The notes below the pieces were generated by a model. It was not told the DNA's origin and ran no database searches. It was given only the letters and a program-made list of their open reading frames with translations. From Terrimicrobiaceae bacterium (GTDB lineage: Bacteria > Verrucomicrobiota > Verrucomicrobiia > Chthoniobacterales > Terrimicrobiaceae): DNA of 64,000 nucleotides. Below are positions 1 to 64,000 of the stretch, piece by piece. The stretch covers positions 124,001-188,000 of the forward strand of contig JAGYIV010000014.1 of assembly GCA_018402345.1 (NCBI GenBank), given 5' to 3'. How positions within the stretch are numbered: position 1 is the stretch's first letter; each line of letters starts with the position of its first letter. Both the position numbers and the translations under genes were made by a program.

Positions 1-891
1 GTCGATGGAAAGCCTGTGAAGCATTTCTTGAGCGGCACGGACAGCGTGAAGTGGCGTGTGGTCCGCAGCGAAGGGGAGACGATTCCGATCGTGGTCGAGC
101 GCGAGGGCCAGGAGATCACGCTGAATTCGGGGTGGGCGAAGCCCGAGACTTCGAGTTGGAGGCGGCCTGCCTTGCGGGAAATCCAAATTGGCCCGCGCAT
201 CGTGCCTGGCGTGGGGTTTGTGGTGCGAGGAAGTTTGGCCGACACGTCGGGATTGAAGGCTGGGGACCTTGTCACCGCTGTGAATGGAGTGCCGCTTTTC
301 AATCTCAGCGAACTCGGGCCGGTGATCGACGCGAACCGCGGGAAGACGGTGGCATTCGAGATCGAGCGGAATGGCCAACCCGCCACAGTGGACGTGGCAT
401 TGCCGCCCGCCACGGCGGATGCCACGCCGGTGGATTTCGGCATCGAGTGGGGGCGCACGAAGTTGGTGCATCCGTCGCCGTTCGCCCAAGTGTCGGATGC
501 GGCGACGAGTATTTTTCGCATGGTCGGGGCGTTGCTGTCGCCGGCGTCGGATGTCAAAGCCGCGCATTTCAGCGGGCCGGTGGGCATCATGCGGCTCTAC
601 TACCAGATTTTCGAAGCCGAGGACGGATGGAGGATCGCGCTGGCGTTCAGCGTGCTGATCAATGTGAACCTCGCCTTGCTGAACCTGTTGCCATTTCCGG
701 TGCTCGACGGCGGGCATATCACGCTCGCGATCATCGAGGCGATCCGCCGCAAGCCGATCAGTGTGCGGGTGCTTGAGGTGGTCCAAACCGGCTGTGCGTT
801 GCTTCTGATCGGGTTCATGCTTTACCTGACCTTCTACGATGTCGGTGACATCGTCGCGGACAGCAAGCCGCCGGTGGAGCGGAGGAATTAG
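1..891 (+). CDS. rseP: RseP-type site-2 protease, C-terminal part (left edge cuts the gene)
   Basis: The frame is open from base 1, so the N-terminal HExxH zinc site lies outside the window. The visible part holds PDZ-like sequence (GFVVRGSLADTSGLKAGD, roughly residues 75-95 of the visible part) and the hallmark C-terminal NLLPFPVLDGGH segment, in which the Asp is the third zinc ligand of S2P proteases, followed by a last membrane helix. The family cleaves membrane-embedded anti-sigma factors or signal-peptide remnants in the inner membrane. The stop is 2 bases before the ispG start, consistent with the rseP-isoprenoid gene grouping seen in many bacteria; dxr may lie just upstream, outside the window. 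Confidence 0.9.
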   Translation, partial: VDGKPVKHFLSGTDSVKWRVVRSEGETIPIVVEREGQEITLNSGWAKPETSSWRRPALREIQIGPRIVPGVGFVVRGSLADTSGLKAGDLVTAVNGVPLFNLSELGPVIDANRGKTVAFEIERNGQPATVDVALPPATADATPVDFGIEWGRTKLVHPSPFAQVSDAATSIFRMVGALLSPASDVKAAHFSGPVGIMRLYYQIFEAEDGWRIALAFSVLINVNLALLNLLPFPVLDGGHITLAIIEAIRRKPISVRVLEVVQTGCALLLIGFMLYLTFYDVGDIVADSKPPVERRN

Positions 892-893
892 GC

Positions 894-2653
894 GTGGGGC
901 TGGAGTTTCGCAGCCATTTTCCACGGCGCGCCAGCAGGGAGGTGCGGATCGGTCGGTGGGCGGTGGGCGGGGAAAATCCATTGCGCATCCAGTCGATGCT
1001 CACGAGCGACACGATGGACACCGCCGCGTGTGTCGCCGAGACGCTTCCGCTCGTGGAGGCGGGGTGCGAGATTGTGCGCATCACGGCGCCGACCGTGAAG
1101 GACGCGCGGAACCTCGAGGCAATCCGAGAGGCATTGCGCGCACTGGGGTGCGATGTCCCCTGGTGGCGGATATTCATTTCAAGCCCGATGCCGCATTGGA
1201 GGCGGCGAAGTGGGTCGAGAAGGTGCGGATCAACCCCGGCAATTTCGCCGACTCGAAGAAATTCAACATCCGCGAATATACGGATGCGGAATATGCCGCG
1301 GAGATCGAGCGTATCCGCGAGCGGTTTGCGCCGTTGGTCTTGGTCTGCAAGGAGCGAGGAATCGCGATGCGCATCGGCACGAATCACGGCAGCCTGAGCG
1401 ATCGCATCATGAACCGCTTCGGCGACACGCCCGCCGGCATGGTCGAAAGCGCGATCGAGTTCGCGCGGATCGCGCGGGCGTTGGATTACCACGATTTTGT
1501 GTTTTCGATGAAGGCGTCGAACCCGAAGGTGATGATCCAGGCCTATCGGTTGCTGGTTGCGCGCCTCGATGAGCTCGATCGCAGCGACGGCGGCGGTTGG
1601 AATTATCCCATCCACCTCGGTGTCACCGAGGCAGGCGACGGCGAGGATGGCCGCATCAAGAGCGCGATCGGCATTGGAAGCCTGCTCGCTGACGGCATCG
1701 GCGACACGATCCGTGTGTCGCTCACGGAGGATGCGCGGCATGAGATTCCCGTGGCCAAGGCGTTGGCGGAGATTGCGACTCCGCATGCTCCTGCTCCCGC
1801 GCTGGAAGGTTGGCCGTTCGATCCCTTCACCTACACCCGCCGGGCCAGCCAGCGCATCGAGGTGGCCGGGGTGCCATTGGGAGGTGGCGAGGTGGTGCGT
1901 GTGGTGGTGCGGCGGGCGGTATTCGACAAGGTGGCTCACAAGCTGGATGGCTTGGGCGACTACAGGCCGGAGGTTGTATTCGAGGATGCCGGTGTCGTGG
2001 AAATCGATCCCACGGATGGCCCCTCGGTGGCGCGAGTCAATGCGCTTGATGGCTCGAGACTTGTTGCTGTGGCCGACGGGTGCGCTTTGCCGGTGATCGG
2101 AGCCCACCGATTGCTTGCCAAGGTGCTGGATGAGCGGCATCCGATCATGTTGAAGGACACGTTGGGCGGAGGGAGCGGCGACTTTTTGCAGAACCTGTTG
2201 CGGGCGGCGACGAATCTCGGGTCGCTTCTGTGTGACGGCATCGGCGATGCGGTGATGGTGCAAGGCGAGGAGGCGCCCGGCCAATCGCTCCGTATCGCCT
2301 ACAACACGCTTCAGGCCGCCGGGGTTCGGATTTTCAAGACGGATTATGTCGCCTGCCCGAGCTGCGGGCGGACATTGTTCAACCTTCAGGAAACCACCGC
2401 CCGCATCAAAGTGGCGACATCACATCTCAAGGGCGTTAAAATCGCCATCATGGGTTGCATCGTCAACGGGCCTGGGGAAATGGCCGACGCGGATTTCGGC
2501 TATGTCGGCGGCGCACCCGGCAAGGTGAATCTCTACGTCGGCAAGACGCCAGTGAAATTCAACATCCCGCAAGCCGAGGCGGTGGAGCGGTTGGTCGATC
2601 TCATCCGCGAACACGGTCGCTGGATCGATCCACAATCGGCTGCGACCAATTGA
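894..2653 (+). CDS. ispG: Long-form IspG (GcpE), 4-hydroxy-3-methylbut-2-enyl diphosphate synthase, with a frameshift
   Basis: IspG is the [4Fe-4S] enzyme of the MEP isoprenoid pathway that converts MEcPP to HMBPP. A GTG at 894 follows GGAGG (881-885). The N-terminus (IQSMLTSDTMDT, ending GCDVP) is in one frame, and from LVADIHFKPDAALEA onward the protein continues in the preceding frame to 2653. The break lies in the C4 run at 1157-1160; one extra C restores a continuous product of about 586 residues. That length matches the chlamydia/plant/Bacteroidetes-type IspG with an inserted domain rather than the E. coli form of about 370. The cluster cysteines are visible in CPSCGRTLF and GCIVNGPGE near the C-terminus. 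The rest shows no decay, so an indel error or a very recent mutation is likely. Confidence 0.9.
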
Positions 2654-2687
2654 CGGCGGAGCGCTTGGTGCGCCCATGGGGTTGTCT

Positions 2688-3998
2688 TCAGCTCTCGCGG
2701 AGCCAGTCTGGCAACCGGGTGTGAACGCGGGCGCCGATCGTGTGGAGCAGGCTGTAAAGCCCGAAGTAGGCGCGGTTCACGTAGATGCTGTCTGGGGATC
2801 CGCGGCGTCCGCGAAACCCCCGTAGGTTTTCATCGCGCCGGTTCCGCTCGCCGAGGTCGTAGATGGAGCGCATGAAGGTGGGATTGGAAAAATCGAAAAA
2901 CCCTTTGCGGAACGGACGGGCGAGAATCTCGATCGATTCGGCGCACAGGCCCGCGATGCGTGAGCGGTAGGCATCGGTGTCGCCTGGCAGCAGGATGCTC
3001 AGGTCCTCCAGCGAGGACAGGAGCGCGTCGCGGTCGTCGAGCAGGCGCTCGTCTAGGAAACGAAAGTGCCGGCGGTAGAATTCCGGCTCGATTTTTTTAG
3101 CGCACCCGAAATCGAGCACGACGAGTCCTCCGTCGCGCACGAGAAAATTTCCGGGATGGGGATCGGCATGGAAAAAGCGAAGCGTGTGGATTTGGAATTC
3201 GTAAAAATCCCAGAGCGCCTGGCCGATCCTGTCGCGCTCCTCGCTGTTTGCGGAGCCTTTTGCGAAGCGGTCGAGCGCGAGTCCCTCGATCCACTCCATG
3301 GTGAGAATGCGACGGCAGGAAAGCTCCGGAAAGTAGCGGGGAAACGAGACACCATCGAGATGGGATGACGCCGCGGAGAGCTCCTGCGAACGCTGCAATT
3401 CGAGCTTGTAGTCCGTTTCCTCGAGCAGGCGCTCCTCGACTTCGCGGAAGTAATCCTCCACATCGCTCTCGCGGACGCCGAGAATCTGGAGCGCGACGGG
3501 TTTCACGATGCGGAGGTCGCTGCGCAGGCTTTCCGCGACGCCCGGGTATTGCACCTTCACGGCAAAGGCGCGACCGTCTTTCACCGCCTTGTGGACCTGG
3601 CCGATCGAAGCGCCGTGGGCGGCTGTCTCGGAAAAGGAGTCGAAGATTTCCAACGGGCTTTTGCCCATCTCGCGGCGGAACGTCCGCGCCACAAGCGGGT
3701 AGGAGAGCGGCGGAGCGGAATATTGTGCCTGGGCAAACCGGCTCGCATAGGCGTCGGGGAGAAGGCCCTGATCGATGCTGAGCATCTGCGCGAGCTTGAG
3801 AGGCCCTCCTTTCAATTCGCTGAAGGTTTTATAGACCGCCTCGGCGTTTCGCTCGTGAAGCAGGTTTTCGTCCTGAGGCGCGCCAACGCACCGTTGGCCG
3901 TAGTGCTTGAGGTAGTTCATGCCGACCCTCGCGCCGGTGCCGGCGAATGCCGCCATGCGGCCGAGGCGGGAACTTCTGAGCGTTGTTTGTTCCCCCAT
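2688..3998 (-). CDS. ABC1/AarF/UbiB-family atypical kinase
   Basis: This 436-residue protein belongs to the ABC1 (ADCK/COQ8/UbiB) atypical kinase family. Visible motifs are KGGPLKLAQMLS (the KxGQ region, here with Ala in place of the usual Gly), the Ala-rich loop HGASIGQVH, the VAIK-equivalent FAVKVQYPG, ADPHPGN as catalytic loop and LDFG as metal-binding motif. Members support quinone biosynthesis or lipid homeostasis; the exact substrate cannot be read from sequence. It starts 3 bases after the TetR-like gene ends on the same strand, so the two are probably one transcription unit. There is no long C-terminal TM pair as in E. coli UbiB, so a UbiB label is not certain. Confidence 0.85.
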   Translation of the reverse strand: MGEQTTLRSSRLGRMAAFAGTGARVGMNYLKHYGQRCVGAPQDENLLHERNAEAVYKTFSELKGGPLKLAQMLSIDQGLLPDAYASRFAQAQYSAPPLSYPLVARTFRREMGKSPLEIFDSFSETAAHGASIGQVHKAVKDGRAFAVKVQYPGVAESLRSDLRIVKPVALQILGVRESDVEDYFREVEERLLEETDYKLELQRSQELSAASSHLDGVSFPRYFPELSCRRILTMEWIEGLALDRFAKGSANSEERDRIGQALWDFYEFQIHTLRFFHADPHPGNFLVRDGGLVVLDFGCAKKIEPEFYRRHFRFLDERLLDDRDALLSSLEDLSILLPGDTDAYRSRIAGLCAESIEILARPFRKGFFDFSNPTFMRSIYDLGERNRRDENLRGFRGRRGSPDSIYVNRAYFGLYSLLHTIGARVHTRLPDWLRES

Positions 3999-4001
3999 CG
4001 C

Positions 4002-4640
4002 TCAGGATTTTCCACACGCCCGTGGAGCGAGGAAACGCAACAAGTCGAAGGCCGAATCGATCGCCTGGGTGCGCATGAGATCGAAGGCGAGGTTGACGGA
4101 TTTTTCCACATAGGCATCCGAACGCTCGAAGCGGGGACTGGTATCCTTCACATGGAAATCGATGACCGACCGCAGGAGCAGGTAGAGAGCCGAAGGGTAG
4201 AGAACCACAAGTCGTCCCCGACCGGCGATCTCGCCGTTGGAAACGCCTTTGCCAATGAGGCTGAATGCCCACCCTTTGAAGCGCCGTTCCATGCCCTGGA
4301 GCCATTCCGGACTGGCCACGGGAGAGAGATGCCGGAACCGAAAAAGAAGCACCGTGCGGACATCGAGCGACTTCTCAAGAAATGCGTAGAGAAACGCCAG
4401 CATGCGTTGGCGCGCGTCGAATCCCTCCCACTCGGCACCCGACTCCACCGCGGCGATTGTTTTGGCGACGAGTTCCTCCCAGAACGCCGATTCCAGGGCC
4501 TCCAACGAGCCGAATTCATTGTAGAAATCCCGCTCGCTCATTCCCAATGGCTCGCACAGCGCGATCACCGAAGCGGGCAACTCGGAATGTCGCGCCACCT
4601 GCTCGCGAAAGGCATGCAATATTTTTTCTCTGGTCTCCAT
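4002..4640 (-). CDS. TetR-family protein paired with the ABC1 kinase
   Basis: A 212-residue protein with an N-terminal helix-turn-helix (SVIALCEPLGMSERDFYNEF, about residues 23-42) and a helical C-terminal domain typical of TetR regulators. It is the promoter-proximal gene of a two-gene unit with the downstream ABC1 kinase (3-base gap). The likely role is a regulator of this unit. A non-regulatory possibility should be kept in mind, because the TetR fold is also used by the lipid-binding COQ9, a partner of the ABC1 kinase COQ8. No ligand can be inferred. Confidence 0.75.
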   Translation of the reverse strand: METREKILHAFREQVARHSELPASVIALCEPLGMSERDFYNEFGSLEALESAFWEELVAKTIAAVESGAEWEGFDARQRMLAFLYAFLEKSLDVRTVLLFRFRHLSPVASPEWLQGMERRFKGWAFSLIGKGVSNGEIAGRGRLVVLYPSALYLLLRSVIDFHVKDTSPRFERSDAYVEKSVNLAFDLMRTQAIDSAFDLLRFLAPRACGKS

Positions 4641-4929
4641 GGCATTAACACTACGAACGAAACTGTGTCGCGGGATCGTTTGACGTAATATCGGTGAACA
4701 AAAAAAGCGAGGGGCTTTGGGCTTTCCGGATGCTTGCTTTCACAGAGCCGTGCGTCATTGGATCGAAACAACCACCGCGTCAACTGGCGACGCCGCCTGG
4801 AAAGGAGTGATCCCGCCCCGTCGCCTTCGCCCCTATCCAACCTATGAAAAACCATAAAAAGTGAAGTCACAGAAATACCAAACTTCTTCCCATCATTTAA
4901 ATGACGCGTTATTTGCTGTGTAATAATCT
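4641..4929. other. AT-rich intergenic stretch without a supported gene
   Basis: This is the region upstream of the TetR-like gene and before the transposase remnant. It is clearly more AT-rich than its surroundings. I see no convincing ORF, RNA gene or strong promoter in it. It must hold the promoter of the TetR/ABC1 unit. Confidence 0.5.
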
Positions 4930-5455
4930 ATGAAATTATAACAAGTCTCTTTTTTGATGAAAGTCAGCGCCTTGCCGCATTGAGTGGCTTGAAAGACCCG
5001 TTGGAAGAGTTGAAAATGCATATTGATTTCGAGATGTTCCGCCCCATTTTGACCGAGGCCCTTCGAAATGCGGTGCGGAGAAGCCTTGCTGGGCGCAAGC
5101 CTTTGGATGTGATTTTGATGTTCAATGCCTTGATCGTTCAACGCCTCTTCAATCTCAGTGAGGAGCAGCTCGATTATCAGATCAATGACCGTCTTTCCTT
5201 CACTCGCTTTCTGGCGCTTCACATTGGAGAGACGATCCCCGACGACTTCAGTTTCTGGCGGTCTCGGGAGGCTCTGCCTAGAAGGGGCTGGAGCGCGTAC
5301 TCTTCGAGCGCTTCAGCACAACATTGGAAGCCGAGGGAGTTTTTGCCAAAGCCGGATCGATCATCGAGGCCACGATTGTAGAGGACCTGCGGCAACGCAA
5401 ATGCAGATGGAGCCTATATAGTCGCTCAAATGGTGTATCTCATTCGATATAATGA
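4930..5455 (+). pseudogene. Decayed IS5-type transposase, N-terminal remnant
   Basis: The reading frame from about 4941 gives FFDESQRLAALSGLKDPLEE, then HIDFEMFRPILTEAL, FNALIVQRLFNLSEEQLDYQ and NDRLSFTRFLAL, the typical N-terminus of IS5-family (DUF772-type) transposases. After the FSFWRSREAL segment (about 5275) the frame breaks. The next frame continues with KGLERVLFERFS and AGSIIEATIVED before a stop near 5452. No good start codon precedes the conserved part (the first ATG, 4930, meets a stop), and the catalytic DDE core is absent. No terminal inverted repeats were recognised. It is inactive. Base composition is AT-richer than its neighbours. Confidence 0.8.
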
Positions 5456-5558
5456 AATAATAATGAATAGGCACCTCCTTGTGTCAAAAAAGCGGGTTTT
5501 TGGCAGATAAGATGCCTGCGTGGGATGTCAAAAGACCAAAAGCGGGTTGGTTTTGGAA

Positions 5559-6722
<1,164 letters not shown>

Positions 6723-7340
6723 TCAGGGTTTGGGGGCGGATCCGGCGATGCTGAGCGAGATGTCGATCGTGTCGGAGACCTTATCGAGGTTTTCGCCGGC
6801 CTTGATGCCGAAGTCGCCGCGTTTGATTTGGAAGTTGGTGCGGATGACGATGAGATCGCCCTGCATTTTTCCATTGGTGCGGTCGGAGAGGCGGCCCGGG
6901 AGGTAGGTGACCTTGGCCGGGACGGTGATTTCCTTCGAGACGCCTTTGAGGGTAAAGACGCCCTTTACGTCGGCGGTGCCCTCGTTGCCGTTCTTCACGG
7001 GGTTGAGGACTTCCTTGATCTCGAAGGTGATCTCGGGGTGTTTCTCCGCGTCGATCCACTCGGCGCCGAGCATGTGTTCCTGCATGAGGGAGTTCGGGAC
7101 AGTGAGGGACTTGGCGTCCACGACGATCTTGCCTTCGATCTCCTCGGGTTCGGCGGGGTCGACTTCGACCGTGCCACTGATGCCGTTGGCGGTGCCGCTG
7201 ATCGATTCGAGCGGGGCGTCGAGGGTGAAGACGATGTTGTTCACGCCTTTGGGATCTTTGAGATCGAAGGCGATTTCTTCGGCGGTGGCTGTGGCGGCCA
7301 GGGCGGCGGCCGTAGCGATGATGATGGCAGTGTGTTTCAT
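6723..7340 (-). CDS. YceI-family periplasmic lipocalin-like protein
   Basis: About 205 residues with a signal peptide (MKHTAIIIATAAALAATATA) followed by a YceI beta-barrel. Characteristic segments are ISGTVEVDP, VNNIVFTLDAP, HPEITFEIKEV, GVFTLKGVSKEITVPAKV and a final DTIDISLSI. YceI proteins are secreted binders of polyisoprenoid or other lipophilic molecules. The start was set at 7340, where the signal peptide begins and where ATG overlaps the stop of the upstream membrane-protein gene (ATGA). The longer in-frame extension upstream is Arg-rich shadow sequence. Confidence 0.88.
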   Translation of the reverse strand: MKHTAIIIATAAALAATATAEEIAFDLKDPKGVNNIVFTLDAPLESISGTANGISGTVEVDPAEPEEIEGKIVVDAKSLTVPNSLMQEHMLGAEWIDAEKHPEITFEIKEVLNPVKNGNEGTADVKGVFTLKGVSKEITVPAKVTYLPGRLSDRTNGKMQGDLIVIRTNFQIKRGDFGIKAGENLDKVSDTIDISLSIAGSAPKP

Positions 7341-7606
7341 AGGTTGTGGTTTTTGTTGGTTCCGGGGAAAATCGGGAGGAGGGAAATTGCCGCAAGGATG
7401 GCGGCGGCTCCGGCTCCGGCGGCGAGCAGATCGACGCCCGGGACGAAGTGTTTTTTCCAGACGGGGTATTCGATACCGGTGATCGGATCGGTTTCCATGG
7501 TGGCGACGGAGGTTTTCGTCCAGCCAGGGTTCATGCCGGCGGCTGCCCACCAGATGAGGATGGCGGTGAAGAGGATGGCGGCGGCTGTGCGGAGAAGTCG
7601 TTTCAC
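7337..7606 (-). CDS. Small two-helix membrane protein, function unknown
   Basis: An 89-residue protein with an N-terminal helix (about residues 5-24, LLRTAAAILFTAILIWWAAA), a polar middle that includes PVWKKHF, and a second helix (about 58-80). No family was recognised. It overlaps the YceI gene by ATGA, so the two are probably translationally coupled, and it begins 7 bases after the stop of a Ser/Thr kinase gene. A role in the same envelope process as the YceI protein is only an inference from position. Confidence 0.65.
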   Translation of the reverse strand: MKRLLRTAAAILFTAILIWWAAAGMNPGWTKTSVATMETDPITGIEYPVWKKHFVPGVDLLAAGAGAAAILAAISLLPIFPGTNKNHNL

Positions 7607-7613
7607 GATGGTG

Positions 7614-8993
7614 CTACTCTCGGGGGGTGGGGGAGGCTTTGGAAATCACAATTTCGCGCAGGTCGGGGTTTTCCAGAAAGATGCGCGTGCCGTCCACCCC
7701 GACAATCCCGGTGGCTTGAATATCCAGCCCGACGTTTTTTTTGAGAAGGATGGTGGAGAAGTCGCCCTTTTCCCTGTCGAAGCAGAGGGTGGGATCGCGT
7801 GAGTTGGAGCCTTTGAAGACAAGGTGGAAGCGGCCCTGCTTGTCCTCTTCGAAGCTCCCGATGGTTCCAGTGATGGTGGTTTTCTGGCCCTCGCGCGCGA
7901 GGATGGCCTTGCGTTCGTTCCAGACGAACGACGTGCGTGTGGCCTGCTGCGCATCGGCGTCGGCGATCATTTTCGCGTGGGTGTTGCCTCCGGAAAATCC
8001 GCCGAGGAGCCAATAGGCGGCTGCGGCGAGGAGAAGAGCGGCGGCGGCTCCTGCGAGAAGGAGTTTGTTTTTGGAACGCGGTTGGCGCGGGGCTGCGGGC
8101 GGCGGGGATTGGACAGGGAGCGAGGGTTTGCTTGTCGGCCGGGAGGTCCGCCCCCTGCCGCCGACAGCGGGCAGGGAGGCGAGCGCCTCGGCGGCGGTGG
8201 GTGGCCTGTCCGAGCGGTCGCGGGCAAAGAGGTGCTCGACCCACTCGACAAGGGGGCGGGGAAGGTCGGGGCGGAGTGTTTCAAGCGGCTTGTGGTCGTG
8301 CGCGAGGTGCGCCGCGACAACGGCCGGGATGGATTTTCCCTGGAAGGGATGCCGACGGGTCAGTGCCTTGTAGAACACGCAGCCCAGCGAGTAGAGGTCG
8401 GTGCGGTGGTCGATGGGGAGCCCCTCGAGCTGTTCCGGGGACATCATGAAAATGGACCCCATGAGCGCGCCGGAGTGGTCCATGGTTTGGAGCGAGGGTT
8501 CCGCAATGACTTTCGCGAGGCCGAAATCGAGAATCTTGACCTGGAATCCGCCAGAGGCCTGTGCCGCGAGCATGATGTTGCCCGGCTTGATGTCGCGGTG
8601 GGCGATGCCGGAGGTGTGGGCTGCCGCCAGACCGCGCAGGCATTGGGTGGCGAACTCGGTGAAAAACGCGGCATCCATCGGCTCCTCGAGTTCGTCCACG
8701 TTTTGTCCCGGCAGGTATTCCATGACGACGAGGACCTCATCCTCCGAAGTGACGATGTCGTGGACGGTGATGATGTTCGGGTGTTGGAGGCTGGCGAGGT
8801 GGGTGGCCTCGCGGATGGCTGATGTCTCGAGCAGGGGAACGGAGCCGTGGTCGTGGATGCGTTTGATGGCGACCCAGCGACTGAGGACGCTGTCGTAAGC
8901 GAGAAACACAGCACCCTCGCCGCCGGCGCCGAGGCGGCGTTGGATGGTGTAGCGTCCGTTCCCAAGGGTCTCCAAGTGCTCGATCGGTTCCAC
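7614..8993 (-). CDS. Transmembrane Ser/Thr protein kinase with an extracytoplasmic beta-rich domain
   Basis: A 459-residue Hanks-type kinase. The glycine loop GAGGEGAV is at residues 22-29, the ATP lysine K44 lies in VAIKRI, the catalytic loop HRDIKPGN starts at 132 and DFG is at 156-158. A Pro/Arg-rich juxtamembrane stretch (about 280-310) leads into one TM helix (about 310-332). The extracytoplasmic tail (340-459) contains GQKTTITGTIG and HLVFKG, suggesting a small OB-like beta fold; it is not a PASTA array. The neighbouring minus-strand gene upstream (9076-10023) encodes a second, soluble kinase with nearly the same catalytic domain, so a duplication is likely. Substrates are unknown. Confidence 0.9.
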   Translation of the reverse strand: MEPIEHLETLGNGRYTIQRRLGAGGEGAVFLAYDSVLSRWVAIKRIHDHGSVPLLETSAIREATHLASLQHPNIITVHDIVTSEDEVLVVMEYLPGQNVDELEEPMDAAFFTEFATQCLRGLAAAHTSGIAHRDIKPGNIMLAAQASGGFQVKILDFGLAKVIAEPSLQTMDHSGALMGSIFMMSPEQLEGLPIDHRTDLYSLGCVFYKALTRRHPFQGKSIPAVVAAHLAHDHKPLETLRPDLPRPLVEWVEHLFARDRSDRPPTAAEALASLPAVGGRGRTSRPTSKPSLPVQSPPPAAPRQPRSKNKLLLAGAAAALLLAAAAYWLLGGFSGGNTHAKMIADADAQQATRTSFVWNERKAILAREGQKTTITGTIGSFEEDKQGRFHLVFKGSNSRDPTLCFDREKGDFSTILLKKNVGLDIQATGIVGVDGTRIFLENPDLREIVISKASPTPRE

Positions 8994-9075
8994 GCAGGCA
9001 GGGAACCAGAACGAGGCGTGAACTCAAGACGCAACGGAGAATGGGCATGCAACACGCCCGTAACAATTCGGCGGA

Positions 9076-10023
9076 TCAGGCGGGGATGGCTTGAAGCTCC
9101 AGCGTGACGTAGGGGCTGCCCTCGTGGCGGTGGACAACGATGTTCGGGGGCAGGGGTTTTCTGGGGCGCTGCGAGGGCTTGGCCAGAGCGGACTGGATGG
9201 ATTTGAGTTCCTCGAGGGCGGCGGTGGCGGAGGCCGGGCGTGCGGCGGAGTCCAAGGCGGACAGGCGCTCCACCCAAGCGGTGATGTCCGCGGGCAAATC
9301 CGGGCGCATAGAAGCGAGGGGTTGGAATTCGTGCTGCAGATGCGAGGTGATCACGGCGGTGACAGTCTCTCCTTGGAACGGGTGTTCCTTGGTGAGCGCC
9401 TTGTAGAACACGCAGCCGAGCGAGTAGAGGTCCGAGCGGAAATCGATTGGTTCGGCGCGGAGTTGTTCCGGAGACATCGTGAAAATCGAACCTAGGAGCG
9501 CGCCGGAGTGGTCCTTTGTTTGTTCGGAGGGCTTGTCGATGACCTTGGCCAGTCCGAAGTCGAGGATTTTGACCAGAATGTTTCCCGGGGAGGACTCCAG
9601 AACGATGATGTTGCTGGGTTTGATGTCGCGGTGGATCATGCCGATCGCATGGGCCGCCGAGAGGCCCTGGAGGCACTGTGCCGCGAATTTTCCGAACGCG
9701 TCGAGCGACATGGGGACGGGGAGTTCGTCCACATTTTGGCCGTTGAGGAATTCCATGACGACCATGATGCCGGTCGGTTCGCGGATAAAATCGTGGACGG
9801 TGACGATGTTCGGGTGTTGCAGGCTGGCGAGGCGGGAGGCTTCGTCGATGTTCTGTTTGTTTTCCGAAGCATCGGAATCCGCATGGATTTTTTTGATCGC
9901 GACCTTGCGGTTCAGCGTGCGGTCCAGCGCCAGAAAGACCGCGCCTTCACCGCCGGCGCCGACTTTTTCAAGGATTTCATAGCGGCCGTTGCAAACGACG
10001 TCCGAGGGATTGAGGGATGACAT
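9076..10023 (-). CDS. Cytoplasmic Ser/Thr protein kinase
   Basis: A 315-residue Hanks-type kinase with GAGGEGAV (22-29), catalytic lysine K44 (VAIKKI), HRDIKPSN from residue 131 and DFG at 155-157, followed by a short basic/Pro-rich tail and no membrane helix. It closely resembles the adjacent kinase at 7614-8993: the shared FLNGQNVDE / YLPGQNVDE and MSPEQL...IDxRxDLYSLGC stretches point to gene duplication with loss or gain of the membrane part. The start was placed at ATG 10023, just before the conserved NGRYEI; a much longer upstream in-frame extension has the Arg/Pro/Ser-rich look of a shadow frame. Confidence 0.9.
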   Translation of the reverse strand: MSSLNPSDVVCNGRYEILEKVGAGGEGAVFLALDRTLNRKVAIKKIHADSDASENKQNIDEASRLASLQHPNIVTVHDFIREPTGIMVVMEFLNGQNVDELPVPMSLDAFGKFAAQCLQGLSAAHAIGMIHRDIKPSNIIVLESSPGNILVKILDFGLAKVIDKPSEQTKDHSGALLGSIFTMSPEQLRAEPIDFRSDLYSLGCVFYKALTKEHPFQGETVTAVITSHLQHEFQPLASMRPDLPADITAWVERLSALDSAARPASATAALEELKSIQSALAKPSQRPRKPLPPNIVVHRHEGSPYVTLELQAIPA

Positions 10024-10187
10024 GGAGTCAAGGAAACAGCATCGGGTTGGCGCGCTCAAGCGATATTGCGCGTGGGCGGGGCGCGCGGCGCACAGGGCGC
10101 TTGATCTCAGGGCCCGCGGGCGGTTAGGTAACGCGCGATGAGATTTTCCTGGTCCCCTCGGATTGCCGCCCGGAGGAAGCGCGCGTT

Positions 10188-12002
10188 GTGAACTGGGTGG
10201 TTGTGATCTGGGCGATGGCGGCGGCGGCGTCGCTGACGCTGGCCGCAGTGCATGGATTTGTGTGGTTGCGTAGGCGCTCCGCGGTCGAGAGTCTTTTGTT
10301 TTGTCTTGTGGCGATCGGCACGGCTGGCATGGCAGCCTGTGAATTGTGGATGATGCACGCGGCGACGCCCGGGGAGTTCGGGATGGCGTTGAAGTGGTTC
10401 GCGATTCCGCTGTGGCTGATGACGATCGCAGTGGTCGGGTTCGTGCATTTTTATCTTGGATCGGACCGGGCCTGGCTTGGGTGGACGGTGGTGGGGTTGC
10501 GGACGGTCGCGCTCGCGCTGAATTTCGTGGCAAGTCCGAATGTCTACTATTCGTCGATCCATGAACTGCGGAGGATTCCGTTTCTGGGGTCTGGGGTGAC
10601 GGTGGCCGACGGGATGCCGAATCCGTTGATGTTGTTTGGTCAGTTGAGCCTGTTGTTGCTGGCGGCGTATGTGCTTGATGCGACGCTGAGCGCCTACCGG
10701 GCCGGGAACCAGCGCCGGGCGCTGAGTGTCGGCACGAGCATGGTGTTTTTCGTGCTGGCGCTCTCGTTGCAGACGATGCTTGTGCTGTGGGGTGCAATCG
10801 ACGCGCCGATGACGGCGAGCCTTTTTTTTGTGGGGATCGTGGCGACGATGGGTGCGGAGTTGAGCAACGATCTCCTGCGCGCTGCCAAACTGGCCGAGGG
10901 ACTTCAGTTGCGCGAGCGGGAATTGCGCGGCGAGCGCGAGGTGACGGATGCGATTTTCAAGAGCGCGCCGGGGATTATTTTTCTGGAGGACGAGGCGGGG
11001 GGGATCGTGCGGTGGAGTTCCCCTGGGGATGACGGCGCGTTGGGTGGCCTGCCAGAGGGGGACAGGCTTGCGGCGATGCTCCACCGGCAAGGTGACATGC
11101 CACAACTGAAGCAGGCCCGGCAGACGACGTTCGAAGCCGGGCGGCATGAGTTCGAGTTGGACTTGAAGGGCCGGGGGGACCAGCCGGGGAGGTATTTCTT
11201 CCGGACGGTTCGCGTGGCGTTTGATGGGAGGCCGCACTTGATCGGTGTCGGCATCGATGTGAACGCGCTCCGGCAGTTGGCGTTCGAGGCCGCCAAGCAG
11301 AAGGAGGAACTGGCGCACCTCTCGAGCTTCGCCTCGATGAGTGAGCTGTCGAGTTCGCTCGCGCACGAGCTCAACCAGCCGCTGGCGATCATCCTCAGCA
11401 ACGCGCAGGCCGCCCAGCGATTGATCGGGCAGGAGTCTCCCGACCTCGGCGAGCTGCGTGAGATTCTCGACGATATCGTCAGCGCGGACATCCGCGCGGC
11501 GGATGTCATCAAGCGCTTGCGGTCGATCCTGCAACACGGCGAGCCGGCGCTTGCGCCGGTGGAGCCCGGGGAGTTGATCGGCCAGGTTCTGCGTCTCGCC
11601 AAGGCGGACCTAGAAGCCGCGGGAGTGGGGGTGTCGGTGAGGCACTCGCGACGGTTGCCTGCCGCGCTGGCCGACCGCATCCCCGTCGAACAGGTGCTTT
11701 TGAACCTGATCAAGAACGCTACCGAGGCTATGGAGGGAAACGGAAACAAGCCTAGGCAGTTGTCTGTGATGTGCGCGCTCGACCGCAAGGAACTCCGGTT
11801 TTCGGTCAGGGATAACGGGTGCGGGCTGCCCGAGGACGCCGAGAAGATTTTCGAGGCGTTCCGGACGACGAAGCCGAACGGGCTCGGACTGGGGTTGACG
11901 ATTTGCCAGACCATTGTCAAGGCGCACGGGGGAAGGCTGCAGGCCGAGCAGAACAAGTCACGGGGAGCGACATTCCATTTCACACTGCCAGTTGCTGTAT
12001 GA
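10188..12002 (+). CDS. Sensor histidine kinase with a 7-helix N-terminal domain
   Basis: A 604-residue kinase. Seven hydrophobic helices lie between about residues 4 and 225, followed by a short linker helix, a PAS-like region (about 252-360), HisKA with the phospho-acceptor His393 in SSLAHELNQPL, and a HATPase_c domain (NLIKNATEAM, DNGCGLP, NGLGLGL). The catalytic half resembles the DctB/FixL type. A GTG start at 10188 follows GGAGG (10172-10176). The stop overlaps the start of the response-regulator gene by ATGA, so they form one two-component system. The input signal is unknown; the membrane-embedded sensor suggests an envelope or lipophilic signal. Confidence 0.9.
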   Translation: MNWVVVIWAMAAAASLTLAAVHGFVWLRRRSAVESLLFCLVAIGTAGMAACELWMMHAATPGEFGMALKWFAIPLWLMTIAVVGFVHFYLGSDRAWLGWTVVGLRTVALALNFVASPNVYYSSIHELRRIPFLGSGVTVADGMPNPLMLFGQLSLLLLAAYVLDATLSAYRAGNQRRALSVGTSMVFFVLALSLQTMLVLWGAIDAPMTASLFFVGIVATMGAELSNDLLRAAKLAEGLQLRERELRGEREVTDAIFKSAPGIIFLEDEAGGIVRWSSPGDDGALGGLPEGDRLAAMLHRQGDMPQLKQARQTTFEAGRHEFELDLKGRGDQPGRYFFRTVRVAFDGRPHLIGVGIDVNALRQLAFEAAKQKEELAHLSSFASMSELSSSLAHELNQPLAIILSNAQAAQRLIGQESPDLGELREILDDIVSADIRAADVIKRLRSILQHGEPALAPVEPGELIGQVLRLAKADLEAAGVGVSVRHSRRLPAALADRIPVEQVLLNLIKNATEAMEGNGNKPRQLSVMCALDRKELRFSVRDNGCGLPEDAEKIFEAFRTTKPNGLGLGLTICQTIVKAHGGRLQAEQNKSRGATFHFTLPVAV

Positions 12003-12640
12003 GCGCATTGAATTCCAAAGGGCCTGTCTACCTTGTCGACGACGAGCCTGCCCTATTGAAGGCGTTGACGCGGTTGTTGAAGGCCGAGGGGTTCACGGTG
12101 AGAGCATTCGGAAGCGCGCTAGATTTTCTGGGGGCGTCGGTCGCCGCTGGGCCGGGTTGTGTGGTGCTTGACGAGGCCATGCCAGAGATGAACGGCTCGG
12201 AGTTGCAACAACGCCTGCAGACCCTGGGGAGCTGTCTTGCGGTGATTTTTCTCACAGGCAACGGAGATATCCCGATGAGTGTCCGCGCCATCAAGGGCGG
12301 TGCGGTGGATTTTCTGACCAAGCCGGTGAAGGACGACGAGCTGCTTGCCGCCATCCGGCTGGGATTGGGGAAGGCTGCGGAGATGGTCGCGGCACGGGGA
12401 GAAATCGATGGATTGAAGGCCAGGCACGGCACGCTCTCGGCGCGCGAGCGCGAGGTGATGATCGAGGTTGTCCGTGGGCTTCCGAACAAGCAGATCGCGG
12501 GCAACCTGGAAATCGTCGAGCAGACGGTGAAGGTGCATCGCAGCCGGGTCATGCACAAAATGGGGGCGGGATCCCTGGCGGAGTTGGTGTTGTTCGCGGA
12601 AAAGCTTGGAATCGCCGGCACCCGTGTGCGCGCGGACTGA
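11999..12640 (+). CDS. FixJ/NarL-type response regulator
   Basis: About 213 residues with a receiver domain (YLVDDEPALL, phospho-acceptor Asp in CVVLDEAMPEMNG, Lys in FLTKPVKDDE) and a C-terminal LuxR-type HTH (LSAREREVMIEVVRGLPNKQ...VEQTVKVHRSRVMHKM). It is the cognate partner of the histidine kinase immediately upstream, overlapping it by 4 bases (ATGA). As in FixJ, it probably activates transcription when phosphorylated. Target genes are not evident in the window. Confidence 0.92.
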   Translation: MSALNSKGPVYLVDDEPALLKALTRLLKAEGFTVRAFGSALDFLGASVAAGPGCVVLDEAMPEMNGSELQQRLQTLGSCLAVIFLTGNGDIPMSVRAIKGGAVDFLTKPVKDDELLAAIRLGLGKAAEMVAARGEIDGLKARHGTLSAREREVMIEVVRGLPNKQIAGNLEIVEQTVKVHRSRVMHKMGAGSLAELVLFAEKLGIAGTRVRAD

Positions 12641-12680
12641 AATGGCGGCACGCGCGCGACAGCGCTCCGGGGGAATTGCA

Positions 12681-12709
12681 TTGACCGCCGATTCCACATC
12701 TGGGATATA
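12681..12709 (+). promoter_or_regulatory. Candidate sigma70-type promoter
   Basis: TTGACC (12681-12686), a 17-base spacer and GATATA (12704-12709). It lies in the gap after the response regulator and would serve the acetyltransferase gene and/or the tiny ORF at 12723. Assigned by eye from consensus only. Confidence 0.4.
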
Positions 12710-12722
12710 GCGCTCCGTCTTT

Positions 12723-12812
12723 ATGTTGCCATTTACCGCATTCGCGATTGTTTTTGCCGCACTGCTCGGCGGTGTGTGGTGGGTAAGCAGGGATGATCAA
12801 GGGGCATCCTAA
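12723..12812 (+). CDS. Possible 29-residue single-helix membrane peptide
   Basis: ATG to TAA encodes 29 residues: a hydrophobic segment (LPFTAFAIVFAALLGGVWWV) followed by a charged tail (SRDDQGAS). That is the layout of small single-pass membrane proteins. The candidate promoter at 12681-12709 would place the transcript start only a few bases before the ATG, so translation would be nearly leaderless; there is no Shine-Dalgarno. It may instead be chance sequence in the leader of the acetyltransferase gene. Confidence 0.3.
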   Translation: MLPFTAFAIVFAALLGGVWWVSRDDQGAS

Positions 12813-12851
12813 CGCTTTGCAAAATTCCAACCGACTCCTTTTGGCGGCACG

Positions 12852-13364
12852 ATGATCTCTTGGGTTCGTTTCGAGTGGGATCTCACCAAGGGTGGCATTT
12901 CTGTGCCGGCGGTGCCTCCGCTGTCGATGCGCGCCGCTGCCGCGGAGGACAGGGAAACCGTGCAGAAGGTTGTGCTGACAGCTTTTGAACTGGATTCGGC
13001 GTGGGGAGATGTGATGCGTCGCCTCGAGGAGGGCATGAAGCGGCACATCAAGCGTGTGTTCGAGGACGACGAGCCTCCCTGCATTGTGGTGAAGCACGGC
13101 ACGCGGATCATCGGGGCATCGTTGCTGTTGCTTGATCCGGCGGCGGAAAGCCATTTGCTGAGTGGCCCGATGATTCTCCACGAATACCGCAACCGAGGGG
13201 TGGGATCGGGCTTGCTCGCGGCCTCCCTAGAGCACTTGCGTTCGCGCGGGGTATCAGTGGCGCGCGGCATCACGCGCGCCAACTCGGTGGTGGAGCGCTT
13301 TATCTATCCGAAATACTCCGGAGCCTCCGCTCCATGGGCCGGGGATCCGCTCTGCAAGGACTGA
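12852..13364 (+). CDS. GNAT-family N-acetyltransferase
   Basis: A 170-residue protein. The acetyl-CoA-binding signature is visible as LHEYRNRGVGSGLLAASLEH (motif A, R/Q-x-x-G-x-G/A), with the preceding beta strand IIGASLLLL, and VVERFIYPKYSGA near the end resembles the C-terminal GNAT strand. The first 30 residues are unusual and not part of the fold. The substrate is unknown. It sits 27 bases before the aldehyde dehydrogenase gene, so co-transcription is possible. Confidence 0.75.
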   Translation: MISWVRFEWDLTKGGISVPAVPPLSMRAAAAEDRETVQKVVLTAFELDSAWGDVMRRLEEGMKRHIKRVFEDDEPPCIVVKHGTRIIGASLLLLDPAAESHLLSGPMILHEYRNRGVGSGLLAASLEHLRSRGVSVARGITRANSVVERFIYPKYSGASAPWAGDPLCKD

Positions 13365-13391
13365 GGGGCAGGGAGGCTGTTGGCAGTTCCC

Positions 13392-14828
13392 ATGGAATCG
13401 ACCCCGGCCAGACCGTTTTATCTCAACGGCGGCTTTGTGGGCGGTGATTCTGCGGTGGAGGTGGTCAATCCGTGGACTGGCGGGCCGGTCGCACGGGTGT
13501 GCTTGGCGGGTGCGGCCGAAGTGGAAGCCGCTGTGGCGTGTGCCCAACGCGCGTTCGATGGCGCTCGGCGGATGTCGGCGCGGAAGCGATCTGCCGTGCT
13601 TGAAAAAACAGCGGGCTTGATCGCGGCGAGGCGCGTCGGGTTTGTCGATACGATCGTCGCCGAGGCAGGCAAGCCGGTGGTGCTGGCAGAGGCCGAGGTG
13701 GACCGGGCGGCGGCGACATTCCGGTTCGCGGCAGCCTTGGCACTGAGCGACGGAGGGCACGGCGTTGCGTTGGATGCCAGCGCGCCCGGTGAGGGGCATT
13801 TCGGGTTTGTGCGCCGGTTTCCGATCGGCGTGATTCTCGGGATCACGCCGTTCAACTTTCCTTTGAATCTGGTGGCGCACAAGGTGGCTCCGTGTCTGGC
13901 GACAGGGAACACGATGGTGTTGAAGCCCTCGTTGAAGACCCCGATGACCGCTCTGCTTTTGGCGGAGGTGTTGCACGAGGCGGGTGTTCCCGCCGGGCAG
14001 ATCAATGTGCTTCCGTTCGAGCACACTCTTGTCGGGCCGTTGCTCACCGACCCGCGGATGAAAATGCTCAGCTTCACGGGAAGTGTCGATGTCGGTTGGA
14101 GGCTGAAGGGAATGGCTGCACGGCAGAAGGTCGCGCTGGAACTCGGCGGCAATGCGGCAGTGGTTGTCGAGCCCGACTGTGATTGGCGGGCGGCGGTGCC
14201 GTTGATTGCGGCCGCCGCGTATGGATTCGCCGGGCAGTCATGCATCAGTGTCCAGCGCATCCTGGTGAACCGCGACATCCTGCCCGTGTTCCGCGAGGCG
14301 CTCGTCGCCTACATTGTGGAGCACATCCACACTGGCGATCCGTCCTCGCGCGGGACGCTTGTCGGGCCGATGATTGATGGCGCTGCCAGAGGAAGAATCC
14401 TCGAGTGGATCGGCAAGGCTGTGGGTGCCGGGGCCGGGACTCCCGTTCCGGTGCGCTGTGCAGGCGCTTCGGTGCTGGAGCCGGTCTTGCTGGAGGATGT
14501 GCCCGCCGGGTTTGCGGTGCTTGAGGGCGAGGCGTTCGCGCCGGTCGCCGTGCTTCAAGGATACGACACATTCGACGAGGCGCTCCGACTGGTGAACTCT
14601 TCAGTGTTCGGTCTTCAGGCCGGCGTGTTCACCAATGACATTTCCAAGGCCCTCCGCGCGCACGAGGAGATCGAGGTCGGCGGGGTGATGGTCAACCAGG
14701 TTCCCACCTTCCGCGTGGAAAACATGCCGTATGGGGGAGTGAAGGCGAGCGGCACGGGGCGTGAGGGTGTCGGCTATGCGATGGATGAGATGACCGAGCA
14801 GCGCCTGCTGGTGATTCGCCGTGAATGA
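13392..14828 (+). CDS. NAD(P)-dependent aldehyde dehydrogenase
   Basis: A 478-residue ALDH-superfamily enzyme that oxidises an aldehyde to the acid. Visible features are TPFNFPLNLVAHKVAPCLATGN and MVLKPSLKTP (cofactor binding), FTGSVDVG, the catalytic Glu in LELGGNA and the catalytic Cys in GQSCIS. The C-terminal NQVPTFRVENMPYGGVKASG GxGREG-type motif completes the fold. It looks closest to the succinate-semialdehyde/glyceraldehyde-type ALDHs, but the substrate cannot be assigned. ATG 13392 was chosen; a TTG at 13380 nearer to the GGGAGG (13370-13376) is the alternative. It ends 8 bases before the oppositely oriented tRNA-Leu. Confidence 0.9.
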   Translation: MESTPARPFYLNGGFVGGDSAVEVVNPWTGGPVARVCLAGAAEVEAAVACAQRAFDGARRMSARKRSAVLEKTAGLIAARRVGFVDTIVAEAGKPVVLAEAEVDRAAATFRFAAALALSDGGHGVALDASAPGEGHFGFVRRFPIGVILGITPFNFPLNLVAHKVAPCLATGNTMVLKPSLKTPMTALLLAEVLHEAGVPAGQINVLPFEHTLVGPLLTDPRMKMLSFTGSVDVGWRLKGMAARQKVALELGGNAAVVVEPDCDWRAAVPLIAAAAYGFAGQSCISVQRILVNRDILPVFREALVAYIVEHIHTGDPSSRGTLVGPMIDGAARGRILEWIGKAVGAGAGTPVPVRCAGASVLEPVLLEDVPAGFAVLEGEAFAPVAVLQGYDTFDEALRLVNSSVFGLQAGVFTNDISKALRAHEEIEVGGVMVNQVPTFRVENMPYGGVKASGTGREGVGYAMDEMTEQRLLVIRRE

Positions 14829-14836
14829 CACGCGAG

Positions 14837-14924
14837 TGGTGCCGGCGGCGGGACTCGAACCCGCACTCCGCTTTCGCGAAAAGGGATTTTAAGTCCCTTG
14901 CGTCTGCCATTTCGCCACGCCGGC
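14837..14924 (-). tRNA. tRNA-Leu (anticodon UAA)
   Basis: Read on the minus strand, the 7-bp acceptor stem GCCGGCG/CGCCGGC is perfect, followed by discriminator A and an encoded CCA (14837-14839). The anticodon stem-loop GGGACTTAAAATCCC presents UAA, a long variable arm (TTTTCGCGAAAGCG) marks a class II tRNA, and the T-arm has GGTTCGAGTCC. All features fit tRNA-Leu(UAA). Confidence 0.97.
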
Positions 14925-14979
14925 AACGGACGGGAATTCTGGCACCTCCACGGTATTCGACAAGACCGCAGGGAAGCGG

Positions 14980-15927
14980 CTATTTCGGCCAGAGGGATAC
15001 CATGTAGGCGAGGAAGGCGGCGAAGAGGACACCTCCCTCGAGGCGCGAGATGCGCAGGCCTGTCCAGAGGATCGGGATAAGGGCCGCGCTGAACCCCAGC
15101 ATGACAACGATGTCGGTCATGCGGATTTGGGAGACGACGAGCGGGGAGGCGATAGCGCCGATGCCGAGGATCGAGAGGACATTGAAAATATTCGAGCCAA
15201 TGACATTTCCGATCGCGATGTCGGATTCCTTTCGGACGGCCGCGACGAGGGAGGCGGCGAGTTCCGGCACGCTTGTGCCCGCGGCGACGATGGTGAGGCC
15301 GATGACCGCCTCGGTGACGCCGAACGCGCGGGCGAGGAGCACGGCGTTGTCGGTGAGCAGGCGGGCGCCGAGGACGAGAAGGCCGAGCCCACCGAGGATG
15401 AACAAGACATCCAGCGCGGCCGAGCGGGAGCGCTGGGGAACGCCCCCCTCGAATTCGCTGGCCACTTCGGGTGTGGCGGTCCGGCGGGCGATCCAGACAT
15501 TCATCGCGAGGTAGAGGATGATGCCCGAGAAAAGAAGCGCGCCTTCCCAGCGGCGGATGGTGTGGTCGAGGAGAAGCAGCGGGGTGAGGCAGCAGACGCC
15601 CAGCATGACTGGGGCGTCGAATTTGAGGACTTGGAGTTGGACGCGCATCGGCGCGATGAGTGCGGTGAGTCCGAGGATGGCTCCGATATTGAAAATATTC
15701 GACCCGATGACATTTCCAACGGCAAGGTCCCCTTTGCCGGCCAAAGCTGCTTTGACGATGACCAGCACTTCGGGCGCGCTGGTGCCCATGGCAACAACGG
15801 TGAGTCCAACGACCAACGGGGTGATGCCAAGCCTGAGGGCGAGGGACGAACTGCCTCGAACGAGGCCTTCAGCACCATAGTATAGAAGAACGAGCGAGAG
15901 GACGATCCAGAGCCAATACCAAACCAT
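14980..15927 (-). CDS. Na+/Ca2+ exchanger family (CaCA) antiporter
   Basis: A 315-residue inner-membrane protein with about ten hydrophobic helices. It has the two internal alpha-repeats that define the family: AMGTSAPE...GNVIGSNIFNIG (about residues 46-82) and AAGTSVPE...GNVIGSNIFNVL (about 211-245), whose Glu and Asn residues form the cation site. It is similar in size to E. coli YrbG. It exchanges a divalent cation, probably Ca2+, against Na+ or H+. It stands alone between the tRNA and the secreted-protein gene. Confidence 0.92.
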   Translation of the reverse strand: MVWYWLWIVLSLVLLYYGAEGLVRGSSSLALRLGITPLVVGLTVVAMGTSAPEVLVIVKAALAGKGDLAVGNVIGSNIFNIGAILGLTALIAPMRVQLQVLKFDAPVMLGVCCLTPLLLLDHTIRRWEGALLFSGIILYLAMNVWIARRTATPEVASEFEGGVPQRSRSAALDVLFILGGLGLLVLGARLLTDNAVLLARAFGVTEAVIGLTIVAAGTSVPELAASLVAAVRKESDIAIGNVIGSNIFNVLSILGIGAIASPLVVSQIRMTDIVVMLGFSAALIPILWTGLRISRLEGGVLFAAFLAYMVSLWPK

Positions 15928-15983
15928 GGGCGTGTCGTTGTGAAATGTCCGGCCGGGGATCTGGGGCGGGCCGGATTTGGGTA

Positions 15984-16616
15984 TCAGTTGTTTTTTAATT
16001 GCTGCCCGCAGAGTTTGGCGAAGGCAGCGTGTTGGGCGGGGGTGAGAACGGTGCGCATGCGCGCGGATTGCTCGACTCGGTAGGTGCGGAGGAGTTCGAT
16101 GCGCTGGTCGTGGGAGAGATCGCGCTGCGCATAGGAGCGGTTGGTCTCGGCAACGAATTCCAGTCCCCGGGTGCGGATTTTTTCAATGGCCGACACTTGC
16201 CTCTTTGAGAGGCCGAGTTGTTGTTGGAGTTTCGGCGAGACGAGCATTGTGTAGCCGAGGACTTGGTTCTGCAGTTGGTGGAAGCGGTCGAGTTGGACCG
16301 GGGTGAGCAGGGCGAGGGCCTTGGCGTTGTTGCTGTCGATGAGCGCGAAAAGGCGCTGGTCGGTGGTGAGGCCGTTCTGGTCCGCGGGCCTGGCTTTTTC
16401 AACGAGCGTGCGGGAGCGGGATTTCAGCTCCTTCCGGAGGGCATCCACTCGCCGGGACTGGTTCTTGTCGAGCGCAAGTTCCTTTTGGACTCCTGTGACC
16501 TCGAGCAGGAGGGTGACCGAGCCGGGGTAGTCTGTGGAGCGCGTCGTCGCCCCGCACGGAAGAGCGAGGGCGACGAGAATGGCGAGGATGGTGGAAAGGA
16601 GTGTGTGGCGATTCAT
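15984..16616 (-). CDS. Secreted helical protein, function unknown
   Basis: A 210-residue protein with an N-terminal signal peptide (hydrophobic residues about 7-22, cleavage near PCGA). The mature part is predicted all-helical and rich in Leu, Gln and Arg, with LTPVQLDRFHQLQNQ and LTPAQHAAFAKL repeats that resemble the LTxxQ pattern of Spy/CpxP-type periplasmic proteins. A membership in that fold is only suggested. It starts 6 bases after transaldolase ends on the same strand and may be co-transcribed with it. Confidence 0.6.
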   Translation of the reverse strand: MNRHTLLSTILAILVALALPCGATTRSTDYPGSVTLLLEVTGVQKELALDKNQSRRVDALRKELKSRSRTLVEKARPADQNGLTTDQRLFALIDSNNAKALALLTPVQLDRFHQLQNQVLGYTMLVSPKLQQQLGLSKRQVSAIEKIRTRGLEFVAETNRSYAQRDLSHDQRIELLRTYRVEQSARMRTVLTPAQHAAFAKLCGQQLKNN

Positions 16617-16622
16617 GGAGTG

Positions 16623-17585
16623 TTAGAAACTTCGCGCGACGATTTGTTCAAGCTGAACGATGTCGGCGGCGAATTTTCTGATGCCTTCGGCGAGTTTGTC
16701 GGTGGCCATGGCGTCCTCGTTGAGCATCCAACGGAAGGTTTTTTCATCCATGGTGATTTTTTCAATATCCGACTTGGCGGCCTCTGCGGCGTCGAGTTGG
16801 CGGGTGACGGGTTCTGTGGAATCCTGGAGTTCCTTGAGAAGGTCGGGGCTGATGGTGAGGAGGTCGCAGCCCGCGAGGTGGCGGATTTGGCCGGTGTTGC
16901 GGAAGCTCGCGCCCATGACCTGGGTGGTATGGCCGAATTTTTTGTAGTAGTTGAAGATGCGCTGGACGGACTGGACGCCGGGATCGTCCGCGCCTTGGTA
17001 GTCCTTGCCTGTAGTGGCCTTGAAGTAGTCGTAGATGCGACCGACGAAAGGCGAGATGAGGCGCACGCCGGACTCCGCGCAGGCGATTGCTTGCGGGAGG
17101 GAAAAGAGGAGGGTGAGGTTGCAGTTGATGCCTTCCTTTTGGCAGGCGGCAGCGGCTTGGGCACCTTCCCATGTCGAGGCGATCTTGATGAGGATGCGTT
17201 CGCGCGGGGTGCCGAGCTTTTCGTAAAGGCCGATGAGGTAGTGGGCCTTCTCGATGGTGCCTTCGATGTCGAACGAGAGGCGGGCGTCAACCTCTGTCGA
17301 GACGCGGCCTGGGACGATCGAGAGGATTTCGCGGCCGAAGGCGATGAGGAGGTCGTCGATGACCTTGCGGTGAAGGGCGGTGCCGGAGAGCGCGGAGTTC
17401 TTGTTGTCGGAGACAGCCTTGTCGAGGAGGTGCTTGTATTCCGGTTGCTGGACGGCCTTGTAGATGAGGGTGGGATTGGTGGTGGCGTCCTGCGGGGCGT
17501 AGGCGCGGATGCTTTCGAAATCGCCTGTGTCGGCGACGACGGTGGTGAATTGCTTGAGTTGGTCGAGGGCGTTGGTCTGGCTCAT
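16623..17585 (-). CDS. tal: Transaldolase
   Basis: A 320-residue TalB-type transaldolase of the non-oxidative pentose phosphate pathway, transferring a dihydroxyacetone unit between sugar phosphates. Diagnostic segments are DATTNPTLI near the N-terminus, the Schiff-base lysine in [28 protein letters not shown] and [11 protein letters not shown]. Length and composition match the family. The gene order here (secreted helical protein downstream, divergent ketosynthase genes upstream) gives no further hint; zwf is elsewhere in the window. Confidence 0.95.
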
Positions 17586-17708
17586 AAGTAAAAAATCTTC
17601 GGCGCGGGAAGAGTGGGAATCATGCGGTGGAATTGCAATCGGAATCAGAGCGGGTGTCGAAAAACTTTGCGGTTTCCGTGTCTGGCTGCGGTCGTTAGTT
17701 TTTTATCG

Positions 17709-18929
17709 GTGATCGAGGACAATGACGTGGTTGTGACCGGGTGGGGGTGCGTGACGCCGCTGGGTGGCGATGCGGCATCCACATGGTCGCGTTTGGTGAG
17801 TGGCGAGGGGGTGAGGGGCAGTCTCGGGTGCATTCCGGTGGAGGGATGCCGCGTGGGCGACGGTGCCGAGGCGGTCTTGCCGGAACTTCCATGGATCGGA
17901 GCCAAGGAGGTGGGGCGCTTGAGCCGTGCGTCGAGGCTTGCATTGCCCGCCGCTCGGGAGGCGATGGCCCACGCGGGCTTGCTGGATGCCGATGGGCGGA
18001 GTGTGCGCCCGCTGATCGAAACGAGTGTGAGCACGACGGCAGGCGGCATGGAACTGGGCGAGGCGTTTTTGCGCGGGGTGTGGGGTGGCTCCGAGTGGCG
18101 GGGGCAGGCGGCGCGGGTGGCGAGGTATCCCACGCACCAGCAGATTGGCGACTTGCAGAGGCATCTGGGGTTCTCGGGTCCGGTGATGATCGTTGCCAAC
18201 GCATGTGCGAGCGGGGCGAACGCGATCGGGCACGCGGCGGATTTGATTCGGGCTGGGATGGCAGACATGGTGCTAGCGGGTGGCTACGAGGCGCTTTGCG
18301 AGTTGGTTTTTTGCGGGTTTGACAGTTTGCAGGCGTTGTCGCCGGATGCTTGCCGTCCGTTCGATGTGGATCGCAACGGGTTGATGCTCGGCGAGGGAGC
18401 GGCGTTTCTCGTGATCGAGCGTGCGGGGGCTGCGAAGGCGCGCGGGGCGGTTGCGAGGGCGAGGGTCGCCGGGTATGGCCACACGACGGATGTTTATCAT
18501 ATCACGCGCCCCGAGCCCGCCGGCGAGCCGCTTGAGCGGGCGATGAGGCAGGCGCTCGCGAAGGCGGGCATGGAGCCCGGGGGGATCGGCCACTTGAATG
18601 CGCATGGAACCGGCACGCCATTTAATGACGGGGCGGAGGCAGCGGCATTTGCGCGTGTGTTCGGTGATGGGATCGACGCCGTGCGAACGACGTCCACCAA
18701 GGCGGCGATCGGGCACACGCTCGGGGCCGCCGGGGCGATCGAAGCTGTCTTTTGCATGAAGGCGCTGGAGACCGGTGAATTGCCGCCGCAGATCAACACG
18801 GCGACGCCTGTGGCCGGGCTGGCGAATGCACTGACCCGGCCCGGCGACCGGTTGCAAAAGCCGGCGGTGATGAGTGTGAACCTGGGGTTTGGCGGTTCGA
18901 ACGCCGCATTGGTATTTACGAAATCATGA
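17709..18929 (+). CDS. Beta-ketoacyl synthase (FabF-like) with complete catalytic triad
   Basis: About 406 residues with the thiolase fold of KAS I/II condensing enzymes. The nucleophile Cys is in VANACASGANAIG, and the two His are in LNAHGTGTPFND and AIGHTLGAAGAIEA, so the Cys-His-His triad is complete. A glycine-rich end GFGGSNAALVF is typical. The start is uncertain: the GTG at 17709 precedes the first conserved VVVTGWG, and no ATG is well placed. It overlaps the next ketosynthase-like gene by ATGA. No acyl carrier protein, ketoreductase or dehydratase gene lies beside it, so it is probably not the housekeeping fabF; a specialised fatty acid/polyene product is possible. Confidence 0.85.
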   Translation: MIEDNDVVVTGWGCVTPLGGDAASTWSRLVSGEGVRGSLGCIPVEGCRVGDGAEAVLPELPWIGAKEVGRLSRASRLALPAAREAMAHAGLLDADGRSVRPLIETSVSTTAGGMELGEAFLRGVWGGSEWRGQAARVARYPTHQQIGDLQRHLGFSGPVMIVANACASGANAIGHAADLIRAGMADMVLAGGYEALCELVFCGFDSLQALSPDACRPFDVDRNGLMLGEGAAFLVIERAGAAKARGAVARARVAGYGHTTDVYHITRPEPAGEPLERAMRQALAKAGMEPGGIGHLNAHGTGTPFNDGAEAAAFARVFGDGIDAVRTTSTKAAIGHTLGAAGAIEAVFCMKALETGELPPQINTATPVAGLANALTRPGDRLQKPAVMSVNLGFGGSNAALVFTKS

Positions 18930-19918
18930 GAAACGGGATGGGCATTTGCAGCGTTGGCGTTTCCTGTCCCGGAGGGGTGGGGGTGGAGGCGCTTCTGGAT
19001 ACCGCGGGGTGGCCTGTGGAGGGTGTGCCGGAGGTCGGGAGGCGGGGGGCGATTCGACAGGTGGCCAAGATCGATTGTGGCAGTGAGCCGTTCAATCGCT
19101 GGCGCATGACGCCGCGGCTGCGGCGGGCGAGTCCTCTTTCGCACCACCTGATCGAGGCGGTCGCGCAATGTCTCGAGGCCAGGCCCGGGATCGATCGGGC
19201 GCGGGTCGGGGTGGTCGGGGCGTTTTTTCTCGGGGCGCTCGAGTATTCGGTGCGTTTTTACAAGGGGCTGACCGACGATGGACGGCGCTTTGCGAGTCCG
19301 GTGTTGTTTCCGGAAACGGTGGTGAATTCGCCGCTGAGTCATGTGGTCGCCGAGTTGGGGATTGGCGGTCCGGTGTATTCGCAGACCGGCGACACGTCGT
19401 GCTGGGCCTCTGCGTTGCGCACCGCACAGGTGTGGTTGGCGAACGGGGATGCCGACCATGTGGTGGTGGTGGGAGCGGAGGAATTCAATGCGCACGAGTT
19501 GGATGGGCTGGGGGCGGTGCGGTGGTTCGAGGGAGGAGCGGTATTGCGTCTGGCCGAGGGGGCAGGGGCCGTGCTGCTCGGGCCGCAGGGATCGGATCAA
19601 CTGGCGAGAATCACGCGAGTGGTGGACGGCTTTTGCTATCGCACGCGTGGCGAGGCGGTGGAGGCGGCGCGGGGATGCCTCGCGGCGATTGGCGGGGGTG
19701 CTCGTTTGGCCGATACGGCTTCGACGTGGATACGGCCCGTGGTGGACGGGCTGCTTGGAGGAAATACCGTGTTGCCTTTGTCGGCAGGGCCTCGTTACGA
19801 GGCGTTCACGGCATCCTGTGCCTGGAACACGATCCTCGCCACGAGGTCGGCCGGGCCGGTGGTGGTTCCCTATTGGGGGCTTTCCCACCAGATCGGGGCG
19901 GCCGAGATCATGTGTTGA
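18926..19918 (+). CDS. Degenerate beta-ketoacyl synthase-like partner protein
   Basis: A 330-residue thiolase-fold protein coupled by ATGA to the ketosynthase upstream. A Cys is retained in GDTSCWASALRTAQ and a His in LSHQIGAAEIM (equivalent to the GHTLGAAG histidine), but the HGTGTxxND segment is missing and the protein is about 80 residues shorter than a standard KAS. This recalls the KS-alpha/chain-length-factor pairs of type II polyketide and aryl polyene pathways, although here the Cys is kept rather than lost. Function as a heterodimer partner is inferred from gene coupling. Confidence 0.7.
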   Translation: MRNGMGICSVGVSCPGGVGVEALLDTAGWPVEGVPEVGRRGAIRQVAKIDCGSEPFNRWRMTPRLRRASPLSHHLIEAVAQCLEARPGIDRARVGVVGAFFLGALEYSVRFYKGLTDDGRRFASPVLFPETVVNSPLSHVVAELGIGGPVYSQTGDTSCWASALRTAQVWLANGDADHVVVVGAEEFNAHELDGLGAVRWFEGGAVLRLAEGAGAVLLGPQGSDQLARITRVVDGFCYRTRGEAVEAARGCLAAIGGGARLADTASTWIRPVVDGLLGGNTVLPLSAGPRYEAFTASCAWNTILATRSAGPVVVPYWGLSHQIGAAEIMC

Positions 19919-19936
19919 GGTGTGGCGCCTTGGCGT

Positions 19937-20626
19937 TCAGCGCCGCGAGCCCATGAAAAGGCGCAGGACATACCAGAACAGGAGTGCCACTGACGCGAAG
20001 AGTTGGATTGCTGCTGCGAGGTCGGCATCCTCCGGGTAGTCGCGCATGATTGCAGAGGTTGTGTGGAGGATTGATCCACCGGCAAGCAGGACCATGGCCA
20101 CGGAAAACCAGGTGCCTGGATCGAATTTGAAGATCACGGAGCAGACGATGACACCGAGGCCGAGCAGGCCGCCCCAGATGAGGAACGTGCGGAGAAAGGA
20201 GAAGTCCTTGCGGGTGACAACGACGACGCCGGTAAGGAGGAAAAACCCGCCGAGGGTGGCTTGGGCGGCGCTGGCGATCATGCCCGGAGCGGTTTGATCC
20301 GCAACATAAAGCAGAGGCACGGTGATGAGCGCCTGGAGCAGGACATAGGAAACGAGACCGAGGTATTGGGCCGGCCTGGGAATGGACGGTCTGGCGAGGA
20401 ATGTGGCCAACCACGAGAGGAGCATGAATCCGCCGAGGACGACGAGCCAGGAAACGCTCGAGAACAGGGTGACGATGGAGGCGGCGAGGCCCGATTGGAA
20501 CAACCACACCTCGATGCCGACAAAGAAGGCGATGGCCAGGGCGAGGTGGGTGTAGGTGCGGACAAGGAACGATCCGCGGGCATCCGCGGAAAGCTCGCCG
20601 ACCGGCATGGAGGTGGATGTGTGCAT
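19937..20626 (-). CDS. Bax inhibitor-1/YccA-family membrane protein
   Basis: A 229-residue protein with seven hydrophobic helices after a short soluble N-terminus (FLVRTYTHLALAIAFFVG starts the first). The FSFLRTFLIWGGLLGLG and LFASVALLFWYVLRLF parts are characteristic of the Bax-inhibitor-1/YbhL/YccA family, which form pH-sensitive ion (Ca2+) leak channels or modulate FtsH. The start is taken at ATG 20626; an upstream in-frame extension overlaps rph and is not expected to be translated. It lies 13 bases downstream of rph on the same strand. Confidence 0.88.
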   Translation of the reverse strand: MHTSTSMPVGELSADARGSFLVRTYTHLALAIAFFVGIEVWLFQSGLAASIVTLFSSVSWLVVLGGFMLLSWLATFLARPSIPRPAQYLGLVSYVLLQALITVPLLYVADQTAPGMIASAAQATLGGFFLLTGVVVVTRKDFSFLRTFLIWGGLLGLGVIVCSVIFKFDPGTWFSVAMVLLAGGSILHTTSAIMRDYPEDADLAAAIQLFASVALLFWYVLRLFMGSRR

Positions 20627-20639
20627 AATAAAACGGGGG

Positions 20640-21362
20640 TCAGGCGAGGGCGGACTTTTGGATTTCGAGGAGTTGGGAAATGCCGCTTTTGGCGGCGGAG
20701 AGCATTTGATCGAGTTGGGAGGAGGAGAAGACGTTTTCCTCGCCGCTGCCTTGGACCTCGACAAAGTCCAGCGAGTCGGTCATGACGACATTCATATCCA
20801 CGCTGGCGTCCTTGTCCTCGGAGTAGTCCAGATCGACGAGGATGTCGCCGTTCACGACGCCCACGCTGACGGCGGCGACACGGGATTTGATGGCGAGCGA
20901 GGGTGTTTTGCCTTGGGCAACGAGCCAGGCTGCGGCGAGTTCGACGGCGACCGAGGCGCCTGTGATCGCCGCGGTGCGAGTGCCGCCATCGGCCTGGAGG
21001 ACATCGCAATCGACCCAGAGGGTGCGGGAACCTAGTTTCTCGAGGTCGACGACCGCGCGGAGCGAGCGGCCGATGAGGCGCTGGATTTCGGTGCCGCGCC
21101 CGTCCACGCGACCCCGGGTCGAGTCGCGTTGCTTGCGGGTGAGTGTCGAATAGGGAAGCATGGAATACTCTGAGGTGATCCAACCGCCGGATTTATTCTG
21201 TTCCTTCATCCAGCGCGGGACGGAATCTTCAACGGTCGCGGCGCATATCACTTTTGTGTTTCCAAAACTAACAAGAACAGAACCTTGAGCGTGTGGTGCG
21301 ATCCCTTTTTCGATGGTGACGGGGCGGATTTGGAGCGGTTGGCGGTCGTAGGAACGGGTCAT
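20640..21362 (-). CDS. rph: Ribonuclease PH
   Basis: A 240-residue phosphorolytic 3'-5' exoribonuclease that trims tRNA 3' ends. Recognisable stretches are GSVLVSFGNTKVICAATVE, PRWMKEQNKSGGWITSEYSM, GRGTEIQRLIGRSLRAVVD, WVDCDVLQADGGTRTAAITG and VSVGVVNGDILVDLDYSEDKDASVD, including the Arg residues and Asp pair of the active site. The ATG at 21362 (MTRSYDR) is the standard family start; the 13-residue upstream extension is ignored. It is followed by the Bax-inhibitor-like gene. Confidence 0.95.
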   Translation of the reverse strand: MTRSYDRQPLQIRPVTIEKGIAPHAQGSVLVSFGNTKVICAATVEDSVPRWMKEQNKSGGWITSEYSMLPYSTLTRKQRDSTRGRVDGRGTEIQRLIGRSLRAVVDLEKLGSRTLWVDCDVLQADGGTRTAAITGASVAVELAAAWLVAQGKTPSLAIKSRVAAVSVGVVNGDILVDLDYSEDKDASVDMNVVMTDSLDFVEVQGSGEENVFSSSQLDQMLSAAKSGISQLLEIQKSALA

Positions 21363-21423
21363 GCGGGCGGCAATCTGCCTCCGGCGGCAGGCGGGCGGCA
21401 AGGGAATTCGCCTGAGACGGCGC

Positions 21424-21452
21424 TTGACGTGGTGGGTGTGCGCTCCTACCCT
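21424..21452 (+). promoter_or_regulatory. Candidate sigma70-type promoter of rpsU
   Basis: TTGACG (21424-21429), 17 bases, TACCCT (21447-21452), about 30 bases before the rpsU start codon, with an AGGTGA ribosome-binding site at about 21474-21479. It lies between the divergent rph and rpsU genes. Called from consensus by eye. Confidence 0.45.
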
Positions 21453-21484
21453 CGCGATCCCATTTTTAGAAAGTAGGTGAATTT

Positions 21485-21691
21485 ATGCCGGAAATTATTG
21501 TTCGAAAAGGCGAGCCGATCGATCGGGCTCTGAAGCGTCTCAAAGGAAAAATCGACGCCGAGGGGATCATGGACGAGGTCCGTCGTCTCCGTGCGTTTGA
21601 GACTCCCGTCCAGCGCACCCGACGCAAGGCGAAAAACAACGCCAAGCGCGCGAAGTTGAAGATCCGCTTCAATTTCAATCCTGTTTCCTGA
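21485..21691 (+). CDS. rpsU: 30S ribosomal protein S21
   Basis: A 68-residue basic protein beginning PEIIVRKGEPIDRALKRLKG and ending in the Lys/Arg-rich tail typical of bS21, with TRRKAKNNAKRAKLK in the middle. bS21 sits on the 30S platform near the anti-Shine-Dalgarno helix and assists initiation. It has its own candidate promoter. Its stop lies 2 bases before a TTG-started epimerase-like gene. Confidence 0.97.
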   Translation: MPEIIVRKGEPIDRALKRLKGKIDAEGIMDEVRRLRAFETPVQRTRRKAKNNAKRAKLKIRFNFNPVS

Positions 21692-21693
21692 CC

Positions 21694-22551
21694 TTGGAAG
21701 CACGGAAAGTCGTTATTGCCGGCTGCGGTTACCTCGGTGAGGCCGCAGCCGGTTTTTTTTTGAGTGCCGGGTGGAGGGTCTGCGGGTTGTGCGGGAGTGA
21801 TGAATCCGCCAAGCGGCTTGAGGGATTGCCATTTCCTGTGATGGCGAGGGATATCTCGCAACCGCTCGGGGATGCGGGGGAATGGAGGCAACCGGATTTG
21901 TTGATCCACTGCGCGAGTTCTGGGAGGGGCGGCGAGGAGGCCTACCGGGCGGTGTATCTCGAGGGGCTGAAACATCTGATCGCCGCCTATGACCCCGGGA
22001 AGGTTCTTTTTACCGGAAGCACATCTGTTTACGCGCAGGTTGACGGTGGGTTGGTCACGGAGGAATCCGTGGTGGAGCCCGATCGTGCGACCGGGCGGAT
22101 ATTGCTCGAGGCCGAGGCGGTGGCGTTGGCCGCCGGGGGAACTGTGGCGCGCCTGTCTGGAATCTACGGGCCGGGAAGGTCCGTGTTGTTGAGGAAATTT
22201 TTGGAAGGCACCGCGGTGCTCGAGGTAGGCGGGGGGCGGTGGATCAATCAAATCCACCGCGATGATGCGGCACGGGCGCTGGTGGTGCTGGGCGATGCTC
22301 AGGCCGGGATTTACAATGTGTCCGACAACACGCCCGCCACGCAGTGCGAGGTCTATGGGTGGATCGCCGGGCACTTGGGCCGCCCGATGCCGCCGGAGGG
22401 GCCTGCCGACATTGCGCGCAAGCGCGGTTGGACCAGCAAGCGGGTGGACAATGCCAGATTGCGGGCTACGGGGTGGGCGCCGATTTTTCCCTCCTACCGC
22501 GAGGCGCTGCCCGGTTTGGTGGGGGCGCTCCGGCAAGGGAGCCAAGATTGA
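21694..22551 (+). CDS. NAD(P)-dependent epimerase/dehydratase-like (extended SDR) protein
   Basis: A 285-residue Rossmann protein with an N-terminal VVIAGCGYLGEAAAGFF dinucleotide-binding motif, LLIHCASSG, FTGSTSVYAQVDGG and an INQIHRDDAARALV segment typical of extended SDRs (YeeZ-like subgroup). The Tyr-x-x-x-Lys catalytic pair is not in the usual place: the position after SVY lacks a clear lysine. The only start in reach of the conserved motif is TTG at 21694, 2 bases after the rpsU stop, which suggests read-through transcription from rpsU. An atypical epimerase-like enzyme takes part in some bacterial ceramide pathways; that role here is only a possibility. Confidence 0.75.
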   Translation: MEARKVVIAGCGYLGEAAAGFFLSAGWRVCGLCGSDESAKRLEGLPFPVMARDISQPLGDAGEWRQPDLLIHCASSGRGGEEAYRAVYLEGLKHLIAAYDPGKVLFTGSTSVYAQVDGGLVTEESVVEPDRATGRILLEAEAVALAAGGTVARLSGIYGPGRSVLLRKFLEGTAVLEVGGGRWINQIHRDDAARALVVLGDAQAGIYNVSDNTPATQCEVYGWIAGHLGRPMPPEGPADIARKRGWTSKRVDNARLRATGWAPIFPSYREALPGLVGALRQGSQD

Positions 22552-22588
22552 CACATCCCTGCGTGCCCGGGGCGCGTAGGTCTACGGT

Positions 22589-23275
22589 ATGGCAAATATT
22601 ATTATCACCGGCGCATCGAGTGGAATCGGCGCCGAACTGGCCAAAATCCTCGCCGGTCGGGGCGAGCGGGTTTTTCTAACCGGACGGTCCGAGTCAAAAT
22701 TGCAGGCGCTGGGATTGGATGCTCCCGTGCACGCCGCAGATCTCACTGCGCCGGGGGCTGCCGAGAAGGTGGTCGCCGCGGCTGTGGAAGCGCTCGGCGG
22801 GGTGGATGTCGCGATCCACTGCGCCGGGGTGGGCTTGATCAAATCCGCCGCCGAGACCACGGATGCGGACTTCACGCAGGTCATGAACATCAATGCCCGT
22901 GCGACATTTCTTTTTGCCCGGGAGGTGTGCAAGGTCATGGCCGCGGCTAAGCGGGGGTTGTTCATCACGATCCCGGGCATTCTTGGAAAGGCGCCCATGA
23001 AAAACGCATCCGCCTATGTGGCAAGCAAGTATGCTGTGACCGGAATGGTCAAGTGCTTTGCTCAGGAATACCAGCGCTCGGGGGTGAGGTTTTGCCTGTT
23101 CCACCTCGGGGGTGTGGACACGCCGTTCTGGGACAATATTCAGATGGCGGTGCAGCGCGAGCGGATGATCCCCGTGGCGACCGCCGCCGGCTTGGTGATG
23201 CAGGCGATCGACGCCCCGCCCCATCTGGTGCTCAGCGAGGTTGTCATGCAACCCGAGAGCCATCAGTTGGTGTAG
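22589..23275 (+). CDS. Classical short-chain dehydrogenase/reductase lacking the usual catalytic serine
   Basis: A 228-residue SDR with the NAD(P)-binding TGASSGIGAELAKIL, an HCAGVG strand (NNAG equivalent) and the catalytic YVASK (Tyr and Lys). The strand that usually reads N-I-S-S is TIPG here, so the catalytic serine 13 residues before the Tyr appears to be Gly. The nearest genes downstream encode a serine palmitoyltransferase-like enzyme and an acyltransferase, so a 3-ketosphinganine reductase role is conceivable but unproven. The spacing to that gene is about 70 bases. Confidence 0.78.
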   Translation: MANIIITGASSGIGAELAKILAGRGERVFLTGRSESKLQALGLDAPVHAADLTAPGAAEKVVAAAVEALGGVDVAIHCAGVGLIKSAAETTDADFTQVMNINARATFLFAREVCKVMAAAKRGLFITIPGILGKAPMKNASAYVASKYAVTGMVKCFAQEYQRSGVRFCLFHLGGVDTPFWDNIQMAVQRERMIPVATAAGLVMQAIDAPPHLVLSEVVMQPESHQLV

Positions 23276-23347
23276 GATCCCAGCGCGTCCTCTGAAGAGC
23301 GCGCGCAGGAAAAGATATTTACTTCATTGCGGGAATTGCAAGTCTTC

Positions 23348-24700
23348 ATGAAAATACCAATGACGAAAGGACCGAGAGACATCTTCCAAAAGTGCCGCGA
23401 TTACCGCGACACGGCCGACGCCCGTGCGCAAGGGTTTTATCCCTACTTTCGTTCCATTGAGGAACCTCATGGAAACTACGTGATCTGCGACGGCGAGCGG
23501 AAGATCATGATCGGGTCGAACAACTACCTTGGCCTCGCGCAGGATCCGAGGGTGGTCGAGGCCGCCTGCGCGGCGACGCGTCAATACGGGGCGGGGTGCA
23601 CGGGGTCGAGGTTGTTGAATGGCACAATCAAACTGCATGTCGAATTGGAGGAGGCGCTGGCTGCGTTTCTCGGGCGCGAGGATGCGATCCTCTTTTCGAC
23701 CGGATTTTTCGCCAACCAAGGGGCGCTCATCGCGCTCACTGAAGATGGGGATGCGATTCTTTGCGACCGCGAGAACCACGCGAGCATCATTGACGGGTGC
23801 AATTTCGCGCCCGGGAAGTTGATTCCCTTTCGGCACAATTCCGCCACGTCGCTCGAAAACCGTCTCAAGCGACTGCCCGAGGAGGCTGGGCGACTGGTAA
23901 TTTTGGACGGCGTGTTCAGCATGTCTGGTGACATCGCGAACCTTCCGGAAATCAATGAAGTAGCGAAAAGCCACAAGGCGGTGATGTATGTCGACGAGGC
24001 CCATTCACTGGGCGTGCTCGGGCATCAGGGGCGTGGGGTGGTGGATCACTTCGGACTCAACGACGAGGTCGAGATCGTGATGGGCACCTTCTCGAAGTCG
24101 CTTGGATCGATGGGTGGGTTCGTGGCCGGCGACGCACAGATGATCGAGTATTTGAAACATCGCGCGCGGTGTTTGATTTTCACCGCTGCTCTGGCGCCGG
24201 CCGTGGTTGGCGGCGTGAAAAAAGCGCTCGAGTTGATGCAGGAGGAGACTTGGCGCATCGACCAGCTTTGGAAAAACACCCGTAAGATGCACGAGGGATT
24301 CAAGAGGATCGGTTTCAAGATCGGCACCACACAGACGCCGATTGTCCCGATCCTGATCGGGAGCGAGGCCAAGGCGTTTGTGTTCACGCAGCGGTTGTTC
24401 GAGGAGGGAGTGTTTGCAACACCCGCGATCTATCCCGCGGTTCGCTACGGCGAGGCGATCGTGCGGACAAGTTTCATGGCCACCCACACCGACGAGGATC
24501 TTGACCGGGTGCTTGAGATTTTTGAAAAACTCGCCCGTGAGCTTGGAACCTTCGACGACCCTGCCTATGCCAATCCCGGCCGCCGCAAAAACATTTTCGA
24601 TTTCCGTTTGCCGGACTCCCTCGCAGAGGAGGCTGTTCGAGAGAACGGCGGAAGCCATTCACAAAACGGATCCGGTCTTCACGCCGCCGTTTCCCGGTAG
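23348..24700 (+). CDS. Serine palmitoyltransferase-like alpha-oxoamine synthase
   Basis: A 450-residue PLP enzyme of the alpha-oxoamine synthase family, which condenses an amino acid with an acyl thioester. The internal Lys250 in GTFSKSLGSMGG binds PLP, and DEAHSLGVLGHQGRG and NHASIIDG are active-site strands. YPYFRSIE, GSNNYLGL, GAGCTGSRLLNGT, VFSMSGDIANLPE and AGDAQMIEYLKHRAR agree closely with bacterial serine palmitoyltransferases and better than with BioF or Kbl. The first committed step of sphingolipid synthesis is therefore the favoured role. The start at ATG 23348 is chosen, with 23360 as an alternative. The last 45 codons overlap the next gene in another frame. Confidence 0.8.
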   Translation: MKIPMTKGPRDIFQKCRDYRDTADARAQGFYPYFRSIEEPHGNYVICDGERKIMIGSNNYLGLAQDPRVVEAACAATRQYGAGCTGSRLLNGTIKLHVELEEALAAFLGREDAILFSTGFFANQGALIALTEDGDAILCDRENHASIIDGCNFAPGKLIPFRHNSATSLENRLKRLPEEAGRLVILDGVFSMSGDIANLPEINEVAKSHKAVMYVDEAHSLGVLGHQGRGVVDHFGLNDEVEIVMGTFSKSLGSMGGFVAGDAQMIEYLKHRARCLIFTAALAPAVVGGVKKALELMQEETWRIDQLWKNTRKMHEGFKRIGFKIGTTQTPIVPILIGSEAKAFVFTQRLFEEGVFATPAIYPAVRYGEAIVRTSFMATHTDEDLDRVLEIFEKLARELGTFDDPAYANPGRRKNIFDFRLPDSLAEEAVRENGGSHSQNGSGLHAAVSR

Positions 24701-25724
24701 CGTTGCGAAATTTCTCGACCCGGATTCCACATTCCACCGGCGGCACGGCACGATCACGGCGTTTGTGGCCGAGCGCGGCGGCAGGCCGATCGGCCGGATC
24801 GCTGCGATTATCAACCGCTCGCACAACAATTATCATAACGACCGCGCGGGATTTTTCGGATTTTTCGAGTGTGTGAACGAGCCCGAGGTTGCCCGGGCGT
24901 TGTTTGAAAGAGCTTCGTTCATCCTGCGCGAAGCAGGCATGGAGACCCTCCGTGGCCCCTACAATCCCAGCATAAATGACGACTGTGGCGTGCTCATGAA
25001 TAGCTTCGACAAGCCGACAGTGATCGGCTTGCCGTGGAATCCCAGCTACTACGCCGGGCTGTTGGAGGGGCTGGGGTTCGCGAAGGCGCGCTCGCTTTAT
25101 GTGATGAGCCTCGCCATACACCGACTTCAACCACCCGAGCGGTTCGTGCGAATCATCGAGCGCTTGAAAAAGCGCGCCAATCTCACGATGCGACCCTTTG
25201 AGTTGTCGAAGCTTGATCGGGAACTCGACATCGTCCGCCGCGTCTACAATGCCACGCTGGAGCGGAACTGGGGCTTCGTTCCCATCGGCATCGAGGATTT
25301 AATGGATTCCGCCGGCGACCTCCGCGCCATCGCCGATCCGCGCCTGCTCCTGATCGGCGAGTCGAACGGGCAATCGGCCGGCGTCGCTCTTACTCTACCG
25401 AACTTCAACGAAATCCTCCACGCCGCCCGAAAAACGCCCCACTGGCTCCGGCTCGCCCACATTTTTTTCCTGATGAAAACGCGCAAAATCCAGACCTGCC
25501 GCCAGACCGTGCTCGGCGTCGTTCCGGAATTTCGCGACCGAGGCTTCCACACCTGGCTCGTCCACGAGCAATTCCGCGAGGCCAAGGAACACCACACCCA
25601 TGTCACCCTCGGCTGGCTCGAGGACACCAACGCTGAAATCATCGAAATTTGCCGTATCGTCGGCGGCGAAACCGACCGCGAGTGGGGGATTTTTGAGAAA
25701 ACGCTGGAACAGTTCGACTCATGA
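24567..25724 (+). CDS. YghO/GNAT-like acyltransferase candidate
   Basis: About 385 residues. Visible conserved parts are RPIGRIAAIINRSHN, DRAGFFGFFECV, RGPYNPSINDDCGVL, YNPxYYAGLLEGLGF-type sequence and a second acyltransferase-like half ending VVPEFRDRGFHTWLVHEQF and LGWLEDTNAEII, matching the YghO family of acyl-CoA N-acyltransferase-like proteins. The ATG at 24567 lies inside the upstream gene, giving a 134-base overlap in a different frame. Bacterial ceramide synthase of Caulobacter is described as a GNAT-type protein, so with the SPT-like gene immediately upstream this is a candidate N-acyltransferase of sphinganine. Assignment is by context. Confidence 0.65.
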   Translation: MPIPAAAKTFSISVCRTPSQRRLFERTAEAIHKTDPVFTPPFPGSVAKFLDPDSTFHRRHGTITAFVAERGGRPIGRIAAIINRSHNNYHNDRAGFFGFFECVNEPEVARALFERASFILREAGMETLRGPYNPSINDDCGVLMNSFDKPTVIGLPWNPSYYAGLLEGLGFAKARSLYVMSLAIHRLQPPERFVRIIERLKKRANLTMRPFELSKLDRELDIVRRVYNATLERNWGFVPIGIEDLMDSAGDLRAIADPRLLLIGESNGQSAGVALTLPNFNEILHAARKTPHWLRLAHIFFLMKTRKIQTCRQTVLGVVPEFRDRGFHTWLVHEQFREAKEHHTHVTLGWLEDTNAEIIEICRIVGGETDREWGIFEKTLEQFDS

Positions 25725-25770
25725 TTGCTTGCCTTCCACACCAACTGGATATGCGCTTCAGTCACCAGCC

Positions 25771-26745
25771 ATGAGAATCGCCGTCTTCAGCACCAAGCCT
25801 CACGACCGGGAGTTTCTCGATTGCGGGGAGCACGAGTTCGTTTACTTCGAAGCGCGGTTGGACCCGATCACGGCCGAGTTGGCAAATGGGTTCGATGGCG
25901 TGTGTCTTTTTGTAAACGATATGGCGGACGAATCCGCGATCGATGCGCTGGCCGATGGGGGATGCCGGCTGATCGCGTTGCGGTGTGCAGGATTCAATAA
26001 TGTGAACATCGCCGCCGCCGCGCGCAGGGGGATTGTCGTTTGCAGGGTTCCGGAATACTCGCCCTACGCCGTCGCGGAGCATGCTGTCGGGCTCCTTCTG
26101 GCTCTGAACAGAAAAATTCACCGAGCCCACTCCCGCATTCGCGAGGGCGATTTTTCGATTCATGGGCTCATGGGCTTCGATCTCCATGGCAAGACGGTTG
26201 GCGTTATCGGCACCGGTCGGATCGGGGCAGCATTCGCGCGCATCATGCTCGGCTTCGGTTGCCGCGTCCTTGCCTTCGATCCCTCGCCGGATGCCGTGCT
26301 TGCGGCTTCCGGAGTGGAATACAAGCCCCTGCCGGAATTGCTCGGCGCAGCGGACGTGATCAGCCTCCATTGCCCGCTGCTGCCGCAAACCGAGCACCTC
26401 GTGCGGGCGGAGACCATCGCCCAGATGAAACCTAGCGTGTTCCTTGTGAATACGAGCCGGGGCAAGCTCATCAACACGCGAGATGCCGTAAGGGCGTTGA
26501 AAGACGGTCGCATCGCCGCTCTCGGGATAGATGTCTACGAAGAGGAGTCCGGTGTCTTTTTCGAGAACCTGTCGGACACGATCATCGACGACGATGTGCT
26601 TATGAGGCTGACCACGTTTCCGAATGTGATCGTCACGAGCCACCAGGGATTTTTCACCCGGGAGGCGGTGGTGAATATCGCGGCGACAACATTGGCGAAC
26701 ATCGACGAATTTGCCGCCACCGGAACCTGCTCGAACCGCGTGTGA
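25771..26745 (+). CDS. D-2-hydroxyacid dehydrogenase (D-lactate dehydrogenase-like)
   Basis: A 324-residue D-isomer-specific dehydrogenase. NAD-binding GTGRIG (in KTVGVIGTGRIGAAFARI), substrate Arg in NTSRGKLINT, the Asp/Glu region GIDVYEEE and the catalytic His in TSHQGFFT are present. LRCAGFNNVN and VPEYSPYAVAEHAVGLLL are typical of the fermentative D-lactate dehydrogenase (LdhA) type. It reduces pyruvate or a related 2-oxoacid with NADH. It lies between the acyltransferase and zwf genes on the same strand without obvious coupling. Confidence 0.88.
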   Translation: MRIAVFSTKPHDREFLDCGEHEFVYFEARLDPITAELANGFDGVCLFVNDMADESAIDALADGGCRLIALRCAGFNNVNIAAAARRGIVVCRVPEYSPYAVAEHAVGLLLALNRKIHRAHSRIREGDFSIHGLMGFDLHGKTVGVIGTGRIGAAFARIMLGFGCRVLAFDPSPDAVLAASGVEYKPLPELLGAADVISLHCPLLPQTEHLVRAETIAQMKPSVFLVNTSRGKLINTRDAVRALKDGRIAALGIDVYEEESGVFFENLSDTIIDDDVLMRLTTFPNVIVTSHQGFFTREAVVNIAATTLANIDEFAATGTCSNRV

Positions 26746-26831
26746 GCTGAGTGAAGCGCTCCGAAGTGCTACAGAAAGCGGGTGTTTCGGCATTGAAGTG
26801 CCCTTCCGATCCGTTTAAGCAAGCGTCTTCC

Positions 26832-28367
26832 ATGTTTATTGATCAACAGCCAACGAACCCGCTTCGCGAGGGGCTTGCCTCAAGGGCGATGCCAGATCCT
26901 TGCACTCTCGTCATTTTTGGCGCCACTGGGGATTTGACACACCGCAAGCTGGTCCCGGCGCTCTACAATCTCGCTGCCGATGGGGTGTTGCCCCCGGCAA
27001 TCAGCGTGGTGGGATTCGCCCGCCGCGACAAGACCGACGATGTCTTCCGCATGGAGCTCGAGGAGGCCGCGAGGAAATTCTCCCGCCAGGGAATCAACGA
27101 CGGGCTCTGGGAGAGTTTTGCCTCCAACATCCACTACCACCGCAGTCCGTTCGACAGCCTCGAGGGCTATGAGTCCCTCGCCAAGCGTCTCGACGAACTC
27201 GATGCTGCCCGTGGAACGCGGGGCAACCGATTGTTCTACCTCGCCGCCGCGCCCGACCAGTTCGAGGTCATTTTGGAAAACCTGCGCAAGAGCCGATTGA
27301 ACGAGGCCCGTCCGGGATCCTGGGCGCGAGCGATTGTCGAGAAGCCCTTCGGCACCGACCTTCCCAGCGCATGCCGCTTGAACGACCTTGTTGAGAAGGC
27401 GTTTGCCGAGTCGCAGACCTACCGGATCGATCACTACCTCGGGAAGGAGACGGCGCAAAACATCATGGTCCTTCGCTTTGCCAATGCGCTTTTCGAGGCG
27501 ATGTGGAATTCCCGCTACATCGACCATGTGCAGATCACCGCCAGCGAGCCGCTGGGGGTCGAGGGGCGCGCCGGCTACTACGACAAATCCGGCGCCCTGC
27601 GCGACATGGTGCAGAATCATTTGCTCCAGCTTCTCTGCCTGACTGCCATGGAGCCGCCCGCCGGTCTCGATGCCGACTCGGTGCGCGATGAAAAGGTGAA
27701 GGTGCTCCGCTCTCTGCGGCCGCTTGCCGGAGCGGATGTGTTCAAGCATGTGGTCCGCGCGCAATACGGCGCGGGCGCGATCAATGGCAAGCGCGTGGCG
27801 GCATACCGCGACGAGTTGAATGTCGATCCCTCCTCGGTCACCGAGACCTACGTCGCGCTGGAGGTGAATGTCGACAACTGGCGCTGGGCCGGAGTGCCGT
27901 TTTTTATCAGGGTCGGAAAGCGCCTCGCCAAGGGCGGGACGGAGATCGCGGTGCACTTCAAAAGCGTGCCGCCGGTCCTTTTCCGCGCCACCGGCGAGTC
28001 GATCGACGACAACGTGCTGGTAATCCGCATCCAGCCCGACGAGGGGATTTCGCTGCGGATGAGCGCGAAGATGCCCGGGTCCAGTTTGCGGATCGAGCCG
28101 GTGAAGATGGATTTCCACTACGGCACGAGTTTCGGCAAGGCGACGCCAGAGGCTTACGAACGTCTTTTGCTCGATGCCATGAGCGGCGACGCCACCCTTT
28201 TCGCCCGCCGCGACGAGGTCGAGGAGGCGTGGAGGTTTGTCGATGCCATCCACGCGGCTTGGAATACCCAAAAAGACGACCTCGCACTTTATGAAGCCGG
28301 CACCTGGGGGCCCGCCGAGGCCGATGAACTCATGAAGCGCCACGGGGGGGCATGGAGGCGCCTGTGA
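26832..28367 (+). CDS. zwf: Glucose-6-phosphate 1-dehydrogenase
   Basis: About 511 residues. The NADP site is IFGATGDLTHRKLVPALY, the active-site motif is RIDHYLGKE and EKPFGTDL precedes it. Further signatures are QNHLLQLLCLTAMEPP and the RVGKRL strand near the C-terminus. It catalyses the entry step of the oxidative pentose phosphate pathway, giving 6-phosphogluconolactone and NADPH. ATG 26832 (MFIDQQP) was preferred over an upstream ATG-like extension and over ATG 26889. It overlaps the opcA-like gene by 16 bases. Confidence 0.95.
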   Translation: MFIDQQPTNPLREGLASRAMPDPCTLVIFGATGDLTHRKLVPALYNLAADGVLPPAISVVGFARRDKTDDVFRMELEEAARKFSRQGINDGLWESFASNIHYHRSPFDSLEGYESLAKRLDELDAARGTRGNRLFYLAAAPDQFEVILENLRKSRLNEARPGSWARAIVEKPFGTDLPSACRLNDLVEKAFAESQTYRIDHYLGKETAQNIMVLRFANALFEAMWNSRYIDHVQITASEPLGVEGRAGYYDKSGALRDMVQNHLLQLLCLTAMEPPAGLDADSVRDEKVKVLRSLRPLAGADVFKHVVRAQYGAGAINGKRVAAYRDELNVDPSSVTETYVALEVNVDNWRWAGVPFFIRVGKRLAKGGTEIAVHFKSVPPVLFRATGESIDDNVLVIRIQPDEGISLRMSAKMPGSSLRIEPVKMDFHYGTSFGKATPEAYERLLLDAMSGDATLFARRDEVEEAWRFVDAIHAAWNTQKDDLALYEAGTWGPAEADELMKRHGGAWRRL

Positions 28368-29407
28368 CCGTGCAGGCCGCCAGTGAGCCCGGGATGCCCG
28401 TCGAGATCGGGCGGATCGACAAGGAGTTGGGCAAACTCTGGGAGGCTAGCGACGACACAAAGACGCGCGCCTCGTTGATCAATCTCGTCGTCTACAGCGA
28501 GAGGGAATCCTCCCTCGCCGCGAACACCGCAGTGATCTCGGCCATCGCCGGGAAACACGCCTGCCGCGCCATCCTGATCGTGGCGAATCCGGCCGCGAAG
28601 GAATCCGGCGCCAAAGCATGGATCAGCGCCCATTGCCATTTGCAGGGCAAGGGGAGGCAGATTTGTTCCGAGCAGATCACATTCCGCCTCGACGGCGACA
28701 ACGCCGCCGCCCTGCCGAACATCGTGTTTTCGCATTTGGACTCCGATCTGCCCCTCTGCATGTGGTGGCAGGAGGAGTTTCCGGAACCGCTCGACGAGAA
28801 CCTCTGGGCGTGGGTCGACCGCTTGATCTACGACAGCTCCGTGTGGAAAAGGCCGAAACACCAGTTTCTTCTGATGCGGCACTTGTCGACGAGCGATGCC
28901 AAGGGCACGGTATTGTGCGACTTGAACTGGACACGCCTGCATGCGTGGCGTTTCGGGTTGGCCGCCCTGTTCGACCACGCGGAGGCTTTTCCAAGGCTGG
29001 GTTGCGTGGACTCGTTGAGGGTGGCTTGCGCTCCCGGACAACGCACTGCCGCGCTGCTGTTGATCGGATGGTTTGCCGACAGGTTGGGCTGGAGTCCAGC
29101 GGACAGCCCCGAGGTGCTTTCGACAGCCTCGGGAGGGCGGGTCGTCTACAAGATCGAGGAAAAGGAGGGGCCACACGTGTCGCTTTTCTCGGTCCGTTGT
29201 GCAGATGCCCATTTTGAACTCGAACTCAAAGAGGGGGCCGATTTTTTCGAAACCACGATTCACGCCCCCGGCATCCCCGACAGCCACCAACTCCTTCCCG
29301 CACCGAATGCGAAGCTCGAGGAGACGCTGTTGGCTGAGTTGAGTCGCTCGGGGAGACATCCGCTCTACACGCGAGCGCTCGATATCGTGCTCCATATTAT
29401 TGCTTGA
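28352..29407 (+). CDS. opcA: OpcA-like glucose-6-phosphate dehydrogenase assembly protein
   Basis: A 351-residue protein. The N-terminal LINLVVYSE segment, the RAILIVANP stretch, DLPLCMWWQEEF and LLLIGWFADRLGW match OpcA, which is needed for assembly and redox (thioredoxin-linked) activation of Zwf in cyanobacteria and actinobacteria. Its gene overlaps zwf by 16 bases, which is the arrangement known from those groups. Together they point to allosterically controlled NADPH supply. Confidence 0.88.
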   Translation: MEAPVTVQAASEPGMPVEIGRIDKELGKLWEASDDTKTRASLINLVVYSERESSLAANTAVISAIAGKHACRAILIVANPAAKESGAKAWISAHCHLQGKGRQICSEQITFRLDGDNAAALPNIVFSHLDSDLPLCMWWQEEFPEPLDENLWAWVDRLIYDSSVWKRPKHQFLLMRHLSTSDAKGTVLCDLNWTRLHAWRFGLAALFDHAEAFPRLGCVDSLRVACAPGQRTAALLLIGWFADRLGWSPADSPEVLSTASGGRVVYKIEEKEGPHVSLFSVRCADAHFELELKEGADFFETTIHAPGIPDSHQLLPAPNAKLEETLLAELSRSGRHPLYTRALDIVLHIIA

Positions 29408-29477
29408 ATTTCTTGTCCCCCCTGGGGTCGCGCGTGCCAGGGAGTGAGTGCCCGCCGCCCGGAATTTCTTGTCCCCC
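29406..29477. repeat. 16-bp direct repeat upstream of katG
   Basis: GAATTTCTTGTCCCCC occurs at 29406-29421 and again at 29462-29477 (start-to-start distance 56). The first copy overlaps the end of opcA. Between them lies GC-rich sequence. Only two copies are present, so it is not a CRISPR. It may be a regulatory or slippage-derived duplication in the katG leader. Confidence 0.7.
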
Positions 29478-29482
29478 GTTGA

Positions 29483-31701
<2,219 letters not shown>

Positions 31702-31731
31702 GTTATCAGGCAGAGGCACGTGGGTTTCATC

Positions 31732-31768
31732 GGAGGGTCAACGACGCGCAGGCGGTCGTTGACCCTCC
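31732..31768 (+). terminator. Strong hairpin downstream of katG
   Basis: A perfect 14-bp inverted repeat, GGAGGGTCAACGAC (31732-31745) and its complement (31755-31768), with a 9-base loop. It lies 30 bases after the katG stop. There is no T-run after it, so it could be a Rho-independent terminator of weak type, a transcript stabiliser or a two-way element. Confidence 0.7.
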
Positions 31769-31854
31769 ATCGTCTCATCAGGTGAACAAATTGTCTCTTT
31801 ACGGTATCGGAGAGCTGGCTTAGGGTCCGGTCGTAGTTAACCCCCTTCCAACAA

Positions 31855-33333
31855 ATGGCCAGTCAATCCATGCAAGCCAGCGAACAAGACACGCCCCTCC
31901 TTGTGTCGCGCAATCCGGTCTTGTTTCCCGAGGGGTTGAGGGTGGCGCGGGGGTCCGGACGCGAGCGGTGGTTGATGGTGTTGTTGCTCGTTCTGGACTG
32001 TGCGGTGTGGTGCGGCACGTATATCGGGCTGTCCGAGTTGTCGGGGGATTTCAACCGCTACGGATGGGCCGAGGTGGTGGTTCCGATGCTGCTCTCGGTT
32101 TTCACGTTGAGTCTGGTCGGGGCGTATGACCCTCGATCTGACATGAAGTCGCCCGGGTATTCCAGCGAGCATTTGATCGCATGTCTGGCGGCGTTTTTGG
32201 TGTCGGCGTTCGCGGTGTATTTAGTCGCCTCATTCGGCGGGGCGGTGGCCTCGAGTCGCGCGATTTTCAGCGGCTCGTTTTTGGTGTTCGGTCTGGTGTC
32301 TCTCTTCCAGCGCCGGTTGTTTTTCGGATCATCGCAGAGCCTGAGGGAAAGCCGGCGTCTGCTTGTGGTTAGCGATAGCGAGTGCGGCGAGAGATTCTAC
32401 AAGAGTTGCATGGCGAATGGCTTGAGGCAGCAAATCTGCTTCTTTGCCACGGGTGACGCAGTGGTCGGCTCGAATGTCGCCGGCCCTGGTTCGCCGGTCT
32501 ACCTCTCCGATGCGGCCGAGGTGCTCAAGAATCTGGAGGAGAATCCGCACCTCGAGCACGAGGCGATCGTGATCGCGGCCCCGCCAGAGCATTTGGCAAA
32601 CGACCTGCTGACATCGCTGGTCGCGGTGCACTTCGAGGAGCTTCCGGTCTACACGATGCATTCGTTTTTCGAGACCTATTGGCAGAAGATGCCGCCGGAT
32701 TTGTTGAGCCGCACGTGGCCGTTAGATTCGGGGTTCCAGCTCGTGCAGCACTCGGCATTTGCCTCGCTGAAGCGGGTGTTTGATCTCGGGTTGGCCTCGC
32801 TGACGTTGCTGGCCATGTCGCCGGTCATGGCTGTCGTGGCTCTTCTGATCAAGCTCGAGCGGCGGGGGCCAGTGATTTTCAGCCAGACGCGTGTGGGCCA
32901 GCACGGGAATTTGTTCACTCTTTACAAGTTTCGGACGATGGAGGTCGGCAGCGAATTCAAGGGGCTTTACACGGTGGAGGGCGATCCCCGGGTGACGCGG
33001 CTCGGGCATTGGCTGCGGGTGTCGCGCTTGGATGAGTTGCCCCAGCTTTGGAACGTGCTTCGCGGGGAGATGAGCCTGATCGGGCCGCGCGCGGAGTGGA
33101 TCAAGTGTGTCGAGAACTACGAAAAGGTGATCCCTTTCTACCATTTCCGGCATCTGGTGCGGCCCGGCATCACCGGCTGGGCGCAGGTCAACTATCCCTA
33201 TGGGGCATCAGTCGAGGACACGGTCCAAAAGCTCATGTATGATTTGTATTATATCCGGCATTTCTCCCTGGCACTCGATGCCACGGTGATTTTGAAGACC
33301 CTGCACGTGATGCTCTTTGGCAAGGGCCGGTAA
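31855..33333 (+). CDS. Exopolysaccharide polyprenyl-phosphate sugar transferase
   Basis: A 492-residue polyprenyl glycosylphosphotransferase (WbaP/WcaJ-type). Four hydrophobic helices in the first 150 residues are followed by a Rossmann-like CoA-binding-type region and a further helix (about 305-325). The C-terminal catalytic domain has [53 protein letters not shown]-type sequence and [11 protein letters not shown]. It transfers a sugar-1-phosphate to undecaprenyl phosphate at the start of repeat-unit synthesis. The exosortase gene follows within 20 bases, so this is the first gene of an EPS/exosortase unit. Confidence 0.92.
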   Translation: [492 protein letters not shown]

Positions 33334-33351
33334 TCCAAGGTGGATTCCGAG

Positions 33352-34933
33352 ATGCCGACCGATCGCCCAACTTTTGGTCCACGCGTGTGGGCTGCCGCTG
33401 CTGGGGCGGCGATGGTATGGTGGCTTGCGATCCGGATGCTCTGGATGGAGTGGGAGGTGGACCCTCAATACGGCTACGGTTTTCTGGTGCCGATCCTCTG
33501 CGGGGTGCTTGTTGTGCAGCGCTGGAGGGACCGCCCTCGGTGCGGTGTTCACGGAACGTCGTGGTTGGCCGGGGCGCTTGCGGTGCCGCCCTTGGTGTAT
33601 TTGCTCTTGGTGCCGCCGTTTTTCGAGGCGAATCCCGAGTGGCGTCCGCTCGGGATGGTCGGGGCGTTTGCGGCGACATGGGTGACATTGCTGGCCATCT
33701 ATGCGGTTGGCGGGCGGGCATGGGTGCGGCACTTCATTTTCCCGGTGGCGTTTTTTTTGATCGCGATCCCTTGGCCGAGGAACTTGGAGGGTGCGGTGAT
33801 GGGGTATTTGATGGAGCAAAATGCGATCGCGGCGCTCGAGGTGTTGCATTGGTGCGGAGTGATGGCGGTCCGGAGCGGGCATCTGATTTCGCTGCCCACC
33901 GGAATGATCGGCGTCGAGGAGGCGTGCAGCGGGGTGCGGTCATTGCAGAGCGGGATCATGGCCGCATTGTTCCTCGGCGAGATGTTCCGGTTCGGGTGGT
34001 TTTCTAGGGTGGCGCTGGTAGGGAGTGCCATTGGGATTTCTCTGGTTGGAAACTTCCTTAGAGCGACCGGCTTGTCCTTGCTTGCATCGGATCAGGGAAT
34101 CGATGCGATCGAGAAATGGCACGACATGGCTGGGTTTTTGATTCTTGGCTCTACGCTTGGCGGCATCTGGTTTCTGGCTGCTTGGTGGAAGGGCCGGGGC
34201 GGTGGCGGAGCTGCGAACCCGACGGATGCGCCACGCCGTGACATTGTGATTTTGCTGCGGTCGCTCGGATTTCTCGGAGGGGTGGTTTTTTTAGCCGGTG
34301 TGCTATCGCTTGCCGGCACGGAGGCGTGGTATCGGGCGCGCGGGGGGTGCGGGCGAATCGGCGGCATGGACGATCAAGCCGGGCACTCCGGGCACCCAAC
34401 CCGTGCCTGTGCCCGACCGCACCCGGCGAATCCTGTTTTTTCCCGATGGGTTTTCCGAGAAGTTCGTCGATGCTTCGGGGTTGCGCTGGCAGGTGTTTTA
34501 TTTCCGGTGGCCGCCGGGGCGCACGGCGGTTCAGGCTGTTGGCGTCCATGATCCCAGAACCTGCCTTGCCAGCATCGGCATGGAATTGGAATCCCAGCTG
34601 GCTCCGATGATCATTGAGGTCGAGGGCGTGGCATTTCCCTTCAGGGTCTTCTTATTCCGCGCGGGTGGGAGGCCCGTCCTTGTGTTTCACGCGATTCTCT
34701 CGGATGATACGCGGGAGGGGGGGATCAACGAATTCGCAGGAATGAACGATGCAATGGAAGACTACTCGATGGCCGGCCGCTTCAAGATGATGGCGCGCGG
34801 CATCCGGAATTCCGGGCAAACACTGTTCGAGGCCGCGGTCTGGGGGACAACCGACGTCGCCGAGGCATCCAACTCCCTCAAGGCTTTCCTCGGCCGGGCG
34901 GTTTTGAAAACGCAAGGGGGGATTGAACCGTGA
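33352..34933 (+). CDS. Exosortase fused to an EpsI-like C-terminal domain, with a frameshift
   Basis: About 9 membrane helices form an exosortase domain with the catalytic Cys in EEACSGVRSLQS, the Arg in NFLRATGLSLL and the His in EKWHDMAGF. In exosortases these residues process PEP-CTERM proteins. After SLAGTEAWYRARG (about 34345) the frame shifts: the downstream frame reads GESAAWTIKPG ... ILFFPDGFSEKF ... VHDPRTCLASIGM ... AGRFKMMARGI, an EpsI-like domain, to 34933. Removing one G from the G6 run at 34342-34347 restores one continuous protein. The ATG at 33352 has AAGGTGG upstream; a GTG at 33340 is the alternative. The stop overlaps the next gene. Confidence 0.8.
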
Positions 34934-36831
34934 ACGAGCCTGTCGATGTCCCGAGCCCCAAAAAACGAGCGGCCAAGCCGCCCGGGGCAGCACGCCGAGC
35001 CGCTCCCAAAAAACGGCCGGTGAAAAAGGAGGTGCCGGAGCCCGCCATGGTCGAACCGCCTCCCTCGCCTTCGCTCGAGCCGCTACCGGATTACGACGAC
35101 CCCCATCGCGACGGGCATCATTTTCGCGAGTTTCTCCGGTTTTCACTTAAGGACCGCCGATTGATCGTTGTCGGCGTGCTGCTGACCGTTGTATTGGCGG
35201 GCTGGCTTGGGGGAGTGCCGCTTTATCGCGAGGTCAAGCTCATGAGGGCGATGCAGCTGCTCGATCGATGCCAGGCCGAAGCGGACTCGGGTGATATCCC
35301 GGCGGCCTTCAACCTGATGAGCCAGGCGATCCTCATGGCACCGACAAACGGAGAGGTGTTCCGCAAAATTCAGATTTTCAAAGCCGGCATCGGCGATGCA
35401 CAGGCGTTTTTGTTTCTGCAGAGCAAAATGATGAACGGCCAGGCCGACACCGAGGAGTTGACGGTGATAGCGGAGCAGTCATTCAACAACAACCAAGTCG
35501 AGTTGTGCCGTGCCGCCTTGGACCGGATTCCCGATCCGACCCCCGCGCGCAAGCTCATCCTGCAAATGCGGCTGCTGGACGCCGAGGGACGGACAAAGGA
35601 GGCGGTGGACCTGGCCCGGAATGCGTTGTCGAAATATCCTCCCTCCGATGTGGACAGGATTCTCCTGGCCAGCGGCGAGTTGGTCTTAAAAAAAGACGTT
35701 GCAGTTGGTCATGAAATCCTGAGGCCGTTGATGAATCGGAATGACGCTGCCGGGATCGCCGCATTGCGATTGCTCACGCGCCAGAAAATCCCGCGTCCGA
35801 ACGAGGGCGATGTGGAGGCGTCGGAGGTGATCACCCTGATCTCGAAGCATCCCCTTGCCACCGCCGGAGACAAGTTGTTGGAGGCGGATTTGCGTATTGC
35901 CGTCGATCCTGGATCGAAGAACGCGACGATCAAATTGTTGGTGGACGCCTACAGTAAGAGCGGTCCGTTGGACGGGTTGGAGTTTGCGAGGTGGTTGAAC
36001 CGCCGCCGAGAACATGCCGTTGCAATCGAGTTCATCGGGCGTGATCGGGCGCTGGGCAACCCCGAGTGGTTTTTGGTGTATCTTGACGCGCATGCCGGAT
36101 TGGAGAAATGGGGCGAGGTGTTTTCGATGCTCGATGCCGAGACCATCGTGGGACTTTCCGACAGCATCAGGTTGTTGTTTCTCGCTCGAGCGGCCCAGAA
36201 GTCGGGTGACACCGCCGATGCCGACGACGCTTGGCGTGAGATGCACCGCAATCTGGCCTATGAAAAGCCCGAGGTGGCATCGTTTGTGGCGAACTACACC
36301 GCGAAAATCGGAGAGACGGGACAGGCGTTCAAGGCGTTTTCCACCATGTCGAAACAACGTGAAACAGCGTTGCAAGGCTATCTGGGCATGATCCGGTTCT
36401 GGCCGCCGGACAAGCCGATGGACGAGTTGATCGCGACATATACCGAAATGCTCGAGGAATTTCCAGGCATCGGGGAGGCACAGCTTGACCTCGCGTATCT
36501 CCAGTTGCTGACAAATGCGAACAGCATGGAGGCGGCGGGAAGGGCAACGGAGCTTTACCGCCTCGAGCCCTCTTCACTGGCCACGTTGAGCGTGGCCGCG
36601 CTGGGGTATTTAAGAAACGGATCGCCCATGGGGGCGGACAATCTCTACGAGGGAAAGACGATTCCATGGGATGAGGCGCCGCATCCGTGGAGGGCGGTGC
36701 GTGTCGCTGTCTTGCACGCGAATGGAAAAACGGCTGAAGCCATGGAGTTGGCGGCAACCATCAATCCGGCGAAGCTGCGCCCCGAGGAGCGGGAATTGCT
36801 TGAGACTCCCGTCGGCGGTCAGGCCCGCTGA
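34930..36831 (+). CDS. TPR-like single-pass membrane protein of the exosortase locus
   Basis: A 633-residue protein. The first 70 residues are Lys/Pro/Ala-rich and cytoplasmic, one TM helix (about 76-98) follows, and the remaining 530 residues are helical with tetratricopeptide-like repeats (ADSGDIPAAFNLMSQAILMAPTN is typical). The GTG start at 34930 overlaps the exosortase stop. Comparable TPR proteins occur in EPS/PEP-CTERM loci (PrsT type), where they are thought to organise secretion. Its end overlaps the convergent DUF885 gene by 13 bases. Confidence 0.7.
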   Translation: MNEPVDVPSPKKRAAKPPGAARRAAPKKRPVKKEVPEPAMVEPPPSPSLEPLPDYDDPHRDGHHFREFLRFSLKDRRLIVVGVLLTVVLAGWLGGVPLYREVKLMRAMQLLDRCQAEADSGDIPAAFNLMSQAILMAPTNGEVFRKIQIFKAGIGDAQAFLFLQSKMMNGQADTEELTVIAEQSFNNNQVELCRAALDRIPDPTPARKLILQMRLLDAEGRTKEAVDLARNALSKYPPSDVDRILLASGELVLKKDVAVGHEILRPLMNRNDAAGIAALRLLTRQKIPRPNEGDVEASEVITLISKHPLATAGDKLLEADLRIAVDPGSKNATIKLLVDAYSKSGPLDGLEFARWLNRRREHAVAIEFIGRDRALGNPEWFLVYLDAHAGLEKWGEVFSMLDAETIVGLSDSIRLLFLARAAQKSGDTADADDAWREMHRNLAYEKPEVASFVANYTAKIGETGQAFKAFSTMSKQRETALQGYLGMIRFWPPDKPMDELIATYTEMLEEFPGIGEAQLDLAYLQLLTNANSMEAAGRATELYRLEPSSLATLSVAALGYLRNGSPMGADNLYEGKTIPWDEAPHPWRAVRVAVLHANGKTAEAMELAATINPAKLRPEERELLETPVGGQAR

Positions 36832-38453
36832 ATCCAAGAGAACGGCAGCGCGCCGTGCGAGAGCATCCAGTCGTTGAATTTTCTGAGGGTCCACGAGCCG
36901 TGATCGACATGGCGATGGTGGAGTTTTTCGACCTCGAGACGGCCGAGGAGGTAGCTCATCGGCACGGTCGGGCTGGAGGTATACCAGTTCACATCCCCCG
37001 TGGCCCTTGCAGCGGTGAAGTGGACGCCTTTCTGGAGTTGTTTCACCGCGGCGGCATGGCTGAGTGTGCCGTCGTGCAAGCCGCAGTCGATCACGATCCG
37101 GTGCGCGCGCCAGAGGGCGTCGTGGAGCTGGATCAATTCCGCGTGGGGGATTTTCACCAGGTGGTGGCGCACGGCGTTGAGTTCACACCACATCGTCCAG
37201 CCCTCGTAGAAGATCGCGTGGGAGAAAAGGCGCCGGAGGCGGCTCGGGTGGCGGAATTGGGTGACGAACTGGAGGTGGTGACCAGGGTAGGCCTCGTGGA
37301 CGCAGGTGAGTTCGAGACCGTGGTGCTGACGGATTTCGGCGGCCTTGCGGCGGGGGTCGGATTGATCGAGTCCGAGGTCGTTCACCCAGAAGATGCCGGT
37401 GTGGCTTTTGGAAAACGGTTCCGGAGCGCTGTAGGCGGCAGTCGGGAACTGGTGTTTGAGAAACGGAGGGACGGCCAAAATCTTGAGGTGCTCCTGCTTT
37501 GGAAGGGTGACAAGGCCGATGCGCTCAAGTTGTTTTTTGATGGCGGTGGTCTCTTCAAGGTAGAGGTCGATGAGCGGCTTGCCCGGTTCCCAGTGTTCGG
37601 CGGCCTCTTGGATGAGCGCCCGGGCGGACTTTTTCCCGTGGCGCTTCGCGGCTTGTTCCAGGAGGTGCTCGTGGCGGGCGATCTGGTGGAGGCCGACCGC
37701 TCGTGCCTCCGCGAGCGTGAGGTCGAGGCCGAGTTGTTCGCGGATGAGGAACTCGAAGCGCTCGCGGCCGATCGAGAATCCGCCTTTCGGGCCTTGGGGC
37801 TTGCGGGTGATCCCCGCCGCGTAGCGGTTGAACGCGCGCACAGCCGATTCGAGGAGCGACTTCGTTCCAGCAGGGCGGGCCGATGCTGCGGAGAGATCCG
37901 CTTCAAGACCGCGGAGAAACTCAACCGAACCAGCGCAAGATTGGACGGCGAGTGAGGTCCAGAGCGGATCGGGGGATTTGACGCACTCCAGGCCGGCATC
38001 CAGATAGTCGGGAATGAGCGCCAGGCGAGCCTCGATGGCAGGAAGCACACGCCGGAGATTGCCCTCGCCGCGCACCACGAGTTCGAACACGGAATCGATC
38101 GCGGCATTGCAGTGTTCCTGGGGATTGGTGCGCCATCTCGCCAAATCGCGCTGGAAAAGCAGGTCGGTCCGGAGACGGGCGAGGAGGCCACGCCTGTCGA
38201 GCCACAGGTCGCTTTGGAAGGCGGATTCGGGAAGGTCCTCGATCTGGCGCAGGGTTTTTTCCAGAAGCTTGATGTGGGTGAGGTGGACGCCCGGGGTGTT
38301 TTCCCCGAGTCGGGTGTCGTATTTGCGGAGTCCGAGCTTGCTCGCTTGTTCAGGGAACAATTCGCAGGTCGTCTCAAGCCATGCGGTCCAGATCGAACAG
38401 AAGGCGGTGTGGATGGACTTCGGGCTAGGCTGTGCCATCGGGGTGGTTTTCAT
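36819..38453 (-). CDS. DUF885-family putative metallopeptidase-like protein
   Basis: A 544-residue cytoplasmic-looking protein. The C-terminal part has HEAYPGHHLQF (a zinc-type H-x-x-x-x-H-H motif) and YEGWTMWCELN, the signature of the DUF885 family, many of which are annotated as peptidases. The start is taken at ATG 38453 (MKTTPMAQPS); upstream in-frame sequence is low-complexity and not conserved-looking. No signal peptide is seen. The gene converges on the TPR gene and follows the AgcS symporter gene on the same strand by 46 bases. Confidence 0.8.
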   Translation of the reverse strand: MKTTPMAQPSPKSIHTAFCSIWTAWLETTCELFPEQASKLGLRKYDTRLGENTPGVHLTHIKLLEKTLRQIEDLPESAFQSDLWLDRRGLLARLRTDLLFQRDLARWRTNPQEHCNAAIDSVFELVVRGEGNLRRVLPAIEARLALIPDYLDAGLECVKSPDPLWTSLAVQSCAGSVEFLRGLEADLSAASARPAGTKSLLESAVRAFNRYAAGITRKPQGPKGGFSIGRERFEFLIREQLGLDLTLAEARAVGLHQIARHEHLLEQAAKRHGKKSARALIQEAAEHWEPGKPLIDLYLEETTAIKKQLERIGLVTLPKQEHLKILAVPPFLKHQFPTAAYSAPEPFSKSHTGIFWVNDLGLDQSDPRRKAAEIRQHHGLELTCVHEAYPGHHLQFVTQFRHPSRLRRLFSHAIFYEGWTMWCELNAVRHHLVKIPHAELIQLHDALWRAHRIVIDCGLHDGTLSHAAAVKQLQKGVHFTAARATGDVNWYTSSPTVPMSYLLGRLEVEKLHHRHVDHGSWTLRKFNDWMLSHGALPFSWIQRA

Positions 38454-38499
38454 GGTGCGTGAAAATGGTGCCCTGCCGATTTGCGCGCGCAAGGTGGGG

Positions 38500-39867
38500 T
38501 TATTTTCGGATGTTCCGGCGTTCCGCGAAATATCGGTTCGTCTCGGAGGAGACGACTCCGCCGAGGAGGAGGAGGGCAACAAGGTTCGGAATCGCCATGA
38601 GGCCGTTCATCGCGTCCGAGAAATTCCACACGGCATCGGATTTCCAGACGCAGCCCGCGAACACGGCGGCGACCCATGCGATCCTGTAGATCGGGATCGC
38701 GCCGACGCCCACGAGGTATTCGACCGCTTTCTCGCCGTAGTAGGACCAGCCGAGAATCGTCGAGAAGACAAATGTAAGCAGGCCGGCTACCAGGATGAAG
38801 TCGCCGAGGAAGCCGATGCGGTGGAATGCTGCGTCGCAAAATGTCGCCTTTGTCATGTCCGCCGATTGCCAGTCACCCGACGAGACAAGCACGATGCCGG
38901 TGAGCGCGCAGACGACCACCGTGTCCCAGAATGTGCCGGTGCCCGAGACCAGCGCCTGGCGGACGGGGTCCCTGGTGCGCGCCGCCGCGGCGACGATCGG
39001 GGCGCTGCCCATGCCCGATTCGTTCGAGAAAAGACCGCGCGCAATGCCGTAGCGCATGGCCTCGGCGATGCCCGCTCCGACAAAGCCGCCGACGGCTGCA
39101 TGGCCTGTGAAGGCCGATTCAAAGATGAGGGAGATCGCGGCCGGAACCGCGTTCCAATTCAGAAAAATCATGACAAGGCAGCCGAGGATGTAAAACAGGG
39201 CCATGAACGGCACGAGGTATGTGCAGGCGCGTGCGATGGATTTGATGCCGCCGAGGATCACGGCGGCGGTGATGCCGCACAGCAGGATGCCGGTGCCGAA
39301 TTTAAGAAGATGGTCGTCCACGGCGAAGGGGAGGAGGTCTTTTTTCGCCACGATCATTTCCGAGATCGCGTTGGCCTGAACCATGTTTCCGATGCCGAAG
39401 GCCGCCAGCGCGGTGAAGGCGGCGAAGATCATGCCCGCCCAGCGCGCGCGAAGCGCTTTTTCGAGGACAAACATCGGGCCGCCCGACATTTCGCCTTGGG
39501 CGTTGGTTGTGCGGTATTTCACCGCCAGGAGGGCCTCGCTGTATTTCGTGGCGATGCCGAAGATGCCCGTGAGCCACATCCAGAGCACCGCTCCTGGCCC
39601 GCCGATGAGGATGGCGCCGGCCACGCCGTAAATGTTCCCCGTGCCGATTGTTGCAGCCAGCGCGGTGGCCAGCGCGCCGAACGGGCTGACATCCCCCGGC
39701 GAATCCGGATCCTTCGAGAGACTTAGTTTGATGGCGTGGCCGAGGTGGCGCTGGACGAATCCCGTGCGCAGCGTGAGGTAAAGGTGCGTTCCGAAGAGGA
39801 GGGCCACCAGCCAGGGGCCCCAGACAAGCGAGGCCGCTTGTGCGACGAGGGAATCGAGTTGATTCAT
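38500..39867 (-). CDS. Sodium:alanine/glycine symporter (AgcS/AlsT family)
   Basis: A 455-residue transporter with about eleven membrane helices. The family signatures GTGNIYGVAGAI, PGAVLWMWLTGIFG, KYSEALLAVKYR and GMGSAPIVAAAARTRDPVRQALVSG are visible, the second including the Asn/Gly residues of the sodium and substrate site. It imports small neutral amino acids with Na+. It has the usual length. It lies upstream of the DUF885 gene, so amino-acid or peptide use is a plausible shared theme. Confidence 0.93.
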   Translation of the reverse strand: MNQLDSLVAQAASLVWGPWLVALLFGTHLYLTLRTGFVQRHLGHAIKLSLSKDPDSPGDVSPFGALATALAATIGTGNIYGVAGAILIGGPGAVLWMWLTGIFGIATKYSEALLAVKYRTTNAQGEMSGGPMFVLEKALRARWAGMIFAAFTALAAFGIGNMVQANAISEMIVAKKDLLPFAVDDHLLKFGTGILLCGITAAVILGGIKSIARACTYLVPFMALFYILGCLVMIFLNWNAVPAAISLIFESAFTGHAAVGGFVGAGIAEAMRYGIARGLFSNESGMGSAPIVAAAARTRDPVRQALVSGTGTFWDTVVVCALTGIVLVSSGDWQSADMTKATFCDAAFHRIGFLGDFILVAGLLTFVFSTILGWSYYGEKAVEYLVGVGAIPIYRIAWVAAVFAGCVWKSDAVWNFSDAMNGLMAIPNLVALLLLGGVVSSETNRYFAERRNIRK

Positions 39868-39969
39868 TTGCAGCGGATGAAACGCCCGGCCGCCGCCAAC
39901 AGCAAGAGCTGAATCCAGCGGGCATCAACGGGGGTTTGGCAATCGCCCTCCCCGTGCTACTGTCGCTGC

Positions 39970-41214
39970 ATGCGGCGTTTCCTGTTTTTTGTGCCGGTGC
40001 TTTGCCTGGCGGTGCGGTTGGTTCAAGCCGAGCCCATCCCTGCCCCCACGCCCACGGAATCCCCCTATGATCAGTTGCAATTGATCGCCCGCACGATCCA
40101 GCTCATTCGGCAGGACTATGTCGACGAATCTAAGGCCGGATACCGCGATCTCGCCTACAGCGCATTGCGGGGCATGCTCGACACGCTCGATCCGCACAGC
40201 CAGTTCATGGAGCCTAAGGGATTCCAGAGTATGCAGGAGGACACGCGCAGTGAATTCGGGGGTCTTGGGATCGTGGTGACGTTGAGAAACGGGGTGCTCA
40301 CGGTGATCAATCCCATGGAGGACTCGCCGGGCTTCCATGCTGGGATTCTTCCCGGCGATCAAATTTTAAAGATCAACGGCGAATCGACCGAGGAACTTGG
40401 ATTGAACGACGCCGTGGAAAAACTGCGCGGGGCTGTCGGGGAAAAGGTGACTCTCACGGTGAATCGGCCTGCAAGCGGGGAGGTGAAGGATTACGAGCTG
40501 GCCAGAGCGGTGATCAAGGTGCCGAGTGTGAAGGATGCGATGATCCTGCCAGGGCGTGTGAGTGGCGGGCCGATAATTGGGTATGTGCGGATCACGCAGT
40601 TCAACTCTCCCACAGCTGGAGAGCTGGCCGCCGCTCTCGACAAGCTTGAGAAAAAGGGAATGGAGGCGCTTGTGCTCGATTTGAGGCACAACCCCGGCGG
40701 GTTGCTTGGCAGCGCGGTGGAGGTGTGCGGCGAGTTTTTGCCATCCCACACATTGGTCGTTTACACCGAGGGCCGCTCGCCATCGCGTGAATACCGCACC
40801 GCGGCGAGGAAAAGCCCGCCCAGGAAATATCCGGTTGTGGTGTTGACGAATTATGCGAGCGCCAGTGGATCAGAGATTGTCGCTGGAGCGTTGAAGGACC
40901 TAGACCGCGCCCTCGTTGTCGGGGAGACAACCTTTGGAAAAGGATCGGTGCAAAGCGTGGTGTCGCTTCCCGACGGATCGGCAGCACGGTTGACCACGGC
41001 CAAATACTTCACGCCCGGCAGAAATCTGATTCACGAGCGAGGGGTCGATCCCCACATCCGCGCAACGCTGACCTACGATCAAGAGGCAAGGTTGCTGAGG
41101 TCCCGCCGTCTGCGCGAGGACCCAACCAAGGACGGCACCTCGTTGTGGGATCCGCAACTCGAGCGTGCGGTGGATGCGTTGCAGGGCGCGCTGCTCCATG
41201 CGCGGAATCAATGA
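39970..41214 (+). CDS. S41-family carboxyl-terminal processing protease
   Basis: A 414-residue periplasmic protease. A signal peptide (hydrophobic residues 3-17) precedes a helical N-terminal part with YVDESKAGYRDLAYSALRGM and DTLDPHSQFM, a PDZ domain (GLGIVVTLRNG...GIL PGDQILKINGE region) and the S41 catalytic domain, where the Ser is in TNYASASGSEIVAGAL and the Lys in GETTFGKGSVQ. It removes non-polar C-terminal residues from envelope proteins. Its stop overlaps tsaD by ATGA. Confidence 0.93.
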   Translation: MRRFLFFVPVLCLAVRLVQAEPIPAPTPTESPYDQLQLIARTIQLIRQDYVDESKAGYRDLAYSALRGMLDTLDPHSQFMEPKGFQSMQEDTRSEFGGLGIVVTLRNGVLTVINPMEDSPGFHAGILPGDQILKINGESTEELGLNDAVEKLRGAVGEKVTLTVNRPASGEVKDYELARAVIKVPSVKDAMILPGRVSGGPIIGYVRITQFNSPTAGELAAALDKLEKKGMEALVLDLRHNPGGLLGSAVEVCGEFLPSHTLVVYTEGRSPSREYRTAARKSPPRKYPVVVLTNYASASGSEIVAGALKDLDRALVVGETTFGKGSVQSVVSLPDGSAARLTTAKYFTPGRNLIHERGVDPHIRATLTYDQEARLLRSRRLREDPTKDGTSLWDPQLERAVDALQGALLHARNQ

Positions 41215-42224
41215 AAACACTCCTTGCGATTGAGACCTCCTGCGACGAGACGGCCGCCGCCGTGCTCCGTGGATACGGTGAGGTTCTGTCCCATACGGTG
41301 TTCAGCCAGGCGGACATCCACTCGGCCTTTGGAGGGGTCGTTCCCGAGGTCGCCTCGCGGAGCCATCTGCAATCGGCTCCGTGGATTGTTGACGAGACGC
41401 TGAATGCGGCGGGAATCGGGGTGGGGGAACTTGATGCGGTGGCGGCGACGAACGGCCCAGGTCTCGCCTCGGCGCTGCTGGTCGGTTCCGCACTCGCAAA
41501 GGGATTGGCCATCGGTGCGGGGAAGCCGTATCTGGCGGTGAACCACTTAGAGGGACACATGCTGTCACCGTTTTTCGGCCATGCGGAAATCCCTCCGCAC
41601 ACATCGCTGGTGGTGAGTGGCGGGCACACGCTGCTGTTCGATGTGCGGGGATTTGGCGACTACCAGTTGCTTGGACGCACGCTTGACGACGCGGCGGGCG
41701 AGGCGTTCGACAAGGTCGCGAAGTTGCTCGGCCTTGGCTACCCCGGCGGGGCGCGCATCGATCAACTGGCCCGGGAGGGAAATCCGGAACGGTTCGACTT
41801 TCCAAGAGGGATGATCGACTCCGGCGATTATGATTTTAGTTTTAGTGGACTCAAAACCGCGGTGCGTGTGTTTTTGGAGAAGCACGCCCCTGCGGACGCC
41901 GACCTGCCCGATCTCTGCGCATCGTTCCAAGCGGCGGTGTTGGATGTTCTCCTCGCCAAGTTGTTCCGCGCGGCGAGGGAATGCGGCCACCGGGCGGTGG
42001 CGATCAGCGGGGGGGTGAGTGCGAATTCCGCCCTCCGCTCATGCGCCGACGGGCGTGCCAAACGGGACGGCGTGTCATTGCATACCGCGCCTCCCGGCCT
42101 GCACACCGACAACGCACTTATGATCGCCTACGCCGCCGCGCATCATGCCGCCGCCGGCCGCACGAGCGCGATCGACGAGGACATCCACCCGAACTTCGAT
42201 CCCGCGCGGCTTCAGGCATCCTGA
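41211..42224 (+). CDS. tsaD: tRNA N6-threonylcarbamoyladenosine synthase subunit TsaD
   Basis: A 337-residue ASKHA protein that installs t6A37 in ANN-reading tRNAs with TsaB/TsaE. The signatures AIETSCDETAAAV, GGVVPEVASRSH, NGPGLASALLVG, the metal-binding NHLEGHM and ISGGVSANSALR are all present. It is translationally coupled to the S41 protease gene (ATGA) and its end overlaps the convergent rmuC by 13 bases. Confidence 0.96.
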   Translation: MKTLLAIETSCDETAAAVLRGYGEVLSHTVFSQADIHSAFGGVVPEVASRSHLQSAPWIVDETLNAAGIGVGELDAVAATNGPGLASALLVGSALAKGLAIGAGKPYLAVNHLEGHMLSPFFGHAEIPPHTSLVVSGGHTLLFDVRGFGDYQLLGRTLDDAAGEAFDKVAKLLGLGYPGGARIDQLAREGNPERFDFPRGMIDSGDYDFSFSGLKTAVRVFLEKHAPADADLPDLCASFQAAVLDVLLAKLFRAARECGHRAVAISGGVSANSALRSCADGRAKRDGVSLHTAPPGLHTDNALMIAYAAAHHAAAGRTSAIDEDIHPNFDPARLQAS

Positions 42225-43555
42225 TCGGGCGGGCCGAACAGCTTGAGTGTTGAATCCTCCGGAGCCTCCTCCACTCCGCGTAGGGCGCGTTGCATGACGC
42301 GGGTGCGCGTGCCGACCTGATCGATTTCGTTCGAGGCGGTGTGGAGTTTTTTGCGGACGCTTTCCAGTGCGGCACCGAATTTTGAAAATTCGGTCTTCAC
42401 CGCCGCGAGGATTTCCCAGACTTCACTGGAGCGCTGCTCGATCGCGAGGGTTCGGAATCCCATTTGAAGGCTGTTGAGAAGCGCCACGAGGGTGGTCGGT
42501 CCTGCGACCACGACGCGGTGGGTGTGCTGGAGGTCCTCCGCAAGCCCGCGGCGGCGGAGGACTTCGGCGTAGAGACCCTCGGTGGGAAGGAACATGATCG
42601 CGAAGTCCGTGGTGGCTGGAGGAGCGAGGTATTTCTCACGAATGTCCCGGGCGTTTGCCTTGATGCGCCCTTCGAGTTGGCGGGCGGCCGCCTCCGCAGC
42701 CTCGGCTGCTCCGGCATCCATCGCCGCCACGAGGCGTTCGTAGTCCTCCTTCGGGAACTTGGCATCGATCGGGAGCCAAACGGTTGAAGCATGTTGGTCG
42801 CCGCGGCCCGGGAGTTTCACGGCGAACTCGACGCGTTCGCGACCGCCGGTGGTGGCGACATTCTCCTCGTATTGGCCCGGGCTGAGGAATTGGCCGAGGA
42901 TGGCGGCGAGTTGGACCTCGCCCCATGCGCCGCGGGTGGTGACGTTTGTCATGACGCGCTTCAGGTCGCCGACGCCTTGGGCGAGCGTTTGCATGTTGAG
43001 CATCGCGTGTTGGACCTTGTCGAGGTTGTCGCTCACGATCTTGAACGACTCGCCGAGGCGGCGTTCGAGGGTGGTCTGGAGTTTTTCCTCCACGGTCGCG
43101 CGCATGGCCTCGAGTTTCGCGTTGTTGTCGTCGCGGAGGGCGGCAAGGCGGTTTTCGACGGATTCCCGGAGGGTCTGGAGTTGTTGGGTATTGTCGGTGG
43201 TGAGCCTCGCGAGCTGCTGGTTTTGGAGGTCGAACGAGGTTTTCACCGATGTCGCGAGGGCTTCAAGTTCGCGGCGGGTGGAGTCCGAGAACGACTGGCG
43301 GAACTCGGTGATTTGGCGGTCCAGCGCCTCGCGGAGGGCGGTGACAGATCCAGCCTGGGCCTGCAACGCGTCGCGCGTGGATTCGGCACCCTGGCGAAGA
43401 CCGCTTTGGAGGAGTTGGGAAAGTTCCTGCCGGAGGAGAGATTCCGCTTCGCGTTGCGCGCGGCCGCTGGATGTGCCGGAGCGGAACAGCAGAAAAGCCA
43501 ACCCCGCCGCGTTCAGCAGGGTAAATCCCAAAATGACGAGAAGGAGGATGGTCAT
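42212..43555 (-). CDS. rmuC: DNA recombination protein RmuC
   Basis: A 447-residue protein with an N-terminal membrane helix (MTILLLVILGFTLLNAAGLA), a long coiled coil (about residues 30-200) and the RmuC nuclease-like domain: TRGAWGEVQLAAILGQFL, LPIDAKFPKEDYERL and FLPTEGLYAEVLRR are diagnostic. RmuC limits DNA inversions and is a predicted PD-(D/E)XK-type nuclease. The start at 43555 (membrane helix) was preferred over a much longer low-complexity extension that overlaps nnr. It may be the last gene of the chain that begins with the STAS gene (nnr ends 40 bases upstream). Confidence 0.9.
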   Translation of the reverse strand: MTILLLVILGFTLLNAAGLAFLLFRSGTSSGRAQREAESLLRQELSQLLQSGLRQGAESTRDALQAQAGSVTALREALDRQITEFRQSFSDSTRRELEALATSVKTSFDLQNQQLARLTTDNTQQLQTLRESVENRLAALRDDNNAKLEAMRATVEEKLQTTLERRLGESFKIVSDNLDKVQHAMLNMQTLAQGVGDLKRVMTNVTTRGAWGEVQLAAILGQFLSPGQYEENVATTGGRERVEFAVKLPGRGDQHASTVWLPIDAKFPKEDYERLVAAMDAGAAEAAEAAARQLEGRIKANARDIREKYLAPPATTDFAIMFLPTEGLYAEVLRRRGLAEDLQHTHRVVVAGPTTLVALLNSLQMGFRTLAIEQRSSEVWEILAAVKTEFSKFGAALESVRKKLHTASNEIDQVGTRTRVMQRALRGVEEAPEDSTLKLFGPPDQDA

Positions 43556-43595
43556 AAGCGCAAACCTACAGGGTTCCCGCCGCGGAGGGAATTGT

Positions 43596-45044
43596 TCAAA
43601 GAACCCCTGCGCGGAGATCGTTGAAAGCAGGGCCGAGCGCGGCAAGAACATCGCTGGCACAGAGTGATTCCTGGGAGGCGCAATGGTCGCGGATGGCGAT
43701 TTCCGCCGCGCGTCCGCAGACCCATGCTCCGATCCTCGCGGCGTCGCGGGTTGTTTTTCCCTGCGCAACGAGGGCGACGCAGACACCCGTCAGCACGTCG
43801 CCCATGCCGCCTGTGGCCATTCCGGGATGGCCGGTGGAGTTGAACGACGGGGGCGTGCCATGCGAGCCGATGATTGTTCGGGACCCCTTTAAAAGAAGCG
43901 TCGCGGGGGATTCCTTCAAAAACGCCGTCAACCACTCGCGTCGGGTGCGCCCCTGTTGCGGGAAGAGGCGCTCCATTTCGCCGGGATGGGGGGTAAGGAG
44001 GCGAGGGCCAGCGCAGGAGCGGAACATCGATACCGCGACAGCGTTCAGTGCATCGGCATCCACCACGCACGGGGCGGTGGCGCGTTGGACAATGTCGCGC
44101 ACAAGCGGATCGCGTTCCCTGCCGACGCCGGGACCGATGGCGATCGCGTCGAAAGGCGGCTGCAGGACGTCCTCCGCCGCATGCAGGGGGGCGACCATGA
44201 CTTCGGGAACGACCGATGCCGAGAGGACAGGAACGCTTTCTGGGGGACGAACAGGGTGACGAGGCCGGCTCCTGATTTGACGGCGGCGGCCGAGCAGAGC
44301 CTGGCGGCGCCGGGGTATTTGGCACAGCCCGCCACGATGCCCACCCGCCCCGCCATACCTTTGTGGAAATCGAACGGGTGTGGCGGCAGCAAGGGGCGCA
44401 GCGTCACGGCTTGCAGCACATCGGCGGGATCGGTGCCTTCGGGCGCGTGCAGTTCCTCGAGCGGCGCGATGACAATGCGTCCGACGGCGTCTGATGCGTG
44501 GTCGGCGACGAGGAGGGACTTGGGAAAACCGATGGTCACGGTGCAATCCGCACGCACGCACGGCGTGCCTGGACGGTCTTCCAGCAGGCCACTGGGGATG
44601 TCCGCCGAAAGGACCCATGCCCCAGTGTTGGCGCGGAGGGAATTGATGCGGCGGATTGCTCCGGCGACGGGTTCCCGCGGATCGCCGGAGGCGCCGATGC
44701 CGAGGAGACCGTCGAGCACAACCACGCGGAGTGCGGCGGCAGGCAGGCATGGAGTGGATCATGGCCAGCCGGGAGGAGGTGAGCGGGGCAAGTGCTTGTG
44801 GAGGGAAGCATCCCTCCAAATGAATGTCCCAGCCCCCCATGGCGAGGTGGCGGGCTGCCACGAGGACATCGCCTCCATTGTGGCCCTTGCCGAAAAAGAC
44901 ATGGCAAGTGGACGGCTCCGGATGGAATTGGAAAACGGTTTCTGCGATTTGGCGGCCCGCCCGCTCCATGAGGTTCTCCGCGGTTGCGCCGGAGGCAAAG
45001 GCCAGCCGCTCGGCTTCAAGCATCTGGGAGGGGGTGGGGAGCAT
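43596..45044 (-). CDS. nnr: Bifunctional NAD(P)HX epimerase/dehydratase (Nnr) with two frameshifts
   Basis: The protein repairs hydrated NAD(P)H. The N-terminal epimerase half begins in the frame of the start codon with MLEAERLAF and GKGHNGGDVLVAARHL. Near 44741-44748 the frame changes, and LDGLLGIGASGDPREP, DIPSGL and AAVKSGAGLVTLFVP follow in a second frame. At the C5 run 44242-44246 (G5 on the plus strand) it returns to the first frame with the dehydratase part: AIGPGVGR, DADALNA, LTPHPGEM and the catalytic GMATGGMGDVLTG. A tandem AGGCAGGC sits at the first break. The shifts compensate each other, leaving a garbled central part of about 160 residues as written. The rest is well preserved. 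Confidence 0.85.
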   Translation of the reverse strand: MLPTPSQMLEAERLAFASGATAENLMERAGRQIAETVFQFHPEPSTCHVFFGKGHNGGDVLVAARHLAMGGWDIHLEGCFPPQALAPLTSSRLAMIHSMPACRRTPRGCARRSPRHRRLRRSAGTRRRSNPPHQFPPRQHWGMGPFGGHPQWPAGRPSRHAVRACGLHRDHRFSQVPPRRRPRIRRRRTHCHRAARGTARARRHRSRRCAASRDAAPLAAATPVRFPQRYGGAGGHRGGLCQIPRRRQALLGRRRQIRSRPRHPVRPPESVPVLSASVVPEVMVAPLHAAEDVLQPPFDAIAIGPGVGRERDPLVRDIVQRATAPCVVDADALNAVAVSMFRSCAGPRLLTPHPGEMERLFPQQGRTRREWLTAFLKESPATLLLKGSRTIIGSHGTPPSFNSTGHPGMATGGMGDVLTGVCVALVAQGKTTRDAARIGAWVCGRAAEIAIRDHCASQESLCASDVLAALGPAFNDLRAGVL

Positions 45045-45048
45045 TGGT

Positions 45049-46176
45049 TCAGACGAAGAACGATTTCACGCGTTCGTAGAAATTTTTGTGAATAGGATTG
45101 TTTTCATCGCCGCAGAGTTCGGCGAAGGCCTGGAGGGCTTCGCGTTGGCGGGTGTTCAGGCGTGTCGGCACCTCGACCTGGACATAGGTCATAATGTCGC
45201 CCTTGGCAGTGCCTTGCAGCGCGGGCATGCCGAGGCCGCGGATGCGGAAGGTCGATCCGCTTTGGGTGCCGGCTGGGATTTTGAGGTTCACCGCGCCGTC
45301 CAGTGTCGGCACGCGGATTTCGCCGCCAAGCGCGGCGGTGGAAAACGGGATTGGCACCTCGCAGGAGAGGTCCATGCCGTTGCGGGTGAAGACCTCGTGT
45401 TCGCGAATGTGGACGACGACATAGAGGTCGCCTGCAGGGCCTCCGCGCAGGCCCGCCTCGCCGCCGCCGGTGCTGCGGAGGCGTGAGTCGCTGTCGATGC
45501 CGGCGGGAATCTTGATTTTCACGCGGCTTGTTTTTTCCACGCGGCCCTCGCCTTGGCAGGAGTGGCAAGGCTTTTCGATGATGCGGCCGGTGCCGTGGCA
45601 TGCGGGGCAGGTTTGGGCCACTTGGAAAAACCCGCGGGAGACGACCACTTGGCCACGGCCGCGACAGGTTGGGCAGACCACGGCCTTCGAACCTTTCTGG
45701 GAGCCCGCTCCCGAGCAGGGTTCGCAGGGATCGAGTTTGCGGATTTCGATTTCCTTTTCGCAGCCCTTGGCGGCCTCCTCGAGAGTGATCTGAAGATCGT
45801 AGCGGAGGTCCGCTCCGCGCTGGCGGCCGGAGGGATCGGTAGCCCCGCCGCCGAAGAACTGCTCGAAGATGCCTCCGCCACCGCCGCCGTTGAATACCTC
45901 GCGGAAAATATCGAACGGGTCGTGGAACCCGGCGCCGCCCATGCCGCCTTGGAAGGCCGCGTGGCCGTAGCGGTCGTAGGCCGCCCGTTTTTGCGGATCG
46001 CTCAGCGCTTCGTAGGCCTCGGAGATTTCCTTGAATTTGTCCTCGGCGGTCGGGTCGTCCGGGTTTTTGTCCGGATGGAATTTGACAGCGAGCTTGCGGT
46101 AGCTGCGTTTCAGGTCCTCCGCGCTGACATCGCGGCCGACGCCGAGGATTTCGTAATAGTCGCGTTTGCGGCTCAT
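45049..46176 (-). CDS. dnaJ: Chaperone protein DnaJ
   Basis: A 375-residue class I J-protein. The J domain ([22 protein letters not shown], with its HPD) is followed by a Gly/Phe-rich segment ([17 protein letters not shown]), four CxxCxGxG-type zinc motifs ([32 protein letters not shown]) and the C-terminal substrate-binding domains. It stimulates DnaK ATPase and delivers unfolded clients. The dnaK gene is not in the window. It overlaps grpE by ATGA and is followed by nnr after 4 bases. Confidence 0.97.
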
Positions 46177-46700
46177 TCCGCGGAGCCTTTGGAAACAACG
46201 ACCGACGAGGCGCGGATGAGGCGGTCCTTGAGTTTGTAGCCCTTGCGCACCTGTCGGATGACGTGTCCCTCGGGCACGGTGGTGCTCGCCTCCTGAGCGA
46301 CGGCATCGTGTTTGTTGGGGTCGAACGGCTCGCCTTCGGCGGCGACCTCCTCGAGGCCGTGGGAGCGGAGAAACTCAAGGAGCTGTTTGTGGACCATGTT
46401 CATGCCAAGGAGAATCGAGGCGGCGTCGGGAGCGGTTTTTGCGGCGTCGAGGCCGAGTTCGAAGTTGTCCACGATGGGAAGGAGTTTTTCGAGGAGGGCG
46501 TTGTTCGCGTAGCGGATCGCCTCCTCCTTCTCGCGCATGGCGCGCTTCCGGAAGTTATCCAGATCGGCGCGTGCGCGGAGGGCGAGGTCCTTCAACTTGG
46601 CGGCTTCGGCCTCGAAATCGACATCAGTGATTTCAGAGGGTTGTGCCGTGTCGTGGCCTGCTTCGGTCGGTGTGCTGTCGGAGTGGTCGGAAGTGCTCAT
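46173..46700 (-). CDS. grpE: Nucleotide exchange factor GrpE
   Basis: A 175-residue protein: an acidic low-complexity N-terminus, a long helix with [20 protein letters not shown], the [15 protein letters not shown] segment and the C-terminal beta domain [14 protein letters not shown] ... [19 protein letters not shown]. It releases ADP from DnaK. The ATG at 46700 overlaps the stop of the SpoIIE-type phosphatase gene (ATGA) and its own stop overlaps dnaJ (ATGA). Chaperone genes here are thus translationally coupled to a signalling protein. Confidence 0.96.
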
Positions 46701-48109
46701 TTTTTGAAGATTGCAATCAGTGTGAAGTCGTCCTGTCTCAAGTTGTTTCCGGTGAATTGCCTGACTTCTTGTGCCACGTGCCGGATGACCCCGGCCGACC
46801 CGTGCGGCGCGCTGGCCTTGAGGGCCTCGGCCAGGCGATCGAGTCCATATTCCATGCCGCTGGGATCGAGTGCCTCGGTCGCGCCGTCCGTGTAGAGCAG
46901 CAGGCAATCGCCGGGATGCATTTCGAACCGGAAATCGCCGCAGACTCTATTGAACACCTCTCCGCTGTCAATCCCGAGGGCCATGCCCTTCGGGCGGAGT
47001 TGTTCGACGGATTTTGCGGCAGCTCGGTAGAGGAGCGGGGCATCGTGACCGGCCCGCGCCATGCAGATTTCCCCGGAGAGCGGACTCAACAGCATATAGG
47101 CCATGCTGATGAACATGTCCTCCTTGATGTCCGGGTAAAGGTGGTGGTTGACCCGCTGGAGGACTTTCGAGGGAGTCGATGCCTCGACCGCCTCGCGGCG
47201 AAGCACGCCTCGGCACATCGCCATGATCAACGAGGCCGGAACGCCCTTGCCCGAGGCATCCGCAATCGCCACGCCGAGGCGTCCGTCGCCCAGCGGAATG
47301 TAATCGAAATAATCGCCGCTGACCTGCCGGGCGGCCAGGCTGAGGGCGCTGATTTGATAGCCTGGAAATTCCGGATCGGCCTCCGGCAGGAGGATGCGTT
47401 GAATTTCGCGGGCGATTTCGAGGTCGCGGTCGATGAGTCGTTTTTCCCCGGCCTCGAGGTAGATCGCCTCGTTGTAGAGCGCGAAGGCGCTTTGCTCGGC
47501 GATGGTGCGGAAGACCTTGAGCCCTTTGCTGTCGCAATGGGGGTTGCCCCTCTGCATCTGGACGGCAAGCACCCCGAGGACCTTGTGGCGGTAGATGAGC
47601 GGGCCCACGATCGCCGACACCTCCGGCGGCAGGCCCTCCTCCCCGGAATTGATGCACACGATTTCGCCGTTGCGCCAGCAATTGGCCACAATGCCCGGGC
47701 TGTCCCTCGTCACGGGTTGGAGCTGCAGGTAGCTCCAGAGTGCGTTTTCGTCCCCCTTAGCCTGATCTCTGATGTGCCGCGGAACATCGACAAATGCCAC
47801 GCAGCCCTTGGAAATATGGGTCGGTGTGAGAACCGACTCGTCCTTGTTGGCGAGGTAGATCGCCCCGCCATCCGCCTCGAGGATGCGCGCTGCGCTCTCG
47901 ACCAGAAGGCGGTGGAGTTCCGAGCTGCGGACGCCCTCCGAGAAGGCGGCGCCGATACCGTGGAGGAAATCGAACACCCGGTCCTCCTCGGCCTGCAGGT
48001 CTGACAAATTGCGTTCCACCCGCTTGGCCCGCTTGCGGTAACGATGCGCCATGTAGAACAGCGCGCAAAGCGCCAGTAGAACCAAGGCAAATTCAATGGG
48101 GTTCCTCAT
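46697..48109 (-). CDS. Membrane-anchored GAF-SpoIIE (RsbU/PP2C-type) phosphatase
   Basis: About 470 residues. One N-terminal TM helix (FALVLLALCALFYMAHRY) is followed by a coiled segment, a GAF domain (about 60-205, ILEADGGAIYLAN) and a PP2C-like SpoIIE domain with the metal motifs SGDYFDY, GVAIADASGKGVPASL, RAGHDAPLLY and LYTDGATEALD. Such enzymes dephosphorylate STAS anti-anti-sigma factors, and the STAS-type gene sits immediately upstream. The start is uncertain: ATG 48109 chosen, ATG 48130 and a TTG at 48154 overlapping the STAS stop are alternatives. It is coupled to grpE by ATGA. Confidence 0.9.
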   Translation of the reverse strand: MRNPIEFALVLLALCALFYMAHRYRKRAKRVERNLSDLQAEEDRVFDFLHGIGAAFSEGVRSSELHRLLVESAARILEADGGAIYLANKDESVLTPTHISKGCVAFVDVPRHIRDQAKGDENALWSYLQLQPVTRDSPGIVANCWRNGEIVCINSGEEGLPPEVSAIVGPLIYRHKVLGVLAVQMQRGNPHCDSKGLKVFRTIAEQSAFALYNEAIYLEAGEKRLIDRDLEIAREIQRILLPEADPEFPGYQISALSLAARQVSGDYFDYIPLGDGRLGVAIADASGKGVPASLIMAMCRGVLRREAVEASTPSKVLQRVNHHLYPDIKEDMFISMAYMLLSPLSGEICMARAGHDAPLLYRAAAKSVEQLRPKGMALGIDSGEVFNRVCGDFRFEMHPGDCLLLYTDGATEALDPSGMEYGLDRLAEALKASAPHGSAGVIRHVAQEVRQFTGNNLRQDDFTLIAIFKK

Positions 48110-48150
48110 CGGTGGACGGCCCGCCACCATCCCGAAAGCCGGGGTGGCGA

Positions 48151-48672
48151 TCAAGACCGATTCACATCGATCGACGATTCGGCAATTTCGGTGCGAAGGA
48201 ATTCGATGACATCCCGGAAGCGCGTGGCATTGCGGGGATCGGCCTCCACGAGGGCCTCGTGTGCGGCGAGGATGACGGCACGCTGGTCGCCGATGTTGGG
48301 CTCTCCAGGCCCTGCGGCGTGGTTGAGTTTGATTGGAGCGGTGGGGGTGGCGCCCGCTTCGATTTCAAACAAGTGGTCGAGTCCCAGGCTTTCCAGGAGC
48401 GAAAAATTGCGTTCGTTGGCATGGACGACACGGAGAGTGCCTCCCTCGATATCCCGCAGGTTGAAGGCAACCGAGGCCAGAGTGCCGAGGAAGGTCGAGT
48501 CCATGAGTTCGCAATTCTCGAGATCCAGAACGAAGGCCGACCGCCCCTTTGAGATCATGGTCCTGGCGAGACTTTTGATGTTCGGACTATTCTCGAAATT
48601 CCCCCGGCCCTCCACTTTGATCCAGACCGTGGCCCCGATGCTCCCGACGAGAATGGCAGATGGTTTACTCAC
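48151..48672 (-). CDS. STAS-domain protein (anti-anti-sigma-like)
   Basis: A 173-residue protein. The STAS fold is seen in IKVEGRGNFENSPN, FVLDLENCELMDSTFLGTLAS and GTLRVVHANERN. The DSTFLG motif carries the Ser that is phosphorylated in SpoIIAA/RsbV. About 70 residues after the fold are unusual and probably partly disordered. It is the first gene of the chain that contains the SpoIIE-type phosphatase, so the two form a partner-switch module; no anti-sigma kinase (RsbW/SpoIIAB-like) is seen nearby. Confidence 0.85.
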   Translation of the reverse strand: MSKPSAILVGSIGATVWIKVEGRGNFENSPNIKSLARTMISKGRSAFVLDLENCELMDSTFLGTLASVAFNLRDIEGGTLRVVHANERNFSLLESLGLDHLFEIEAGATPTAPIKLNHAAGPGEPNIGDQRAVILAAHEALVEADPRNATRFRDVIEFLRTEIAESSIDVNRS

Positions 48673-48729
48673 TGGTTGCCCGAACCCCCCTTCAAGTAAT
48701 GCGGCGCTGAAATGGTGTCAAATGCCACG

Positions 48730-49251
48730 CTATCTCCACATGTAGGATTGCCTGAGGGCGACGATGCGGTCGTCCACGATGAGCAGGGCCCTCCAGGCGG
48801 TGACACGTCCCGCCTCGAGAAAATCGTCGCCCGTGACGTCGAAGGTCGAGCGGTGGGATCCCCTGGTGGCGGGGTAAAAGCGTTCCTGGGCCATGACAAA
48901 GTTGCCGAGTTCGGCCTGACGGTATTCCAAGCGGACGGTCACGTCGGATTCGACGGAATTCCTCCAGAAGAACGTGAAGTAGTTTCCGTAGCGTTTGGAG
49001 ACTTCGAGCGAATCGATGGCTCCCCAGGTTCTGCGGGCGCGCTCGAAGTTGATGTAATCGACTTTCGTGCGGGTCTCCGGGAGATCCGGATCGTAGACGG
49101 AAAGGAGGATTTTGCGGAACTGATACGAGTCGTCGATCGCGAGCGGGAGGACGTTGGCCTTCTCCAAGCGCGTGGCGGGTGCCTCGAGTGTGGAGCAACC
49201 AGCGAGTGCGGCGACAAGAGCCGTTGCCAGCACCGGGAAGAGACAATTCAT
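48730..49251 (-). CDS. Small predicted lipoprotein, function unknown
   Basis: A 173-residue protein with a lipoprotein signal sequence (MNCLFPVLATALVAALAGCS; lipobox LAGC with Cys19). The mature part is mixed alpha/beta, with repeated aromatic residues (YGNYFTFFWRN, YRQAELGNFVMAQERFYPA). No domain was recognised. It is divergent to the exonuclease-ligase gene and starts about 60 bases upstream of the STAS gene on the same strand, so its membership in that chain is unclear. Confidence 0.75.
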   Translation of the reverse strand: MNCLFPVLATALVAALAGCSTLEAPATRLEKANVLPLAIDDSYQFRKILLSVYDPDLPETRTKVDYINFERARRTWGAIDSLEVSKRYGNYFTFFWRNSVESDVTVRLEYRQAELGNFVMAQERFYPATRGSHRSTFDVTGDDFLEAGRVTAWRALLIVDDRIVALRQSYMWR

Positions 49252-49355
49252 GGGGCGGAATCAAAGCGGGTTTGGCCTGTGGTGTCAATTCGCCGGGCGG
49301 GAGCGGGAGGTGCCGGTTGACTCGGCCCGGATGCCGCGTTAAGAGGCGCACGCAA

Positions 49356-52010
49356 ATGATCGACGTGCGCCATGACCACGGGGTGTTCCTGCCCGGCTGC
49401 GGTCTGTGGCTCGACCCGCGCGGATCGAAACAGTTGGCGTTTGTTTCGCATGCCCACAGCGATCACACGGGCCGCCATGGAACCACGATTGCCACCCCTG
49501 CGACCTTGCGGTTGATGGAGGCGCGGATGGGGGCGTTGGAGGGTGAGTCTGTCGCGCTGGGTTTCGGGGAGGAGCGTGCGTTCGATTCATTCACGCTCGA
49601 GTTGCTTCCCGCCGGCCATGTCCTTGGATCCGCGCAGGCGTTTGTAGAATCCGCTGCCGGCAGTCTTCTATACACGGGGGACTTCAAATTGAGGGCTGGA
49701 GCGACCTCGGAGGCCGCCGCGCATTGCCATGCGGAAACGCTGGTGATGGAAACTACCTTCGGGCTGCCAAAGTATGTGTTTCCTCCGGTCGAGGAGGTGC
49801 TCGCGGGGATCGTGAAATTTTGTGTCGAGGCGCTCGAGGAGTCTCGGACGCCGGTGTTGCTCGGCTACTCGCTCGGGAAGGCACAGGAGATTTTGTCGCG
49901 GCTCGAGGGGTATGGGTTGCCCGTGATGCTGCATGCGAGCGTCTCGAAGTTGGCGGAGGTTTACCGAGCCGAGGGAATCGGGTTGCCGCCGTATGCGGAA
50001 TGGGATCCCGCCGCTGCAGCAGGGCATGTGGTCGTGTGTCCGCCCGGAGTCGCTGGGGGGCGCGCCTTGGCCAGAATCCCGCAACGCCGGGTGGCGATGC
50101 TGAGCGGTTGGGCGCTGGATGCCGGCGCGGTGCACCGTTGGCGCTGCGATGCGGCGTTTCCGCTGTCCGACCATGCCGGCTATGACGACTTGTTGCGGCA
50201 TGTCGAGGCGGTGGCTCCCAAGAGGGTGCTGACACTGCACGGATTCGCCTCCGAGTTCGCCGCCGATTTGCGGTCGCGGGGAATCGAGGCGTGGGCGCTG
50301 ACTGGGCCGAACCAATTGGATTTGAATCTGCTATTGCCGCGGCCACGTCCTCCGGCGCGTCATGCACCCGCCGAGGTCGAGGCGGCGGCGGGGTTTTTAA
50401 AATTCTGTTCTGTGGCCTTGGAAATCGAGCGGTTGACCGGAAGGACGGCGAAGTGTGGTGTGTTGGCGGATTATTTCCGGCAACTCGACGACTCAGAACT
50501 GCGCCATGCCGCCGTGTGGTTGTCGGGGCGAGCGTTTCCACGTTCGGACCATGGGCCGCACCATGCCGGAAGGGCAGTTGTTCGAGCCGCGTTGATCGAG
50601 GCAACGGGACTGCCTGAGGCCGAATACAGGGTGGTTGAGCGCGGCTTGAACGATCTGGGAAGGACCGCCGGAAACGTTCTGGAGCGGGTTGAGGGGATGC
50701 AAAACCCGACGCTTCCCGAAGTGGCGGCGGTTTTGGATTCCCTCCGTGCCGCACGGGGCGCTATGGCCAAGACGGATGTGATGGCGGGATTTTTTCGGGA
50801 GGCACCGGCGGTAGCCTCCATGTTTTTGGTAAAAATCCTCTCGGGCGATTTGAGGATCGGCTTGAAGGAGGGCCTGCTCGAAGAAGCGCTGGCTGTGGCG
50901 TTCGATGCCGATGCCTCGGAGGTGAGGGAGGCGAACATGCTGGAAGGCGACTTGGGGCGCGTGGCCTTGCTGGCGCGCACGGGGAGGTTGCGCGAGCGGG
51001 AGTTGCGTGTGTTTCATCCGGTGAAGTGCATGCTTGCTCGGCCCGAGCCGGATGCCGAGGCGGTCCTGTCGCATTTCGCCGGTGTTTCGCCGGTCCGGGT
51101 CGAACACAAGTTCGATGGTATCCGGGCGCAAATCCACACCGACGGCATCCGCGCCAGGGTGTTCACCCGTGACTTGAAATGTGCCACCGCGATGTTTCCG
51201 GAAATCGCCGCAGCCGCCGAGGCGCTCGGGCGCTCCGCCATATTTGACGCCGAACTGATTGCGTGGAGGAATGGACGACCGTTGCCGTTTTTCTCCCTGC
51301 AACGGCGGCTCGGGCGGAGTGGGGACGACCTGTTCCTCGGCGCGGAAATTCCGGTGGCGGCGATTGTCTTCGATGTGTTGCAGCTCGACGGCACCTCATT
51401 GCTGGAAACGCCCCTTGCGGAGAGGCGCGCCCTGTTGGAGGGGGTGGAACTGCCGACTCCGCTTCGGCTCGCCGAGGTGTTCGAGGCGCGGGATGCGGCC
51501 ACTCTCGATGCGTTGTTCGAGGCTGCAAGGGCCAGCGGGCACGAGGGACTCATGGTGAAGGATCCGGCGGGAATGTATGCCCCGGGAAGCCGCGGTGGGG
51601 CTTGGATCAAGCTCAAGAAACAATTCGCCACGCTCGATGTGGTGGTCGCCGCGGTGGAATACGGCCATGGAAAGCGGCGCGGGGTGTTGAGCGATTATAC
51701 ATTTGCCGTGCGAGACGATGCCACCGGTGCGCCGGTGGTGATCGGAAAGGCCTACAGCGGGCTGACGGACGCCGAGATCGCCACGTTGACCGACGAGTTT
51801 CTCACGCTCGAGGTGTCGCGTTCGGGCAACAAACTTGCCGTCGAGCCCCGCATTGTTCTCGAGGTCGCCTTCGATGCGATCCGCGAGAGTTCGCGGCATG
51901 CCGCCGGGTTGTCCCTGCGGTTTCCGAGAATCGTCCGCATCCGCCGCGACAAGTCCGTCGATGAAATCGACACGGTCTCGAGCGCCCGGCGGTTACTTCC
52001 GCCCCGGTGA
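49356..52010 (+). CDS. Fused MBL-fold exonuclease and ATP-dependent DNA ligase
   Basis: An 884-residue fusion. Residues about 1-335 are a ligase-associated MBL/beta-CASP-type exonuclease (metal motif HAHSDH at 32-37, AGHVLGSAQAF, LLYTGDFKLR, GYSLGKAQE, FPLSDHAGYDDLL). Residues about 345-884 are an ATP-dependent ligase: alpha-helical N-terminal domain, AMP-acceptor Lys585 in EHKFDGIR, FDAELIAW, EGLMVKDP and AWIKLKK, then an OB-fold. In many bacteria these are separate genes next to an Lhr-type helicase and a phosphoesterase; here the two proteins are one chain and the other two are not in the window. ATG 49356 precedes the first conserved residues. A role in DNA repair is inferred. Confidence 0.92.
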   Translation: MIDVRHDHGVFLPGCGLWLDPRGSKQLAFVSHAHSDHTGRHGTTIATPATLRLMEARMGALEGESVALGFGEERAFDSFTLELLPAGHVLGSAQAFVESAAGSLLYTGDFKLRAGATSEAAAHCHAETLVMETTFGLPKYVFPPVEEVLAGIVKFCVEALEESRTPVLLGYSLGKAQEILSRLEGYGLPVMLHASVSKLAEVYRAEGIGLPPYAEWDPAAAAGHVVVCPPGVAGGRALARIPQRRVAMLSGWALDAGAVHRWRCDAAFPLSDHAGYDDLLRHVEAVAPKRVLTLHGFASEFAADLRSRGIEAWALTGPNQLDLNLLLPRPRPPARHAPAEVEAAAGFLKFCSVALEIERLTGRTAKCGVLADYFRQLDDSELRHAAVWLSGRAFPRSDHGPHHAGRAVVRAALIEATGLPEAEYRVVERGLNDLGRTAGNVLERVEGMQNPTLPEVAAVLDSLRAARGAMAKTDVMAGFFREAPAVASMFLVKILSGDLRIGLKEGLLEEALAVAFDADASEVREANMLEGDLGRVALLARTGRLRERELRVFHPVKCMLARPEPDAEAVLSHFAGVSPVRVEHKFDGIRAQIHTDGIRARVFTRDLKCATAMFPEIAAAAEALGRSAIFDAELIAWRNGRPLPFFSLQRRLGRSGDDLFLGAEIPVAAIVFDVLQLDGTSLLETPLAERRALLEGVELPTPLRLAEVFEARDAATLDALFEAARASGHEGLMVKDPAGMYAPGSRGGAWIKLKKQFATLDVVVAAVEYGHGKRRGVLSDYTFAVRDDATGAPVVIGKAYSGLTDAEIATLTDEFLTLEVSRSGNKLAVEPRIVLEVAFDAIRESSRHAAGLSLRFPRIVRIRRDKSVDEIDTVSSARRLLPPR

Positions 52011-52071
52011 TGATTGTGGGCGTATCATTTTCCTTGGGTTCGGAAAAACTCGTGTCTTTACTCCCGGCCCC

Positions 52072-53160
52072 ATGACCGATGCGGAAGCCTACATTGCCCT
52101 GAACATGGTGCCCCGCATTGGGCCGGTGAGCGTCAGGCGGTTGCTCGACGCGATAGGGTCGCCGGTCGAGGTCCTGCGCGCCTCCGTTTCCAAGCTGGAA
52201 TCGATCAAGGGGATCGGCCCTGAAGCCGCAAAGTCCGTCAGGGAGTGGGAATCGCGTGTGGATTTGGCGGGCGAGATGAGCTTGGTGCGCGAATCCGGAG
52301 CCACCGTGCTCACGCTTGCCGATGCGGGGTATCCGGTCCTGTTGAGGGAAATCCACGATCCTCCCACTGTCTTGTATGTGCTGGGCGATCTCCTTGACCG
52401 CGACCGCTATGCCATCGGCGTCATCGGCACCCGGAAGCCGAGCCATTATGCGGCCGACTGCACCAAGAAACTTTCCTACCAGCTCGCCCACTCGGGAGTG
52501 ACCGTCGTCAGCGGCCTTGCCAGGGGGGTGGATACCGCCGCGCACCAAGCCGCGCTGGCTGCCAAGGGCCGCACGATCGCAGTGCTAGGAAGCGGACTCA
52601 TGGAGTTGTATCCGCCGGAAAACAAGGCGCTCGCGGAGAAAATCTCCACGTCCGGAGCTGTGGTCACCGAGTTTTCCATGCGCATCAAGGCGGACAGGCA
52701 GACATTTCCCATGCGCAACCGCATCATCAGCGGGTGTTCCTTTGGCGTTCTTGTGGTCGAAGCCGGTGCCCGCAGCGGAGCATTGATCAGCGCCAACCAG
52801 GCCGGCGAGCAGGGGCGGTCGATCTACGCCGTGCCCGGGAGGATCGACAATCCGGGGGCGATTGGCTCGAACCGTCTTATCCAGCAGGGGGCGAAACTCG
52901 TCACCTCCGCAGCGGACATCCTGGACGACATGGGGCTCCTCTTTGCCGAAAAGCCGGAACTCGCCGTCGCGCCCGGGCCGGAACTCGCCGGGAACGAGAA
53001 GGCAGTCCACTCCGCAATCGGCGACGACGAGGCGCATATCGACGCCATCATCGAAAGATGCGGGTTGCCAAGCCATACCGTGTCTTCTACGTTGCTCGCC
53101 CTCGAAATGAAAAAGCTGGTCCGGCAGCTGCCCGGAAGCCGTTTCGTTAGAATCTCATAG
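52072..53160 (+). CDS. dprA: DNA processing protein DprA
   Basis: A 362-residue protein that loads RecA on incoming single-stranded DNA during natural transformation. A helix-hairpin-helix-like N-terminus ([16 protein letters not shown]) precedes the Rossmann-type DprA domain: [54 protein letters not shown] and [16 protein letters not shown] winged-helix-like tail ([20 protein letters not shown]) ends it. It lies 2 bases before topB, as in many bacteria where dprA and a topoisomerase gene are neighbours. Confidence 0.95.
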
Positions 53161-53162
53161 CC

Positions 53163-55646
53163 ATGGAAAAAACTCTCGTCATCGCCGAAAAACCCTCCGT
53201 CGCCCGCGACCTTGCCAAGGCCCTCGGCAAGTTTTCCAGCAAGGACGACTACTTCGAAAACGACGACATGGTCATCAGCTCGGCGATCGGCCATCTGGTC
53301 GAACTCTGCCTCCCGAACGAGATGGATAAAAAGCGGGGCAAGTGGAGCTTTGCGAACCTCCCGATCGTGCCGGACCAGTTTGATCTCAAGCCGATCGAAA
53401 AAACCACGTCGCGTCTCAACCTCCTCAAGCGCCTCTTGAAGCGCAAGGACATCGGCGAAGTAGTGAACGCCTGTGACGCCGGCCGCGAGGGCGAACTCAT
53501 TTTCCATTACATCATTCAACTCACCGGAGTGAAAAAACCAGTGCGCCGCCTGTGGCTCCAGAGCATGACGCCCGAGGCGATTCGCAGCGGGTTTGCGCAT
53601 CTTCGCACGGGCGACTCGATGGTGCCGCTTGCCGATGCCGCCGTATGCCGCAGCGAAAGCGACTGGTTGGTGGGGATCAACGCCACGCGCGCCATGACCG
53701 CGTTCAACTCCAAGGGCGGCGGGTTCCAACTCACGCCGGTCGGCCGCGTGCAAACGCCCACGCTGGCGATCCTCGCCGAGCGCGAGGAGAAAATCCGGGC
53801 GTTCAAGCCCACGCCTTATTTCGAGGTCTTTGCGGATTTCGGGGTTGCCTCGGGGAGTTACCGCGGGCGCTGGTTCGACGAATCCTTCAAGAAATCCGAC
53901 GACGAGACCTTGCGCGCCGAGCGGATCATGGACCGGGCCACCGCCGAGGCGATCGTCGCCAAGTGCGAGGGCAAGCCCGGAGTGGTCTCCGAGGAGAAAA
54001 AACCCGCCACCCAGATCGCTCCGCAGCTTTACGACCTGACCACGCTCCAGCGCGAGGCGAACTCCCGTTTCGGCCTCAGCGCGAAGCGAACCCTGCAGAT
54101 CGCGCAGGCGCTCTACGAGCGGCACAAGGTGCTTACCTACCCGCGCACCGACTCCAGATATTTGCCTGATGACAACCTGGCGAATGTCCGGAAAATCATG
54201 TCTGGCCTCGAGATCGACGACCTTGCGCGCCACGCCCGCCATGCACTCGATGCCGGCTGGATCGGTCTGAACCGGCGAGTGTTCAACAACGCAAAAGTCT
54301 CCGACCACCACGCCATCATCCCGACCGGAGTCTCGCCTGCGAAGCTCGACGAGTTCGAACTGAAGGTCTACGACATGGTCGCGCGGCGCTTTGTTGCCGC
54401 GTTTTATCCCGTGGCGAAATTCGAGGTCACGACGCGTGTCACGCGGGTGGACAAGGAGGCTTTCAAAACGGATGGGAAAATCCTGAAAGAACCCGGCTGG
54501 ATGGCCGTCTACGGCAAGGAGGTCGCTGGCAAGGACGAGAACGTCGTGCCCGTGCGTGACGGGGAGCAGGCGAAGACCGAGGCCTTGGAGATTAAAGAAA
54601 ACGAAACCCGTCCACCCGCCCGCTTTACCGAAGCCACGCTCCTCTCGGCGATGGAAGGCGCCGGAAAACTGGTCGACGACGAGGAACTCCGCGAGGCCAT
54701 GAGCCAGCGGGGACTCGGCACGCCGGCCACCCGCGCGCAGACGATCGAGGGACTCCTCGGCGACGGGTATCTCCTCCGGCAGGGAAGGGAGTTGATCGCC
54801 ACGTCGAAGGGCCTTGCGTTGATCACCCTCCTGCGCGGTCTCGGGGTGCAGTCGCTCACCTCGCCCGAGATGACCGGCGAGTGGGAATACAAGCTCAAGC
54901 AAATGGAGTCCGGCTCGCTCGCCCGAGACCTTTTCATGGAGGAAATCCGCGCCTTCACCCGCGAGATCGTCGAGAAGGCGAAGACCTACGAGGGCGATAC
55001 GATCGAGGGAAATTTCCAGGACCTCGATGTGGCCTGCCCGAAATGCGGAGGCCGGGGATTCAAGGAGTCGTTCAAGGCATTCGAGTGCAAAGCAGAGGGG
55101 TGCGGCGCGATCGTTTGGAAAAACATGGCCGGTCGGCAATTCGAGCGCGAGGAGGTCGAGCGGCTTCTCACCAACGGCAGCGTCGGTCCGCTCGAGGGAT
55201 TCCGCAGCAAGCTCGGGCGCCCGTTTTCGGCGATCGTGCGGTTCGACAAGGAGGAGGGGAAGCAATCCTTCGACTTCGGCGACAGCGCGGACTCGGCGGC
55301 GAGCCTGAATTTCTCCGAACTCCCCTCGATCGGAGCCTGCCCGGCATGCAAGACCGGCACGATCCACGACACCGGCACCGCCTGGCAGTGCAGCAATGTC
55401 GGGAAATGCAAATTCCGCATGGGAAAAAGCCTGTGCCAAAAGGAAATTCCCCGCGAACAGGTCGAGAAGCTCCTGGCAGCGGGCAAGACCGACCTCATCC
55501 CCCGCTTCATCTCGAAAAAGGGCCGTCCTTTTTCCGCCTATCTCAAGCTCGAGGGCGACAAGGTGGGATTCGAGTTCGAACCGCGTGAAAAAAAGGCGCC
55601 CACCGCGAAAAAGAAGGCGCCTCCGAAAAAGACGGCCGCGGCCTGA
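53163..55646 (+). CDS. topB: DNA topoisomerase III-type (type IA) with C-terminal zinc and Lys-rich tail
   Basis: An 827-residue type IA topoisomerase. The N-terminal TOPRIM domain ([20 protein letters not shown] with its catalytic Glu, [13 protein letters not shown] with the DxD-type Asp) is followed by the core with active-site Tyr326 in [12 protein letters not shown]. TopB-like features are [11 protein letters not shown] and the ending [18 protein letters not shown]. The C-terminus has a Cys-rich element (CPKCGGRG...CKAEGCG), repeated GRPFSAxxxF toprim-C-like modules and a Lys/Ala-rich DNA-binding tail. It relaxes negative supercoils or decatenates DNA. Whether it is the main TopA or an extra TopB cannot be settled here. 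Confidence 0.93.
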
Positions 55647-55673
55647 TTCGCCGGTCCGATTGGCTGACGTTCG

Positions 55674-56660
55674 GTGAAAAAATCCATCCTCCCAGCCGCT
55701 CAAGCCGTGGTCACCGCGGTGATCCTGTGGCGGATTTTCGGCGATGCCTCGATCCGGGCGGAGGTCGCCGGGGCGCTTGCAGTCGCTGAACTGCCATGGC
55801 TTGCATGGGCGGTGATTGCGGCGGTGTGCAGCGAGGCGGCCTGCGCCACGCGGTGGTGGATCGTTCTGCGGGCCTTTGGAATCCCCCTGCGGTGGCGCGA
55901 CGCATTCGCGTATTCGGCGCTGGGGTTGTTTTACTCACTGGGCCTGCCGGGTTCGGCGGGGGGCGATGCGGTGCGGGTGCTGTATGTGATCAGGCGGTAT
56001 CCGGAGAAGAAAATCGCGGCGGCGTTTTCGGTGTTGGCCGACCGGTTTTGCGGCTTGGCTGCGCTGGTCCTTGCGATGGTTTGTTCGCTGGGTGCCAACC
56101 GCGGCGTGTTTTTCAACAGCGGCTATGGCGAGGCGCTTGTGTGGGCTGCCGTAGCGCTTTGCGGTGGCGGCTTGCTGGCGCTCGGGCTCTGGTGGACGAC
56201 CACCCTGCCTGGGCTTTCAGGCATTTTCCGGAGCCGCTTTCCGAGACTCAACAAGCACCTTTTGGAGTCGGGGGATGTGTTTCTCCTCATGTGGCAAAGC
56301 CCGCGAGCGATGGCGGCGGGCGTGCTGCTTTCGATCGTGTCACTTGCCGCACATTTCTCCGGGTATTTTCTGGCCGGGTGCGCCTTCGGGGCGGGTGTGG
56401 ATTTCTGGCGCGTCCTCGCGGTCATGCCGGTGGTGGATACGATTACTGCATTGCCGGTGGCGCTCTATGGATTGGGGCTTCGCGAAGCGGTGCTTGTCAC
56501 GCTTCTTGGCGGGTTTTACGGCGTGCCCGCGGCATCGGCGACCCTCATGTCGCTCGGCGGGTTTGGCGCGCAGGCGGTGGTCGCCCTGTCGGGAATCCTC
56601 TGGCTGCCGTTTGTGAAATTCCTCGGTTCCGGACGAGGCAACCCTCCTGCCGCTCAATGA
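55674..56660 (+). CDS. Flippase-like/LPG-synthase-TM family membrane protein
   Basis: A 328-residue protein with eight hydrophobic helices, related to the UPF0104/lysylphosphatidylglycerol synthase TM family of lipid flippases. Characteristic stretches are RWWIVLRAFGIPLRWRDAF, YSLGLPGSAGGDAVRVLYV and LYGLGLREAVLVTLLG. The soluble acyl/aminoacyl-transferase domain of MprF is absent, so a lipid translocation role is more likely than synthesis. A GTG at 55674 starts it, 27 bases after topB, and its stop overlaps the next gene by ATGA. Confidence 0.8.
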   Translation: MKKSILPAAQAVVTAVILWRIFGDASIRAEVAGALAVAELPWLAWAVIAAVCSEAACATRWWIVLRAFGIPLRWRDAFAYSALGLFYSLGLPGSAGGDAVRVLYVIRRYPEKKIAAAFSVLADRFCGLAALVLAMVCSLGANRGVFFNSGYGEALVWAAVALCGGGLLALGLWWTTTLPGLSGIFRSRFPRLNKHLLESGDVFLLMWQSPRAMAAGVLLSIVSLAAHFSGYFLAGCAFGAGVDFWRVLAVMPVVDTITALPVALYGLGLREAVLVTLLGGFYGVPAASATLMSLGGFGAQAVVALSGILWLPFVKFLGSGRGNPPAAQ

Positions 56661-57352
56661 TCCTCGAGGCCCTGGAATGGTGTGTAACCCCGGCGTCATG
56701 GCGGGCCCGCAAGCGGGGGCTTCTCGCTGCGCAGATCGCGATCCGCCACCGCAAGCGCCGCTGCGAGCGGTTCTGGCGGCCGCACTTGGAGGCCAGTCGG
56801 CGCTTCATCGAGCAATGCGTCGAGGCGGATGCCGCAGGTCCACGCGGCCTCGCCGTGGTGCTGGGCAGCGGGCATTTGAATGATGTCGATGCCGGGTTTC
56901 TGGCCCGCACATTCGATCGGGTCACTCTAATCGATGCCGTGCATCCAATCGAGGTGCGGCTCCGGTGCCTGGCTTCACGGGGGAAGTGGCACTGTGTGGC
57001 CGCCGATCTCGCCGAGCCTGGGCCTGAAATCGATGAAATTGTTCGGGGCGCCTCGTGGGTTTTCTCAACCTGCCTGCTCTCCCAGTTGGTGCTTTGCGGG
57101 CCCGCGGGCTTCGCCTCTGAGATCGCCAGTCGGCACTTCGGGTTGCTTCGGCGTGCGCGCCGGGCGGTGCTGGTCACGGATACCGCCAGACGTTTTTCGG
57201 CAGGTGAGGATTGGGTTGGACTGCTTGGCGGCTTTGCTCCTCCAGAGCCCAGCGCCTCGTGGATATGGCAGCTCGCCCCGCCGGAGGAGCATGGCGATCC
57301 ACGCAGGGGGATCGAGGAACGCCGTGTCGAAGCAAGCGTTCTCGAGGACTGA
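56657..57352 (+). CDS. Predicted SAM-binding Rossmann-like protein, function unknown
   Basis: A 231-residue protein. A glycine-rich strand VVLGSGHLNDVDAGFLARTF followed by RVTLIDAVHPIEVRLR looks like motif I and II of SAM-dependent methyltransferases, but no clear catalytic motif follows. It is coupled by ATGA to the flippase-like gene, so it may act on the same lipid or be a dedicated partner. It converges with the TIGR01777 gene. Confidence 0.55.
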   Translation: MILEALEWCVTPASWRARKRGLLAAQIAIRHRKRRCERFWRPHLEASRRFIEQCVEADAAGPRGLAVVLGSGHLNDVDAGFLARTFDRVTLIDAVHPIEVRLRCLASRGKWHCVAADLAEPGPEIDEIVRGASWVFSTCLLSQLVLCGPAGFASEIASRHFGLLRRARRAVLVTDTARRFSAGEDWVGLLGGFAPPEPSASWIWQLAPPEEHGDPRRGIEERRVEASVLED

Positions 57353-57361
57353 CAAGCCGGC

Positions 57362-58222
57362 TCAGTCGCGGGCGGTCAACCCGTCGGCCAACGTGGGATG
57401 CCGGTAAAGGTAGCCCTCGCGCAACGCCACCGCGGGATGCACGCGCACGCTGTCGAGCATCACATGCGACAAGTCGCCGAGGAGAAGACGCAAGGCGAAC
57501 GCCGGCACGGGAAACAGTGCCGGGCGGTGGACGGACGCCGCAAGTTCGCGCGTGAACTCGGAGTTTCTGATGGGTGCGGGGTTCACGGCATTGAGCGCAC
57601 CACGGATGGCGGGGTTTTCAAGCGCCCAAAGAATCATGCCGGCGACATCGTCCACATGAATGCAACTCATCCACTGGCGCCCATTCCCCAGTCTGCCGCC
57701 AAGGCCCGCCTTGAAGGCGGGGCGGATCATTTTCAACGCGCCGCCGGGGCCGGTCACAAACCCGATGCGCAGCCGCACCACGCGAATGCCGGATTCTCCA
57801 GCTGGCATGGCGGCAGCCTCCCAGGCTTGGCAGACATCGGCCAAAAATCCCGCACCCGCAGGCGAGGATTCGTCGACCTCCCGCTCCCCGGTGTCGCCGT
57901 AGAAGCCAATCGCCGAGGCGTTCAACAGCACCTCTGGACCGCCACGCCGCAGCGACTCGACAACGCGCCGGGTGGTCTCCACCCGGCTTTCAAGAATGGC
58001 ATGGCGTTTGGCATTGGTCCACAGCCCGAGGATCGGCTCGCCGGCGAGATTCACCACTGCATCAAGGCCTGAAAAATCAAGTGGCCCTCTGGGGTCAACA
58101 AGCCGGAAACCAGCACTGTGGCCGCGCGAAAAGGGAACAACGGTGTGGCCCGCGTTAACGGCAATCGCTGCAAGGTGCGACCCCACGTAGCCGCGTGCTC
58201 CCAGGATTCCAATTCTCATCAT
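57362..58222 (-). CDS. TIGR01777-family NAD-dependent epimerase/dehydratase (SDR39U1-like)
   Basis: A 286-residue extended SDR. It shows the N-terminal RIGILGARGYVGSHLA, the NLAGEPILGLWTNAKRHAILESR segment that defines this family, ASAIGFYGDTG with a Tyr, and the C-terminal NAVNPAPIRNSEFTREL. Members bind NADP; their substrate is not established. A second ATG three bases later (58219) is an alternative start. It converges on the SAM-like protein gene and is divergent to the composite kinase gene. Confidence 0.88.
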   Translation of the reverse strand: MMRIGILGARGYVGSHLAAIAVNAGHTVVPFSRGHSAGFRLVDPRGPLDFSGLDAVVNLAGEPILGLWTNAKRHAILESRVETTRRVVESLRRGGPEVLLNASAIGFYGDTGEREVDESSPAGAGFLADVCQAWEAAAMPAGESGIRVVRLRIGFVTGPGGALKMIRPAFKAGLGGRLGNGRQWMSCIHVDDVAGMILWALENPAIRGALNAVNPAPIRNSEFTRELAASVHRPALFPVPAFALRLLLGDLSHVMLDSVRVHPAVALREGYLYRHPTLADGLTARD

Positions 58223-58328
58223 CTCACGAATGGCATCGCAGGGGGCAATTTCAAGATCGGTTTCAGCGAAATTCCGGAGGGGGGTTCTTAATCGACAAAA
58301 TTGTCACACTTCGCGGCATCCGGGATAA

Positions 58329-60707
58329 ATGATCATGCCGATAGGTTTTTCGACCTTTATGCAACCCGATCCGCCACTCCCCCTGCCGGCCCGCTATCAA
58401 TTCAAAGCCCTCCTTGGACAGGGGGGGGCAGGCGAGGTTTTGAGTGCATGGGACACCCAACTGAAACGAACAGTGGCCGTGAAGCGGTTGCGCCAGGCGA
58501 CAATGCCCGACGCGGACGTCCGCGATGCATGGCAGGAGGCAATGTGCCTGGCCTCAATCCGGCATCCGAACATCGTTTCAGTGTTCGACATTGGAACCGA
58601 GCATGACGCGCCCTACATGGTCATGGAATTTGTGCAGGGTGAGACCTTGGAACAGGCCGTGCGCCGCTCACCGCTCGAAATCCCCGTTTTTTGCGACATC
58701 GCCGCCCAGTGTCTGGAGGGAATAGCCGCCGCACACCATAGCGGTCTTGTGCATCGCGATCTCAAGCCCGCAAACATCATGCTTGTGCGTTTGCCCACCG
58801 GTCAATTTCAGGTCAAGCTTCTTGACTTTGGCATAGCCCAGTATCTTCAAGAAAATCAAGTAGAAGGTGATACGAATGCAGTCGCCGTCACGGGCACCAT
58901 CCATTGGATCTCACCGGAACAGTTGGAGGGAGCGGCTGTGGACGGTCAGTCCGACCTTTATTCTCTCGGGTGTGTTTTTTATTTTTGCCTGACTGGGGTG
59001 CCGCCTTTTTCCGGGACAACCCCCAATGAGATCCTGCAAGCCCATCTTGCCGGAGATGCCTGCCCTTTGGCGGTGTTGCGTCCCGATGTCCCGCCGGCGC
59101 TGGCCGGTTGGGTCATGAGCCTCATGGCGAGGCGACCGGACGATCGACCCGCCGGCGCAATCGATGCGCTGAGGCGCTTGGAACCTCCGGCGGCAAACTT
59201 CGTAAAAACCACACGAATTTCCGCTCCGCTGTCGGGCCCGCCTCCCGGGGTGGACGAAGAAACCGGTCGGATCGATTGCCGTATGCTGGACTCGCCCGCT
59301 GCACCCCCTCCCGAGCCCCGCAAGCCTGTTTGGCCGCTGGCTGCGGCCACAGCCCTGTTTGTTGCGGTCGTTGGGTTGTTGGGTTGGATGTTTTTTCAGA
59401 AACCTGAACAGCCCGTGTTCCGCATCCATGGATCGAACACAATTGGCTCAACGCTCGCACCGGCTCTTGTCGAAGGTTTCTTGACCCAACGCGGCAACAA
59501 GGAAATCCAGACCGAGAGCGCCCATGGCAGTGTGGAGCGACGTGTGGGTTTTTTGGATTCGAGAAGCGGTCGCCGTGAATTTGTAGAAGTTCATGCACAC
59601 GGCTCGCGCACCGCATTTTCGGGGCTTCGTGACGGACTTTGCGACATCGGGATGTCATCCTCTCGGGCGAGGGAGTCGGATGTGTCAGAGTTGGCTGGGA
59701 AGGGGATTGGAAACATGAGGACACCTTCCTGTGAAATCATTGCGGCGCTCGACGGCCTTGCCGTCCTTGTTCACCCCGAAAACCCCTTGTCGCAGCTCGA
59801 TCGCCGGGCGGTGGCGGCCATTTTCGAAGGAAAAACCACAGATTGGGCCGAGGTTGGGCGCGAGCGCCCAGGAAAAATCAACCTTCATGCGAGGGATTCC
59901 AACTCTGGCACCTTTGAATTCTTCCAATCCGTTGTGCTCGGAAACGGGTCTTTGGCTCCGGACGCGCTCCGTTACCAGGACAGCACGGAGCTTTCCAGAG
60001 CTGTGTTGGCGGACGAGGATGCCATCGGATTCGTGGCATTGCCCTACATCCTCGACTGCAAAGCGCTGGCGATTGGAGACGACGGGACCCCTGCTTTGAT
60101 TCCCTCCCGTTTTACAGTTGCCACCGAAGATTACGCCCTTTCGAGACGGTTGTTTTTTTATGTTCCTGCGTCGGGCATGCACCCCTGGGCCAGGAAATTT
60201 CTTGAATTCGCCACCGGACCCGCCGGCCAAGACATCGTGAGCAGGGTGGGGTTCGTCAAGCAAACGCCAGTGGTCCAACCGGGCCTGGTGCCGCGCAATG
60301 CCCCGGCCGAATATCAGAGTCTTCTAGAGAATGCCGAAAGAGTGAGTCTGAACGTCCGCTTCAGCGCAGATACGGGGGCCCTCGACTCGAAGGCCGCGCT
60401 GGATTTGGGCCGCTTGGTTGATTTGATGGCGGTCCCTGAAAACAGGGGTCGAGAGCTTGCGTTGGCTGGATTCCACGAGGATACCGGCGATGCGGCTGCT
60501 GATCTCGCGTCCTCTGTTCAAAGCGCCTCCTTGGTGGCTGCCGAAATTGAAAAACGCGGACTAAAGGTCCGTCATGTCACAGGCTATGGAGCCGCTCTTC
60601 CCGTGGGGTCCAACAATGATCCAGCCGGACGCTGGAAAAACAGGCGTGTCGAAATCTGGATTCGTGGCCCACGGGACCCGTTGGCGTTTTCACCCCAGGG
60701 AAACTGA
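58329..60707 (+). CDS. Composite receptor kinase: Ser/Thr kinase-TM-PstS-like binding domain-OmpA-like domain
   Basis: A 792-residue protein. The kinase domain (about 22-285) has GQGGAGEV (30-37), Lys52 in VAVKRL, HRDLKPAN from 142, DFG at 166-168 and a complete lobe (DLYSLGCVFYF). A Pro-rich linker leads to one TM helix (about 335-356). The periplasmic part starts with a PstS-type phosphate-binding-like domain (about 364-645: IHGSNTIGSTLAPALVEGF, HARDSNSGTFEFFQ) and ends with an OmpA-like peptidoglycan-binding domain (about 670-779: GYGAALPVGSNND, then WKNRRVEIWI). Binding/OmpA proteins without the kinase are known; the whole composition is unusual. It could sense a ligand, possibly phosphate, and relay it inward by phosphorylation. 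The start could be 58335 or 58359. Confidence 0.85.
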   Translation: MIMPIGFSTFMQPDPPLPLPARYQFKALLGQGGAGEVLSAWDTQLKRTVAVKRLRQATMPDADVRDAWQEAMCLASIRHPNIVSVFDIGTEHDAPYMVMEFVQGETLEQAVRRSPLEIPVFCDIAAQCLEGIAAAHHSGLVHRDLKPANIMLVRLPTGQFQVKLLDFGIAQYLQENQVEGDTNAVAVTGTIHWISPEQLEGAAVDGQSDLYSLGCVFYFCLTGVPPFSGTTPNEILQAHLAGDACPLAVLRPDVPPALAGWVMSLMARRPDDRPAGAIDALRRLEPPAANFVKTTRISAPLSGPPPGVDEETGRIDCRMLDSPAAPPPEPRKPVWPLAAATALFVAVVGLLGWMFFQKPEQPVFRIHGSNTIGSTLAPALVEGFLTQRGNKEIQTESAHGSVERRVGFLDSRSGRREFVEVHAHGSRTAFSGLRDGLCDIGMSSSRARESDVSELAGKGIGNMRTPSCEIIAALDGLAVLVHPENPLSQLDRRAVAAIFEGKTTDWAEVGRERPGKINLHARDSNSGTFEFFQSVVLGNGSLAPDALRYQDSTELSRAVLADEDAIGFVALPYILDCKALAIGDDGTPALIPSRFTVATEDYALSRRLFFYVPASGMHPWARKFLEFATGPAGQDIVSRVGFVKQTPVVQPGLVPRNAPAEYQSLLENAERVSLNVRFSADTGALDSKAALDLGRLVDLMAVPENRGRELALAGFHEDTGDAAADLASSVQSASLVAAEIEKRGLKVRHVTGYGAALPVGSNNDPAGRWKNRRVEIWIRGPRDPLAFSPQGN

Positions 60708-60727
60708 CCGGTATTCGCAATAGGCGC

Positions 60728-61234
60728 TTATCTGGCCACCCTGTTCTGCAGCCCCCAAACCCGCTCGCCGGGCCAGATGTTGTTTTTTGAAAACCAGCCC
60801 TGCGGCATTTCCAATGCGTAGGCGATGTTTCGGAAGCGGCTTTGAACAGGGGTTTCGTTGAGCGGCTTGAGATCGTGGAGTTCGAGGATTATGCCGCGCG
60901 GGTCGATGTAGGCGATCGTCAGCGGCATGGTGGTGTTCTTCATCCAGAAGCCGACCGGTCCGACCCGGTCCATCACGAAAAGCATGCCGCTATCGGGGGC
61001 GAGTGACTCGCGAAACATCAGTCCGGTCGCCCGCTCGTGTTCCTCGTCGGCGATTTCGGCGCGCACGGTCTTTCCTCCGATCCTGAGTTCCAGCGAGGGC
61101 AGGGGAGGCTGCGGGCCTGATTGCGCTAGGACTCCGGCCACCGCAAGCAACAACGGCAAGGCAAAAAAAGCTGCTTTCAGCAGAGAAGAAAATCGATCGA
61201 ATCTGTTGACAGGATTTCGGGAATTTGCGCACAT
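60728..61234 (-). CDS. DUF192 (YggL/UPF0127-like) exported protein
   Basis: A 168-residue protein with an N-terminal hydrophobic helix (about 17-37, AAFFALPLLLAVAGVLA), a signal peptide or anchor, and a DUF192 domain: VRAEIADEEHERATGLMFRE, GMLFVMDRVGPVGFWMKN, MPLTIAYID and ALEMPQGWFS. The domain's function is unknown. The start at ATG 61234 was chosen since the signal-like helix follows; the upstream extension crosses the divergent promoter region of the act operon. Confidence 0.85.
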   Translation of the reverse strand: MCANSRNPVNRFDRFSSLLKAAFFALPLLLAVAGVLAQSGPQPPLPSLELRIGGKTVRAEIADEEHERATGLMFRESLAPDSGMLFVMDRVGPVGFWMKNTTMPLTIAYIDPRGIILELHDLKPLNETPVQSRFRNIAYALEMPQGWFSKNNIWPGERVWGLQNRVAR

Positions 61235-61237
61235 ACT
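61206..61237 (+). promoter_or_regulatory. Weak candidate promoter for the act operon
   Basis: TTGACA (61206-61211) followed after 18-20 bases by CACATA/CATACT-like sequence (61230-61237). It lies inside the start of the divergent DUF192 gene, about 130 bases upstream of actA. The -10 is poor, so this is tentative. Confidence 0.25.
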
Positions 61238-61367
61238 GCCCTTCAAAACATGTATCCGTTGCAGCGCAATCAAGAAAACACCTACACACTCATTAGTGTT
61301 TCCGAGACCACCCGCCGCGGGATGAACCCGACCACCTGAACCGTTACGGACAACGAGGCACCGACCG

Positions 61368-62021
61368 ATGGCAAATTTTTTCCCAAAATGGACCAACTGG
61401 CTCCCCCTGAAGCTGGTCATTTGCGCAGGCGCGATCGTCACCTTCCTGGCGGCCGGCATCACCTATTATTTCACCCCGAAATACACGCGGGTCGGCTACG
61501 AGCCCACCCAACCGGTTCCGTTCTCCCATGTCATCCATGTCCAGCAACTCGGGATGGATTGCCGGTATTGCCACAGCTTCGTGGAAGTCGCCTCCCACTC
61601 GAATGTCCCCACCACGCAGACCTGCATGTCCTGCCACACGCAAATCAAGGCCGATAGCCCGAAACTCGCTGCCGTGCGTGAAAGCTGGAAAACAGGCGAT
61701 CCGGTCAACTGGGTCCGCATCCACAAACTTCCCGATTACACCTATTTCAACCACGCCGTGCACGTGAACCGCGGCGTGAGCTGCTACAGCTGCCACGGCG
61801 CGGTTAACGAAATGCAGGTCGTCTACCAGCACGAGCCGCAAAGCATGTCTTGGTGCTTGGATTGCCACCGTGCCCCCGAAAATCACCTCCGCCCGCCCTC
61901 GGAGATCTACAACATGGCCTGGCATCCGCCTGCGGATACCACACAGCAAGAGATCGGCCTGAAATTCAAAGAGGAGTGGGAAGTCAACCCTCCTGTCACC
62001 TGCGGAGGTTGCCACCGATGA
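61368..62021 (+). CDS. actA: Multihaem cytochrome c subunit ActA of alternative complex III
   Basis: A 217-residue pentahaem cytochrome. The N-terminal TM helix (about 16-34) anchors it; five CxxCH motifs are visible (CRYCH, CMSCH, CYSCH, CLDCH, CGGCH), with extra His residues as distal ligands. Length and motif number fit ActA, the electron-entry cytochrome of the quinol-oxidising alternative complex III. It overlaps the next gene by ATGA, so actAB are translated together. Confidence 0.92.
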   Translation: MANFFPKWTNWLPLKLVICAGAIVTFLAAGITYYFTPKYTRVGYEPTQPVPFSHVIHVQQLGMDCRYCHSFVEVASHSNVPTTQTCMSCHTQIKADSPKLAAVRESWKTGDPVNWVRIHKLPDYTYFNHAVHVNRGVSCYSCHGAVNEMQVVYQHEPQSMSWCLDCHRAPENHLRPPSEIYNMAWHPPADTTQQEIGLKFKEEWEVNPPVTCGGCHR

Positions 62022-64000
62022 AGAGAAATTTCCACCACCCGGCCCCGGAGAAAACCCCGCGCATCTGGCGAAGCATGCGCGAACTCGAGAACGATCCCGA
62101 GTTTGAAAAGCACCTCCACATGGAATTCCCGCGCGGCGCGGAAGTCTATCAGGACAGCGGGCTCTCAAAGCGAGATTTCATCAAACTGATGGGAGCTTCC
62201 ATCGCCCTTGCCGGTGTGGGCCTCACGGGATGCCGCCGTCCGGAATCCTACCTCGTGGCCTTTACCAAAGGGGTGGAATACACAATCCCTGGCAAGTTCC
62301 TCTACTATGCGACCTCGATGCCGACCCGTTTCGGCGCGATCCCCCTCATTGCTACGACATCCGATGGCCGCCCGACCAAGCTTGAGGGCAACCCCCTTCA
62401 CCCCTACTCGAATGGAGGCACGGACACGTTTGCCCAAGCGGAAACGCTGAACCTTTACGACCCGCATCGCTCGAAAGTCGTCACTGAACACGGCAAGGCG
62501 TCCTCCGTTGAGGCGTTCGATGCCTTTGTGGCCTCCGTCGCCAAAGGCGATGGGTCCGGTGTCGCGATTCTCACCGAGCCGTCCAGCTCTCCCACCAAAT
62601 CCCGCCTCCGTGCGGCACTTCAAACAAAATTCCCAAAACTCGTTTGGGCGGAATATGATCCACTTGTGCCTATTGCCGCTGTTGCTGCAAATGATGCCGC
62701 ATTCGGCCCAAGTGTTCGCCTCGTTCCGCAATTTTCCCGGGCGGATGTCATTCTTGCCATCGACAGTGATTTTCTGAACCCCATCGAGACCGGAGTTGGA
62801 TACGCCCAAGGATTTTCCGCGCGTCGTAATCCCGACCAAAAAGGTGCCCAGATGAACCGCCTCTACGCGGTCGAAAACCACTTTACCGTCACCGGCGGCA
62901 TGGCCGACCACCGCCTGCGCTGCAAGGTTTCCGAGACTGGCGAATTCACCCGCCAACTCGCTGTGGCTCTCGCCACAGCCACCAACAACGCCGCGCTCGC
63001 CGAAGTGGCAAACGCGGTCCCTGCCGCCCAGAGCGAAATTGATCCGGCATGGATCAAGGAATGCGCCGCCGATTTGGCCAACAACGCCGGGCGGTCGATC
63101 GTTCTCACCGGACCAATGACGCCCGCACCGGTCCAGATTCTGGTCAATGCGATCAACAGCGCCCTCGGCAACATCGGCACCACGCTGCTTCCGGTGAAAA
63201 CCGACTCTGTCCCTGCGACCTCGATCGAGGACCTCGCGGCCTTGATCGAGCAAGGAAATGTCAAGACCCTCTTCCTGCTTGGTGTCAATCCCGCCTTCAA
63301 CGCCCCAGCCAATCTCGGCTTCAAAGACCTTCTTTCCAAAGTGCCCGACAGCGTGCATCTGGGTCTCTTCGAGGACGAGACAGCAAAGGCGTCCCGCTGG
63401 CATGTTCCCGCGGCCCACTTTCTCGAGTCTTGGGGAGACAGTCGCACGTTCGACGGCACCTACACCTCTGTGCAACCGATGATCCTTCCGTTGTGGAACG
63501 GGGTCTCGGAAATCGAAATTCTCCACAAACTCAATGGCGGCGCCTCCCCTGTCGGCCCAGCCTTGGTGCGTGAGACATTCAACGGCATTTCCCAGCAAGC
63601 GAACGACGAATCTTGGAATGCGTTCCTTCGAGATGGTTTCCTTCCAAATTCCGCATTCGCGAAAACCCAGGTGTCCTTCAATGCCTCGACAGCGGCCGCA
63701 CTCGCAAAGACCGGCGCGACGGCTAAGGCGGATGCCTTGGAACTCGTTTTCCTGCAAAGCTCGAGCGTCGATGACGGTCGTTATGCAAACAATTCCTGGC
63801 TCCTTGAGACGCCGGACTTCGTGACCAAGGTGACATGGGATAACGTCCTGATGGTCAGCCCCGCCACGGCGAAAAAACTCGGTATCAAAGCCAACAATTT
63901 CGGCATCCTTGGAGATGTCGCCGAGAAAATGGGCAATGAGGTGAACTACGACCTCGTTGGGGACATTGTCGAATTGTCCGATGGCAAGACCACCATCGAA
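62018..64000 (+). CDS. actB: ActB iron-sulfur/molybdopterin-like subunit of alternative complex III (right edge cuts the gene)
   Basis: The frame runs open from ATG 62018 to the window end (661 codons). A MRELENDPEFEKHLHMEFP N-terminus, then a Tat-like segment LSKRDFIKLMGASIALAGVGLTGCR (Tat motif SKRDFIKLM) and IPGKFLYYATSMPTR match ActB. The molybdopterin-oxidoreductase-like domain follows but, as usual in ActB, appears not to bind the cofactor. The C-terminal iron-sulfur domain would be beyond the edge. Coupled to actA by ATGA. Confidence 0.92.
   Translation, partial: MKRNFHHPAPEKTPRIWRSMRELENDPEFEKHLHMEFPRGAEVYQDSGLSKRDFIKLMGASIALAGVGLTGCRRPESYLVAFTKGVEYTIPGKFLYYATSMPTRFGAIPLIATTSDGRPTKLEGNPLHPYSNGGTDTFAQAETLNLYDPHRSKVVTEHGKASSVEAFDAFVASVAKGDGSGVAILTEPSSSPTKSRLRAALQTKFPKLVWAEYDPLVPIAAVAANDAAFGPSVRLVPQFSRADVILAIDSDFLNPIETGVGYAQGFSARRNPDQKGAQMNRLYAVENHFTVTGGMADHRLRCKVSETGEFTRQLAVALATATNNAALAEVANAVPAAQSEIDPAWIKECAADLANNAGRSIVLTGPMTPAPVQILVNAINSALGNIGTTLLPVKTDSVPATSIEDLAALIEQGNVKTLFLLGVNPAFNAPANLGFKDLLSKVPDSVHLGLFEDETAKASRWHVPAAHFLESWGDSRTFDGTYTSVQPMILPLWNGVSEIEILHKLNGGASPVGPALVRETFNGISQQANDESWNAFLRDGFLPNSAFAKTQVSFNASTAAALAKTGATAKADALELVFLQSSSVDDGRYANNSWLLETPDFVTKVTWDNVLMVSPATAKKLGIKANNFGILGDVAEKMGNEVNYDLVGDIVELSDGKTTIE

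Follow-up and report, generated by a model that had tools for sequence, protein, structure and literature searches.

Results

Gene content of the locus

The window, a 64,000-nucleotide stretch of a Terrimicrobiaceae genome (G000:C8:124001-188000), belongs to an assembly of 3.14 Mb in 17 contigs with a completeness rating of 96%; positions below are those of the window unless a contig or locus is named. A preliminary description of this DNA had proposed a ceramide module at the locus, and the three open reading frames central to it, an SDR gene, an alpha-oxoamine synthase gene (spt) and the gene that follows (bcerS), were all found in place (Table 1).

Table 1. Features of the putative ceramide locus
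Feature	Position	Strand	Basis
Epimerase-like SDR; not CerR, outside the module	21694..22551	+	CerR profile, 37 bits (C2 gene: 197)
SDR gene ending 72 nt before spt; not a conserved pathway part	22589..23275	+	CerR profile, synteny, Gly
spt, predicted serine palmitoyltransferase of 450 aa, a PLP-dependent alpha-oxoamine synthase	23348..24700	+	NF047600, S. multivorum SPT, tree, motifs
Out-of-phase spt/bcerS overlap, 134 nt	24567..24700	+	134 nt also in G125, L100 and L101
bcerS, predicted tandem-GNAT N-acyltransferase of the YghO family (385 aa), ortholog of bacterial ceramide synthase	24567..25724	+	blastp, profile, AlphaFold2 model

A predicted serine palmitoyltransferase

The spt reading frame opens at ATG 23348, the alternative starts being a TTG 21 nt before it and another ATG 12 nt after it, and its product ends in a tail of ~45 aa past the matched SPT core. 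When the protein, translated from 23327, was scanned against NCBIfam, the top model was NF047600 (serine palmitoyltransferase) at 499.7 bits, followed by BioF (394) and glycine C-acetyltransferase (385). The score of this best model lies below its curated cut-off of 640 bits, and Spt is therefore not filed in the SerpalmtaseCFB equivalog; E. coli SPT, used as a control, clears the cut-off of its own model (599 vs 500). Among PDB sequences the S. multivorum SPT matched best (410 bits over 385 residues), Kbl enzymes reached at most 269 bits, cysteate-C-fatty acyltransferase 229 and BioF ~200, and chain 8s1y, annotated as BioF/Kbl, scored much the same as the S. wittichii SPT (309 and 308 bits, respectively). 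In an alignment with known SPTs the FSKS lysine, HAS, DEAH and GSRxxNGT are all kept, and GSRxxNGT, FSTG and FSKS are common to the three known SPTs compared and missing in the BioF/Kbl rows. We take the FSKS lysine to be the PLP lysine and assume the corresponding roles for the other aligned residues. Compared with the S. multivorum SPT (PDB 3a2b, 8guh), the window protein thus keeps the motifs considered and differs in its extra C-terminal tail, which overlaps bcerS.

In a 77-row tree, in which outgroup branches are long and the inner order is insecure, the window Spt lies among bCerS-linked enzymes together with members of its order. The S. multivorum, S. wittichii and E. coli SPTs belong to the same large set, and E. 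coli BioF, Kbl, the Thermus enzyme and a paralog from the window's own genome (L005, C2:360061) lie outside it. Support is only 86/75 for the set of 65 rows containing the window Spt and the three known SPTs, and 99/96 for the next wider set. A BioF- or Kbl-type enzyme that stands by chance beside an unrelated acetyltransferase, to which the common fold and the strong matches to BioF and Kbl models could point, is contradicted by this tree, by the order of the bit scores and by the linkage of spt and bcerS across phyla described below, and the separate paralog branches outside with BioF and Kbl; we consider this explanation extremely improbable. The earlier statement that the gene at 23348 carries the hallmarks of SPT is upheld by the top scores of the SPT model and the S. 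multivorum enzyme, by the shared stretches and by the tree, in which clustering with Kbl or BioF is absent. We conclude that 23348-24700 encodes a predicted serine palmitoyltransferase.

A different amino acid (alanine, glycine or other) might be used by this alpha-oxoamine synthase, the product then being a 1-deoxyceramide or related N-acyl aminolipid. Substrate choice is not legible from the present data, and PMC11334938 reports that Spt accepts alanine and proposes further amino acids. However, the window protein shares GSRxxNGT, FSTG and FSKS with the known SPTs and scores far higher with SPT than with cysteate-C-fatty acyltransferase, and we regard the use of another amino acid as unlikely.

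A YghO-family ceramide synthase ortholog

The 24567 protein has no match in Pfam or NCBIfam, a blank that is uninformative since E. coli YghO likewise matches nothing in either. Near full-length blastp alignment with E. coli YghO spans 361 columns at 23.5% identity (E 8e-40). A YghO-family profile built without E. coli retrieved YghO at 397 bits as the sole match among 713 ORFs from five E. coli stretches, and in four other genomes it gave one strong match each (453-515 bits), the next best score anywhere being 20 bits. In this comparison, where E. coli YghO took the place of the Caulobacter bCerS suggested in the preliminary description, the gap between family members and other proteins is hence hundreds of bits wide. 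Among the matches listed, the closest named relatives are proteins of Spartobacteria bacterium AMD-G4 (75%), Verrucomicrobia Bin_73_16 (75%) and a bin of the Terrimicrobiaceae (53%), which would fit a verrucomicrobium of the Chthoniobacterales type.

A sequence search of the 24567 protein against the PDB gave no significant match, and its AlphaFold2 model (pLDDT 89, pTM 0.88) is a tandem GNAT. Its best match in VIA was 7q3a_A (305 residues at 3.2 A, Z 24.3), and N-myristoyltransferases, which transfer long acyl groups from CoA to an amine, matched with Z ~16.7 and an rmsd of ~4.5 A over ~280 residues; a predicted fold in common with these enzymes is no proof of bCerS function. No ceramide synthase structure is among the Foldseek or VIA matches listed, which proves nothing. 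The assignment of this gene as a GNAT/YghO-type candidate is thus confirmed by alignment, profile and model, and we conclude that 24567-25724 encodes a full-length YghO relative and predicted bCerS ortholog. PMC9386255 describes yghO (ECD_02850) and Caulobacter CC_1154 as the genes for the acyl-CoA N-acyltransferase that acts in dihydroceramide synthesis.

The overlap between spt and bcerS recurs at the same length in three relatives (Table 1) and measures 149 nt in G280. Read in two frames, it encodes the SPT tail (GTFDDP...PGRR...FDF), whose conservation extends to G280, together with the N-terminal 45 residues of bCerS; in the f69 genomes of the order it is absent. Such an overlap may couple the translation of Spt and bCerS.

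Linkage of spt and bcerS across genomes

Relatives of bCerS were found in named genome contigs of many phyla, and the best 80 of at least 563, which include named Myxococcaceae, were used for loci. In 58 of these 80 spt lies within the fetched flank; CerR is in the flank in 45/80 and both genes are in 41/80, whereas only one locus of the 80 has an SDR resembling that of the window. The remaining 22 have no SPT within the fetched flank, partly owing to contig ends.

Within the order, a YghO/bCerS family match was present in 34/57 genomes (strong in 32/57, and in 8/8 of the window's family), and across the phylum 35/288 genomes match the bCerS protein. A synteny sample of 33 loci came from 31 of the 32 strong-match genomes, the window's own genome being left out. 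Here spt adjoins or lies near bCerS in 30/33 loci, at ~5-7 kb in two of these, and in the six f2 genomes the SPT-like gene is of a divergent type. The three loci without spt are G299 and second bCerS copies in G326 and G332. These second copies (L198 and L200, respectively) are of the window's family and have no SPT-like gene nearby. Such copies, and the loci without SPT nearby, suggest that the YghO family may have further amine substrates besides the long-chain base.

Several relatives carry variant loci. In four loci of f9, of the same class (L049:5645-9619, L051:5637-9737, L054:10333-14292, L055:10942-14991), a fusion protein of 1319-1366 aa is encoded directly before YghO/bCerS; the two that were scanned contain a ketosynthase, a carrier domain, a dehydratase-like part and an SPT-like enzyme, and the SPT-like part branches outside the set of the window Spt in the 77-row tree. 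In PMC12134224, sphinganines are made by SgaA, a PKS, together with SgaB, an SPT-like enzyme on its own polypeptide, whereas in f9 the two parts are apparently joined in one polypeptide. A CDP-alcohol phosphatidyltransferase-like gene, perhaps for a head-group enzyme, separates the divergent SPT-like gene from YghO/bCerS in L043, L044, L211 and L213 (f2, same order). In L048 (G101) a polyketide-synthase-like ORF of 2522 aa (L048:7820-17750) neighbours the genes for YghO/bCerS and CerR, and no SPT-like gene was detected in the 19 kb of the locus; L047:158-4464 (G185) holds in a row a small ORF that looks ACP-like by eye, an SDR gene, an SPT-like gene and YghO/bCerS.

The CerR homolog is encoded on another contig

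The proposal that the SDR gene at 22589 or the epimerase-like gene at 21694 provides the CerR-type reductase did not hold. With a CerR profile of 43 sequences, this order excluded, their products score 31 and 37 bits, respectively, whereas linked or orthologous CerR proteins score 183-209 (209, 192 and 183 bits for genes of G280, G125 and L102) and a gene of the window's own genome, at G000:C2:783674-784669, scores 197. CerR among the window neighbours is ruled out by these scores. In the Terrimicrobiaceae locus L102, CerR follows immediately after bCerS and is 48% identical to the C2 protein, and a CerR homolog lies directly after bCerS in 19 of the 33 order loci. When the C2 protein was searched against seven genomes in which no CerR was seen beside spt, the window's own included, all seven gave a match, weaker in G292 and G299 (37-39%); in the f2 genomes G013 and G166 the CerR alignment gave background scores only. 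Synteny and this search together indicate that the arrangement spt-bcerS-cerR is common in the order, and that cerR lies apart from the other two genes in G303 and in the genus of the window. The order thus shows an spt-bcerS-cerR operon, from which one gene has moved to another locus in one genus.

The SDR gene beside spt has orthologs (76-81%) in the three other members of the genus searched and none at E <= 1e-40 in four other genomes of the family. In none of the three does the ortholog lie beside spt, although in two there is a contig end nearby, on the other side; on synteny, the SDR is rejected as a conserved component of the operon. In the window and in G125 its product has a glycine at the column of what we take to be the catalytic serine, and keeps the Tyr and Lys of YxxxK, presumably in their usual roles. 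The SDR gene may be co-transcribed with spt in the window.

One of the two neighbours might still be the reductase, as a local CerR or as a 3-ketosphinganine reductase like BT_0972, given that the SDR gene closely precedes spt in the same orientation and that an SDR-type 3-ketosphinganine reductase is known in Bacteroides (PMC9278070). Against this stand the low CerR profile scores, the true CerR homolog on C2, the separation of SDR from spt within the genus and its absence from the four family genomes at the above threshold, and the glycine in place of serine, and we find this very unlikely. It is likewise improbable, if slightly less so, that with cerR gone from the operon in this genus, the genus-restricted SDR that stands beside spt in the window's lineage and lacks the usual catalytic serine has been taken on as an additional cytoplasmic enzyme to modify the long-chain base, in a two-reductase pathway or for an unusual base chemistry. 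Nothing ties the SDR at 22589 to the ceramide pathway.

Acyl donor

The preliminary description had seen no dedicated ACP ligase, which holds across the whole assembly: no homolog of AasR, the dedicated acyl-ACP ligase, was found, the best match being 30.9 bits over about 80 residues. In line with this, the Spt donor would be acyl-CoA or a housekeeping acyl-ACP. Three ACP-type domains are present in the assembly, none in the window; one, within C2:296000-308000, lies among genes that look lipid-related by eye. Nothing was found that links the AMP-binding fragments and ACP at C4:433389 and C4:435952 to spt. A FabF-like ketosynthase gene and an overlapping, diverged ketosynthase-like ORF occupy 17613-19918 of the window; they were rejected as part of the module, as opposite-strand genes intervene before spt and a ketosynthase match occurs in 1/80 bCerS loci.

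Discussion

Of the proposed ceramide module, the Spt and YghO/bCerS parts stand on profile, tree and synteny, and the assignment of the neighbouring SDRs as the CerR-type reductase falls on the profile. We consider it probable (about 0.84) that the known bacterial route to ceramide is represented in the window by its first two enzymes and that the third is encoded elsewhere in the genome. This reading draws on homology, tree placement, conserved linkage and the presence of all three genes; the unreached NF047600 cut-off, the modest identity to YghO and the loci without SPT count against it. Spt would condense L-serine with a long-chain acyl thioester, both predicted substrates, to 3-keto-dihydrosphingosine, bCerS would N-acylate this intermediate, and CerR from C2 would reduce the ketone, the predicted product being a dihydroceramide. 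Acylation before reduction is an order borrowed from Caulobacter: PMC11087976 places Spt and bCerS in the cytoplasm and CerR in the periplasm and favours that order, and also notes that another group has put forward the eukaryotic one. Both orders are compatible with the genes in this genome.

In Caulobacter and E. coli BL21 the cluster comprises spt, bcerS (= aca = yghO), cerR (= epi), acpR and aasR. Homologs of Spt, YghO/bCerS and CerR are likewise all present in the window's genome, but no aasR homolog was found there and cerR is unlinked. The window Spt resembles the Bacteroidota model more than the proteobacterial ones, and the three-part Rhodobacterial system of Spt, AcpR and AasR differs from this genome in its dedicated acyl-ACP ligase. 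Myxococcaceae loci (L115, L129, L162 and others) have spt then bcerS as in the window, with cerR next, whereas cerR is at another place in the window's genus.

Ceramides were long regarded as rare in bacteria. Among the papers listed on Verrucomicrobia or Chthoniobacter and sphingolipids, PMC11334938 was the one study recognised as dealing with bacterial producers; it reports Spt-like proteins in 22 Verrucomicrobiota MAGs from the Black Sea, which share phylum and enzyme family with the window and are marine metagenome bins. As Spt-like genes in Verrucomicrobiota are known from that study, our finding is ordinary in kind, solid but expected. Its modest additions are the wide distribution across the order, the spt/bcerS overlap and the moved cerR. 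Since the bCerS gene occurs commonly in the genomes sampled from the order, this lineage is a plausible, testable sphingolipid producer.

Follow-up and report, generated by a model that had tools for sequence, protein, structure and literature searches.

A single open reading frame in the 64,000-nucleotide window of Terrimicrobiaceae DNA analyzed here (contig JAGYIV010000014.1) encodes, in order, a Hanks-type kinase, one transmembrane (TM) helix, a PstS-like periplasmic-binding-protein (PBP) domain, and, at the C terminus, an OmpA-like domain. This chain is a real conserved protein, since the fused kinase domains that are complete, nine in all, group as a single clade and the three domains are under purifying selection. 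Our preferred reading, which we regard as roughly an even call on the sequence comparisons below, is that it would act as a single-pass receptor Ser/Thr kinase responsive to phosphate or another oxyanion, with the OmpA-like domain now serving dimerization or some other contact.

The frame runs for 792 codons without a stop, and because the closest orthologue begins at the residue matching Met11, translation probably starts there to give a protein of 782 aa. Pfam matches all exceed their gathering scores (Pkinase at 23-242, 1.1e-46; PBP_like_2 at 419-630, 8.8e-22; OmpA at 678-772, 3.8e-06), and these profile searches, together with the same order in orthologues and the one strong TM segment in a hydropathy scan, bear out the four-part architecture and single-pass topology that a sequence-only reading of this DNA had described. 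GC3 is alike in the kinase-side and sensor-side halves (0.63 and 0.62) and somewhat lower than in neighboring genes, so there is no compositional sign of a recent domain join, and a horizontal patchwork was rejected on this basis.

Features of the kinase-PBP-OmpA gene, with positions in the window
Feature	Position	Strand	Basis or remark
Whole gene, kinase-TM-PBP-OmpA receptor-kinase candidate	58329..60707	+	792 aa; translation likely begins at Met11 (58359)
Hanks-type Ser/Thr kinase domain, residues 22-285	58392..59183	+	Pfam; all catalytic motifs present
Activation segment VTGTIHWISPEQ (residues 187-198)	58887..58922	+	
Pro-rich cytoplasmic juxtamembrane linker, fast evolving	59184..59333	+	residues 286-335
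Single TM helix, residues 336-356	59334..59396	+	hydropathy scan, peak 2.21
PstS-like PBP domain, residues about 363-645	59415..60263	+	Pfam, TIGR02136, phmmer, fold matches
Putative pocket motif 1, HGSNTIGS (Ser369, Asn370, Thr371)	59427..59450	+	alignment
Putative pocket motif 2, AHGSRTAF (Ser426)	59595..59618	+	alignment
Putative pocket motif 3, IGMSSSR (Ser444)	59646..59666	+	alignment
Putative pocket motif 4, ARDSNSGTF (Arg522; Ser526-Gly527-Thr528)	59889..59915	+	alignment with 4Q8R
OmpA-like domain, residues 672-779	60342..60665	+	Pfam, alignment with solved domains, fold matches
Degraded peptidoglycan(DAP)-binding site: Glu717, Asp725, Ser732	60468..60527	+	alignment; family norm Asp, Asn, Arg

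The kinase had been called complete, and this holds: PF00069 scores 159.9 bits against a gathering score of 31.7, and the G30-V37 loop, K52, E70, H142-R-D144, N149, D166-F-G, and SPE (195-197) are all in place. By these motifs the N-terminal half is an intact RD-type Hanks kinase, and Thr188 and Thr190 of its activation segment are Ser/Thr in most orthologues. The PASTA kinases PknB, PrkC, and Stk1 share with it an N-terminal Hanks kinase, a single TM helix, and an extracytoplasmic C-terminal sensor, and their model, NF033483, is the best NCBIfam match. However, that match reaches 263.6 bits against a curated cut-off of 450, and a Pfam scan finds no PASTA repeats in the window protein, which carries a PBP-OmpA ectodomain instead. 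The linker retains, in most copies from the genus, a (D/E)-rich T-G-(R/S)-(I/F) motif within residues 286-335 that could offer phospho-Thr docking for FHA proteins; the genome holds four FHA-domain matches, possible phospho-Thr readers that we mention as a lead only.

Full-length queries were swamped by kinases, and the order-wide search of 213 genomes was made with the periplasmic half alone. Within the genus (16 genomes searched), G003 (77% identity), G007, G010, and G011 carry the gene at full or almost full length, the copies of G006 and G008 are interrupted by contig ends, and the remaining nine genomes gave no match. First searches among relatives and across the class had confined the fusion to one genus, a view given up when the full order search turned up three more fusions to a kinase, all from a second family, f6 (L106, L108, and L109); L108 is alignable over residues 1-782 at 43%, and the two f6 fusions scanned have an identical Pfam domain order. 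The fusion is thus carried by 7 of 16 genomes of the genus and 10 of 213 of the order, a patchiness which implies that the gene is dispensable. Sampled class and phylum searches yielded no further fusion, although so sparse a sample can miss carriers and initially missed f6, and a scan of viral contigs returned zero relatives. The named records with close relatives, two only in the contig scan, are a Verrucomicrobia MAG and a MAG labelled Chthoniobacter flavus.

That the chain is an assembly artifact or a chance fusion between neighboring genes is a notion to which we give next to no credence. The source genomes are mostly fragmented assemblies, but the same junction recurs in independent assemblies of two families whose kinases cluster together, which refutes it. 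A further six genomes of the genus and three of f6 show the domains in this order, which speaks against both a chance match and mis-assembly. In the kinase tree, the nine complete fused domains form their clade with support of 100/99 relative to 24 other related kinases; in the unconstrained tree the sensor halves are not monophyletic, although the AU test does not reject grouping them as one clade (p 0.096). Because the fused kinases cluster in this way and one sensor-half clade is unrejected, the trees are most simply read as a single fusion event inherited by descent, some relatives having had their N terminus replaced. For most pairs, closely related ones, dN/dS is ~0.07-0.19 in kinase, PBP, and OmpA parts (~0.07-0.16 for the PBP part), values low enough to indicate that every domain is constrained. 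The OmpA part reaches 0.31 in one distant, nearly saturated pair, and the juxtamembrane linker is looser at ~0.13-0.31.

If the protein is a receptor, its specificity would lie in the PBP domain. PBP_like_2 matches it at 78.6 bits against a gathering cut-off of 27, and the PstS model TIGR02136 matches residues 417-644 at 2.8e-38, its 131.8 bits falling under the curated cut-off of 206.6. In phmmer alignment, Arg522-Asp-Ser-Asn-Ser-Gly-Thr528 pairs with Arg125-Glu-Asp-Gly-Ser-Gly-Thr131 of Clostridium perfringens PstS (4Q8R), and both Arg125 and the equivalent Arg of Mycobacterium tuberculosis and Escherichia coli PstS contact phosphate (PMC12421899). By alignment, the phosphate-contacting set R522, S526, G527, T528, S426, and T371 is present, the GSNT, HGS, and M-x-S motifs are retained as well, and all nine aligned kinase fusions have the same residue at each of S369, N370, T371, G425, S426, S444, R522, S526, G527, and T528. 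The zinc-ribbon relatives of family f20 lack these residues in the same alignment, so their conservation in the kinase fusions is not automatic. The PstS-type domain that the sequence-only reading had recognized is therefore kept with its pocket residues in all nine, rather than stripped of its phosphate-coordinating positions.

These observations support an oxyanion site, short of proof for phosphate. AlphaFold models built from a single sequence and from three sequences have mean pLDDT of 59 and 36, too poor for pocket geometry; with the pLDDT-59 model, a weak query, the best Foldseek matches are PstS-type structures including phosphate-bound 4GD5, and tungstate and other PBP folds stand lower in the list. 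A same-topology receptor kinase whose cleft binds not phosphate but a different oxyanion, an organic phosphate, a glycan, or a partner protein seems to us unlikely. It would fit the sub-cut-off TIGR02136 score and those lower-ranked folds, and at the aligned third pocket motif the window protein has Ser where the E. coli-type pocket has Asp56, so that ligand specificity cannot be read from the sequence. PstS families also vary in the pocket and may take larger phosphorus compounds (PMC12421899). On the other side, sequence and fold comparisons alike point to phosphate-binding PstS-type proteins as the closest solved relatives, and nothing of the RD-x-x-SGT and GS-x-T motifs has been lost.

The OmpA-like domain tells a different story from the one first proposed, in which it tethers the receptor to peptidoglycan. 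Its Pfam score is marginal (27.6 bits where the cut-off is 27.2, with 42 bits in an orthologue), and it shares with the OmpA C-terminal/Pal domain (PF00691) the fold and the NRRVEI end. In domains of the OmpA type, DAP is contacted by one Asp and one Arg, which in Acinetobacter baumannii OmpA are Asp271 and Arg286 (PMC5974059, PMC7901484). Alignments with solved domains and relatives place Glu717 and Ser732 at these positions in the window protein; a tether, which would depend on the missing pair, is therefore unsupported there, and we reject it for this protein as unlikely. The Arg is gone in 6/6 genus copies compared, replaced by Ser or Phe, but is kept in the three f6 kinase fusions and every compared non-kinase PBP-OmpA relative, so that a wall tether in the f6 fusions is plausible from sequence. 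The NRRVEI end had been taken as a peptidoglycan-binding end; the motif is indeed present, but it lies outside the ligand-binding part of OmpA domains, and its conservation in both groups, with and without the DAP Arg, makes it uninformative on binding.

These substitutions also weigh on the proposal that the OmpA part still anchors the receptor and the kinase reads the state of the wall, with or without phosphate, which we consider very unlikely. The fold is present and constrained, and the DAP triad of the f6 fusions and of all compared OmpA-bearing non-kinase relatives suggests that the ancestral protein was probably wall-bound. In the window's genus, however, Asp has become Glu in the window protein and the Arg is lost throughout the copies compared, whereas the genome's four other proteins with an OmpA domain all retain it. 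OmpA-C domains are typically dimeric (PMC5974059), which suggests a possible role for the kept fold once wall binding is lost.

The PBP-OmpA half is not new, as the pair exists in public annotation. Pseudoalteromonas sp. THAF3 WP_152441739.1, annotated as a "phosphate ABC transporter substrate-binding/OmpA family protein," is 39.9% identical across 98% of the periplasmic half and has the same pocket residues behind a hydrophobic TM-like stretch; it differs in having ~90 N-terminal residues without a Pfam kinase match in place of the kinase and an intact DAP Asp/Asn/Arg. Elsewhere in Verrucomicrobiota the module stands behind a CxxC zinc-ribbon-like stretch and TM helix (L043-L054 and L107), behind a signal peptide and DUF1318 (L041 and L042), or within longer LamG-like/PBP/SBP/OmpA proteins (L013, L016, and L022). 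As these sequences read, the N-terminal partner of PBP-OmpA is exchangeable, and the kinase is one among several. The three longer proteins are secreted, with a LamG-like N terminus, the PstS-like PBP, and, by eye, a second, sugar-type solute-binding domain; in L013 and L016 the latter is followed by OmpA-like sequence, where the locus is cut off. The f20 proteins L043-L054 are the reverse of the window's genus, with the phosphate pocket lost and the peptidoglycan triad kept.

Could the ectodomain, then, be no ligand sensor at all, and merely localize or dimerize a constitutively active kinase? Since the f20 relatives lack the pocket yet keep the OmpA site, the module can last without ligand binding. 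Against this, the kinase fusions keep their pocket residues without exception and the PBP part evolves under the low dN/dS given above, and we find the proposal distinctly unlikely.

Returning to the oxyanion-responsive receptor that we favor, the N-terminal half would be cytoplasmic and the C-terminal half periplasmic, and the PBP lobes would close around a small oxyanion, inorganic phosphate or one resembling it. Closure may alter how two receptors pair or how far apart they sit, which would drive trans-autophosphorylation of the kinases and then downstream phosphorylation. The OmpA part may have begun as a wall anchor and, in the window's genus, may now be a dimerization or contact module. 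A role in uptake is not needed: elsewhere in the genome (G000:C5, with a PF12849 match) lies a conventional pstS-pstC-pstA-pstB-phoU order, its genes named by us from their translations. The fused PBP is thus unneeded for transport, and the protein would be a sensor rather than a transport component. It shares with PstS (TIGR02136; 4Q8R and 4GD5) the fold and pocket motifs, but differs in being membrane-fused to a kinase and encoded outside a pst operon. In none of the genomes examined does the kinase gene lie beside phosphate genes; its window neighbors, as we read them, are SDR-type, DUF192-like, and cytochrome c genes, not a pst operon. An operon-based function was rejected, the neighborhood being shared with the nearest species only.

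Phosphate signaling normally runs through the Pst transporter, PhoU, and a histidine kinase. Were the kinase under the control of the PBP part, this would be a direct periplasmic receptor of the phosphate type acting by Ser/Thr phosphorylation. Extended to all the fusions, the proposal becomes more tentative and falls short of an even call: a receptor-kinase clade in two families of one Verrucomicrobiota order may use its fused PstS-type domain to sense phosphate, or an oxyanion akin to it, directly in the periplasm without recourse to PstSCAB-PhoU-PhoR, with one genus having passed from wall-tethered to wall-independent. PBP folds also serve as fused periplasmic sensor domains in BvgS-type histidine kinases; the window protein has such a sensor in common with them but is a Ser/Thr kinase with a PstS-type PBP. 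In the open-access literature searched we found no paper on the union of a kinase with PBP-OmpA, in agreement with the initial impression that the combination is not a described system. To call it a new class of receptor kinase, as was also suggested, is too strong, given that the two-domain periplasmic half is already annotated and there is precedent for receptor Ser/Thr kinases whose outer domains differ in kind (PMC6213207). A module with swappable N-termini (a kinase, a zinc ribbon, a short segment with a TM helix, or a secreted form), in which the ligand pocket and the wall-binding site were lost separately, each in its own branch, amounts to a natural experiment on receptor assembly.

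Several other loci came to light. At window positions 49179-52010, and at 4619-7348 of L091, one open reading frame reads as a fusion of an MBL-fold exonuclease and an ATP-dependent DNA ligase, and it directly adjoins the kinase-PBP-OmpA gene in G007 and G011. Two paralogous Ser/Thr kinase genes lie adjacent on the minus strand at window positions 8079-9990 (G000:C8:132079-133990); one (L002) has a TM helix and a small outer domain that Pfam does not match, OB-fold-like by eye. A further paralogous kinase, L003 (G000:C4:502811-503650), carries a TM helix and an extracytoplasmic 3-keto-disaccharide hydrolase/DUF1080 domain (PF06439, 4.6e-29) and is a second receptor-like kinase of this genome. 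Finally, L122 (G000:C4:336928-337206) begins with what looks by eye like an excisionase-like helix-turn-helix, continues with a TM helix, and ends in an OmpA domain; it is possibly a DNA-binding regulator held in the membrane, with a domain that binds the wall on the periplasmic side.
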